This document shows positions 1 to 35,895 of a stretch of 35,895 nt of DNA, one piece after another. The notes beneath the pieces were generated by a model. It was not told where the DNA came from. It saw nothing but the letters and a program-made list of their open reading frames with translations, and made no database searches. The DNA is taken from positions 1 to 35,895 of IMG/VR virus record IMGVR_UViG_3300026521_000230; one strand, written 5' to 3'. The stretch comes from a virus. Position 1 is the first letter of the stretch, and the number at the start of each line of letters is the position of its first letter. Both the position numbers and the translations under genes were made by a program.

Positions 1-126
1 CTTGATACCCCTCTTCTACAAAACCTTAAATATTCTTCGTATCGAAAGTAAATCAATGAAAAACATAATTAATGTTAGTAAAAATGTAATCGGTCAAGAG
101 TCTGTCAATAGTGTAAACGCTAGAGA
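1..126 (+). repeat. 126-bp direct repeat, left copy
   Basis: Bases 1-126 are identical to 35641-35766. After the repeat the two copies diverge at once (GGTGTATG here, CTTATGGA at the other end). The repeat holds the last 11 bases of the RNA leader seen at 35556-35651 (its B3' arm), the untranslated tail, and the first 23 codons of an AntA-type antirepressor gene starting at ATG 56. Because the flanks differ, this is not a simple end overlap of a circular sequence. It could be two real loci with an identical 5' segment, or a branch point in the assembly. The repeat may extend left beyond base 1, which cannot be seen. Confidence 0.95.
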
Positions 127-536
127 GGTGTATGAGTATTTAGGTGTAAAAACAGAATGCCCACTATGGTTTAAAAGAAGGTGAAGATTTTTTGCTCTTC
201 AAATCTGAAGACCAAAAAAAAATAAGCGTGGTGGTCATAATAAAATTGAACATTTGGTTACCATAGATATGGCTAAAAGAGCTTTGTATGATTACTGATA
301 CTCCTAAAGGTAAAGAAGTTCGTAAATACTTTATACAAGTAGAAAAAGAGTATCATAAACAGTTGACAGTTGGCAAATTGACACCTGAACAGTTAATGGA
401 ACAGTCATACATAGCTCAAACCAAAAGAAGGATTGAAGCTGAGAGAGTGCGTAAGTTGATTAGACTTATGATCAAGACGGTAAACAACGATAAGATGTTA
501 AATGAAATGTTAGGTAACCCTTTTTATGGCAAATGA
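56..536 (+). pseudogene. AntA-type antirepressor, frameshifted copy 1
   Basis: This is the remains of a phage antirepressor with an AntA domain, the family of the P1 Ant protein, which blocks a phage repressor by protein contact. From ATG 56 the frame reads MKNIINVSKNVIGQ..., with the AntA opening VNAREVYEYLGVK. Homologous sequence then jumps frame: EGEDFLLFKSEDQKK in the frame of base 177, NKRGGHNKIEHLVTIDMAK in the frame of base 221 (after a run of nine A at 214-222), and ITDTPKGKEVRKYFIQVEKE in the frame of base 288 (after an AAAAG run). At least three shifts are needed. The C-terminal part (TPEQLMEQSYIAQTKRR) differs from copy 2. The 3' end overlaps the nuclease gene at 526. It could be real decay or sequencing and assembly error in A-runs. 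Family call is firm; inactivity is likely. Confidence 0.8.
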
Positions 537-912
537 AAAACTTTTAGCTAAACGATTAGCAAACTATCTAAAAACAAACTACCCAAATCAACCTTTTAGG
601 TTTGACATTGGGGCTGATATGTTTACAAATATAAAAATAGCCAAAGATGCTCACGCACTTCATGGTAAATGGAGTAAGGGATATCCAGACCTATTTATCC
701 CCGCTCCTACCAAGAAATGGCACGGATTGTTTCTTGAACTTAAAGACACCCCCACAGTGCCACACAATCGCCACACAGACACTCAAAGAGCTTACCATAA
801 TACTTTGGTAGCACTTGGATATAAAGCTTGTTTTTGCTGTGGTTTTGATGATTGTGTAGCTAAGTTAGAAAAATATATGAAAAAGAGTAAATGGAGAAAA
901 GAAGATGTGTAG
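526..912 (+). CDS. VRR-NUC domain nuclease
   Basis: This 128-residue protein looks like a stand-alone VRR-NUC nuclease, a small PD-(D/E)XK-type metal-dependent fold common in phage replication and recombination modules. The sequence shows GYPDLFIP (52-59, with Asp55) followed by LELK (70-73, Glu71 and Lys73), then a Gln-Arg-Ala-Tyr helix (87-90) and GY.A..C.GFDD (98-109); this is the usual order of the family signature. Length is typical of single-domain members. The ATG at 526 lies inside the end of the broken antirepressor, and the stop overlaps the next start by 8 bases, so the three are probably one transcription unit. Substrate is unknown; branched or flap DNA is usual for relatives. The family call is strong. 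Confidence 0.87.
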   Translation: MANEKLLAKRLANYLKTNYPNQPFRFDIGADMFTNIKIAKDAHALHGKWSKGYPDLFIPAPTKKWHGLFLELKDTPTVPHNRHTDTQRAYHNTLVALGYKACFCCGFDDCVAKLEKYMKKSKWRKEDV

Positions 913-1480
913 AATAAGTTTACCCAAAAACTATTCGGCGGACGATAGAGATACTTTGATCTATAGCTGTATAGACAAGAAAAAAATTCCCGATTTAAGA
1001 ACATTAAGAGATTTAAAAAAGTGTATAAAATGTAAAAAAGTAGTAAGTAAAAAGGACTTCTATCGAAAAGATAAAAATGTTTGTAAAGAATGTGAAATAA
1101 AATACCAAAGTGCATATAGAAAAAAATATAAGAGAAGAAAAATATATCTTTATACATATGAAAAAACAGGTTTACAAGTAGGTAGAAGTAAAGAATATTT
1201 TAAGCAAATGAAAAAAAAGAGTCCTGAAATGTTTAAATTGGTACTACAAATGGGTGATGGTGATTTGGCTGTAGGTTACGATAAAGTTATAAAATATCAC
1301 CAAACACTTATGCAAAATATAGTTGATTTATCTTCTGAGAATAAACAACTCATAAATAAACAAGATTTGTTTTTTATAAAGAAAAAAGTGAAAGAGAATT
1401 TTTATAAGTTACCATTTTATACATTCTTAAAAAAAGTTGAGAAGTTAGAAAAAGAGTTGAGGAAAGCAAAAAAAAAGTGA
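905..1480 (+). CDS. Zinc-ribbon protein related to the N-terminus of phage HNH proteins
   Basis: The 191-residue product has two CxxC pairs, Cys40/Cys43 and Cys60/Cys63, separated by a KDFYRKDKNV stretch. This arrangement (CxKCK....FYxxK...CKEC) is the zinc-binding opening of many phage HNH and endonuclease VII-like proteins. The rest is Lys-rich and helical and contains no His-Asn-His motif, so a nuclease activity cannot be claimed. The start ATG overlaps the preceding stop (ATGTGTAG), which suggests translational coupling with the VRR-NUC gene. The stop codon lies inside the terminator palindrome. It could be a DNA- or RNA-binding accessory protein of the neighbouring nuclease. Function is unknown; the coding call is good. 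Confidence 0.75.
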   Translation: MCRISLPKNYSADDRDTLIYSCIDKKKIPDLRTLRDLKKCIKCKKVVSKKDFYRKDKNVCKECEIKYQSAYRKKYKRRKIYLYTYEKTGLQVGRSKEYFKQMKKKSPEMFKLVLQMGDGDLAVGYDKVIKYHQTLMQNIVDLSSENKQLINKQDLFFIKKKVKENFYKLPFYTFLKKVEKLEKELRKAKKK

Positions 1481-1497
1481 ATATTCACTTTTTTTTT
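1468..1497. terminator. Bidirectional intrinsic terminator between convergent blocks
   Basis: A perfect 30-base palindrome: nine A, GTGAATATTCAC, nine T. On either strand it gives a hairpin followed by a T tract. It sits where the plus-strand block (ending at 1480) and the minus-strand block (ending at 1544) meet head-on, so it can stop transcripts from both sides. Confidence 0.92.
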
Positions 1498-1543
1498 CAC
1501 GGATAAACACATAAATCGAATCGAAAGCAATAAAATTATAACA

Positions 1544-1696
1544 TTATTTCTTTACAGTTCGCTTATTAGAATGATTGATGTTAGTACATTGTTTTACAAA
1601 ACTCACTTCATTACCTACAATACTACATCCAGCAAGGAATAACCCTGCTAGAATACTAATTGTTATAATCAGAAATAGTATTGCTTGCTTAATCAT
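1544..1696 (-). CDS. Small lipoprotein (50 aa)
   Basis: A short reading frame begins with MIKQAILFLIITISILAG and then LFLAGC, a clear signal-peptidase II lipobox with the lipidated cysteine at residue 24. The mature part is only about 27 residues and has one further Cys. The ATG overlaps the stop of the upstream gene as ATGA (1693-1696), so it is translationally coupled and is the last gene of the minus-strand block. Position and form are like the small outer-membrane lipoprotein (o-spanin, Rz1 type) of a lysis cassette, or a superinfection-exclusion lipoprotein. No i-spanin was recognised beside it, so the role is open. The lipoprotein prediction itself is strong. Confidence 0.75.
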   Translation of the reverse strand: MIKQAILFLIITISILAGLFLAGCSIVGNEVSFVKQCTNINHSNKRTVKK

Positions 1697-1899
1697 TTTA
1701 CTTTACCAAATCTAGGGTAAGTATTACAAGGAATTAGTATAGTTGTTTTAATATCAATTCCATCTGTGAATACTAATGTTTTTATATAATGATTTTCATC
1801 ACATTGCTTTGTTCTTACAAGATATTTATATTCTAAATCACCTTGCACATATCCAGCAAACGATAATACGCTTGTTATTATAATTGCTAATGTTTCCAT
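1693..1899 (-). CDS. Small secreted protein, tandem paralogue B
   Basis: The 68-residue product has an N-terminal hydrophobic signal (METLAIIITSVLSFAGYVQG) and a short exported part with two cysteines, Cys33 and Cys58. I chose the ATG at 1899 over an upstream one at 1944 because AAGGG lies just before it and because the protein then aligns with its neighbour. It is a paralogue of the gene directly upstream: both read GD(L/I)(E/Q)Y..L....CD, then NH.I.T, and end with .C..Y, with exactly 24 residues between the cysteines. Its start overlaps the upstream stop and its stop overlaps the lipoprotein start. Function is unknown; envelope localisation is predicted. Confidence 0.7.
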   Translation of the reverse strand: METLAIIITSVLSFAGYVQGDLEYKYLVRTKQCDENHYIKTLVFTDGIDIKTTILIPCNTYPRFGKVK

Positions 1900-2117
1900 A
1901 CGAACCCTTCTATTTTGTGTCTCATAATAGCATAATCTATGCAACTAATATTTGTTGTTGGTTCAATATGTTTTTTGTTAAACATAATAAAAGTAGTTAT
2001 GTTATGTTCATTATCACACATATTATACGCATACAACTTAGAATATTGTATATCTCCAGCAATAAATCCGGGTATAGAGATTATGCTCAATAGAATAAGA
2101 AATATTATTTGAATCAT
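1887..2117 (-). CDS. Small secreted protein, tandem paralogue A
   Basis: The 76-residue product has a signal-like or anchor segment (MIQIIFLILLSIISIPGFIA) and an exported part with Cys34 and Cys59. The core resembles the next gene: GDIQYSKLYAYNMCDNEHNI here against GDLEYKYLVRTKQCDENHYI there. The matching cysteine spacing suggests one conserved disulfide if the proteins reach the periplasm. The ATG overlaps the preceding stop (2114-2117) and the 3' end overlaps paralogue B by 13 bases. I do not recognise the family. A role in lysis or in changing the host envelope is possible from position alone. Confidence 0.7.
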   Translation of the reverse strand: MIQIIFLILLSIISIPGFIAGDIQYSKLYAYNMCDNEHNITTFIMFNKKHIEPTTNISCIDYAIMRHKIEGFVWKH

Positions 2118-2437
2118 ATTTTTGGCTCTTCAAACGCGTGTAAAGGGGTATAAAACCATTTATCAGCTATGTAGCTATAGAACATTTGATATAGGTTCTC
2201 ACCGTCCGTTCCCATACATTGAATATCTACTTGTGTGGGAAGTTCTTCACTCCCTCTTTTTTTCTTTAGATGTTTCTTTACTGAATGTTTGATTGTATGT
2301 TGACAACACATTCTCCCAGCCTTCTTTTTTGGTATTTGGACTAACTCTTCTAGGGTCACCATAACGCCACCATTGGCACCTACTTTTATCTTTTCAACTT
2401 CACCTGATTGTAGGTATTCATTTATATTTCTAAGCAT
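2114..2437 (-). CDS. Hypothetical protein, Lys-rich (107 aa)
   Basis: I do not recognise this protein. It is soluble in appearance, with an N-terminal MLRNINEYLQSGEVEKIKVG segment, a basic middle (KKKAGR, KKHLKKKRG), two adjacent cysteines (44-45) and an aromatic C-terminus (YQMFYSYIADKWFYTPLHAF). There is no signal peptide or membrane segment. Its 5' end overlaps the end of the fibre-like gene and its 3' end overlaps the start of paralogue A, so it is cotranscribed with them. A tail-fibre chaperone is conceivable from position, but nothing in the sequence proves it. Confidence 0.6.
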   Translation of the reverse strand: MLRNINEYLQSGEVEKIKVGANGGVMVTLEELVQIPKKKAGRMCCQHTIKHSVKKHLKKKRGSEELPTQVDIQCMGTDGENLYQMFYSYIADKWFYTPLHAFEEPKI

Positions 2438-3818
2438 AGATTTTATCTCCTTTACTTGCTATTGTATTGTTGTTATTATCTACTATGAAAGTAGTATTGC
2501 TATATTTATCAGGTATTCCTATCCAAACCTTCGTACTAGTTCTTGTTGTTATTTGTAAATCGTTTAATAATTTGTTTGTTAATTTTAGTAATGTTGATGA
2601 TGTTGGAACTTCAAAAGTACTATCTAATACACCATCTTTGAAAACATTACCTTCTGATGTAAAAGCATATAATCCTAAATCTGTATTTTCCTCAACACAC
2701 CAAGAGTCATTAATATCTAATATAAAATTTGTATCTATGTTTCCATATGCAAAGACTTCACTATCTTCTGTATGATTACCCGTAAAATACCCATAAACTT
2801 CATCTCTTTCATAAAGTAATGTTGTTTCTCCTAAATTATTCTCTAATCTACAAGCTGAGTCATATGAACCTATAGTTATGGTTTTTGTATTTATAAGTTC
2901 AAATATTTTGTTATCGTCTACATTTTCAACAGCTGAGAAATACTTTTGAAAGTTTGTAAAATTAAAACTTAGCTGTGGATGTTCTTTTTTACCCGTAAAC
3001 AAGTCAGGTATTGCATCTAAGTTATTATTTAAATAATCCAAGTCATCCTGAGTTATCATCTTGTCTAATAGTACATAATTTGACCCCGAGTTTGTCATAA
3101 AGAAATCACTTTCAGGAATTAAAATTTCTTTGAATGATGCATTTTTAAACTCGGAATATGCTCCATCGCTACAATATGTACTATAGAAAGTTATTCCCGC
3201 AAGGTTCTCAGAGTCACTTAGGGTGTTGTTTATTATCCAACTATTTTCTCCTATATTTAAACATTCTTGACAAGGGTCTGAGTCATCTCCCGTACATTGC
3301 CTGATAAAATTATTTGTTCTATTCAAATAACCCATATGTCCTTGCCCTGAAATAAGCTCTATTGATGCTTTAAAACATTTTCCATACAAAGCAGGATTTA
3401 ATTTGCTTAAAAATTCAGATTTTATATATGCATTATCGTCCCCTGATTCTACTAATTTAGCAACACCATCAGATACCGTAAGTGTACCCCTACCAACTAT
3501 CCAACCATAATCACCTTGCGAAAAGTCATTATTTACGATTAGTTCTCTGCTTAGTGTTCCATCGTCTATACATTCATATTGTTTCGTTTCATTATTGAAA
3601 TATACTATACACTTACTATTACTATCTGTACTGATTATAAAGTAAGCTTTATTGTATTTTTGTCCTAATCCAAGGTGAAAAGATGAATAAGCTTTACCGT
3701 CTAATTGTTCATATACAATATTTATTTTGTTTTGCACAAATCTTGTTTTGTCTTTATGTATTGCTCTTGTTCTACTTTTATCTTTCCCAAATATACTTAT
3801 TTTGTTTCGCATTATCAT
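2430..3818 (-). CDS. Fibre-like virion protein with carbohydrate-binding-module-like segment
   Basis: This 462-residue protein is probably a distal tail or receptor-binding protein. Around residues 94-120 it has NNDFSQGDYGWIVGRGTLTV, the start pattern of jelly-roll carbohydrate-binding modules in glycosidases and phage fibres. It is rich in Asn, Asp, Ser and Thr and has many cysteines, including a CTGDDSDPCQEC cluster, unusual for a cytoplasmic protein. It overlaps its upstream neighbour by 4 bases and follows the portal and connector genes. Proteins of this kind bind host surface sugars; here that is inference from one motif and composition. An alternative is a capsid decoration protein. Confidence 0.6.
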   Translation of the reverse strand: MIMRNKISIFGKDKSRTRAIHKDKTRFVQNKINIVYEQLDGKAYSSFHLGLGQKYNKAYFIISTDSNSKCIVYFNNETKQYECIDDGTLSRELIVNNDFSQGDYGWIVGRGTLTVSDGVAKLVESGDDNAYIKSEFLSKLNPALYGKCFKASIELISGQGHMGYLNRTNNFIRQCTGDDSDPCQECLNIGENSWIINNTLSDSENLAGITFYSTYCSDGAYSEFKNASFKEILIPESDFFMTNSGSNYVLLDKMITQDDLDYLNNNLDAIPDLFTGKKEHPQLSFNFTNFQKYFSAVENVDDNKIFELINTKTITIGSYDSACRLENNLGETTLLYERDEVYGYFTGNHTEDSEVFAYGNIDTNFILDINDSWCVEENTDLGLYAFTSEGNVFKDGVLDSTFEVPTSSTLLKLTNKLLNDLQITTRTSTKVWIGIPDKYSNTTFIVDNNNNTIASKGDKIYA

Positions 3819-4261
3819 CCTTGTTCTATTTCAGCATAATCGTAGTCTATAATTAACCCTTCTGCTACAACAATAGTACAACAAAAACTTGAGTAGTTAT
3901 TTATCAAATTATTAGCTAAATCTATATCTTCAAAACGATAATTGTTTGTTGTTTCATCGAATTGAGCTAATCTATTCAACCCTAAGATATTTTCAATTTG
4001 TATTTTATAAATATTATCAAGAAGTTGTTGTCCATCTTCTCCAAAAGCTAGTATAAATAATCCATCAGAATTAAATTTGAAACTATATAACAAAGTTCCA
4101 TCATTAGCTTCATCAGGCGTTGCTGAACCAAAATTGTTATATTCATAACCATACCAAGTACCATCATCACCCATATTTATACAAATTTGTGTAGGAGCTG
4201 ACGCACTCTTATGTATAAAAGGGTTCTTTTGTGCGAAACCTAAATTAAAATTAACACCCAC
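3815..4261 (-). CDS. Probable virion protein, unknown (148 aa)
   Basis: I do not recognise this protein. The N-terminus (MGVNFNLGFAQKNPFIHKS) recalls the start of its downstream neighbour, and the sequence is acidic with many aromatic residues and predicted beta structure, as in virion baseplate or fibre proteins. There is no signal peptide. It overlaps the 462-residue fibre-like gene by 4 bases, so the two are likely made together and may form one appendage. Confidence 0.6.
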   Translation of the reverse strand: MGVNFNLGFAQKNPFIHKSASAPTQICINMGDDGTWYGYEYNNFGSATPDEANDGTLLYSFKFNSDGLFILAFGEDGQQLLDNIYKIQIENILGLNRLAQFDETTNNYRFEDIDLANNLINNYSSFCCTIVVAEGLIIDYDYAEIEQG

Positions 4262-4270
4262 GATAAACCC

Positions 4271-4537
4271 CTATAAAAATTCAGAGTTGGCAATAAGCGT
4301 AATAGGGCGTTGCAAATCAGGCTTAATAAACACATCTCTCACCCCACCATCTTTATCGAAAACAACAAAATCTTTACCCATACACTCATACCCACCTGCT
4401 TGACCTACAAACGCTTTAGTGTCCCAAAAGCAGCTATAGTTACTCTTGTTTTGAAAGTGGGCGGCACCAATTAACCTAACCGATTCGCCCACTTCTATTC
4501 TAATATCTGTACTTCCTGTTATAGTTATATCTCTCAT
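4271..4537 (-). CDS. Hypothetical small beta-rich protein (88 aa)
   Basis: The product starts MRDITITGSTDIRIEVGESV and looks like a small all-beta domain; it has two cysteines (Cys36 and Cys52) and no signal peptide. It overlaps the tail-completion gene by 4 bases. By position, after the connector genes and before the fibre-like genes, it is likely a virion component such as a decoration or tail-associated protein. No family is recognised. Confidence 0.6.
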   Translation of the reverse strand: MRDITITGSTDIRIEVGESVRLIGAAHFQNKSNYSCFWDTKAFVGQAGGYECMGKDFVVFDKDGGVRDVFIKPDLQRPITLIANSEFL

Positions 4538-4863
4538 ATCTTCATACTCCTTTTAAATTTATCTAAAGCTTTTTTAGCACCATTCCACATAAATGGGTCA
4601 CCTTTATAATACCGTGTGCCAAAATGCACAAAAATAGCATATGGCACATTTTGGATATACACTCTACCCTGTGTATCCCGAACATCTTTATAAATGTTTC
4701 GCTCCATCCATCCTGTTTGGTGGTGTGGTTTAGCTCCCTCTCGTGTTTCATTATAAACATCATCTGTCAATCTAATTATAGCACTTTTAGTAATACTTTT
4801 GTTTGCGTTTTTGAACATTCTTTTTACTTCCTGTTCTCCAATTAACATTGCAGTATTTAGCAT
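4534..4863 (-). CDS. HK97 gp10-like tail completion / head-tail joining protein
   Basis: The 109-residue protein matches the HK97 gp10-like family, which joins the tail to the connector. The diagnostic part is PYAIFVHFGTRYYKGDPF (74-91), equivalent to the usual Y..yVEfGT....p.Pf, followed by the C-terminal helix MWNGAKKALDKFKRSM. The N-terminal part carries the expected helix and HHQTGWMERNI. Length is normal for the family. It overlaps the genes on both sides by 4-7 bases. Its place after a connector-type gene and before a tail-terminator candidate supports the call. Confidence 0.82.
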   Translation of the reverse strand: MLNTAMLIGEQEVKRMFKNANKSITKSAIIRLTDDVYNETREGAKPHHQTGWMERNIYKDVRDTQGRVYIQNVPYAIFVHFGTRYYKGDPFMWNGAKKALDKFKRSMKI

Positions 4864-5228
4864 TTTAACTCCAAGAATGTATTATGCTTAACTAAAATAC
4901 GAGCTAATCTGAGATTTGGGAGTGTCCCATCATCCATCTCTATATTGTCAAAAGTCACACCTAGTGGTAGATTTAAAATAACATTGTCTGCTATCTCAAA
5001 TAAAGTTTTAGGTATCTCTTCAAAATCACTATTCTTTTTATCGATACCGATATAGATATAAATATCGTTATTAACATTATCATTAGCCAACTTGCTAGTA
5101 GAAACAGGATCAAGCCGACAAAATGGGCAATCTTTGGCATTGATACCTTTCTCCATACCCACAGAAACACTCTTAAATGGGTATTTTATAGCTGCTTGTA
5201 TATATTTGGCACTTTGATATGCATTCAT
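4857..5228 (-). CDS. Probable head-tail connector or tail terminator protein
   Basis: This 123-residue protein lies between a connector candidate and the gp10-like gene, where neck and tail-terminator proteins are commonly encoded. A CPFCRL motif (Cys34, Cys37) is present in the N-terminal third; a single CxxC is not enough for a zinc site unless two molecules share it. The rest has mixed alpha/beta character. I do not recognise a specific family, so the function rests on gene order. Confidence 0.55.
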   Translation of the reverse strand: MNAYQSAKYIQAAIKYPFKSVSVGMEKGINAKDCPFCRLDPVSTSKLANDNVNNDIYIYIGIDKKNSDFEEIPKTLFEIADNVILNLPLGVTFDNIEMDDGTLPNLRLARILVKHNTFLELKC

Positions 5229-5230
5229 AC

Positions 5231-5566
5231 TTAACCCCTAAAAAGAGGAACACTAGACACACCATTACTAATAGCACCACTTCCGATATTTTTACTGTCT
5301 TGGATGGTATCTGTGTAACACTTCTCATAAACACTTAGCTTATCTTTAAAACCCTCATTCTCTAGTTGTAGTTTACACAACTCAACATATACACCACAAA
5401 CACAGGCTTTACGCCTAAAAGGTTCCTCTGTGACACCTAGTGTATCAAGATATGTTAAAATATCTGTTTCTACTTGCAGCATATCAATCTCTTCTATACT
5501 ATCAACTACAAAAGAATCATCATAGTAACCATCATAAACTAACATCATCAACTCCTTGTACTGCAC
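5231..5566 (-). CDS. Probable head-tail connector (gp6-like) protein
   Basis: The 111-residue product is largely helical and acidic, lies directly downstream of the portal gene and overlaps its 3' end by 35 bases. This is where the HK97 gp6 / SPP1 gp15 class of connector that docks on the portal is usually found. The long overlap makes the upstream ATG at 5566 uncertain; an internal ATG at 5548 would shorten it by six residues. No signature motif is visible, so the call is positional. Confidence 0.5.
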   Translation of the reverse strand: MQYKELMMLVYDGYYDDSFVVDSIEEIDMLQVETDILTYLDTLGVTEEPFRRKACVCGVYVELCKLQLENEGFKDKLSVYEKCYTDTIQDSKNIGSGAISNGVSSVPLFRG

Positions 5567-6866
5567 TATTTATCTCATCAAAGATTGTAGCTAAAGTTTC
5601 ATCATCACTATTTATGCTTTTAGCTACTATCCTTTTTAGCTTCTCTTTTTCATAAGTTGGGATAGAATAACCAAGCGTTTTTAAATCGTCAAGTTCTCTA
5701 ATTTCACTTTGAACATCTGTGATATTGAAGTCTGTGTTGTACTCTATTTCAATATTGTTAACATTTGCTCCATATCCAAGCATTGCGTTTACGATTTTAA
5801 ATACTCTATATTCAAACTCTTGTAATCTTTGTGCAAAGTTAGCTAACGAACTGTTCAGTCCTTGGAACTTAATATCTAGTGCGATACCACTCTCTACACC
5901 ACTTGTATAGGTCAAATCATATGTGATGTCATTTATTATTGCATCAATGTTTGCGATCTCATCCATATACACACCTGCTTGTTTAGCATCAGGGGCAATA
6001 AAAGAAGGTGGGTTAGCTCCATCAGCATAGAAAAGTGCATTGCTTGTACCAATTTCCAAATCACTATCAACACCTTGTTTCTTTTCAACTGTCAGCAGGC
6101 TAAATGTTTGGTCACTAAGTATAAGCTTCAATTCACTTTTCAGATTATATCTCTCAATAGCTAAATCACCTAACTGTGTAAACTCACCCACGGATGGGAA
6201 CTGTCCGTTTTCTCCAAATACAACACAAGGCAGGATACCCAAGTTGTGTACAATCTCACTTTTTGGGATAAGTTCGTCATTACGATTTGTTAAATACTCC
6301 GTTGTTGTAGTGTACCAATGTTTCACCAAATCACCATCCACGGACTCCCAAAAAGCAATATAATTGTCTTTCTCAAAGTTAGCTATCAATTCAGGGGGGT
6401 GGTATGTTATTGTAGGGACTAATCGCTTTTCTACTTGTTCAATAATATTAGCATTACTATCAACACTTGGCATATTTAGCACACATACACCAGCACCCCT
6501 TATTTTCGCGTCTTTTGCAAAGTTACTGATAAACAGATTGAGGGAGTTACCAATACCATCACAGTTATTTATAAATAGCTGTAATAATTCGTTGCTTGTT
6601 GTGCGTACTGGCTGCTCTTTAAGTAAATAGCCAATATACCTACTAACCTTCTTGTTTATTGTGGATGTGTTACGAGCAGTTTTTTTTCTTAAATCATAGT
6701 TGTCATCCGTTTCTCTTTTAAATCTATCTAAATATGCACCTGTATTGTAACCCCCGTTACCGTGCAAAGCATCCCCTGCCCTCTTCCATTTTCTTACAAA
6801 CTCAATCTTTTTTAAATTTTCAAGTGCAAAAGTTGGACTACTAAAGCTAAAATTTACATCTACCAT
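5532..6866 (-). CDS. Portal protein
   Basis: At 444 residues this has the size and features of a siphovirus portal, the dodecameric ring at one capsid vertex through which DNA passes. Visible features are the N-terminal FVRKWKRAGDALHGNGGYNT, a NTSTINKKVSRYIGYLLKE helix that often opens the portal core, an HNLGILPCVVFGENGQFPSV segment like the p.vP.v.f.N segment of portals, and a long C-terminal helical crown. It is followed by connector-type genes. What is odd is its place: it lies far from terminase, after all the tail genes, instead of directly behind the terminase. Confidence 0.85.
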   Translation of the reverse strand: MVDVNFSFSSPTFALENLKKIEFVRKWKRAGDALHGNGGYNTGAYLDRFKRETDDNYDLRKKTARNTSTINKKVSRYIGYLLKEQPVRTTSNELLQLFINNCDGIGNSLNLFISNFAKDAKIRGAGVCVLNMPSVDSNANIIEQVEKRLVPTITYHPPELIANFEKDNYIAFWESVDGDLVKHWYTTTTEYLTNRNDELIPKSEIVHNLGILPCVVFGENGQFPSVGEFTQLGDLAIERYNLKSELKLILSDQTFSLLTVEKKQGVDSDLEIGTSNALFYADGANPPSFIAPDAKQAGVYMDEIANIDAIINDITYDLTYTSGVESGIALDIKFQGLNSSLANFAQRLQEFEYRVFKIVNAMLGYGANVNNIEIEYNTDFNITDVQSEIRELDDLKTLGYSIPTYEKEKLKRIVAKSINSDDETLATIFDEINSAVQGVDDVSL

Positions 6867-6869
6867 CTA

Positions 6870-7220
6870 TCAATCCTTACTAATTAAATCAAATGTAACA
6901 ACATAATTGGGATATGTTGAGCTATCTGTGCGAACTTTGTATTTTTCTACAAAGTGCATTTCTCTACTCTCCCTCTCTCCCTCAATTTCCCAAAAAGTAT
7001 CAAACCAAAGCGTACCCTTGTTGAGTGTGTTGTTGTACCAATTCTTTAGTATATTCAACTCAACTTTACTGAGTACAACCGTTGCTTTTATACTTTTGTT
7101 AGTTGTTGGTTTTTTTCTAAATCTTGCATTTGTTTCAAACTCTGTTTTTAATATACTATCACCACCTGCAACCTCAAAGTTTACAAGAGGTTCAGGTATG
7201 TTTGTTGGGTATGTTGCCAT
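6870..7220 (-). CDS. Tail-associated protein (116 aa)
   Basis: The product opens MATYPTNIPEPLVNFEVAGG and contains LKNWYNNTLNKGTLWFDTFW. This pattern of a YP..lP.PL start, an ARFRK basic segment, and a W(F)D motif resembles a family of small tail proteins often encoded near tail fibre or tail-tip genes in siphophages and prophages. The ATG has a good ribosome binding site (GGAGGTAACAA). It sits between the long fibre gene and the portal gene. Exact role is unknown. Confidence 0.6.
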   Translation of the reverse strand: MATYPTNIPEPLVNFEVAGGDSILKTEFETNARFRKKPTTNKSIKATVVLSKVELNILKNWYNNTLNKGTLWFDTFWEIEGERESREMHFVEKYKVRTDSSTYPNYVVTFDLISKD

Positions 7221-7223
7221 TTG

Positions 7224-9956
7224 TTACCTCCAAAGACCATTTACAATTATATCACAACCATCTAAAGTATCATCACTTGACCATAATCCTTTACTCCAGC
7301 TCGTTACCGTACACTTATCAACACTTTTACTTTTTATTTTGTTATTAACTTTGTAATGGTCATCCCAGTTGCCCGAAGGAGTTGGAACATTCACGGTTTG
7401 CCAGTTGACAAAATAATTAGTATCCACCAAGTCGATAGGGAAATTAACTTCAAGGGAGCAGTCATAATCACTCTCATAGGTTAGTGTCTTGTTTATAAAA
7501 AACATAGTACATAGACCATTTTGGTCAAGCATTGCATACCCATCACTATTCGTTTTTTTGCTAGTATCATTTGGTTGATTACCACTTATGTTTGCATTGT
7601 AAATATTTAAACCATTTGCACCAATATTATTAGTACAACCATTGAAAAGATTACCAACGATAGTCCCATTGTCACAACTTCCCAAGAACTCAACCCCAAA
7701 GTTACCTGCCCCTAATAAATTATTATCAACTTTAAACATGTCAACATTATTAAATTTAAAATTAGATTTGCCCGAAGTGCAATAGGATTGGTTATTTGCA
7801 ACAATAACTTCATTTATGTCATCCAAATATATATTTTGTTGTGTATTATTGGATAACCAATTATTTGTAATTGCAATATGACTTATATATTTAGCATATA
7901 CCCCTAAATTACAAGTATCCAAATCATTGTTTTCTATTTTAAAGCTATATTTTGCATTACTAGTACTCGTAGGCTCGATATGCACTGCGTCATTTTGGCA
8001 ATTATAGAAAATATTTCTTTTTACAAATACGCCCTCAACATTGTCTTGGAAATACACCCCACCATCTTCAATTCTGTTATCATAAATAGTTGTATCAATA
8101 CTGTTTTTTGTATATACACTGTTCACACTTTTTTGAAGATAACAGTTTTTCACACTAGTTATAATCCCATCATCGATATAAACTCCTGCTGCAAAAGACC
8201 CATTAGCACTATATGTTCTAATCTTTTTAATATTTGTTACACCTACATTATCGCATTTTATAGCATAATTTGAATTTTGGGTATCTGTCAATTTTTTTAC
8301 AATAAAACCACCGACTTCAACACCATTCAATCTGTCACTCAATCCACCAATAAGCATGCCATCAAAATCGCCATCAAGATGAAGTTCTCCTTTTAGGTTG
8401 AGTCTTACATACTCTTTTGTTATTGATAGGGTACTGCTAATTTTATAAAACCTGTCAGCCCGACCCATAACCTCAACGCCAACATTACTGTTTAAAGCGT
8501 TTTGAATTGCTTGGGTATCATCTGTTACCCCATCCCCAACAGCACCATAATCTTCAACAAAAACAACACATCTATCTTGCAAAGCACTATTTATCAGACT
8601 TCTTTCAGTATCTGTTATGATACTACCACTACCCACATCATCAATCCCATCAAGTATGCTTTTATTGCTGTGTGTGTGTCTAGCACTTGAGTTCGCACTT
8701 ACTGTTGCATTATTAGTAACCTCAGCATCAAAGTCAGTAACATCGGAAGCACTGTGTGTGTGACCTATGTTAGACTTGTTTGATAGTAAGTCATTAACTT
8801 CATCTTGCGTATACTTATCAAGATTTGCTATATCACTCTCTTGATGTGTATGCCCACTTGGTGGAAATGAAGCAGGGATATTATCCAAACTGTTGTAGCT
8901 CTTTTCGCTTAAATCTTGTAATCTATGATTATGTGTCACATCCGACTTATTTGATAGTAAACCATCCACTTCATCTTGTGTATATTTATCAAGATTTGTT
9001 ATTTGTGATTCTGTGTGAGTATGTGCTACATCACTCTTACTATCAAGTTCATCTTGTAAGTCTGTTTGATTACTAAGTGTTCCTTGTATGTCACCCCAAC
9101 TCACACTTGTACCACTTGGGTCGCCAAATATCAAACCATCTTCATTGGCATTAACTTTAACTAACTTACCTTGTTGACCACTGTAACTATTTGGAGTATC
9201 TGTAAGACCCTCAAAGGATGTTATTATATCTTTATATGCACCATTATCGCTTAAGTATTTACTACCATCACCTGTATCTATTATACCATCAAGCACAGCT
9301 TTGTTAGTGTGGGCGTGCCTTGAACTTGTATTCGCACTTACATTTGCATTATTAGACACTTCATTATCAAAATCACTTATGTCACTAGCACTGTGCGTAT
9401 GACCTATGTTAGACTTGCCACCTAACAAGTTATCAACTTCATCTTGCGTATACTTATCAAGATTTGCTATATCACTCTCTTGATGTGTGTGGTTTGTGTC
9501 ACTCTTGTTATCAAGCTCCGTTTGCAAGTCTGTTTGATTACTTAAAGTCCCTTCAATATCACCCCAACTCACATTTGTAGAACTTGTATCTATAGTCTTA
9601 TATGTACCATTATCGCTTAAGTATTTACTACCATCACCTACATCCGTTATAACATCCAACACTAATTTATTATCGTGTTTATGTGTATCTATTTCCAAAT
9701 CATCCAACCTACCATCAACATCAACAAGATTGTTAGTGTGGTTATTGATTGTATTTACGATATCCTCACCAGTGTTCACCCCACAATTTAGATTTGTTTC
9801 TTCATAATCCCTTGTCACAGACTTAGTACTAACTTCATTGTTTTTACTACTTGTCTTTGTTGTAACACTTTTGTACTTTACTGTTTTTACAACATCAGCA
9901 ACACCCACAACATAAGATATGCGTTTACTTTTCTTAAGCATTGTATACTTCTCCAA
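7224..9956 (-). CDS. Tail fibre / tailspike with repeats and beta-helix domain
   Basis: This 910-residue protein is a receptor-binding fibre or depolymerase spike. Residues about 90-450 are tandem modules: SVSWGDIQGTLSNQTDLQ, NLDKYTQDEVD.LL..KS, the H.HS.SDISDF...V..N block and a YLSDNG(T/A)YK end, the repeat type found in phage fibre shafts. From about residue 467, FVEDYGAVGDGVTDDTQAIQ marks a pectate-lyase-type right-handed beta-helix, followed by many N/D/G-rich coils. The C-terminus is a separate beta-rich part with NNKIKSKSVDKCTVTSW. It overlaps the MuF gene; the true start may be Met6 (MLKKSKR). Whether it cleaves a polysaccharide cannot be seen. Confidence 0.87.
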   Translation of the reverse strand: MEKYTMLKKSKRISYVVGVADVVKTVKYKSVTTKTSSKNNEVSTKSVTRDYEETNLNCGVNTGEDIVNTINNHTNNLVDVDGRLDDLEIDTHKHDNKLVLDVITDVGDGSKYLSDNGTYKTIDTSSTNVSWGDIEGTLSNQTDLQTELDNKSDTNHTHQESDIANLDKYTQDEVDNLLGGKSNIGHTHSASDISDFDNEVSNNANVSANTSSRHAHTNKAVLDGIIDTGDGSKYLSDNGAYKDIITSFEGLTDTPNSYSGQQGKLVKVNANEDGLIFGDPSGTSVSWGDIQGTLSNQTDLQDELDSKSDVAHTHTESQITNLDKYTQDEVDGLLSNKSDVTHNHRLQDLSEKSYNSLDNIPASFPPSGHTHQESDIANLDKYTQDEVNDLLSNKSNIGHTHSASDVTDFDAEVTNNATVSANSSARHTHSNKSILDGIDDVGSGSIITDTERSLINSALQDRCVVFVEDYGAVGDGVTDDTQAIQNALNSNVGVEVMGRADRFYKISSTLSITKEYVRLNLKGELHLDGDFDGMLIGGLSDRLNGVEVGGFIVKKLTDTQNSNYAIKCDNVGVTNIKKIRTYSANGSFAAGVYIDDGIITSVKNCYLQKSVNSVYTKNSIDTTIYDNRIEDGGVYFQDNVEGVFVKRNIFYNCQNDAVHIEPTSTSNAKYSFKIENNDLDTCNLGVYAKYISHIAITNNWLSNNTQQNIYLDDINEVIVANNQSYCTSGKSNFKFNNVDMFKVDNNLLGAGNFGVEFLGSCDNGTIVGNLFNGCTNNIGANGLNIYNANISGNQPNDTSKKTNSDGYAMLDQNGLCTMFFINKTLTYESDYDCSLEVNFPIDLVDTNYFVNWQTVNVPTPSGNWDDHYKVNNKIKSKSVDKCTVTSWSKGLWSSDDTLDGCDIIVNGLWR
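8796..9488. repeat. 54-bp perfect direct repeats inside the fibre gene
   Basis: Bases 8796-8849 and 9435-9488 are identical over 54 positions. Both encode the QESDIANLDKYTQDEV module of the fibre shaft. The rest of the module is repeated with more differences at 8940-9080. The spacing of 639 bases is a multiple of three, so recombination between them would shorten or lengthen the shaft by 213 residues without breaking the frame. Confidence 0.9.
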
Positions 9957-10950
9957 TAGTTTTTATTTTGTATTTATCTATTTTACCCATATTTACAACA
10001 TCCAAAGGGTTTTTGCCCTGCTTCCAATCTTTGTATGCCCTGTTGCTCCCCAAAGCTTGTTTCTGTTGGCTCTTTGTCATCTTATTCATAGCAGTTTCTA
10101 GACCCCTAAAATTACCAGCTTTTTTCTTAATTTCTTTAAAAATAGGTTTCCCCCTACATCTACAAAAAGGGTGGTGTGGTAGTGTTGGGAAAAGTTCTTT
10201 TGGATAGATACCTTTACCCCAACCAAAATCAGCATTATTAAATATGTCACACTCATCATAAACCGTGTGACTTGTACTCATCTCGTGTTGAATTAACTCT
10301 AAATCATCTCGTTCTAACCATTCTAAGGCATCTACGATAGCTGCACTTTTGAAACTTTCTGTGTGCGATATCCTTTTTGCATAGTAGTATGCCTTAGCAC
10401 CTGCGACGCGTTTTAAGGCACTTTCTAAGGTTTGGTTGCTTACACCCCTAAGTACATTGATATAATTGATATATGATGTACGCAATCGCTTTGTTTTCAA
10501 CCCACTTATCTTTTTCATATACTCTTTTTGCACATATTTTGGTACATTGAGTAGTTCAGGTGTAATATCCTCAATGTCAATAGCTCGTGTCATTAGTTTC
10601 TTTGTCAAGTCATTTATACTAAAGTAGTGTTTAGTATAATCTATCAACACTCTGTAAACATCACTTGACACTTTTTTAGCGTTCTTATATAGTGTCTTAG
10701 ATAGTTGAGGTTTACTTATTGCATAACTCATGTCAACTTTGTTGACAAACGAACCATATATGACAGCTTCCATCAATGGTTGTACATTTTCATTATACTT
10801 TAAAAGCTCTTGTTTTATCATATCTCGTATCTCTTTGGATGTTGTCAATTCACCACTAAGGTATCTATGTAATATGGTTGTATAAAGCTTTGTTGCTTCT
10901 GCTACTAGTTGGTTGTCAAGTTTACGCAATGCTTCTTCTAAATTTGTCAT
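9934..10950 (-). CDS. MuF / SPP1 gp7-like minor head protein
   Basis: The 338-residue protein is a phage head morphogenesis protein of the MuF class, ejected or internal head proteins that contact the portal. The C-terminal signature is intact: HTESFKSAAIVDALEW (196-211), then HTVYDECDIF (Cys234), a GWGKGIYPKE segment and LPHHPFCRCRGKP (His259, His260, Cys263, Cys265), which are probable metal ligands. The N-terminal two thirds is helical. It is encoded upstream of the fibre and portal genes, whereas it usually follows the portal. A TATAAT lies 5 bases before its ATG, so its mRNA may be leaderless. Confidence 0.87.
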   Translation of the reverse strand: MTNLEEALRKLDNQLVAEATKLYTTILHRYLSGELTTSKEIRDMIKQELLKYNENVQPLMEAVIYGSFVNKVDMSYAISKPQLSKTLYKNAKKVSSDVYRVLIDYTKHYFSINDLTKKLMTRAIDIEDITPELLNVPKYVQKEYMKKISGLKTKRLRTSYINYINVLRGVSNQTLESALKRVAGAKAYYYAKRISHTESFKSAAIVDALEWLERDDLELIQHEMSTSHTVYDECDIFNNADFGWGKGIYPKELFPTLPHHPFCRCRGKPIFKEIKKKAGNFRGLETAMNKMTKSQQKQALGSNRAYKDWKQGKNPLDVVNMGKIDKYKIKTIGEVYNA

Positions 10951-10955
10951 ATATA

Positions 10956-10961
10956 ATTATA
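10956..10961 (-). promoter_or_regulatory. -10 box, predicted leaderless promoter for the MuF gene
   Basis: On the minus strand TATAAT ends 5 bases before ATG 10950. A start site 6-7 bases downstream of the -10 box would fall on or next to the A of the ATG, leaving no leader and no ribosome binding site. The same 5-base spacing occurs at 15159-15164 and 21143-21148. Confidence 0.6.
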
Positions 10962-10984
10962 CCATAATTTAATGCTACAATGCA

Positions 10985-11019
10985 ACTTAAGTATCAATTA
11001 AGTGCTATTGTGCTATAAT
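10985..11019 (+). promoter_or_regulatory. Promoter with ACTTAAGT operator for the 11052 gene
   Basis: ACTTAAGT (10985-10992) and ATTAAGT (10997-11003) are followed by ATTGTGC and a TATAAT at 11014-11019. The same elements, ACTTAAGT then GCTATTGTG and TATAAT, recur before 34691. A ribosome binding site AAGGATAAAAA precedes the ATG. The palindrome lies in the -35 region, a normal place for a repressor operator. Confidence 0.7.
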
Positions 11020-11051
11020 ATGGATACAAAAGCAAAAAAAAAGGATAAAAA

Positions 11052-11600
11052 ATGAAAAGACTAATTTTGGTAGGACTGGCAACATTAGCGTTAGGTTCAA
11101 CACTTCAAGCAAGAAGTAAGTTCACAACACACAAATCATACGATGAGTTCACAAAAAAAACATATGTTAATGTATGTACAAGACCAACAAGAAGTAAAAC
11201 TAGAATGAACTTTCCATATGGTGGTACAAAAGCCGTTTTATGTATGTATAGAGAGGGTGGAGAGAGTGGTGTTTATATGCAGTTCACAAACAAACCAAAT
11301 TTAACAAATTCAGCAATTCATAATGGATATAGTACAAACACACAAAGTGTTGCTATGTTTGGAAATAGACAGCCAGCTAGATATAGAATAATGCAAGAGT
11401 GGGGGGAGAGAGTACTGTTCTTAGAAACAACAAGTTTTTGGAAAGATGATTTGACTGTCTTTGTTGAAAATTTGCAAAAAGCAAAGATAAAAACATTCAA
11501 AATCAGACTTCCTTGGTATGGTAATCAAGGGGTACAATTTAACTTTAAGTTAAAAGGAATGATACAAAAAGCTAAAAAACTTGGTATCATTCGCAACTAA
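11052..11600 (+). CDS. Secreted protein of unknown function, moron-like (182 aa)
   Basis: This gene runs against its neighbours, between the tail-tip gene and the MuF gene, and has its own promoter and ribosome binding site. That is typical of a moron, an extra gene expressed independently of the virion genes, sometimes from a prophage. The product has a classical signal peptide (MKRLILVGLATLALGSTLQA, cut after ALA-type small residues near 20) and a 160-residue exported part with Cys42 and Cys64, which may form a disulfide. The exported part is basic and rich in beta-forming residues. I do not recognise the family. Its 3' end overlaps the opposing tail-tip gene by 14 bases, with no terminator between them. 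Confidence 0.75.
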   Translation: MKRLILVGLATLALGSTLQARSKFTTHKSYDEFTKKTYVNVCTRPTRSKTRMNFPYGGTKAVLCMYREGGESGVYMQFTNKPNLTNSAIHNGYSTNTQSVAMFGNRQPARYRIMQEWGERVLFLETTSFWKDDLTVFVENLQKAKIKTFKIRLPWYGNQGVQFNFKLKGMIQKAKKLGIIRN

Positions 11601-14298
11601 CAGGGTTACAGCACTTCACATTCTCGTCACATTCAATTACTTGGGGTTCGCTACAAGCGTTTCCACCCCAAACATTCTCATCATAGTTCACACACTCTAT
11701 AGTAACCACATCCTCACTCTTTGGTGTTATTTTAGTTATCTGTAGATACTCCACCACATCATTGAGTTTGCTATATGACAAGAATACACCTTCTTTGTCT
11801 TTGTAGCCATCAATCCAACTATCTAATGGTCTATCAAACTCCAACACATTATTAGCTCTTACAGTAGCATCCAAGCCACCCACCAAGCTACCATCATCAA
11901 TATGTCTAAAGTAAACTTTTACGGTATCATCAATACTAACATTTGAGTCAATTTCTCTAACCCTAATGTGAGTATCATCAACACGACTAATAACAACAGT
12001 GGGGTACGACCCATTTTGAACACTCCTACTAACAGCTATTTTATCAAGATACTGAGGAACATAACCTTGAATATCTGTATCAAATTTTATAGTTTTCCTT
12101 CTGTATCTTTTGCGATTATAGAATAATGTTGCCATATCTCGAGCTGCTGGCAATCCAGTAACACCAAACAGATCCACAGCTTCAGCATTGGTTGCATTCT
12201 CAGGATATGTATATTCCTGTTCCTTCCAACCCAACTCAGCATCCATATATGACACCTTCACACCATCAATATCATTGTTGATGAACTTGTATTGCTTCTC
12301 ATATGTCCCAGCTATGATATTGCTTTCATTGAAAAATGCTACCGTGAAGTTTTGCATTTTATCTTGTTTAACAATTAGGTTTTTACCCATCACATACGAG
12401 ATATAACCATTGCTATCACAAAGATTTTGGATACTATCCATAATGGTTCGTTTATTTGTAAAAGCACCATTCACAAGTTTATCGTTAGCACTTGGGTCGA
12501 TTATCAAATCAGTACTATCAAGTTTAGCACCATAGACATCATTGGAGTATATATCTCTAACAACATCAGCTAAATTATTAAACTTACCATCAACCCAACA
12601 GTTAACACTAAACTGACTTTGTGAGCTTAAGGCATTACTAGCCTTAACCCTAACCCATAACAAAGTTAATCCCTCTTCACTGTCACTATGCCATTTGCTA
12701 GTATCCTCGAATCCATACAATCCTTTTATACGCTTAATATACATATCACTTTGTAGCTGGAGATTATCGCTATCAGGGGTAACTTTACGCAATGCTATTG
12801 TATATGTTGCATTCACATCAACACTATCAATAGGATAGAAAAATGTAAATCTCGCCTCACTACTTCTGCTGCTTGTCACGCTGCTATCAAACTCTACACA
12901 ATCTGTACCGTTCTTACAGATTTGGACTTTGAAATCAACCGTTGTTTCTTGGTAATCATTATTGTCATCAAGATAAAATAAGCCTTGTGGGAATGTCACA
13001 TCAACTTCAATCCCTTGTAAGGCTTCATTGTTAATTGTTTGACCTTTTAAGGTGTACCCACCATACCAAAAGTTAGCCTCAACAGTGAGTGGGACAAGTC
13101 GTTTTATGTACTTGATGTTGTCTGCACTTATTGTTTCATCTGTTAGTAACTCATCATTAAGAATATAATCTTTACCCCCATCGTCCTTTTTTATGTGTAA
13201 CCAGTTAGTGTCATTATTATCAGTTCCAACGAGTTCTATAATTTCCATTTCTTTAGCATTAGTGTTTTGCCAACCATCTTCATCGCTGTATATAGAAATA
13301 TAATCGTCTTTTACAACAAGCAAATTGCTAGAGGTGTCCGTTATATCATATTGCGTGTCATCAGGCTCATTTACAAAGGAACTATCTGTAAATTTAACTC
13401 TAATAGCCCGTTCATTCGTGTGAGAGTCATCATAGTAATCTATAGTATCGACTGTATATTCACCATTGTTGCCCATAGTACTATCAACAACTTTCATCTT
13501 ACTACCTGCACCCAAATCGCTGATATTTGGCAGCGTTCCGTTTGGATATGGGAATATATACATATACTCACCTCCCAATTTACAAGTAAACTTTGTATTC
13601 TCAGGAAGTGCTTTAAGTTGTAACATATCGATATCAGGTATCTCTTTTATAAGTTCCACCCATTCCCCTGAGTCATCAACTGTACTTAGGTGCTCATATT
13701 GGTCTTTGTATAATACTTTATATTCAAAATTGCCCGTTTGTAGATTATCTACGGTTGTATCATTCACAAGAACTTCGCTAACATTCATTTGATTGTATCC
13801 AACACACATTAGCATAGTTACATACTCTTCATTGTTAATATAGTAGTAGTGTGGTGGAGATAAAAGGGATGGATATAAACGAACACTACCAAATACTAAA
13901 GGAATATTTTCACCCAGTCTTATTCTGTTTTGGTTATCAGTTAGACTATAAACCTCATCACTCTTTTTTAGCTCACTTTTTCGTTTAGGTTTTTTGGGTG
14001 CAAACAAAGCCCCAACAGCCATACTAAATAGAGTGGATAAGATAAACTTACCTATAAATAAACCTATCCCCCCAGCAGGAAATTGAATGATTGTTACGCG
14101 TGAAACATCAGCCAATTTTACACAATCATATTCAGCAAATTTAGGCAACATCTTGTTATCAACATAGACTTCTGTTTGTAGCTTGAAACCATCAGGATAA
14201 TGCTCTTCTAGCAACTCCAGCAAAGTATCGTAAGTGTTATCAGGATACTCGCACACTTCTACATGTGTATCAGGGTGTATCTTTGTTAATCTAACCAT
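11587..14298 (-). CDS. Tail-tip / central hub protein (lambda J-like)
   Basis: At 903 residues this is the tip attachment protein at the end of the siphovirus tail. The N-terminus has a ubiquitin-like beta region (VTIIQFPAGGIGLFIGKFIL) followed by the membrane-like segment TLFSMAVGALFAPKKPKRKS, then the family mark RIRLGENIPLVFGSVRLYPS. Further on it has LADVVRDIYSNDVYGA and a long fibronectin-like and hub region, as in lambda J. The C-terminus is short, with a cysteine-rich end (CDENVKCCNPVSCE). It follows the NlpC-type peptidase gene with a 13-base overlap, the usual K-I-J order. The function is known for the family; host specificity is inferred. Confidence 0.88.
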   Translation of the reverse strand: MVRLTKIHPDTHVEVCEYPDNTYDTLLELLEEHYPDGFKLQTEVYVDNKMLPKFAEYDCVKLADVSRVTIIQFPAGGIGLFIGKFILSTLFSMAVGALFAPKKPKRKSELKKSDEVYSLTDNQNRIRLGENIPLVFGSVRLYPSLLSPPHYYYINNEEYVTMLMCVGYNQMNVSEVLVNDTTVDNLQTGNFEYKVLYKDQYEHLSTVDDSGEWVELIKEIPDIDMLQLKALPENTKFTCKLGGEYMYIFPYPNGTLPNISDLGAGSKMKVVDSTMGNNGEYTVDTIDYYDDSHTNERAIRVKFTDSSFVNEPDDTQYDITDTSSNLLVVKDDYISIYSDEDGWQNTNAKEMEIIELVGTDNNDTNWLHIKKDDGGKDYILNDELLTDETISADNIKYIKRLVPLTVEANFWYGGYTLKGQTINNEALQGIEVDVTFPQGLFYLDDNNDYQETTVDFKVQICKNGTDCVEFDSSVTSSRSSEARFTFFYPIDSVDVNATYTIALRKVTPDSDNLQLQSDMYIKRIKGLYGFEDTSKWHSDSEEGLTLLWVRVKASNALSSQSQFSVNCWVDGKFNNLADVVRDIYSNDVYGAKLDSTDLIIDPSANDKLVNGAFTNKRTIMDSIQNLCDSNGYISYVMGKNLIVKQDKMQNFTVAFFNESNIIAGTYEKQYKFINNDIDGVKVSYMDAELGWKEQEYTYPENATNAEAVDLFGVTGLPAARDMATLFYNRKRYRRKTIKFDTDIQGYVPQYLDKIAVSRSVQNGSYPTVVISRVDDTHIRVREIDSNVSIDDTVKVYFRHIDDGSLVGGLDATVRANNVLEFDRPLDSWIDGYKDKEGVFLSYSKLNDVVEYLQITKITPKSEDVVTIECVNYDENVWGGNACSEPQVIECDENVKCCNPVSCE

Positions 14299-14651
14299 CT
14301 TAAAAACCTCAAAGTTTTATATTTTTGTTGAAGTATCAACATATCTTCAAACCTAGCTCCATTCCAACCTTTTTCAATATGTAACACCCTTATCACACCA
14401 TCTTCAATGTATATCAAACCTGCGTGCGTGTTATCAAAAATAACAACATCCCTATTTCTCAAATCACGGACATTATCAATTATTTTGAATTTATCTATAA
14501 ATAAATCTAATCCTTTTTGTATGTCAGACTCATTATAATGTTTCAAATAACCATCTTTAAACCAGCCAAACCCACCAACTTTATCAATCATAGTAAAGCA
14601 GTTGAAATGTCTAAAATTATAAGGTGTTTGCATTGCAGTTAAAATATCCAT
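14286..14651 (-). CDS. NlpC/P60-type tail peptidase
   Basis: The 121-residue product looks like the small NlpC/P60 cysteine peptidase of siphovirus tail tips (lambda K C-terminal domain), which cuts peptidoglycan peptides during DNA entry. FNCFTMIDK has the nucleophile Cys18 at the helix start, RDVVIFDNTHAGLIY carries His76, and VLHIEKG gives His91 as the third polar residue. I chose the ATG at 14651, two bases before the upstream stop; a longer frame to 14714 would add a poorly supported extension that overlaps the previous gene. The 3' end overlaps the hub gene. The catalytic assignment is from motif spacing only. Confidence 0.72.
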   Translation of the reverse strand: MDILTAMQTPYNFRHFNCFTMIDKVGGFGWFKDGYLKHYNESDIQKGLDLFIDKFKIIDNVRDLRNRDVVIFDNTHAGLIYIEDGVIRVLHIEKGWNGARFEDMLILQQKYKTLRFLRWLD

Positions 14652-14652
14652 A

Positions 14653-15153
14653 TCAAACCACCAACCCACTAAATCTATTAGTATATCTATTGTCATACAG
14701 TAAATAATAGTCAAATAAATCTTTTTTTGAAGCTACAGCACTAACCTGTGTATCCGTAAAAGATGGATTATCCAAATCAAACCAACCAAATTCACCCATT
14801 GGTGTGTCATCACTTTTTAGATAGATTTGTAGTAGGCATTTTATAGGTGTGTTAGGGTATTGTATTGCGTTCTCCACCTCTTGTAGTAAATCAACTTCAC
14901 CCCAAGCAGGTAAAGCTAATTTTATATCTTGTTGCTTCTCTCCCACAGTTGGAAGTGTGAACCTAAAAGGTGTTGCAATAAACTCCTTATCAACTCCAAA
15001 TGGTTTTAGTGTCACATTCTCATTTGTGTTGCTTATGTAAAAATAACCATCATCACTTTGTTCACTGAAATTTGGGTGATAAAAGATAAGTGCGTTTATC
15101 TGCTCTTCGTTATAATCGTTGCTAATCCAATATTTTTTTAATCTTGCATCCAT
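14653..15153 (-). CDS. DUF1833-like minor tail protein (lambda L position)
   Basis: The 166-residue protein contains FIATPFRFTLPTVGE (58-72), the asPFrvtLP signature of DUF1833-type tail proteins, and ends in a segment with NRFSGLVV, like the ft...FPGL end of that family. These proteins occupy the place of lambda L between the tape measure and the NlpC-type protein, as here. A TATAAT lies 5 bases before its ATG, suggesting an internal promoter with a leaderless message, unusual inside a tail operon. Confidence 0.7.
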   Translation of the reverse strand: MDARLKKYWISNDYNEEQINALIFYHPNFSEQSDDGYFYISNTNENVTLKPFGVDKEFIATPFRFTLPTVGEKQQDIKLALPAWGEVDLLQEVENAIQYPNTPIKCLLQIYLKSDDTPMGEFGWFDLDNPSFTDTQVSAVASKKDLFDYYLLYDNRYTNRFSGLVV

Positions 15154-15158
15154 ACTGT

Positions 15159-15164
15159 ATTATA
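15159..15164 (-). promoter_or_regulatory. -10 box, predicted leaderless internal promoter
   Basis: On the minus strand GCTATAAT is followed by five bases (ACAGT) and then ATG 15153. It lies between the tape-measure stop (15176) and the next start. No Shine-Dalgarno sequence is visible. Spacing equals that at 10956 and 21143. Confidence 0.5.
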
Positions 15165-15175
15165 GCATAAAACCA

Positions 15176-16915
15176 TCAAATCTTACTCAAACCATATCGA
15201 TGTTCTAAGGCACCACCAACACTTCCTGTACCTCTTACAATGTCTTCTGTAATAGCACTTATTACTATATCAATGATACCATCATCTCTTTTTTGAACAT
15301 CAACAGCACTATTATTATTATTTATCACATTCACTTGAACATTTGAACTACCACCAACTGCTTTTACTCCCAACTTGCCATTTACCTTGGTTAAGGGCAT
15401 AATTGCTTCCGCCCCTGCTTCCCCTGCGATTGCCAAACCACTTGGAGTTGCCAAAGCAGTTGGAGAGCCAACAACGCCACCATTTGCAAACAAACCCAAA
15501 AAATCAACATTACTTTTAAAAAGATTACCGAACAAGCCACTAAGCAGTCCACCACCTTTTGAGCTAACACTATTTGTTAGTTGCATTCTCAGAAGTTGCA
15601 TTGTGATTTCTTTTATCATCTGCTTGAAGCTATCCCCCCAACTTTGTGTACCACTCATCAAACTATCAAAGAAACCATTGAAGCTGCCCTCAAAACTTTG
15701 AGCCATCTCATCTACTTTCTCTGTCACACCTGTGTTAATGTTTCTTTTTATACCAGAAGATGTAGCTTTCCCAATCTTCTCTCCAAGTTTTAAAGCATTT
15801 GTTTTTGCTGCTGGTGTTGGCTCGGATGGCACTTCAATATCTTTTATCTCAACAGTACCAATCTTACTAAACATCTCCTCAACTTCAGCGATATAGTTCC
15901 CGACATCAAGTTTCATAGACTCAGCCGTTGCACTAACAGCTTTGAGTGCTTTTTGATAGTTTGCGTCCAATTCTCCACCAATTCTAGCATTTCTTACCTT
16001 ATGAGATTTAAGTTGACCTTGACCCATTTTAAATAAAAATTTGTCTAACTTAGCTCCTGCTAACTTCCAACCGTTAGCACTAAGCTGCAATGATTTCGTG
16101 AAAGCACCCACCATACCGATAGCACCCTTCAAGACAGCAGTTACAATAGCTACAGATTTGGCAAATGACTCACTACCTAATACATTATCTGCCCAACCAT
16201 CCAACAGGTTTGTTAGTTGAGGCATCAAACCCCCCACGATTCTGTTTTCGACACTCTTCATAAAGTATTCAACTTTAGTTAAAGCACCTTTGAAGTCGTC
16301 ATTCTTTTGTATCTGATCATCTGTAACTAAACCCATATTAGACAAATCATTCATATACCCTTGGATAGTACTCCTACCACCATCAAGCATATTTAACATT
16401 TTAACACCCTCAGTATCAAAGAGTTTAAAAGCTATACGAACTTTGTCGCTATGCTCTTTTACACCTTTTAGTGCATCAGCTAGTGTCAATAGTTGTTGGT
16501 CAGGGGTCATATTACCTAGAGTTTGAGCTGACAACCCAAGTTCTATCAAAGCACCTTTGGCTTCACCAGCTCCCTGCTTGGCTTCTGCTATACGCCTAAC
16601 CATCCTTTGAAGTGAGTTGTCAAACTCGTCATTATTTATACCACTCAAATCAGCAGCATATCTTAACTGTTCCAATGCCTGCGTAGCAATACCCAACTTA
16701 TCAGCAGTATGATTAAGGTTATCAATAGAATTTACAACATTATTAACACCACTCACGATACTGTCAAATGCAAAAGCAGTTCCTATCATCACACCTAGTT
16801 TTTTTACACTACTGCTCATCTTATCAATAGCACTCTCGGATTGCTTTATGCTATTGATAAGACCTTTATTCTTACCATTTATAATTACTTCTAAATTTGC
16901 ACTCTTTTTCATCAA
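15176..16915 (-). CDS. Tail tape measure protein
   Basis: The 579-residue protein sets tail length and is ejected with the DNA. The N-terminus (NLEVIINGKNKGLINSIKQS and ESAIDKMSSSVKKLG) is the usual tape-measure opening. Hydrophobic membrane-active segments occur near 48 and 255-290. The C-terminus has the lambda-type end, GGVVGSPTALATPSGLAIAGE and AEAIMPLTKVNGKLGV, then NVQVNVINNNNS. At about 1.5 angstroms per residue the tail would be some 85-90 nm, short for the group; that is inference. It is the largest gene between the chaperone pair and the tail-tip cluster and starts inside the end of the second chaperone gene. Confidence 0.9.
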   Translation of the reverse strand: MMKKSANLEVIINGKNKGLINSIKQSESAIDKMSSSVKKLGVMIGTAFAFDSIVSGVNNVVNSIDNLNHTADKLGIATQALEQLRYAADLSGINNDEFDNSLQRMVRRIAEAKQGAGEAKGALIELGLSAQTLGNMTPDQQLLTLADALKGVKEHSDKVRIAFKLFDTEGVKMLNMLDGGRSTIQGYMNDLSNMGLVTDDQIQKNDDFKGALTKVEYFMKSVENRIVGGLMPQLTNLLDGWADNVLGSESFAKSVAIVTAVLKGAIGMVGAFTKSLQLSANGWKLAGAKLDKFLFKMGQGQLKSHKVRNARIGGELDANYQKALKAVSATAESMKLDVGNYIAEVEEMFSKIGTVEIKDIEVPSEPTPAAKTNALKLGEKIGKATSSGIKRNINTGVTEKVDEMAQSFEGSFNGFFDSLMSGTQSWGDSFKQMIKEITMQLLRMQLTNSVSSKGGGLLSGLFGNLFKSNVDFLGLFANGGVVGSPTALATPSGLAIAGEAGAEAIMPLTKVNGKLGVKAVGGSSNVQVNVINNNNSAVDVQKRDDGIIDIVISAITEDIVRGTGSVGGALEHRYGLSKI

Positions 16916-17178
16916 ATCCTCTTTAAATTGTGTTCTAATTTTATATATCGTTTGTGAGTATCATCAATAGTACACATATTATCAATTATATCATTCCCAG
17001 CTAAAACACTTATAATTTTTGATGTTTGTATATCAAGGATTTGAGATTGATTTATATTTTCTTTATTGTAGATTAGTAGTTGTTTTATGATACTCATTGG
17101 TGTATTATAAAGTTCACTCAAAGAGAGGTTATATCTCTCTAAGAGTAAAGGGATTGTTTCATCATCCACCCATTGCAA
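16912..17178 (-). CDS. Tail assembly chaperone, second frame (T-like)
   Basis: This frame lies between the tail tube / first chaperone and the tape measure, exactly where siphophages encode the frameshift extension of the tail assembly chaperone (lambda T). It has no ATG near its start; the first candidates are TTG 17178 and GTG 17169, both inside the 3' end of the upstream frame. The visible sequence (WVDDETIPLLLERYNLSLSE) is helical and hydrophilic. It is therefore best read as the continuation of the previous gene through a ribosomal frameshift, though an independent TTG or GTG start is possible. Confidence 0.6.
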   Translation of the reverse strand: MQWVDDETIPLLLERYNLSLSELYNTPMSIIKQLLIYNKENINQSQILDIQTSKIISVLAGNDIIDNMCTIDDTHKRYIKLEHNLKRI

Positions 17179-17404
17179 AAGTCACAACCTTTTCAATATC
17201 AGGTTGATATCTGACTGGTATTTCTTGGATATCTTCTAATGCCATTGGTGGCTCAATTATAGATATTAAAAGTACATTTGATACTTTTTCAAACTCAGTT
17301 TTAGACTTAGCATTGATGTCATAAACTTCACCAAATGTGAGTTCACGATATTTTACTACATCCAAACCAAATAAAGCTTCTGTTTTTTCTTTTGTCTTAA
17401 ACAT
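17162..17404 (-). CDS. Tail assembly chaperone, first frame (G-like)
   Basis: The 80-residue product begins MFKTKEKTEALFGLDVVKYR and contains ELTFGEVYDINAKSKTEFEK, the pattern of small chaperones that coat the tape measure before the tube polymerises (GpG / phage_TAC-type). It ends DIEKVVTFAMGG 17 bases inside the next frame. A GACTTTTGCAATGG stretch at the overlap could permit a frame change. Neighbours are the tail tube upstream and the tape measure downstream. Confidence 0.65.
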   Translation of the reverse strand: MFKTKEKTEALFGLDVVKYRELTFGEVYDINAKSKTEFEKVSNVLLISIIEPPMALEDIQEIPVRYQPDIEKVVTFAMGG

Positions 17405-17413
17405 AAAATACCT

Positions 17414-17833
17414 TTATGGTGTTGGTAGTGTAGTTGTTATTTCACCAGCCAAACCAACTGTTACAGACTCGGTTATCATACCATCAACTTCACCAGCTTC
17501 ACTTAGTGCGATAACATTACCCTCAAACTCTTTTTCAGTACCATCAGAGTATGCAATTTTAAAGTGGTAGTTTTCATCACTCTTATAACTAGCTTCTAAT
17601 ACGCCTTGTGCTTCACTATCACTCTCATAGAATGTATCAAATGTTACTGTTCCTGTATCACGCAAACCAAATCGATATGTTTTTGTTGTGTCCTGTGAAC
17701 AAGTTGTATCTATCTTAGCTCTCTCTGGTTGATCTAAACCAAAGTTAGTCAAACATCCAATCTCTTTATAGGTAGACCCATCCTCAGAGATTGATATTTT
17801 ATGTCCCTGAAACAATGTTCCTTTAGTTGCCAT
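17414..17833 (-). CDS. Major tail tube protein
   Basis: The 139-residue protein is a tail tube subunit (lambda V / TTP type), stacked in hexamers around the tape measure. It opens MATKGTLFQGHKISISEDGS, then GCLTNFGLDQPERAKIDTTC with a FGLRDTGTVTFDTFY strand pair, and closes with the VIALSEAGEVDGMITESVTV hairpin; these are the usual tube-protein elements (tdC....K.....g..d.Gtvt). The tube gene lies just before the chaperone and tape measure genes, as expected. It overlaps the upstream small gene by 11 bases. Confidence 0.87.
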   Translation of the reverse strand: MATKGTLFQGHKISISEDGSTYKEIGCLTNFGLDQPERAKIDTTCSQDTTKTYRFGLRDTGTVTFDTFYESDSEAQGVLEASYKSDENYHFKIAYSDGTEKEFEGNVIALSEAGEVDGMITESVTVGLAGEITTTLPTP

Positions 17834-18044
17834 CTTTAGACCCTTTTTGTTTAGGTAGCTTTTTTACTTCTATACCAATATTTTTATATAACATCTTTAT
17901 CTTTTCCTTATCAGTATAGACGAGTTTCGCATTTTCAATAGGTTTTAAAGCATACAAAGGAGTGGCATACACCACATCCTTGCCATTTAAACCATCAATC
18001 TTAGTGTCACTATAAACTATAATTCTTTGGTTTCTCAGTGTCAT
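17823..18044 (-). CDS. Hypothetical protein between capsid and tail tube genes (73 aa)
   Basis: The 73-residue protein begins MTLRNQRIIVYSDTKIDGLN and ends with a basic tail (KKLPKQKGSKDGN). No known motif is visible. Its place between major capsid and tail tube would fit a small neck or capsid accessory protein, or a translational regulator of the tube gene, which it overlaps by 11 bases. Only the coding call is supported. Confidence 0.6.
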   Translation of the reverse strand: MTLRNQRIIVYSDTKIDGLNGKDVVYATPLYALKPIENAKLVYTDKEKIKMLYKNIGIEVKKLPKQKGSKDGN

Positions 18045-18055
18045 AAATCACCCCC

Positions 18056-19021
18056 TTATATAGTGATGACTTTACCCGACACACCAGCACCAGCTTTTAA
18101 ATCATCAACACCTCTTGCCCAGTTTGCACTATTTCCAAGTACAGCATCATCTGTTATGATTCCTTGTGACTCATCCCATGCATAACCAAGGATTTTAAGA
18201 GTAAACGCCCCCTCCATTGTGATGTTCATTGTTAAGTTGTTAGATTTATCATCAACTCTTGCAACCAACTCTGTTCTCTCAGCTTCTTGAATAACAACAC
18301 CACCACTAACAAGTGCGTGAATAAATGCCAACGGATCACCTGTACCATCCCCATTAGTATCACCTGCATCAAAAGCTCCACTGTCTGTAGCAAATACTTT
18401 TCTACCTAAGGTACCTGTTGTTCCCTCATACGCAATACCACTTGCTAAAGAGTCCACATTCAAGTTGGCATCAATGATATTGTGAGCTTCAACTGAGTGC
18501 ATACAATAGTTGATAAGACGACCTGCATTATCTCCAAACGCTCTGTTAATCATATTGAGTGCTTTTAAATCAGCCGATGCCTTAGAACCATCGACAGCAG
18601 TTCCACCTAAAGACCCTGCTAGTGCATACATTGCTTTGTTTATCATTGTAACTGTCAGGTTGTTTGTTAGAGTTGTTGCTATCACATCACTAAACTGCTC
18701 AGGACTCATTTTAGTAGTGTATGCTTTAAACATTGACAGTGGGTATTGGATTTTCTTACTCCAATATATTTTAGCCCCAACTTGTTCGCCAGCTTGAAGT
18801 GCATTAAATGTACCTGTATTTAGTGTTGTTGGATCACGATAACCCATTTCACCAAACCCTTTGAAGAACACATCTTGAATTGCGTGACCTGTGTGGAATT
18901 GTGTCACAGGAACAATTGCACCACCTGTTTTAGTCACATAGTCTTGTGCGTTTTGCATCAATTTTTCCGTCATTGTTGTATGAACATACTCAGGAAGGAT
19001 AAAACTTTCTAATGTTGCCAT
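18056..19021 (-). CDS. Major capsid protein
   Basis: The 321-residue protein is the main shell subunit. It begins MATLESFILPEYVHTTMTEK and has the E-loop-like region with AGEQVGAKIYWSKKIQYPLS, a typical HK97-fold spine helix region (MSPEQFSDVIATTLTNNLTV), an ADLKALNMINRAFGDNAGRL helix, and a P-domain containing an internal DTNGDGTGD loop that could bind calcium. It follows the scaffold gene by 13 bases, has an AAGG ribosome binding site, and is of normal size. The type resembles the SPP1 gp13 class that uses a separate scaffold and no cleavage. Confidence 0.87.
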   Translation of the reverse strand: MATLESFILPEYVHTTMTEKLMQNAQDYVTKTGGAIVPVTQFHTGHAIQDVFFKGFGEMGYRDPTTLNTGTFNALQAGEQVGAKIYWSKKIQYPLSMFKAYTTKMSPEQFSDVIATTLTNNLTVTMINKAMYALAGSLGGTAVDGSKASADLKALNMINRAFGDNAGRLINYCMHSVEAHNIIDANLNVDSLASGIAYEGTTGTLGRKVFATDSGAFDAGDTNGDGTGDPLAFIHALVSGGVVIQEAERTELVARVDDKSNNLTMNITMEGAFTLKILGYAWDESQGIITDDAVLGNSANWARGVDDLKAGAGVSGKVITI

Positions 19022-19034
19022 CTTTTTACCTTTA

Positions 19035-19694
19035 TTATTTTAAATTTGCCTGTACTTGTTTTAAGTACGCCTCTGAACCATATTCTTTTATGAATTGAGC
19101 TTTTTCCTCAGGTGTAATGCTTTTAACATCGATCTTACTACCTTGGTTACCACCACCTTGGTTACCACCACCTTGGTTTGTGTGAGCTTTAACAAGACCT
19201 TTTAAATCCGGCACTGCTTCAACAAGTTTCTCCAAACCTGTATCTACATCTAATAGCTCTTCACCCACTTTGAGCATAACTTTGTCATTCTGCTCGTCAA
19301 AGTGTATGTTTTGCTTGATAATAAGTTCAGCTCCCAAGCGACTTGTCCACTCTTGTTTAGATAATACTTTTTGTAATGTGCTATCTATCACAGCGTTTTT
19401 TGTTTTTTGAACCAAATCAGCTTTTTGTGTTTCAAGCTCAGTAAGTTTAGTCTCAAACTCTTTTACAACTTCTGCTTTACCGTCTTCTTTCGCTTTTGCA
19501 ATTTGTTTTTGTAAATCAGATAGTTGTGTTTCATACTGCTCTTTTAAACTGCTTTCAACCTCTTTTAACTTTACTCTATAAGAGGCACTCTCTTCATTTA
19601 ACTTTTTGATAGTGGCATCATAAGCAGTATGAACCTGCTCAGCCAGCTCTTTTGTCAACTCTTTACCAATCAAAGCCTCAAGCTCTTTATACAT
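19035..19694 (-). CDS. Capsid scaffolding protein (GP20-like)
   Basis: The 219-residue protein is a long, charged coiled coil (about 1-130: KLKEVESSLKEQYETQLSDL and similar), then a Gly/Asn-rich linker with three GGGNQ-type repeats (about 175-190) and a C-terminal helix-turn-helix-like knob (ITPEEKAQFIKEYGSEAYLK) that would contact the capsid protein. This order, upstream of the capsid gene, is typical of phage minor structural GP20 scaffolds that are removed when DNA enters. Its ribosome binding site is strong (GGAGG, 7 bases from ATG) and it has its own -10 box. Confidence 0.85.
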   Translation of the reverse strand: MYKELEALIGKELTKELAEQVHTAYDATIKKLNEESASYRVKLKEVESSLKEQYETQLSDLQKQIAKAKEDGKAEVVKEFETKLTELETQKADLVQKTKNAVIDSTLQKVLSKQEWTSRLGAELIIKQNIHFDEQNDKVMLKVGEELLDVDTGLEKLVEAVPDLKGLVKAHTNQGGGNQGGGNQGSKIDVKSITPEEKAQFIKEYGSEAYLKQVQANLK

Positions 19695-19719
19695 CTTTAC
19701 ACCTCCAGTGATTAGTAAA

Positions 19720-19725
19720 ATTATA
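19720..19725 (-). promoter_or_regulatory. -10 box for scaffold and capsid genes
   Basis: TATAAT on the minus strand in the 39-base gap between the terminase stop and the scaffold start, about 25 bases before ATG 19694. A GGAGG ribosome binding site (19702-19706) lies between. This would give extra expression of scaffold and capsid over terminase. Confidence 0.55.
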
Positions 19726-19733
19726 ACACATTT

Positions 19734-21137
19734 TTAATAATTAATCAATTTACCTTCGCTTTTTCTAACAATAAGTTTGTCACTCAATAATCTCGTAAAT
19801 GCCATCACACACGCATCAGCCAAGTTTGGAGATTTGACACCTCTTGCTTCTAAATCTTTTTTCTTTTCAACCATATTTTTTAATCTCGCACTTTGAGCCA
19901 TTCTTGGTGTGCTAAGCTCTGTTATAAGTTTTTCTATTATTGCAATATTTGTTGTTGAGCTATCAATTGCAACAATTCTGTCAATATCACACGGGATATC
20001 ATTTACAACAAAATTATATGTATCAATAACTCTGTCTCTAAACTCCCACCAAGCTTGTGCTTTCAGGTTTTCAAAATACTGCTCATTAGTTATATCCCCC
20101 TCATAAAAACTTTTTGGGGCAACCGGACTACTCGCCGAATTAAAACCAACAAAAGTCAGATTTTGATTGTACTCTTTATTGAACCTCTTATAGTTAGACC
20201 CAGTACCAGCACCAACACCATTGGTGTCATATATCGTTTGTGCTTTCTTTCGGTATGCTAATTGATAAACTTTTAAGCTACTCTCTACAAGTTCATCTTC
20301 TTTAGCTTTCCACTCTTCAATATAGGTTAATAATGTACCTTCAACTATACATACAGCATTTTTATCATCACCTGCATCAGCAACATCATAACCGATTTGA
20401 GCGTAACCCCTTAAATCCACATTTAACTTCTTGTGAGCATCAACAATAGCGTTTAGCCATACACGCTTGATGATAGCTAACTTATCATCTTTTTTAGGTA
20501 CACCAAGATAGATATGTTCATATGCTTCATAATCCCTTGTCTTTAACTGTTCAATACGCTTTTTTGATTTCTCTGACAAAAAAACATTTTCGTTGTAGTT
20601 GATCAGGCGCGTTTGAACATCCTCACGACCACTTAATACTAAATCTTGCCAAATATAGTCGGTTTGTAGTTTAGGATTGAAAAGAATAATGATAAAGGAT
20701 CCGTCTTTACGAATTGTTGGCTCTATCAAATCAAACTGCTCCTGTGTCAAGTCTTCACCCTCTTCTATCCAAAGGATGTCAATGTCAGCAGTACCTTTTA
20801 TATCCGTTAAGTTACGCTTTATACCATAGAAGAAGAACTCACTGCCTGTTTTTGTACAAATAATCTTATTGTTGGTTATTTTAAACAGTTGCTGGACTCC
20901 CAACTGATCAATAACCCACTTCAGCTCTGTGTAAACACTTTGCTCAATCCTATTTTGAAATTGCCTTACACACATAATTCTTAAACGATAGTTCATACTC
21001 TGTACAAGTAACCAAATAGCAGTATCTTTGGTTTTGGAACTATCCCTACCCCCATACAAACACTTTATAGGGTAATATTTAGACCAAAATTCTTTTAAAT
21101 TGGGATTTAATGTTAGTTTATTTTTCGGAACACTCAT
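19734..21137 (-). CDS. Terminase large subunit
   Basis: The 467-residue protein is the packaging ATPase-nuclease. Walker A is CLYGGRDSSKT (26-36), Walker B ILWIEEGEDL (121-130) with catalytic Glu, and coupling motif LFNP (152-155). The nuclease half has GYDVADAGDDKNAV near residue 250, the first metal-binding Asp of the RNase H-like fold, and YDTNGVGAG further on. This pattern fits the PBSX-like / Terminase_3 class. It is preceded by a divergent promoter region and by TATAAT 5 bases before its ATG, so the message may be leaderless. Confidence 0.92.
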   Translation of the reverse strand: MSVPKNKLTLNPNLKEFWSKYYPIKCLYGGRDSSKTKDTAIWLLVQSMNYRLRIMCVRQFQNRIEQSVYTELKWVIDQLGVQQLFKITNNKIICTKTGSEFFFYGIKRNLTDIKGTADIDILWIEEGEDLTQEQFDLIEPTIRKDGSFIIILFNPKLQTDYIWQDLVLSGREDVQTRLINYNENVFLSEKSKKRIEQLKTRDYEAYEHIYLGVPKKDDKLAIIKRVWLNAIVDAHKKLNVDLRGYAQIGYDVADAGDDKNAVCIVEGTLLTYIEEWKAKEDELVESSLKVYQLAYRKKAQTIYDTNGVGAGTGSNYKRFNKEYNQNLTFVGFNSASSPVAPKSFYEGDITNEQYFENLKAQAWWEFRDRVIDTYNFVVNDIPCDIDRIVAIDSSTTNIAIIEKLITELSTPRMAQSARLKNMVEKKKDLEARGVKSPNLADACVMAFTRLLSDKLIVRKSEGKLINY

Positions 21138-21142
21138 ACCAA

Positions 21143-21148
21143 ATTATA
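21143..21148 (-). promoter_or_regulatory. -10 box, predicted leaderless promoter for terminase
   Basis: TATAAT on the minus strand, then five bases (TTGGT), then ATG 21137. No ribosome binding site is visible. A palindrome AACTTAAGTT lies about 26 bases upstream and could control both this promoter and the divergent one. Confidence 0.6.
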
Positions 21149-21173
21149 TCATAAAAACATTGTAGTTAGGTTA

Positions 21174-21198
21174 AACTTAAGTTGCAATTACATATAAT
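21174..21198 (+). promoter_or_regulatory. Operator AACTTAAGTT and divergent promoter
   Basis: The perfect 10-base palindrome AACTTAAGTT (21174-21183) lies between the terminase promoter and a plus-strand TATAAT (21193-21198) that would serve the gene starting at 21231, which has an AAGGA ribosome binding site. The palindrome is shared with other plus-strand promoters. Confidence 0.65.
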
Positions 21199-21230
21199 TA
21201 GTATATTCAATAAACACAAAAGGACACACA

Positions 21231-21332
21231 ATGATAACTTTACCAAAAAACTACAGGTCTGATACACGAAACAGTTTCATTCTTGATAGAAACAATGAGA
21301 AAGTTTTTGTACCAAACGAAAAAAAAAAATAA
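21231..21332 (+). CDS. Short leader frame, likely 5' part of the 21365 gene
   Basis: From ATG 21231, preceded by AAAAGGACACACA, 33 codons read MITLPKNYRSDTRNSFILDR and so on to ...VPNEKKK, ending TAA just after a run of eleven A (21319-21329). Before the stop the run allows a -1 slip into the frame of 21365, which is open from there on with no further stop. So the true product is likely one protein of about 209 residues made by slippage at the A-run, or an intact gene with one missing A in this sequence. The short frame alone has no recognised role. Confidence 0.6.
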   Translation: MITLPKNYRSDTRNSFILDRNNEKVFVPNEKKK

Positions 21333-21364
21333 TACAAACAACAAAAAAGGTTTTACACGATGGT

Positions 21365-21859
21365 TTGGATAGTGATTTTTATATGCTCAAAGTAAATATC
21401 AATTCAACATTCAACAAACAAATTGAATGGGATGGTTGGATCACAGCTCAATTTCAAGGGGGTGTTGATGTAAAAAGAAGGTTAGATATAATGTTTTTGA
21501 AAAATGGAGGTATTCGTAGCAAGGTATATGAGAGCGAAGTAAAAGAGTTGGTGTGTTGGTATGGCAAGGCTGATGAAAAAGCTCTGATGGCTCATTTAGA
21601 GTACTTTAAACAGCTATCTATAAGATTTTATCAACTTTTGATTGAACTACTTCAAACTTACCAGTATAAAATCAAAAAACCAAGCTACTATCAACTATCT
21701 AAGCAACTTGGTTATAGTGGGATTGGTGGGGGTGGTGTTAAGTATCACTTAGACAAATTGGCGTCACTTCAAAAAAATAAACAATTAACAATAACTTATT
21801 CTTATAAATCCATTGTTGCACTTAGAAAAAAAAATAATACTGTTAGATCCTACTTTTGA
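21365..21859 (+). CDS. Putative DNA-binding regulator (body after A-run frameshift)
   Basis: The listed start is TTG 21365, but no good ribosome binding site serves it; the frame is open upstream to the A-run at 21319-21329, so it probably begins at 21231. The C-terminal part has KPSYYQLSKQLGYSGIGGGG followed by VKYHLDKL, which looks like a helix-turn-helix of the winged type that reads a target site. The N-terminal part (EWDGWITAQFQGG) is unfamiliar. The gene faces the minus-strand operon, shares its promoter region with terminase, and its end overlaps the terminase small-subunit candidate. A transcription regulator is a reasonable guess, not more. Confidence 0.55.
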   Translation: MDSDFYMLKVNINSTFNKQIEWDGWITAQFQGGVDVKRRLDIMFLKNGGIRSKVYESEVKELVCWYGKADEKALMAHLEYFKQLSIRFYQLLIELLQTYQYKIKKPSYYQLSKQLGYSGIGGGGVKYHLDKLASLQKNKQLTITYSYKSIVALRKKNNTVRSYF

Positions 21860-22242
21860 GTAGAATACATATCTAAAATAGTTGGGACAGTTACATTTAT
21901 GACTTGTTCTGTTATATCCTTAGACATTTTAGCCAAATCTTCTTTGTTATAACCATTGTTAAGATATTTAAGTAAATCTTCATCATCTTCTTTCATAGCT
22001 ATTTTAAAAATCTTATCTCTAACCAAATCTTTTTTAAAGTCATTATTGGCGTTCATACAATCTAAAAAATCACTATTGTTTTTTCTCCATTTTGAATAAA
22101 CATAATAGCTTAAATTCATCTCTCTTAATGTTCTTGTAATCATACCTTTATTCATTTCCAAATACACCAAAAATTTTACTTGCTCTTTAGTTAAACTTTC
22201 AAATGCTTCTGACAACTTTTTGAAATCTTTTTTTATACTCAT
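21850..22242 (-). CDS. Probable terminase small subunit (HTH protein)
   Basis: The 130-residue protein has an N-terminal helix-turn-helix of the type found in phage small terminases (phBC6A51-like): FLVYLEMNKGMITRTLREMN followed by LSYYVYSKWRKNNSDF, then a helix with VRDKIFKIAMKEDDEDLLKY and LNNGYNKED, equivalent to the ..L...I..gd..ai.fyLk..gk.. pattern. It lies upstream of the large subunit, though a plus-strand gene is inserted between. Small terminases recognise the packaging site. A TATAAT at 22269 and a GGAG site 6 bases before ATG support the start. Confidence 0.62.
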   Translation of the reverse strand: MSIKKDFKKLSEAFESLTKEQVKFLVYLEMNKGMITRTLREMNLSYYVYSKWRKNNSDFLDCMNANNDFKKDLVRDKIFKIAMKEDDEDLLKYLNNGYNKEDLAKMSKDITEQVINVTVPTILDMYSTQK

Positions 22243-22268
22243 TCATATCTCCATTTAAAAATTATCAT

Positions 22269-22274
22269 ATTATA
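22269..22274 (-). promoter_or_regulatory. -10 box for the small terminase candidate
   Basis: TATAAT on the minus strand, 26 bases before ATG 22242, with a normal leader that includes GGAG at 22249-22252. This contrasts with the leaderless layout of the large-subunit promoter. Confidence 0.55.
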
Positions 22275-22408
22275 TCATAAATAAGCTGAGGATGCAAAAT
22301 AAAGCCAAAAGTAGGGGTAAGGTATATCATCATATAGGTAACACATAAAAAGTCTTCAAATCGTCGTATTTACAAATTAGTTAAAAATCACACCTAACTC
22401 AAAAAATT

Positions 22409-22550
22409 TACACTAAATTTATCATCTAATTAACACTCGCACACTGTACACTAAATTTATCATCTAATTAACACTCGCACACTGTACACTAAATTTATCA
22501 TCTAATTAACACTCGCACACTAAATTATCATCTAATTAACACTCGCACGC
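22409..22550. repeat. 38-bp tandem direct repeats (iterons)
   Basis: Two perfect 38-base units start at 22409 and 22447 (TACACTAAATTTATCATCTA, then ATTAACACTCGCACACTG). A third starting at 22485 is complete but for its last two bases, and a fourth, shorter unit follows (about 22516-22550, missing TGTACA and one T). A fifth, diverged partial unit is at about 22652-22680. There are no unique spacers. Such tandem units next to an AT-rich stretch are typical of sites where an initiator protein binds. Confidence 0.88.
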
Positions 22551-22557
22551 AAAATAG

Positions 22558-22635
22558 CATTTTTCCCATTTTTACTCCATTATCCTAAATACATATTCTA
22601 ATATTTAGGATAATGGAGTAAAAATGGGAAAAATG
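22558..22635. repeat. 34-bp perfect inverted repeat with 10-base loop
   Basis: The arm 22558-22591 (CATTTTTCCCATTTTTACTC and on to CCTAAATA) is exactly complementary to 22602-22635, leaving a 10-base loop. No T tract of terminator type follows on either strand. It lies between the iterons and the partial fifth unit, so it is part of the same locus. A single strand would fold into a long hairpin. Confidence 0.9.
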
Positions 22636-22750
22636 AAACCTACTTTTAGTTATCTAATTGACACTCGCACACTAAATTTTAGTGCACATTATTTTATGTA
22701 CAGTGTTAATTATTAATTCACATTAAATTACCGCACATTATTAATTCACA

Positions 22751-25300
22751 TTAATTCAAAGCAAAAAAACAAGAAAATGATGGAGAAGTCAAACGAGCAA
22801 GAACATTTTTTTTGGTTCTCGAAGGCTTTTTCAAATGAAAAAATTTACATCCAAAAATGTATTTATTGTATAGTCTTTTTAAGTAAGAAATCTCCTTTTT
22901 GAACTTAATATCAATGTTGATTTCGTCCCACATATGATCTGTCTTTTCTATAAGACTAAACAATCTTTTTGGGGGGATCATAAAGACAATATTCTTAGGT
23001 TTTATATTGGTACATAAAGCTACCCAAAAAGAAGCAAAATTTTTGATAATGATGGTATGCTTATCATTTAGCAAATCTACCATATCATTTTTATTATGTA
23101 TTACTTCAATATCTTTAGGGTATTGTGGTTCATATTCAGTACCCCCAACTAAACATTTAACTTTAAAATGTTTAGAATATGCTCGTTTACTATATATAAT
23201 AGTAGATTTAGCATCATATGCAAATTTGTTACTCATCAACATAAATTTAAGCATTTTGGCAATCTCACCTATTTTTTTTACTTTTTTTGGATCTATAATT
23301 AAATTTTCATCTCCATCAACATTTTTCTTTTTAGAAAGGATTGAATAGTTTTTGTATATTTTCTCTTTTTTTGGTTCACAAATTTCAATCTCTTCAAGTT
23401 TTTTTATCAGTTCATTTATCTTTATATTGATATTGTCACGATATTCGATTTCATCATAGTTGTATGTATTGAGCATATCATCACCATCATCACCATCATC
23501 ACCTCCCCTTAGGTTAAACCATTCATATTTATCAAGTTTCAATTTATTCATATGATTTATTATGAGTTCGTATCCTTCGTCTATAGTATGTAGTGCGTTT
23601 TTGAAAAATTTACTTTTTGCAATTTTTTCTTTAGTCCAAACTTTACAATTATATATAAGTTTATTATAGTTAAAATCACTCATCATAATACTAAGTTCAG
23701 TTGGCGTGATATCCAAAGCATACATCTTAAATCTTTTTTTGTATATTTCATTTAAGAAAAAATCCTTTACTATCTTATATTGTATATCACCACTACCATT
23801 ATTATTATGTATTAAAAACATACTTTGCCATTTTTGGAATGTCATAAGCATAACACGGGGTTCAAATGCATGTCTATTGACAACATCATCAAAATAATCT
23901 TTGTCTGTTAACTCATTTGTATATCGCTTTTTCATATTATTTATATGTGAATGTATGTTTTTGGTTATATACTCTACACATTTAATATTGTTTGCTTTTA
24001 ATTCATCCCTTATTTTGTGCATTTTCTCTTTATTGTTAACAAGAATTACAATTATATTCTTTTGTATTCTAACACCATTGAGTTTTTCATTTTTTTTGAG
24101 CTTCTTCTTTATTTTAGTATAATTTAAAAATCCATTTTCTACCACATCAAAATTAGTATTATCATCACTCTCATCAATAATATCCATCAAACTAAATGAC
24201 TCATCATCACTCTCATCAAAAAAACTCTCAGCAGTAAAATAAGGCAATCTATAAGTTTTGTTATCCCTAAAATAAAAAGCTGTTTGATTTTTTACATTGA
24301 TTGAGAGGGCAGGGGCATCATTAATCTTTGTTTTATCAAATTCAAATCTATGCCCAAAGACCCCACTCAAAGCCTCTTCAAAAGTAATTTCAAACAAAGA
24401 CCCATGCTTGCTATAGTAAACGGGTGTGTCAGCATCAAGTATAACTGTATCGCTATCTAGCTTCTTCTTAGCTTCTTTCCTATCCTTAGCTTCACCTCGC
24501 CCGATCATATCATCTAAGACTTTGTCGAGATTTGTTATATTGTTTTGTCTAACTTCTTCAATCTCTTCTTCAAGCGTCACAGTTTCATTAAGATAGCTAT
24601 ACTCATTACTCCAAAGCACTTCCCAGTCTGTATTATTTATACAGTAGCTAAGTCTTGCACTACTAAAAACTGAAAAATCAAAGTACTTGTTACGCAAAAG
24701 CCTCAATCCTCCCTCACTCATCTTGTATGAAAGATCGGGTACTCTTGCATTAAAGTATCTCTCTAACTTACTCCTGTCCAGCTCTATCATCTCATCCAAA
24801 AAACAAAAAGCGTGATATCTCCCTAACTTCTTACTTGAACTATCACCTACAATCCCCACAGCAAGTCCAAATTTGTCTTCTATGAAGTCAACAACATCAT
24901 CGCTAGTCTTAAATGTTATGTCATCTCCTAGTCCATTCTCAGCATCAAAAAAGAGTATATTTGTTTGTTGAGTGAAGTATTTGCTACTTAGGCTTATGAT
25001 ATTGACAAACTCTCCCTCATCTGCAACAACTTTATGACAATATTCGTTACTATCATTTACAACAAAGCCTCTGTCACTTATATCATCGATTGGCTGTTCA
25101 AAGATAAGTGCGTCATATTTTTTTCTAGCTAGTTTGAGTTCAAGGGGATTGTTAACTGATAGTTTTGTATATGCTATTTTGTGTTTGAGTGTGGGAGCTG
25201 ATCTGTACTTATTAAAAGCTTCACTTAGCTTTTTTTTATTCTTAGCTTTAAAATTAGTTATCTTTAAAGCTAATATGTTATAATCATTATGTTTATTCAT
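22751..25300 (-). CDS. Large replication protein, candidate primase-polymerase-like
   Basis: This 849-residue protein is not confidently recognised. Residues 100-220 resemble an archaeo-eukaryotic-type primase: NILFFDAENGLGD (114-126) could be the hhDhE/D metal site, SSSKKLGRYHAFCF (154-167) the SxH-like motif and FDFSVFSSARLSYC (207-220) the third acidic motif with its usual RL.Y follow-up. The C-terminal half has helicase-like strands (IVILVNNKEK, VMLMTFQKWQSM) but no Walker A, so it may be a decayed or divergent helicase part. There is an acidic run GGDDGDDGDDM near 615. The adjacent iteron region and the SF1 helicase upstream support a role in replication initiation. Another nucleic-acid enzyme is possible. 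Confidence 0.5.
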   Translation of the reverse strand: MNKHNDYNILALKITNFKAKNKKKLSEAFNKYRSAPTLKHKIAYTKLSVNNPLELKLARKKYDALIFEQPIDDISDRGFVVNDSNEYCHKVVADEGEFVNIISLSSKYFTQQTNILFFDAENGLGDDITFKTSDDVVDFIEDKFGLAVGIVGDSSSKKLGRYHAFCFLDEMIELDRSKLERYFNARVPDLSYKMSEGGLRLLRNKYFDFSVFSSARLSYCINNTDWEVLWSNEYSYLNETVTLEEEIEEVRQNNITNLDKVLDDMIGRGEAKDRKEAKKKLDSDTVILDADTPVYYSKHGSLFEITFEEALSGVFGHRFEFDKTKINDAPALSINVKNQTAFYFRDNKTYRLPYFTAESFFDESDDESFSLMDIIDESDDNTNFDVVENGFLNYTKIKKKLKKNEKLNGVRIQKNIIVILVNNKEKMHKIRDELKANNIKCVEYITKNIHSHINNMKKRYTNELTDKDYFDDVVNRHAFEPRVMLMTFQKWQSMFLIHNNNGSGDIQYKIVKDFFLNEIYKKRFKMYALDITPTELSIMMSDFNYNKLIYNCKVWTKEKIAKSKFFKNALHTIDEGYELIINHMNKLKLDKYEWFNLRGGDDGDDGDDMLNTYNYDEIEYRDNINIKINELIKKLEEIEICEPKKEKIYKNYSILSKKKNVDGDENLIIDPKKVKKIGEIAKMLKFMLMSNKFAYDAKSTIIYSKRAYSKHFKVKCLVGGTEYEPQYPKDIEVIHNKNDMVDLLNDKHTIIIKNFASFWVALCTNIKPKNIVFMIPPKRLFSLIEKTDHMWDEINIDIKFKKEISYLKRLYNKYIFGCKFFHLKKPSRTKKNVLARLTSPSFSCFFALN

Positions 25301-25365
25301 TTAAACAACCTTTACAAAAAATTTTTGATGGTGGGGTAACCACCATCAACACTATCACTATTATC

Positions 25366-26841
25366 TTACAATAAAATCTTTAAATTTTTACTACTTCTAC
25401 TCACAGCCACATATGCAAGTTTGTCATCTCGACAACCCCTAAGATCAGCATAAACTGTTGAGCTGGTCATACCTTGACTTTTATGTATAGTTCTAACATT
25501 ATGTGGTGTAACATAAAAACAATCTTTCATTTTCAAATATTTACTATATATATGATTGAAATCTCTCATTATCTTATGCACATTTATATTGTTGTATGCT
25601 TTTATGATTCTATTTTCTAAACTTTTCTTACTCTCACGCTTTTTTAGTTCAATATCAATATTGTTATCTTTCAAAAAATATAATAATTTCTTTTCAAACC
25701 ACATAAAACATTCTTTTTTATATGTTTTATATTCACTTTTATCCCCAATGAAGCCATAAAAATAACCTTTATAGTCATTTATGACAAAATAGAAAAGATT
25801 TTTTTCATATTTATCCCAAATACTCTTAATATAATTGTGTTTTGCCACAAAATCCACACCTTTTATATTGTCAATGTTGTAATTACTCATAACTCTAATC
25901 TTCTCATCCAAAAACTTAATGTAGTTTCTATCGCGTGTTTGCTTATCACAAAAAAGAATATCACCATTTTCTAAAGTAGGTTCATATTTAATAACTTCCA
26001 TTTTACTACCACCAAAATCAAAAAATACAATACTCCATTGTGATATGTCATTTAAACATAGCTTTTTATTGTCATACTTTTTTATATTAAGTGATTGTGT
26101 CATTTTATGAACATTTTTATTTTTATGTGCAATAAATATTTTATCTTCATCATTTTCTTTGATAAAATCATTGAAGAATTTATCACAGTTTTTATATATT
26201 TGAACGGCGTCAGATATTGTGTTATCATTAAGCACCCTGTACCCATTCCTTCTAACATTGTATATATACTCAACAGTGGATTTGTCCATTTTCTTAAATC
26301 TATAGTTATGGGATAATTCAATTAATTCAAACCCTTTTTCTAAAAACAAAAATTCAATGTTTTTATCACTAAGTGCTTCTTTTTTTACAGGTGGTAATTG
26401 TGACAAATCACCCAACAATATTATATTTTTATCGTATCTGTCACAATATTTTAATACTTCTACAACTTCAACTTTACCCATCATGCTAAACTCTTCTAAT
26501 ATAATACTAGAATAGTCACTCAAAAAGTTAGTTAGCAAACCATTCACAACCATAATATGTTGCTTTTTTTGAAAATCTAAAAATTCTTCATTTTTAAAAA
26601 CACTTGCTAATGTTTTCACTTCTACAAACGGATCATTAACCTTTTCTTTCATAATGTTTTTGGCACTATGTGTGGGGGTGAGTATTAATGTTTTATTTTT
26701 TAATTTAGGTAATACTTTCTCAGAAACAAAATGAGTTTTACCCGAACCACCCTCACCAATGACAATTAGTTTGAGTGTTTCACCTTGATCCAATGTCCTA
26801 CTTAGAGCTATTTTTAATTTTTTATCACGACTGCCCATCAT
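25366..26841 (-). CDS. SF1 helicase (RecD2/Dda-like)
   Basis: The 491-residue protein carries a full set of superfamily 1 helicase motifs: Walker A IGEGGSGKT (28-36), Ia TLILTPTHSA (51-60), Walker B ILEEFSMM (114-121), III LLGDLSQLPP (142-151), IV-like LSHNYR, V TIHKSQGMT and VI YVAVSRSSKNL at the C-terminus. The Walker B has Glu-Glu where Asp-Glu is usual. Between III and V is a longer variable insert of about 240 residues, perhaps a strand-separating domain. Dda/RecD-type enzymes move 5' to 3' on single strands. It heads the minus-strand block, and the primase-like gene follows after 65 bases. Confidence 0.87.
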   Translation of the reverse strand: MMGSRDKKLKIALSRTLDQGETLKLIVIGEGGSGKTHFVSEKVLPKLKNKTLILTPTHSAKNIMKEKVNDPFVEVKTLASVFKNEEFLDFQKKQHIMVVNGLLTNFLSDYSSIILEEFSMMGKVEVVEVLKYCDRYDKNIILLGDLSQLPPVKKEALSDKNIEFLFLEKGFELIELSHNYRFKKMDKSTVEYIYNVRRNGYRVLNDNTISDAVQIYKNCDKFFNDFIKENDEDKIFIAHKNKNVHKMTQSLNIKKYDNKKLCLNDISQWSIVFFDFGGSKMEVIKYEPTLENGDILFCDKQTRDRNYIKFLDEKIRVMSNYNIDNIKGVDFVAKHNYIKSIWDKYEKNLFYFVINDYKGYFYGFIGDKSEYKTYKKECFMWFEKKLLYFLKDNNIDIELKKRESKKSLENRIIKAYNNINVHKIMRDFNHIYSKYLKMKDCFYVTPHNVRTIHKSQGMTSSTVYADLRGCRDDKLAYVAVSRSSKNLKILL

Positions 26842-26869
26842 ATATCCCTTTACATTTTAATTTTTTTTA

Positions 26870-26899
26870 TTGACTTTTGAATACTTATTGTGCTATAAT
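26870..26899 (+). promoter_or_regulatory. Sigma70-type promoter for the plus-strand block
   Basis: TTGACT (26870-26875), 18 bases, TATAAT (26894-26899), with ATTGTGC directly before the -10 as in other promoters here. TTGACTTTT is repeated inverted as AAAAGTCAA at 26915-26923, so the promoter is framed by a 9-base inverted repeat that may be an operator. The first gene starts at 26939 behind AAAGGATAAAAA. Confidence 0.75.
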
Positions 26900-26938
26900 A
26901 CCAAATATAAATAAAAAAGTCAAGATAAAGGATAAAAA

Positions 26939-27148
26939 ATGCCAAAGCTACCAAAAGAAGGTGAGTGTAAAGATACTGAATTAATTGAAATTTTTGGAAT
27001 TCCTCCGAGCACAATTTATGAATGGAAACATAACAATAAAAATGGGTGGAGAGAAAAAGTATATAAACATTTAAAAAAAACTGCAAAAAAACAAAAGTTA
27101 AAAGAAAATGAAAGGTATGCTATAGTGAGGGTGATTAGAATTGAATAA
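26939..27148 (+). CDS. Small HTH DNA-binding protein (69 aa)
   Basis: The protein has a single helix-turn-helix, TELIEIFGIPPSTIYEWK (13-30), like the DNA-binding domain of phage CI/Cro or excisionase-type regulators, followed by a basic helix (KVYKHLKKTAKKQKLK). There is no dimer or cleavage domain. It is first in the plus-strand block and just downstream of a promoter framed by an inverted repeat, so it may regulate that promoter and the divergent minus-strand one. A candidate reader of the shared ACTTAAGT sites, but this is not shown. Confidence 0.68.
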   Translation: MPKLPKEGECKDTELIEIFGIPPSTIYEWKHNNKNGWREKVYKHLKKTAKKQKLKENERYAIVRVIRIE

Positions 27149-27149
27149 A

Positions 27150-27680
27150 ATGACAAAAAAACTAAAAAGGTGGATAGAGAGAAACAAAGAGGATTTGAGC
27201 GAATATACAAAAGTGTATAGTGTTGATGATTTTGATGATTTTTTTTATTATTATGGTAATGATCCAAAGATAACAAGAATATTGGATGTAATAATGAATT
27301 GTTATAAAAAGTATAAAAAAAAGAAACTAAGTAAGTGTGACAAACTTCACGCTTTAGAAGATTTTGTAGATAAGAAAAAAATAACAATGTGTGAAATTAA
27401 ATATGAAGATTTGGATAATGCAAAGAAAATAAAAAAAATGTTCAAAAGCAAGAAACAATTTGAAAAACTTATTTTTAGGATTTGTAAAAATACAACACTA
27501 AAAAATAACAAAAAGCAAATGCGAAAATATGCAATAGGACGATTGTCATTAACAAAAAACATATCTAAAAATAAAATCACATATGAAGATATAGAAACCA
27601 GTATTTTTAAAGATTTATTTGAAACAAAAAAATCATTTTACAATTTCAAATCAAGATTAAAAAAAGAAGGCGAGATATAA
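27150..27680 (+). CDS. Hypothetical protein, Lys-rich (176 aa)
   Basis: I do not recognise this protein. It is basic and mainly helical (KKLKRWIERNKEDLSEYTKV, and a C-terminal KKSFYNFKSRLKKEGEI), with an acidic-aromatic FDDFFYYYG segment and four cysteines without clear pairing. The ATG at 27150 follows the previous stop by one base; a TTG at 27141 is an alternative that would overlap it. It is followed by the SF2 helicase gene after only 5 bases, so it likely works with or near it. Confidence 0.6.
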   Translation: MTKKLKRWIERNKEDLSEYTKVYSVDDFDDFFYYYGNDPKITRILDVIMNCYKKYKKKKLSKCDKLHALEDFVDKKKITMCEIKYEDLDNAKKIKKMFKSKKQFEKLIFRICKNTTLKNNKKQMRKYAIGRLSLTKNISKNKITYEDIETSIFKDLFETKKSFYNFKSRLKKEGEI

Positions 27681-27685
27681 AAAAT

Positions 27686-29233
27686 ATGAAAAACAAAATA
27701 AAATTAAGAAAACATCAAAAGAAGCAACAAAAGAAGATGTTTAAAGCTTTGGATTTGTATGATAAAGTTGTGTTTCAAGCACCTACTGGGTGGGGGAAAA
27801 GTATCAATATTTTAAAGATTGTTAAACAATTAATACAAAAAGAGTTCCGTGTCTTAATAATAGCACCTCGCAGAGTGCTAGTAAAGCAACTGCTTGAAAC
27901 ATGTCAACATTATACACCATATTTGCTTATGGGTAGCGATACAAGGGGTATTTTACCCATAAAACAGTCTCAGGTAGTCGTTGCATCAATGTCAACTTTA
28001 AAGCGTCGTAGTGTTAATGTTGTGGGTACTTTTGACTACATTATCGTTGATGAGGCTCATATGATTGATATTACACAAATTGAAGCTTATGGTAAGAAGA
28101 TAATTGGTTTCACAGCCACACCATTAATAACAAAGAAGAGTCATTGTGCAAAATATGATTATATAATACCCAACAAATTCAACATAGGGTGGTTGATTAA
28201 CAATGGTTATTTAGCCAAGTTTAAATATATTGGCAAAAAGATAGATATTAGTAACTTTAGACACACCCCATCAAACAATGCTGACTTTGACAACAGAGAT
28301 ATAGAGGATTTTACAAATACACCTTCTAATGTTCAAACAATAGTTGATGCTTACAACAAACATTGTATTGATAAAAAAACAATCATCTTCTGCTCATCAA
28401 TACAACACGCAACATTGTTAAAAGAGAGAGAGGAGTTTCAAGAAGCTAAAATAGTACACAGCAAGATGAATGAAAGGGATGTGCATAAAAACCTAGCTTT
28501 ATTCAAAAAAGGTAAAGTGAATGTGATATTGAATGTTTCAATGCTGACGACTGGTTTTGATGATCCATCAATAGAAGTTTTAATATTAGCTCGTCCAACA
28601 AAAAGTAAAATGCTATACTCTCAAATAATGGGCAGAGTGTTGCGATATCATCATAATATCAAAAAAGTGTTAATTTTAGACTTGGTTGATGCGTATGAAC
28701 TTGCAAATGATGGATTGTTACCACATATGACATATTGGGACAGTGGTTTAGTATCTACAATCTTAAAGAAAAAAGAAATAATGAGTGCCAATTTTACTGA
28801 AATTGAGCATAAGATATATGTATGTAAGAAATGTGGTACGGAGTACAGGTATATTGATTGTAGAAGAAAAACAACACAGAGCGATGATATGATAACAACA
28901 GAAATATTTTGTCCAAATGAAGCGTGTAATGAAATGGTTGACATAAAAGAGTTGGATCTAAGTAAGATTAATGTTGATGAAAATTTGAGTGTTCTAAATA
29001 AAAAGGTTGTTGATTATAGCATAAAATATACGCAAAAAGATGTTTTACAATTTGTAAGTGAGCTTATCAAATTAAACACACAAAATGCAAAAACAAAATG
29101 GGCAACATATATCATAAAGAAGTGTATGTTAACGGATAAGAAGCGTTTTAAAGAGCTAATTTATGGATATGCTCAGACTTGCTATACACATCAAACTGTT
29201 TGGAAAAACATTATGAAAATCTATCAAAGATAA
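27686..29233 (+). CDS. DEAH-type SF2 helicase with zinc ribbon
   Basis: The 515-residue protein has the superfamily 2 motif set: KHQKKQQKKM Q-like start, Walker A QAPTGWGKS (31-39), Ia IIAPRRVLVKQ (58-68), DEAH (122-125), III GFTATP (141-146), IV KKTIIFCSS, V LTTGFDDPSIEVLI, and VI QIMGRVLR near 310. After the helicase core is a zinc ribbon with CKKCG near 375 and a second CPNEAC some 30 residues on. The architecture is like SSL2/RadD-type helicases of phages. It would unwind duplex DNA or remodel forks during replication or recombination. It follows the Lys-rich gene by 5 bases. Confidence 0.9.
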   Translation: MKNKIKLRKHQKKQQKKMFKALDLYDKVVFQAPTGWGKSINILKIVKQLIQKEFRVLIIAPRRVLVKQLLETCQHYTPYLLMGSDTRGILPIKQSQVVVASMSTLKRRSVNVVGTFDYIIVDEAHMIDITQIEAYGKKIIGFTATPLITKKSHCAKYDYIIPNKFNIGWLINNGYLAKFKYIGKKIDISNFRHTPSNNADFDNRDIEDFTNTPSNVQTIVDAYNKHCIDKKTIIFCSSIQHATLLKEREEFQEAKIVHSKMNERDVHKNLALFKKGKVNVILNVSMLTTGFDDPSIEVLILARPTKSKMLYSQIMGRVLRYHHNIKKVLILDLVDAYELANDGLLPHMTYWDSGLVSTILKKKEIMSANFTEIEHKIYVCKKCGTEYRYIDCRRKTTQSDDMITTEIFCPNEACNEMVDIKELDLSKINVDENLSVLNKKVVDYSIKYTQKDVLQFVSELIKLNTQNAKTKWATYIIKKCMLTDKKRFKELIYGYAQTCYTHQTVWKNIMKIYQR

Positions 29234-29278
29234 CTTATGTTTAATTTAAGCTAAAGTTAAGTGACAATATGTGATAAT
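29232..29278 (+). promoter_or_regulatory. Promoter region with degenerate TTAAG operators
   Basis: Between the SF2 helicase stop and ATG 29314, three TTAAG-like sites occur: AACTTATG (29232), AATTTAAGCT (about 29243-29252) and AAGTTAAGTG, followed by ATATGTGATAAT with the -10 at 29273-29278. Layout matches the other ACTTAAGT promoters, with weaker matches. Confidence 0.55.
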
Positions 29279-29313
29279 ACAACTCAATCAAAATATGAAA
29301 GGAATGTAAAAAA

Positions 29314-29505
29314 ATGGCAAGAAAACAAAAAAAAGAGCCTACTACACACATCCAAGTTGATGTTGATGTGAGAGAAGAATTGGCGAAGCTGAGAGATAAT
29401 TTGGATTTAAGCAGTCTAAATTCAGTAATAAAACATTTGATGAATGTTGGTAAAGACCAACTAATAAAAAAATTTGGAGTAAAAAATGAAATTAGAAAAG
29501 TTTGA
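29314..29505 (+). CDS. Ribbon-helix-helix-like protein (63 aa)
   Basis: The protein has THIQVDVDVREELAKLRDNL followed by SSLNSVIKHLMNVGK, a beta strand and two helices of the ribbon-helix-helix DNA-binding type. The N-terminus is basic (MARKQKKEP). Such proteins act as phage regulators, antitoxins or partition proteins. The gene has its own promoter region with operator-like sites and overlaps the next gene by 20 bases; the next gene is not a recognisable toxin. A transcription regulator is the likeliest reading. Confidence 0.65.
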   Translation: MARKQKKEPTTHIQVDVDVREELAKLRDNLDLSSLNSVIKHLMNVGKDQLIKKFGVKNEIRKV

Positions 29506-29875
29506 CACAGACGCATTATGGAGTGCAGTAAAAAGAAGACAAGTTAGAGATCTGCTGGTTGCAGTATTTGAGAATATCGAGGGTTGTGAAAAGCTTGTTG
29601 AAGAGTTAAAAACAACAAGTAGGTTGAGTAATGCAAAAATCAGTAGATTAAAAGACATTATGAATGGTGTGAGTGAGGGACAAACAACAATTGATGCTGA
29701 AGTTGTTGGAAATGAAGATGGGTTAAAAGATAGTGTGACATTTGAAAAGCTAAAAAAAGCAATCAGCAAAGGTAAGAAGAAAAAAGCTGAAAAAATAGCA
29801 AAGCAGCTGCGTGATGCAGGTTATGGTGGTGCAATCATTGACGCACTAGAAAAGCAAATCGAAACAATGGAATAA
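29486..29875 (+). CDS. Hypothetical protein (129 aa)
   Basis: Not recognised. The N-terminal half is helical (FDTDALWSAVKRRQVRDLLV, then EKLVEELKTTSRLS), and the C-terminal half has a Lys-rich segment (KGKKKKAEKIAKQLRDAGYG) ending in a helix. GGAG lies 6 bases before its ATG. It overlaps the RHH gene and precedes the single-strand-binding protein gene by 18 bases, so it is likely part of the replication set. Confidence 0.65.
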   Translation: MKLEKFDTDALWSAVKRRQVRDLLVAVFENIEGCEKLVEELKTTSRLSNAKISRLKDIMNGVSEGQTTIDAEVVGNEDGLKDSVTFEKLKKAISKGKKKKAEKIAKQLRDAGYGGAIIDALEKQIETME

Positions 29876-29893
29876 GTTTAAAAAGGATAAAAA

Positions 29894-30577
29894 ATGAGTA
29901 AAGTAAGTCAATATATAATAGTACCTAAGGAAAAAGAGTTCAAACCTGCAAAAATACTATATGGTAATGTGTTTGGTAAAGGTGTTGAAGATTATAACTA
30001 TAAAAAAAGTGGTGGAAAAAGAGGTGGTTACGAATATGTAGTAACTCTACAAATAAATAAAAATGTAAAAGAAGATTATCTTAATAGCGTGTTGGAGTTT
30101 TGGGAAGAAAATAAACCTAAAAAAGCAGGTGACAAACCTAAAAATTGGGATGGTTTGGTTCGTGATGATGTCAAAGAAGATGGTAAATTTGTAATTTTTA
30201 CTAAAAGCAAAACAAAGATTGAAGACAACGAGATACATATCCCAATCTATAATGGTCAAGGTAAGAAGATTGACCCTAAAGTTTTTGGTTTGATGGGTAA
30301 TGGTAGTAAAGGTCGTGTAAGTGTTAAACTTAGTATATATGGTGATGATGATGATGCTGGTGTTAGTGTACATTTGATTGCTGTAAAACTGTTAAAATAT
30401 GTTGAGGGTGGTGTTACCAATCCTTTTTCAGTTGGAGAAGATGACGAGATTGATGAAAATTTATACACAGCTGGTAAAGATAATGGTGATGACTTCTTTG
30501 GTGACGATGATAACAAGGATGAAAAACCTAAAAAAGTCAAAAAGAAAAAGAAGAAAAACAAATCTAAAGAAGATTAA
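29894..30577 (+). CDS. ssDNA-binding protein (T7 gp2.5 / DUF2815-like)
   Basis: The 227-residue protein looks like a phage single-stranded-DNA-binding protein of the DUF2815/T7 gp2.5 group: an OB-fold N-terminal part with FKPAKILYGNVFG, a central IPIYNGQGKKID and LMGNGSKGRVSVKLSIYG, and VSVHLIAVKLLKYVEGG, as in that family. It protects exposed strands and recruits polymerase through an acidic tail. Here the acidic part (GDDFFGDDDNKDE) is followed by a Lys-rich end (KVKKKKKKNKSKED), which is unusual since the acidic residues are normally last. Ribosome binding site AAAGGATAAAAA. Confidence 0.8.
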   Translation: MSKVSQYIIVPKEKEFKPAKILYGNVFGKGVEDYNYKKSGGKRGGYEYVVTLQINKNVKEDYLNSVLEFWEENKPKKAGDKPKNWDGLVRDDVKEDGKFVIFTKSKTKIEDNEIHIPIYNGQGKKIDPKVFGLMGNGSKGRVSVKLSIYGDDDDAGVSVHLIAVKLLKYVEGGVTNPFSVGEDDEIDENLYTAGKDNGDDFFGDDDNKDEKPKKVKKKKKKNKSKED

Positions 30578-30596
30578 AACACCTCCTATCTTATAT

Positions 30597-30637
30597 CCCT
30601 TAAGTTAAGTTATACTTAAGGGGTATTGTACTATAAT
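30597..30637 (+). promoter_or_regulatory. Promoter with inverted-repeat operator before the polymerase genes
   Basis: CCCTTAAG (30597-30604) and CTTAAGGG (30615-30622) form an 8-base inverted repeat with an internal TTAAGTTATA spacer; ATTGTACTATAAT follows with TATAAT at 30632-30637. No T tract follows, so an operator is more likely than a terminator for the upstream gene. It serves ATG 30672. Confidence 0.7.
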
Positions 30638-30671
30638 ATATTACAATTTAACACAACACAAAGGCTTAACA

Positions 30672-31034
30672 ATGATGGATGATATTGTAAAAATAAAAGG
30701 TTTGCGTAATAGCTACCAAGATGATGAGGGATTTATAAACAAATTAAAAAAAGCTTATCTAAAGGGTGATACACATTATGATAAATTTGTATTTTTATCA
30801 AAACATAAAGATACATTATATGTGAAATTAGAGGAGCATTTAAATTTAAAACCACTATCCAAGTCTTATTTTAAACAACAACAATATTATTATGAAAAGT
30901 ATCACATAAATAATAATATTGTTGAAAAAAAACCGTCTTGGATGCGATCAGATGAGTTTAAAAGAAATATGATCATAAAATATGGTTATGATGTGGTAAT
31001 AAAAAAGGGCAAAAATGAAAAAATTTATATATGA
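30672..31034 (+). CDS. Hypothetical protein upstream of DNA polymerase (120 aa)
   Basis: Not recognised. The protein is helical and basic, with QDDEGFINKLKKAYLKGD near the start and a Tyr-rich QQQYYYEKYH stretch in the middle, ending in KPSWMRSDEFKRNMIIKYGY. It overlaps the start of the polymerase gene by 20 bases, so it is cotranscribed and probably coupled. A polymerase accessory factor is a positional guess only. Confidence 0.62.
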   Translation: MMDDIVKIKGLRNSYQDDEGFINKLKKAYLKGDTHYDKFVFLSKHKDTLYVKLEEHLNLKPLSKSYFKQQQYYYEKYHINNNIVEKKPSWMRSDEFKRNMIIKYGYDVVIKKGKNEKIYI

Positions 31035-32895
31035 TATTGAACTTGACAAATCCCATTTTGGTGTGGGATTTATGAATATAAAAAATAAAAAAGTCAAGCA
31101 ATTTAATCTACACAAAGATGGGCAACTTGAAAAGCTCAAAAAATATCTTAAAAAACATCAACCTTTACTTATAGGCTTCAACTCATTAAACTTTGATGAC
31201 ATGCTGCTTCATTTTGCATTAAAAGGTAAAAGTATTGCACAACTATATGATATCTGTATGAGTATCATTGATGAAGGCAAAAGACGCTATCAGTTTGAGA
31301 ATATAAATATACAAAGCATTGATTTGATGGAAGTTGCACCGTCCCAAGCAGGATTGAAGTTGTATGGAAGTAGGTTGATGGCTAAAAAGTTGCAAGACAT
31401 GCCTGAAGATTACAACAACGATGATGTTGACTGGGATGGGATTATGCAATACAATGTTAACGATTTGGAACTGACATTGTTGCTATATAAAGAGCTTGAA
31501 GATGCTTTGAAGCTAAGAAGAGATTTGGCAAAAGAGTATGATCTAAGTGTGATTGATGTGCTAAGTAAGAGTGATGCTCAAATTGCTGAATATGTGTTTA
31601 AAAATTTACTTGAATACAAAAAACCTATAAGAGTGAGTGAAGTTAGCTATGAGGCACCTGCATACACAATGGTTGATCCAAATAGTGTTACATATGAAGT
31701 AGCCACAAAGTTTAATGGAACTACATTCAAAATTAATCAAGGTAACGGTTCACCTATTACGCCCGATTGGATAAAAGCTAATGACAAAGTAACAATAGAT
31801 GGTGTTGATTATACAATAGGTTTAGGGGGACTGCATAGCAACGAGAAGAGTGTTGCTATAAAACCACAAAAAGGATATGTTTTAGCAAATGCTGACATTA
31901 GTTCTATGTACCCAAGCCTTATCATTAATTCAGGCTTATATCCCACAAACTTTGGTGAAAAGTGGAGAGAAGTTTATACTAAGTTCAGGGATGAAAGATT
32001 GAAACTAAAACCAGACCCTAAACAAAAGAAAAGAGTTGCAATGCTTAAGATTTTTCTAAATGGAACCTATGGTAAGCTTGGCTCTGTTTACAGTGTGTTG
32101 TATGCACCTCATTTGCTTTTAAATACAACTTTGACAGGGCAACTTACTTTGCTACAAATTATTGAAGAGTTGGGTAAATTGAATGATGTTAAAGTGGTAA
32201 GTGCTAACACAGATGGGTTAGAATATGTTTGTAAAAAACAAGATTTTGAAAAGTGTAAAAAACTCATTGATGATTTGGGCAAAAAAGCAAATCTTATTTG
32301 GGAACACGCAACATACAAAGCTTTATATAGTAGGGATGTGAATAGCTATATTGCTATCTATGATGGATATGCAAAAAGAAAAGGTTTTTTTGCTAAACCT
32401 AATCTTAGTAAGAATGTTGAGTATCCTATTGTACTCGATGCTATTGAACAGTTTTTGCTAAATGGAACAGACCCTAAAGAAACAATAAATAATTGTAAAG
32501 ATATAGCTATGTTCTGTAGTGCAAGAAAAGTGACAGGTGGAGCTTTTTGGGATGATAAAGACTATTCGAACACTGAAGAGTACAATCAATATATCATAGA
32601 TGTGCAAACTAAAGGTAGGAAACAAAATAAAGCTTTAGAGAAGCGTAATCTTGAACATCAAAAAAAACTTATGTTAAATGATGAGAATGTGAAAGAGTGT
32701 TATTTGGGTAAGGTTGTGCGATGGTATTATGCTAAGGGTGGTAAACCTATCTATTATGTTAAGTCAGGTAACAAAGTGCCAAAAACTGATGGATGTAAAC
32801 CTATGATGGAGTTAAGTGATACAATACCAAATGATTTAGACTATGAGTATTATTACTCTTTAGTTGAGCTACATTTAAGTGATGTGGGTGTATAA
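31015..32895 (+). CDS. Family B DNA polymerase
   Basis: The 626-residue protein is the replicative polymerase. The proofreading exonuclease shows Exo I YDIEL (6-10, Asp7 and Glu9), Exo II GFNSLNFDD (54-62, Asp61) and Exo III YNVNDLELT (146-154, Asp150). The polymerase part has motif A ANADISSMYPS (291-301, Asp294), motif B KIFLNGTYGKLG (345-356) and motif C SANTDGLEY (396-404). In motif C the first Asp of the usual DTDS is Asn (398), while the essential second Asp (400) is kept. It has no obvious protein-priming insertion. The stop lies in the promoter of the following antirepressor cassette. Confidence 0.9.
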   Translation: MKKFIYDIELDKSHFGVGFMNIKNKKVKQFNLHKDGQLEKLKKYLKKHQPLLIGFNSLNFDDMLLHFALKGKSIAQLYDICMSIIDEGKRRYQFENINIQSIDLMEVAPSQAGLKLYGSRLMAKKLQDMPEDYNNDDVDWDGIMQYNVNDLELTLLLYKELEDALKLRRDLAKEYDLSVIDVLSKSDAQIAEYVFKNLLEYKKPIRVSEVSYEAPAYTMVDPNSVTYEVATKFNGTTFKINQGNGSPITPDWIKANDKVTIDGVDYTIGLGGLHSNEKSVAIKPQKGYVLANADISSMYPSLIINSGLYPTNFGEKWREVYTKFRDERLKLKPDPKQKKRVAMLKIFLNGTYGKLGSVYSVLYAPHLLLNTTLTGQLTLLQIIEELGKLNDVKVVSANTDGLEYVCKKQDFEKCKKLIDDLGKKANLIWEHATYKALYSRDVNSYIAIYDGYAKRKGFFAKPNLSKNVEYPIVLDAIEQFLLNGTDPKETINNCKDIAMFCSARKVTGGAFWDDKDYSNTEEYNQYIIDVQTKGRKQNKALEKRNLEHQKKLMLNDENVKECYLGKVVRWYYAKGGKPIYYVKSGNKVPKTDGCKPMMELSDTIPNDLDYEYYYSLVELHLSDVGV

Positions 32896-32896
32896 T
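32891..32896 (+). promoter_or_regulatory. -10 box for the antirepressor cassette 2 RNA leader
   Basis: TATAAT at 32891-32896 overlaps the polymerase stop codon. The -35 region is weak. A start near 32903 would place the RNA leader (from 32919) close to the 5' end. The equivalent promoter of cassette 3 has TTGACT-18-TATAAT. Confidence 0.6.
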
Positions 32897-32918
32897 ACAC
32901 TCACAAGAACTTAAATTG

Positions 32919-33035
32919 TACTCTTCAAGGTGTCCAAGTTTCCATTGGCATTCACTCTTCGGGGTGGGTGTCATAAAATTTGAATAGCTTGAAGAGTATG
33001 TGCTACTTATGTGTATATTTGGAAAACTTGGACAC
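32919..33035 (+). ncRNA. Structured RNA leader of antirepressor cassette 2 (c4-like)
   Basis: Arms in order: A5' TACTCTTCAAG (32919-32929), immediately B5' GTGTCCAAGTTT (32930-32941, plus CCA), hairpin C (32946-32957 with 32962-32973, C-UUCG-G tetraloop), A3' CTTGAAGAGTA (32988-32998), then B3' AAACTTGGACAC (33024-33035). A is perfect over 11 pairs, B over 12 plus 3 across one bulged A. Hairpin C has 12 pairs including four G-U pairs that fold only as RNA of the plus strand. B3' ends 44 bases before ATG 33080 and is followed by TTTT. The order recalls P1 c4, an antisense RNA that pairs with the downstream ant message. The RNA reading is strong; the mechanism is inferred. Confidence 0.72.
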
Positions 33036-33162
33036 TTTTCCTCAATCTTCTAAATTTTATTGTCTGAAAGAAAATCATAATGAAAAACATAATTAATGCT
33101 AGAGAGGTGTAATCGGTCAAGAGTCTGTCAATAGTGTAAATGCTAGAGATTTATGGAGAGCG

Positions 33163-33783
33163 TTGGAGAGTAAACAAGATTTTAGTACTTGGATGAAAGC
33201 TAGATTAGATAAGTGTATGGCTACTGAAAACGAGGATTATATGGTTCTCCACAAAAAAATGGAAAACCCTACAGGGGGGCGTCCACAGATAGAATACATA
33301 CTATCAACTGACTTAGCAAAAGAAGTTGCAATGCTAGAGGGTAACAAAAAAGGTAAAGAAGTTAGAAAATACTTTATTCAAGTAGAAAAAGAGTATCGTA
33401 AACAACAAGAGAAACCAATGAGTACAACTGAAATGATGATTGCCCAGCTTCAAAAACAATTAGAACAAGAAAAAATAAATAATCAAGTAACTCAAAAACT
33501 GTCAACACTTGACAACAAGATTGACAAAGTAGCAAGTGAGATTAGAGTTAGTAGAGAAGTTTTACCACAAACAGGTTTTATGAGTATTGATGGATTGAGT
33601 AAAGAGTGTGGTTTGAGTAACAATACTATAAAACGAATTCTTAAGATAGTTAAACCATATGTAGCATACAAAGCTAAAACAGTTAAAAAGTTTGTTAAGC
33701 AAATGAGAAAAAGTGCATATCCTATTGGTAAAGGTACATTTTATAGATGCCCAATAGTAGATTTCAAATGGCAAAATATATAA
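33163..33783 (+). CDS. AntA-type antirepressor, copy 2
   Basis: The body has a full AntA domain: NARDLWRALESKQDFSTWMK, then ENEDYMVLHKKME, TGGRPQIEYILSTDLAKEVA and KGKEVRKYFIQVEKEYRKQ. Unlike copy 1 it has a coiled linker (MIAQLQKQLEQEKINNQVTQ) and a C-terminal helix-turn-helix (MSIDGLSKECGLSNNTIKRI). The ancestral ATG is 33080, but 14 bases (33098-33111) replace 15 in the other copies and put a stop at 33110-33112. The body frame is open from 33103; the first usable start is TTG 33163, with GGAG 4 bases before it, which would cut the first part of the AntA domain. It lies between polymerase and FEN genes and follows the RNA leader. Activity is uncertain. Confidence 0.72.
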   Translation: MESKQDFSTWMKARLDKCMATENEDYMVLHKKMENPTGGRPQIEYILSTDLAKEVAMLEGNKKGKEVRKYFIQVEKEYRKQQEKPMSTTEMMIAQLQKQLEQEKINNQVTQKLSTLDNKIDKVASEIRVSREVLPQTGFMSIDGLSKECGLSNNTIKRILKIVKPYVAYKAKTVKKFVKQMRKSAYPIGKGTFYRCPIVDFKWQNI

Positions 33784-33796
33784 AAGGATCAGTATT

Positions 33797-34615
33797 ATGA
33801 AAAACAAAAACAAAAAGAAATTTAAAGGGGTAGTAATAGATGCCGACCACATCCTCTATACAGTTACAGAGGGTAAGGGTAATAAAGACGGTGGTTTCAA
33901 AGCTGATGAATCTGATAACGGCTTTGATGGTTTTAATGGTAAAGAATACAAACCATCTTTAAAGCCTTACAAAGAGCAGTTTAAGGCTATCATACACGAT
34001 TATCTTGATATCATATATGCTCAATATGCAGGTGAAGTGGGTAGTAAAGTAAAAGTTGTGTTGAGTGGATCTAATAACTTTAGATTTAAGTTAGATTCTA
34101 ACTATAAAGCAAATCGTAAAAACTTAAAAAAGAGTGATGAATATTACAGGTTGAAAAAATGGGCTGCTAAGAAATATATTGTATATAATAAATTTGAAGC
34201 AGATGATATATACTCACACTATATCAAAAAAGGTTTCATTGGTGTTACAACAGATAAAGATTGCTTCAAGGGTGTAGCAGGAACACACTTCAACGCACAT
34301 TATATGCATAGAAGATTTATAGAAACAAGTGAGTTGGACGCTAGACGATTCAACTTGGTGCAATTACTTATGGGTGATGCCAGTGACAACATAAAAGGTT
34401 TACCAGGTATCGGTGAAAAAACTGCTATTAAGCTTTTAGATAAGTTTGGTTGGAATTTTGAGGGTGTTTTAAAAGCATATGAACTCAAGGGATTAACAAT
34501 CGAAGACGCCCTTTTAACTTACAGACTGATAGATTTAAATCAAGCTTGTTATGATAAGCACAATAAAGAGTTCGATGTATGTTTAAAACAAATCAAAGAT
34601 TTAAAATTTCCTTAA
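33797..34615 (+). CDS. FEN-like 5'-3' exonuclease
   Basis: The 272-residue protein is a flap endonuclease / 5'-3' exonuclease of the phage T5 D15 and T7 gp6 class, which removes RNA primers and flaps. Metal-site residues are visible: VVIDADHIL (12-20, Asp15 and Asp17), YKANRK (103-108), FEADDIYS (133-140), TTDKDC (151-156) and the helix-hairpin-helix GDASDNIKGLPGIGEKTA (193-210). An acidic-Gly insertion (ADESDNGFDGFNGKE) follows the first motif. The order after DNA polymerase, with only the antirepressor cassette between them, suggests that cassette was inserted into a replication gene pair. Confidence 0.9.
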   Translation: MKNKNKKKFKGVVIDADHILYTVTEGKGNKDGGFKADESDNGFDGFNGKEYKPSLKPYKEQFKAIIHDYLDIIYAQYAGEVGSKVKVVLSGSNNFRFKLDSNYKANRKNLKKSDEYYRLKKWAAKKYIVYNKFEADDIYSHYIKKGFIGVTTDKDCFKGVAGTHFNAHYMHRRFIETSELDARRFNLVQLLMGDASDNIKGLPGIGEKTAIKLLDKFGWNFEGVLKAYELKGLTIEDALLTYRLIDLNQACYDKHNKEFDVCLKQIKDLKFP

Positions 34616-34619
34616 CTGT

Positions 34620-34655
34620 CACTTAAGTGCTAATTAAGCTATTGTGCGCTATAAT
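34620..34655 (+). promoter_or_regulatory. Promoter with CACTTAAGTG operator
   Basis: Palindrome CACTTAAGTG (34620-34629), then TAATTAAG and ATTGTGCGC, then TATAAT (34650-34655). Almost the same elements precede 11052. It serves ATG 34691, whose leader has AAAGAGG. Confidence 0.7.
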
Positions 34656-34690
34656 ACACTTATCAAAAACAAAAAAGAGGTAAAAAAAAA

Positions 34691-34948
34691 ATGAAAAGCA
34701 CAATGGAACTTTATGGTATGAGTAAAGAAAAAGTTCAATCTTTAAAATTGATGAGTTATGGTTTTGCTATTGAAACTAAAATAGCTTATGGTAAAGAGCG
34801 TTATAAAAAACTATGCAATGAGTTAAAAAGTGCATACGAAACAAAATCATATGATATTGTTAGTAAGCTAAACAATGACATTATTAAACTGAACAAAGCA
34901 TTAAATTTTAATGAATTATTATTGATTGAAATGGGGTATGAGATATGA
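34691..34948 (+). CDS. Hypothetical protein (85 aa)
   Basis: Not recognised. The protein is helical (YGMSKEKVQSLKLMSYGFAI and LNNDIIKLNKALNFNELLLI), without a signal or membrane segment. It is the first of four tightly linked small genes with ATGA overlaps (34945, 35115 and 35489), under the ACTTAAGT-type promoter. This cluster lies just before antirepressor cassette 3. Confidence 0.65.
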   Translation: MKSTMELYGMSKEKVQSLKLMSYGFAIETKIAYGKERYKKLCNELKSAYETKSYDIVSKLNNDIIKLNKALNFNELLLIEMGYEI

Positions 34949-35118
34949 CAAAAAAAGAATTAGATATGTTGATAAAAAAGTTAGATAAAGAGCTACAAAC
35001 AATAGGTCAACTTGGTGCTATTGTTACGGCATATAGTGCATACAACACAAGACGAAAAGATAAAATAAACCTTGATACTTGGTTGAAGTGTGAAGATGTG
35101 AGAAAGAGTTTAAAATGA
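34945..35118 (+). CDS. Small hypothetical protein (57 aa)
   Basis: A short frame, MTKKELDMLIKKLDKELQTI and so on, ends TWLKCEDVRKSLK. It is coupled at both ends by ATGA overlaps (34945-34948 and 35115-35118), which strongly supports that it is translated. The first half looks like a short coiled coil; no family is recognised. Confidence 0.7.
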   Translation: MTKKELDMLIKKLDKELQTIGQLGAIVTAYSAYNTRRKDKINLDTWLKCEDVRKSLK

Positions 35119-35492
35119 AAAACAAAATAACAATAACATCTTTTGAATTTGAATTTATGATGTATGCCACTGCTAAGCATTATCTTGAAGAAAGTTTGAA
35201 AGATGTTGATATAAACACACAACCTAAAATTGTCATACAAGCACTTGGTGTTGCAAGAAGATATCTGATACTACACAAAGACCAAATGAGTCAAAAAAGA
35301 TTTATGGAGATAAACGATAGTATTGATGATAAGAAAATACACGAGATACTAGATAGAGAGATAAGCTTTTTGGTGTTTGGTATGGAGTTGATAAGACTAC
35401 TTAGACCAATACAGCTCAAACAAAGAAAGCTTGATATGTTCACAGCCAACTATACAATCGGATTGATTAAAATGAAAAGAGATTATAGATGA
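35115..35492 (+). CDS. Hypothetical helical protein (125 aa)
   Basis: Not recognised. The product is mainly helical (FEFEFMMYATAKHYLEESLK, ALGVARRYLILHKDQMSQKR, ISFLVFGMELIRLLRP), with no known motif. It is linked to its neighbours by ATGA overlaps. It is the last full-length gene before the promoter and RNA leader of antirepressor cassette 3. Confidence 0.65.
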   Translation: MKNKITITSFEFEFMMYATAKHYLEESLKDVDINTQPKIVIQALGVARRYLILHKDQMSQKRFMEINDSIDDKKIHEILDREISFLVFGMELIRLLRPIQLKQRKLDMFTANYTIGLIKMKRDYR

Positions 35493-35566
35493 GAGTAAAG
35501 AAACTGCTCAAAAACTATTTGACTTTTATCAGCGTTATGTGGTATAATGCTGATAAAGAACTTTAA
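35489..35566 (+). CDS. Tiny possible ORF (25 aa) overlapping a promoter
   Basis: ATG 35489 overlaps the preceding stop as ATGA and reads MRVKKLLKNYLTFISVMWYN then ADKEL and a stop at 35564-35566. The frame runs through the TTGACT and TATAAT of the cassette 3 promoter and into the first arm of the RNA leader. It would be translated by coupling only on read-through transcripts. Whether it is a gene is doubtful. Confidence 0.3.
   Translation: MRVKKLLKNYLTFISVMWYNADKEL
35519..35548 (+). promoter_or_regulatory. Sigma70-type promoter of antirepressor cassette 3
   Basis: TTGACT (35519-35524), 18 bases, TATAAT (35543-35548). The predicted start at about 35555 coincides with the first base of arm A (35556), so the RNA leader would begin the transcript. 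Confidence 0.72.
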
Positions 35567-35651
35567 CGGGGTATCAAGTCCACGAGATATCATCTATCTT
35601 GATGATGTCCCGTTAAGGTTCTTAATTGTTGTAAAAGAGACTTGATACCCC
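35556..35651 (+). ncRNA. Structured RNA leader of antirepressor cassette 3 (c4-like)
   Basis: Same order of arms as at 32919, with unrelated sequence. A5' AAGAACTTTAACGGG (35556-35570) pairs with A3' CCCGTTAAGGTTCTT (35609-35623), 15 pairs with one G-U. B5' GTATCAAGTC (35571-35580) directly follows A5' and pairs with B3' GACTTGATAC (35639-35648), 10 pairs. Hairpin C ATATCATC (35587-35594) pairs with GATGATGT (35601-35608), with one G-U pair. B3' ends 47 bases before ATG 35696 and is followed by a pyrimidine-rich CCCTCTTCT. The last arm is in the 126-bp repeat, so copy 1 at the window start probably has the same leader outside the window. Confidence 0.7.
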
Positions 35652-35766
35652 TCTTCTACAAAACCTTAAATATTCTTCGTATCGAAAGTAAATCAATGAA
35701 AAACATAATTAATGTTAGTAAAAATGTAATCGGTCAAGAGTCTGTCAATAGTGTAAACGCTAGAGA
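35641..35766 (+). repeat. 126-bp direct repeat, right copy
   Basis: Identical to bases 1-126. It spans the end of the RNA leader, the untranslated tail and the first 23 codons of the antirepressor. Bases to the right differ from 127 onward (CTTATGGAAAGC here). See the left copy. Confidence 0.95.
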
Positions 35767-35895
35767 CTTATGGAAAGCGTTGGAAGTAAAAACAGAGTTT
35801 AGTAAATGGATAAAGAGAAGATTAGACGAGTGTATTGCTACTGAAAATGAAGACTATATAGTTTTTGCCAAAAATGACGATAACTCTACAGGGGG
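35696..35895 (+). CDS. AntA-type antirepressor, copy 3 (partial, cut by window end)
   Basis: From ATG 35696 an uninterrupted frame of 66 codons reads MKNIINVSKNVIGQ..., then the AntA domain NARDLWKALEVKTEFSKWIK and ENEDYIVFAKNDDNSTG, where the window ends. This copy has the original start that copy 2 has lost, and its body is close to copy 2 (RALESKQDFSTWMKARLDK) rather than copy 1. It has its own promoter and RNA leader. No strong ribosome binding site is visible; GAAAG lies about 11 bases before the ATG. This is the best candidate for the working antirepressor. Confidence 0.82.
   Translation, partial: MKNIINVSKNVIGQESVNSVNARDLWKALEVKTEFSKWIKRRLDECIATENEDYIVFAKNDDNSTG

Follow-up and report, generated by a model that had tools for sequence, protein, structure and literature searches.

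A candidate C4-like antisense leader RNA, built differently from C4, ahead of AntA-type antirepressor genes in a phage contig and in Thiovulaceae

How are the antirepressor genes of this phage kept in check, and what part is played in this by the complementary arms that precede them? The DNA analysed here (the window) comprises one entire IMG/VR contig (35,895 bases), in which ant copies 2 and 3 each follow a structured leader (Table 1). The ATG frame of ant copy 2 reads MKNIINAREV and closes after 10 codons (stop at 33110-33112), and its AntA domain goes on in the +1 frame; copy 2 is one base shorter than copy 3, and the break may be due to an error, mark the gene as dead or be programmed. 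The frame of ant copy 1 (56-536) breaks as well, and assembly or read errors may account for the breaks in these two copies. Both contig ends lie inside ant copies, with positions 1-126 identical to 35641-35766 (126 bases) and the sequences divergent beyond, so it is probable that the genome has additional ant copies and that the repeats are where it was cut. Upstream of leader 2 and ant copy 2 is a gene (31015-32895) for which Pfam gave no match and which we would read as DNA-polymerase-like.

The leader of ant copy 2 (leader 2) was described in a first-pass annotation as two pairs of arms and a UUCG hairpin in the order A5'-B5'-C-A3'-B3'. This arrangement is present and lies far above chance, as none of 1000 dinucleotide shuffles reached the observed score, either for leader 2 or for leader 3. 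Stem A consists of 11 Watson-Crick pairs (32919-32929/32988-32998) and reaches 13 with 32917-32918/32999-33000, G-U included. Helix B has 15 pairs (32927-32941/33024-33038), of which one near the end is G-U, and continues past a bulge as TTTCCA/TGGAAA; its 3' arm ends 41 nt ahead of the ant ATG. In hairpin C (32946-32957/32962-32973, closed as C-UUCG-G), four of the 12 pairs are G-U, so that C folds only as plus-strand RNA, as had been pointed out from the start. The -10 box lies 20 nt ahead of A5'.

Leader 3 (35540-35696), which was absent from the first-pass annotation, follows the plan of leader 2 in different letters. Its helix B comprises 13 perfect pairs (35568-35580/35639-35651), and B3' lies directly 3' of a purine-rich AAAAGAG, 44 nt ahead of the ATG. 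A scan of both strands of the whole window reported no more than leader 2, leader 3 in mirror image and a single weaker case on the minus strand. A palindrome, different in each leader, overlaps the -10 box: in leader 2 the box sits within a 21-bp near-palindrome, GTGGGTGTATAATACACTCAC (32884-32904), and in leader 3 it is flanked by the inverted repeat TTTATCAGC (35525-35533)/GCTGATAAA (35549-35557). By analogy with Oc4, the C1 operator at the P1 c4 promoter, these are perhaps operators for different repressors.

Table 1. Features of the two leaders and their ant genes in the window.
Feature	Position	Strand	Basis
-10 box TATAAT of leader 2	32891-32896	+	sequence; promoter activity inferred
A5' of leader 2, 5' strand of closing stem of the candidate c4-like RNA	32917-32929	+	pairing; homologous stem covaries between genomes
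B5' of leader 2, candidate antisense segment AAGGTGTCCAAGTTTCCAT	32927-32945	+	pairing and duplex energies
C of leader 2, hairpin of 12 pairs with UUCG tetraloop	32946-32973	+	pairing and predicted fold
A3' of leader 2, 3' strand of closing stem and end of the proposed 84-nt RNA	32988-33000	+	pairing
B3' of leader 2, candidate target in ant leader TGGAAAACTTGGACACTTT	33020-33038	+	pairing and duplex energies
ant copy 2 (AntA/AntB antirepressor)	33080-33783	+	Pfam PF08346 E=4.8e-21; also PHROG anti-repressor Ant
Extended -10 box TGGTATAAT of leader 3	35540-35548	+	sequence; promoter activity inferred
A5' of leader 3	35556-35576	+	21 pairs with 35603-35623; last 9 nt common to B5'
B5' of leader 3, candidate antisense segment GGGGTATCAAGTC	35568-35580	+	pairing and duplex energies
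C-equivalent hairpin of leader 3, competes with upper part of A	35586-35609	+	pairing and predicted fold
A3' of leader 3	35603-35623	+	pairing
B3' of leader 3, candidate target GACTTGATACCCC	35639-35651	+	pairing and duplex energies
ant copy 3, cut off by contig end	35696-35893	+	Pfam AntA E=3e-13

Nine leaders with this plan were found, all of them ahead of AntA-type ant genes: the two of the window, one in a viral contig (L286), three in Candidatus Thiovulum stygium (L092, L096 and L138) and three in genome G449 (L144, L163 and L164). Similarity of the ant protein or DNA led to the Thiovulum and G449 loci, and structure was not used as a query. L092 and L096 came from an AntA protein search, followed by L138, and G449 came from a DNA search within the order; a later search assigned it to the family of the Thiovulum genome (G031). 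L286 was obtained by searching viral contigs with an ant alignment, and its leader resembles leader 3 (GGGTACCAAGC/GCTTGGTACCC vs GGGGTATCAAGTC/GACTTGATACCCC). When 127 distinct ant upstream regions were passed through an architecture detector, it found the leaders of the relatives, P1, the C4 loci L218 and L220, and L098; leader 3 was skipped because of the detector's overlapping-arms rule. L098 was rejected as a further case, since it looks like an ordinary hairpin plus chance despite its detector score.

Wider searches added little to this set. The first 80 AntA loci in viral contigs gave no further case, except possibly L007-L010, and the AntA loci in 397 Campylobacterota genomes gave none beyond the Thiovulum genome; that most sampled Campylobacterota AntA genes are without such a leader counts against the explanation preferred below. 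When viral contigs and the 397 genomes were scanned for the conserved core, only chance matches or known loci came up; a DNA search with both leaders against 50,697 phage records returned no match, and relatives sought through the DNA polymerase and the exonuclease amounted to one polymerase relative (L085), with no ant at that place. The new covariance model for which the first-pass annotation had called (R1, built from the six Thiovulaceae leaders alone) has leader 2 at full length as its best match in the window (20.4 bits, E=0.02); it misses leader 3 and L286, a further point against that explanation. In the 397 genomes it gave three weak matches, none with the architecture.

L007-L010 are viral contigs akin to an Acinetobacter phage, in which a C4-like leader (at about 2830-2930) is unreported by the Rfam C4 model; its loop TTCGACTACTCATT and the sequence AATGGGTAGTCGGAG, which lies across the SD of an AntA-type ant gene, are complementary. 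In another Campylobacterota genome, L290 contains at about 1580 (reverse complement) the 18-mer ATGAAACTTGGTAACTTT that is common to the target regions of L163 and L164. It looks like the start of an ORF that we take to be RelE/HigB-type, and its sharing is probably a coincidence. Within the stretch seen, no obvious prophage surrounds the ant cassettes of the G449 loci or of L092. Neighbours of the Thiovulaceae cassettes are ZorB/ZorA-like genes, a HinP1I-type restriction enzyme and PemK toxins, and one cassette lies between a class-III aminotransferase gene and nuoA.

According to the first-pass annotation, its proposal would fall if the arms did not stay complementary in homologous leaders; they are complementary in all nine, and the c4-like relation of antisense and target within one transcript upstream of ant, which it had also proposed, is upheld to the extent that this complementarity is kept. 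An alignment of six leaders (three from Thiovulum and three from G449) has 98.8% paired cells and eight pairs with double changes, and its covariation score of 0.260 was reached by 0 of 500 shuffles (0.124±0.018), with slid registers scoring at most 0.062. In stem A, for instance, UU-AA in one genome corresponds to GG-CC in the other, and pairing is kept. Between sister copies within a genome it is mainly a part of B that differs, changed on both sides with compensation. Doubly changed pairs make up 7 of 26 in this variable part, as opposed to 0 of 54 in A and the conserved B core, CCAAGT/ACTTGG (Fisher p=0.0002, in a test that treats pairs as independent, which neighbouring pairs strictly are not); elsewhere, T1 and T2 differ at 2 of 170 sites. 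In computed energies the cognate duplex is the best in nine of nine rows. The B5' of leader 2 gives -24.4 kcal/mol with its own target vs -12.2 with that of leader 3, and the B5' of leader 3 gives -23.5 kcal/mol with its own vs -6.4 with that of leader 2. For the window pair the difference is large; in G449 it is small (-26.5 vs -24.6 at least). The variable part of B can be read as an address private to each copy, of the kind that the P1/P7 C4 RNAs have, and each gene copy seems to have a private off-switch of its own.

The short leader RNA is probably a C4-like antisense repressor of its own ant gene, built differently from C4. In our reading, A closes an RNA of 61-100 nt, the antisense segment of which is B5'; the target, close to the translation start, is B3'. 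The first-pass proposal of A5'-B5' as antisense and A3'/B3' as target is thus retained for B and given up for A, which is the RNA's own closing stem, as in P1 c4. The promoter ahead of each ant would first yield a short structured RNA, A5'-B5'-C-A3' (84 nt long in leader 2, 68 nt in leader 3). During transcription stem A would be the first to form, leaving the B3' target free and ant translatable. A short RNA copy, or the 5' part of another transcript, would then pair through B5' with B3' near the translation start, blocking ant expression so that the phage or element stays quiet. As the B address differs from copy to copy, each RNA would silence only its own gene. In leader 3 and the six Thiovulaceae leaders a -10 box lies about 7-12 nt ahead of A5', so the 5' end of the RNA is probably at the stem or close by, and this distance suggests that the start of the stem is a primary 5' end.

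The position of the target bears on the level at which repression would act. In the Thiovulaceae copies and leader 3 it is found at a purine-rich stretch that resembles an SD. The target of L163 and L164 (G2 and G3) takes in GGAAGAG and, after a spacer of 7 nt, an ATG; the frame of this ATG ends in L163 at TAATG, the ant start, and in L164 runs into ant. Pairing would cover both the SD-like stretch and the ATG, and translational repression, as by C4, is therefore the best reading. The targets of the other seven leaders, including both of the window, are without an ATG at proper SD spacing, so that a block to the translation start is clearest only in G2 and G3. It counts against an antisense repressor that A takes up most of B5' in its own pairing in leader 3 and L286.

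A switch that acts only in cis would leave many of the same traces. In such a switch A (target free) and B (target blocked) would be exclusive folds, between which transcription speed, ribosomes or a ligand decide, with no RNA acting in trans; a helix formed in cis would also show B5'-B3' complementarity and compensatory change. The A and B states are about equal in energy (-51.5/-49.7 kcal/mol in leader 2 and -40.4/-40.1 in leader 3; in G1-G3 the B state is favoured over A), which agrees with a switch, as does the linker of 0-2 nt between A3' and B3' in the six Thiovulaceae leaders, because of which full-length A and B exclude each other in cis in those six, a point that also speaks for the antisense repressor. 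The 3' end of the short RNA has neither a terminator nor a known processing site, which is a point for the switch and one against the antisense repressor. However, a helix in cis would have no reason to differ between sister copies, and the doubly changed pairs fall in the variable part of B and not in A or the core. Since only part of B is recoded between sister copies and the neighbouring helix is unchanged, as would be needed by co-resident RNAs with private addresses, action in trans is likely, and we hold a switch in cis alone to be unlikely, though worth keeping in view.

The opposite sign of regulation is improbable. Here the ant message would be dead, with its start sequestered, and a short RNA from the same promoter would open it in trans, on the model of isrK-orf45-anrP in Gifsy-1 (PMC4825925). 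The gene order is the same (short RNA, small ORF in some copies, antirepressor), the leader has two conformers, and six leaders have an SD-like GAAGAG able to pair with an ACTCTTC further downstream; but the start region, along with part of the SD-like purine run (GAACTC with GAGTTC), is itself covered by the antisense segment, so pairing would block and not free it, and the read-through terminator is not seen. Very little weight is given to a pseudoknotted leader with A and B formed together, or to a DNA-level element (operator, cruciform or recombination site) in place of RNA pairing. Formally, a pseudoknot has the order A5'-B5'-A3'-B3', and inverted repeats overlap the two promoters, but the short linker rules out two full helices in six leaders, A runs into B5' in leader 3 and L286, and the four G-U pairs of C belong to plus-strand RNA only. 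Hardly any chance is left to an intrinsic terminator or attenuator, in which the B hairpin followed by TTTT would stop transcription. This had been suggested for leader 2, where TTTT does follow B3'; the other leaders are without a U-run, and the loop closed by B would measure about 55-95 nt (about 80 nt in leader 2).

The antisense repressor may also be placed in a wider, and decidedly doubtful, setting. The leaders could represent a new family of antisense off-switches for AntA, encoded in cis and orthogonal to one another, spreading as small cassettes (promoter, RNA, target and ant) in phages and as lone chromosomal units of Thiovulaceae beside nuoA or defence genes (Zorya-like, HinP1I-type restriction enzyme, PemK toxins), each sensing or controlling one invading or resident phage. 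If a differently built RNA does the work of C4 ahead of AntA antirepressors in Campylobacterota, antisense control of antirepressors would be either older or reinvented, and the current RNA model would miss this version. Genomes with several copies offer near-identical RNA-target pairs that differ only in address, so that specificity between co-resident antisense RNAs is directly testable. Within the open-access literature, of which coverage was incomplete, nothing relevant was found on phage, antirepressor, antisense RNA and Campylobacter together.

C4 itself is the closest known system for comparison. It has three stem-loops, is cut by RNase P, and has a segment b' partly over the ribosome-binding site and a segment a' for specificity, the C4 RNAs of P1 and P7 being set apart by a 4-nt difference (PMC5320573). 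The Rfam C4 motif (RF01695), derived from PMC2864571, had been proposed as a check on the leaders; at a threshold of at least 45 bits it gave no match in the window or in L286, L144 and L138, though it detected P1 (68.8 bits), L220 (58.7) and L218 (58.1), the latter two being Rfam-recognised C4 RNAs that also lie ahead of AntA-type ant genes. Rfam at curated and relaxed thresholds gave, for the leaders, only chance matches to eukaryotic miRNA and snoRNA families. The order A5'-B5'-A3'-B3' is also found in P1 (L084), if A is taken as the c4 stem (4343-4360/4401-4418) and B as b'/b2 (4375-4387/4453-4465). The antisense segments of P1 run b'-a' and the targets a2-b2, i.e., nested, so that A and B as two antisense-target pairs would not be the C4 arrangement, and A as a stem is.

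Like C4 of P1 and P7, the candidate RNA lies in the leader of an antirepressor operon, is of similar size (77 nt in C4, 61-100 nt here), and has a long closing stem, an inner hairpin (with UUCG in P1 and leader 2) and, in all nine leaders, a segment complementary to the downstream start region. Specificity varies with matching changes in the target in both, as in C4 heteroimmunity (PMC5320573), which is seen here in sequence and computed energy. On the other hand, C4 has two inner hairpins (P1, P2 and P3 with loops a' and b' in all), whereas the predicted folds here have the closing stem and essentially one; the antisense of C4 is in the loop of the third stem, and here it is 5' of the inner hairpin. 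Instead of a' and b' of 7-8 nt there is a single address of 11-25 nt, bipartite (core and variable part) only in the Thiovulaceae copies, and the target lies 41 to about 65 nt ahead of the ant ATG, unlike in C4. C4 is released by RNase P, with the cut at the 5' end of its closing stem, and the RNA here is proposed to begin at or near the promoter start. Finally, the C4 RNAs catalogued so far come from beta- and gammaproteobacteria and from phages of these groups; the Thiovulum and G449 relatives here are Campylobacterota. By its pairing, the leader RNA would work like C4, and it is not an Rfam C4.

Two further systems share part of this design. In the Salmonella prophage Gifsy-1, IsrK and the anrP message likewise join a short RNA and an antirepressor message at one promoter with two exclusive folds, and the small ORF orf45 is coupled to the antirepressor (PMC4825925). 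Judged from the sequences, a small ORF overlaps the ant start at TAATG in L163 (from ATG), at ATGA in L286 (only from TTG) and by 17 nt in leader 2 (from TTG), and is fused in frame to ant in L164 and leader 3; none was seen in the Thiovulum copies. IsrK is an activator whose 3' end is set by an intrinsic terminator, in contrast to the leaders here, where no U-run follows A3' in any of the nine and pairing would cover the start region. The Group 1 C4-like sRNAs of Acinetobacter baumannii also occur in many copies per genome with differing specificity loops (PMC5320573). They match Rfam C4 and their targets are unknown, whereas here each RNA adjoins its matching target.

Follow-up and report, generated by a model that had tools for sequence, protein, structure and literature searches.

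The C4 antisense RNA controls the AntA-family antirepressor in P1 and P7 (PMC5320573; PMC12197685), and the sar RNA of phage P22 represses antirepressor mRNA through an antisense mechanism (PMC12197685). Unlike the 5' hairpin of the antirepressor (ant) leader described below, P22 sar RNA is made separately. The P22 antirepressor belongs to a different family from AntA, and C4 is processed by RNase P to yield an RNA of ~77 nt. An antisense RNA and a pseudoknot reportedly compete for one loop in repZ of the IncI-complex plasmid ColIb-P9, going by the title of a 1998 report from Asano and Mizobuchi (cited in PMC7646527).

We analyzed a 35,895-nt stretch of viral DNA (the window; positions 1 to 35,895 of IMG/VR record IMGVR_UViG_3300026521_000230), a contig that starts and ends within an antirepressor repeat. 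The initial annotation had placed a structured RNA leader before the third antirepressor copy. The features of this copy are as follows.

35489-35566, plus strand: open frame of 25 codons that spans the promoter and ends within A5' (from sequence)
35519-35548, plus strand: sigma-70-like promoter, TTGACT-18-TATAAT with TG, 11/12 matches
35525-35557, no strand assigned: inverted repeat TTTATCAGC/GCTGATAAA centered on the promoter (helix 35524-35539/35543-35558)
35556-35570 (A5') and 35609-35623 (A3'), plus strand: stem A, 15 pairs including 1 G-U
35571-35580 (B5') and 35639-35648 (B3'), plus strand: arm B, 10 pairs
35586-35594 and 35601-35609, plus strand: hairpin C, 9 pairs with a 6-nt loop
35629-35661, plus strand: target hairpin T, TTGTAaAAGAG [ACTTGATACCC] CTCTTcTACAA, p 0.001
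35679-35685, plus strand: segment E, GTATCGA, which can also pair with the T loop (TTGATAC, 35642-35648) and shares its last two bases with the start of GAAAG
35684-35688, plus strand: GAAAG, a weak Shine-Dalgarno-like site (from sequence)
35696-35893, plus strand: AntA/AntB antirepressor copy 3 (PF08346, E 3.1e-13), cut by the window end

The gene at 35696 carries PF08346, and the leader therefore does precede an antirepressor. The promoter was the best of 22 hits in the surrounding 3.2 kb, and transcription is predicted to start 7-8 nt past it, on the first base of A; both the promoter and this start position agree with the initial annotation. The short frame that had been reported to overlap the promoter from 35489 is the 25-codon frame listed above, which is probably incidental. 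The inverted repeat at 35525-35557 is operator-like and would presumably act as such.

A scan for interlocked helices, using 1000 dinucleotide shuffles of each leader as the null, gave the copy 3 leader (35556-35648) a score of 58.6, compared to a shuffle mean of 32.5 (sd 3.7, maximum 47.4), and none of the 1000 shuffles reached 58.6. The arms follow the interlocked order A5'-B5'-C-A3'-B3', with a gap of 0 between A5' and B5'. The annotated 15-pair A, 10-pair B and direct A5'/B5' junction were all recovered, as was the distance of 47 bases between the end of the 10-pair B3' and the ATG at 35696 (overall range 41-47 nt). Hairpin C is also present, but with nine pairs rather than the eight originally given, and its last base (35609) also belongs to A3'. 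Arm B can lengthen to 13 pairs (35568-35580/35639-35651) by taking three G residues common with A. Stem A alone can reach 21 pairs by recruiting the beginning of B5', which puts A and B in local competition, and this extension of A competes with hairpin C as well. If A, B and C all formed in cis, the predicted product would be an H-type pseudoknot with 0 nt separating A5' from B5'. We agree with the earlier judgment that the three helices are awkward together. We looked for a terminator after stem A and found none, and release of the 5' hairpin would consequently need processing.

Upstream copies of the gene provide a comparison for this arrangement.

1-126, plus strand: copy 1, whose leader is truncated by the contig start; same sequence as 35641-35766
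32917-32929 and 32988-33000, plus strand: stem A of the copy 2 leader (32917-33035)
32930-32941 and 33024-33035, plus strand: arm B of the copy 2 leader
32946-32957 and 32962-32973, plus strand: hairpin C of the copy 2 leader, with a UUCG tetraloop
33021-33041, plus strand: hairpin T of copy 2, GGAAAA[CTTGGACAC]TTTTCC
33061-33067, plus strand: copy 2 segment E, TGTCTGA, which can pair with TTGGACA of the copy 2 T loop

The identity of 1-126 with 35641-35766 indicates that copy 1 lost its own 5' leader at the contig end. Copy 2 is likewise an AntA/AntB antirepressor with PF08346, and its leader bears out the claim of a second leader with the same architecture: it scored 56.2, again with an A5'/B5' gap of 0 and matched by 0/1000 shuffles. 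In both copy 2 and copy 3, the interval separating B5' from A3' holds hairpin C. Copy 1 (1-184) is interrupted by a stop after 43 codons, and copy 2 (33080-33112) has a stop 10 codons from its ATG and is displaced by 1 base from the copy 3 frame. These interruptions may reflect decay or an assembly error.

The same plan was found before an intact AntA frame in an uncultivated-virus relative, IMGVR_UViG_3300007776_000030 (positions 1812-1952; hereafter L056). Its leader has a predicted -10 (identified by eye), a 22-pair hairpin A with B5' (TTGTCAAGT) in the loop, a weak inner hairpin of 3 pairs only, and B3' (ACTTGACA) in a downstream loop 15 nt past the stem. L056 was the sole further member of this leader type in our AntA survey, giving three known leaders, two of which are paralogs. 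A MAFFT alignment of the three did not align the arms; the A arms of copy 2, copy 3 and L056 are unrelated in sequence, and yet their pairing is kept. The 5' hairpins of all three are far more stable than shuffles (z -6.6, -8.4 and -5.4). The predicted leader structure is well supported. At all three leader promoters, the -10 box is also the center of an inverted repeat, whose sequence varies from leader to leader: TTTATCAGC/GCTGATAAA at 35525-35557 for copy 3, GTGTA/TACAC at 32889-32900, and CTAATG/CATTAG at L056:1790-1812. It is possible that these repeats are repressor operators.

In all three leaders, B3' sits inside the 9-11 nt loop of a local hairpin, T. The T hairpin of L056 is GAATAGTaTGAA[ACTTGACAC]TTCAaATTATTC, and comparison with shuffled flanks gave p values of 0.001 (copy 3), 0.043 (copy 2) and 0.0018 (L056). 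Every T loop contains CUUG, an instance of the YUNR loop motif that speeds antisense pairing (PMC6562991). The copy 3 T loop has an unpaired probability of 0.97-1.0 in the predicted target RNA ensemble; for copy 2 and L056, the calculation yields T as a suboptimal fold of the predicted target ensemble.

The T loop has a second potential partner, E, which lies directly before GAAAG or overlaps it by 1-2 bases in the three leaders. GAAAG itself is kept upstream of the ATG in copies 2, 3 and L056. The loop/E pairs are TTGATAC/GTATCGA in copy 3, TTGGACA/TGTCTGA in copy 2 and TTGACA/TGTCAG in L056, with marginal p values of 0.012, 0.026 and 0.034, respectively. The helix is short, at 6-7 pairs including G-U. 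Its register relative to GAAAG is equal within 1 nt in the three leaders, for a joint probability of 5e-7, a value that is optimistic because the test was post hoc and counted homologous leaders as independent. All five core loop-E pairs of copy 3 are replaced by other pairs in copy 2, with both partner bases changed and pairing kept, and this two-sided change is a stronger argument than the joint probability. Since the same T loop can pair with either B5' or E, B5' resembles E and the two compete for the loop. Hairpin T, the Shine-Dalgarno-proximal partner E and the link to C4 and AntA are additions to the initial annotation.

Other candidate elements of the leader were rejected. A pairing of A3' with a segment D (35613-35620/35662-35669) was considered as a third conserved helix, but its p values were 0.007 in copy 3, which supports it, a marginal 0.066 in L056 and 0.24 in copy 2, where it has no support. 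In-frame TTG starts within B3' of copy 3 and L056 have no convincing Shine-Dalgarno sequence, and in copy 2 the TTG is out of frame. A conserved leader peptide was dismissed because the reading frames differ among the leaders: copy 2 has a 32-codon frame with GAAGAG, copy 3 has no equivalent, and the short frame in L056 is non-homologous.

We then compared these leaders with C4. Rfam searches of the whole window at gathering cut-offs detected neither C4 (RF01695) nor int-alpA RNA (RF02996), and a permissive search of 32850-35895 (E up to 10) returned nothing credible, including no C4 or int-alpA. The same search detects C4 at seven other AntA loci (L042, L185, L190, L202, L280, L294 and L302) and int-alpA in Acinetobacter AntA leaders. 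With no Rfam match, the copy 3 leader is not a C4 RNA. It nonetheless resembles C4 in being co-transcribed upstream of an AntA gene on the same strand, in having a long closing stem (A, 13-22 pairs in the three leaders) together with an inner hairpin (C, in copies 2 and 3), and in carrying an antisense segment whose complement lies further down the leader. Unlike C4, which has the segments a' and b', the window leaders have one antisense segment. This segment, B5', lies 5' of the inner hairpin and is joined to the closing stem, whereas the C4 segment is in the P3 loop; and its target is in the loop of a separate hairpin ~45 nt upstream of the ATG, whereas the C4 target is on the ribosome-binding site (RBS). 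The order of the arms differs as well. In C4, as read in L042, b' precedes a' and the targets run a then b, whereas A and B are in parallel order in the window leaders. With A5'-B5' and A3'-B3' in parallel, one RNA cannot pair both arms as a continuous antiparallel duplex, and A is therefore best read as an intramolecular stem like C4 P1, leaving only B as an antisense-target pair.

The leaders also share features with the IncI-complex repZ system and its ColIb-P9 Inc RNA. The target loop is of the U-turn type (UUG there, CUUG in the three T loops) and can pair either with the antisense or with a segment beside the Shine-Dalgarno sequence. In ColIb-P9 the antisense is transcribed from the opposite strand, whereas B5' shares the strand of the ant gene and precedes it; the gene is a phage antirepressor rather than a plasmid replication initiator; and the window leaders have no conserved leader peptide coupled to ant.

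AntA genes were taken from viral contigs and genomes, and their leaders were scanned for interlocked helices. Copy 3 had the top score among 144 non-redundant AntA leaders (z 9.1). Scores of z at least 4 were obtained for 13/144 AntA leaders, including both window leaders and L056, compared to 2/192 corrected controls from other genes (Fisher p 5e-4); the uncorrected control count was 4/194, from which L071_757 and L098_710 were removed as mis-sampled AntA leaders. Several AntA leaders with interlocked architecture are true C4 RNAs, and the scan, which was blind to Rfam, recovered six of the seven Rfam-identified C4 loci, with L280 scoring lower. It also found leaders that are not C4 according to Rfam: the Acinetobacter L091/L088 and L032 types, and L040, L297 and L295, whose long stems enclose a stretch that could pair with the start region. 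The Acinetobacter types share the A5'-B5'-A3'-B3' order, with a gap of 0 in L091, but their antisense covers the RBS directly without a target hairpin. Thus, AntA genes are repeatedly preceded by a hairpin near the 5' end of the leader in which an inner segment is antisense to sequence further down, and the window leaders are a further scaffold of this kind.

Two of the Acinetobacter loci merit description in their own right. In the prophage leader L091:2859-2926, a 14-bp stem is followed by TTTTTT, and the whole 11-nt loop is complementary to sequence before the ant ATG. This hairpin looks terminator-like, unlike the window leaders, and with its predicted antisense to the downstream RBS it would be a minimal C4-like device. 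At L032:2824-2919, which matches int-alpA RNA (RF02996), the AntA ribosome-binding region has its complement in the loop GTTTCGACTATTCATTG, pointing to a putative antisense function for the int-alpA family at this locus.

Interlocked arms did not exceed shuffles in Helicobacter pullorum prophage AntA leaders. Most Campylobacterota prophage AntA leaders were covered (L324, L326 and L323 among those checked; AntA occurs in 24/397 genomes), and none was of the window type. L233 reached z 3.6 and was discarded because its AT-rich arms are located in another coding sequence. DNA polymerase relatives led to one viral locus, which was without AntA. L324, L326 and L233 have a small, similar ORF (MKVKIITKSGKTRVLKV...) upstream that ends just before AntA or overlaps it.

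We also calculated pairing within and between leaders. Pairing of A5' with its own A3' is worth -16 to -25 kcal/mol, compared to -0.7 to -7.9 between leaders. After opening costs, net B5':B3' binding in trans was -6.1 kcal/mol for copy 3, -8.5 for L056 and -1.8 for copy 2; opening B5' costs 3.2 kcal/mol in copy 3, where it is partly buried, and 9.6 in copy 2, where it is deeply buried. At only -1.8, static trans binding makes a weak model for the copy 2 leader, which would have to act co-transcriptionally or in a processed form. The B arms have a common CAAGU/ACUUG core, and cross-pairing was -16.0 for copy 2 B5' on copy 3 B3' and -7.6 for copy 3 B5' on copy 2 B3'. Cross-regulation would therefore be asymmetric rather than absent. 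As cross-pairing is absent for the A arms and asymmetric for the B arms, each of the two paralogs may have its own specificity.

We favor a model, at close to even chances, in which the leader would be a co-transcribed antisense switch for the antirepressor, with capture of the T loop by B5' blocking the loop-E pairing and lowering ant translation. The first ~68 nt (A5'-B5'-C-A3') would form a stable hairpin, with A and C as the scaffold that presents the B5' antisense, and the loop of T would present B3' downstream. The loop would accept B5' or E as mutually exclusive partners. B5' could act in cis within its own transcript or, once the 5' hairpin has been released, in trans on further ant mRNAs. 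Formation of the loop-E pseudoknot beside the weak Shine-Dalgarno site would promote ant translation; capture of the loop by B5' would prevent the pseudoknot and keep the antirepressor off, favoring lysogeny and immunity. As to the direction of the effect, repression by B5' is probable. The leaders might also form a so far undescribed type of phage immunity RNA, whose 5'-end antisense competes for the loop of a translation-activating Shine-Dalgarno pseudoknot, a possibility we regard as doubtful.

The leader could instead operate purely in cis, as an alternative-fold switch set during transcription with no trans-acting RNA, in which A plus T would exchange with a B5'-B3' helix enclosing C. The free ensemble of copy 3 (-44.8) is close to its B-enforced fold (-40.3), and stem A has no terminator after it, as such a switch would have it; but the B-enforced nested fold of L056 is much less stable (-22.9 vs -41.6), and C4, the closest characterized relative in the AntA context, acts in trans. 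We consider this switch somewhat unlikely. A trans interaction through both arms, with A and B of one RNA pairing to A3' and B3' of another, is very improbable: both arms are complementary and leader-specific, but arms and targets run in the same 5'-3' order, which precludes a continuous antiparallel duplex, and A is already paired within a very stable hairpin. The initial annotation had preferred alternative folds or pairing in trans to a full cis structure. An alternative fold was indeed found between the B3' loop and 35679-35685, and trans pairing is plausible for B, but the parallel order argues against it for A.

Because loop-E pairing overlaps 1-2 bases of the Shine-Dalgarno site, it could instead hide this site and repress ant, in which case B5' binding would free it and the 5' hairpin would activate. 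The overlap of E with 1-2 bases of GAAAG in the three leaders suits such a scheme, but GAAAG and the ATG stay mostly open, and the characterized RNA controls of ant (C4 and P22 sar) all repress (PMC12197685), so we view activation by the 5' hairpin as improbable. It is more improbable still that the repeats lack any antisense role and serve as DNA sites for phage regulators or as an mRNA-stabilizing 5' hairpin. Strong 5' hairpins can stabilize mRNAs, and a separate operator-like palindrome covers the promoter; against this, the paralog arms differ in sequence with pairing kept, and B3' is in a YUNR loop in all three leaders.

With the antisense switch that we favor, C4-style antisense regulation of antirepressors would no longer be confined to the Rfam family. 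AntA leaders have acquired the same logic on several RNA scaffolds. Since any change in the target loop has to be matched by both of its partners, each duplication could create a new immunity specificity, which offers a reason for the divergence of such leaders.

Elsewhere in the window, promoters at 10984-11021, 30602-30639 and 34620-34657 share a AACTTAAG...TTAAG...TATAATA-like sequence, which was not seen at the antirepressor promoters and is possibly a common operator. Divergent gene blocks flank a region (22397-22551 and 22558-22635) where tandem 38-nt repeats adjoin a perfect inverted repeat of 34 bp; this region is a candidate replication origin or regulatory region.
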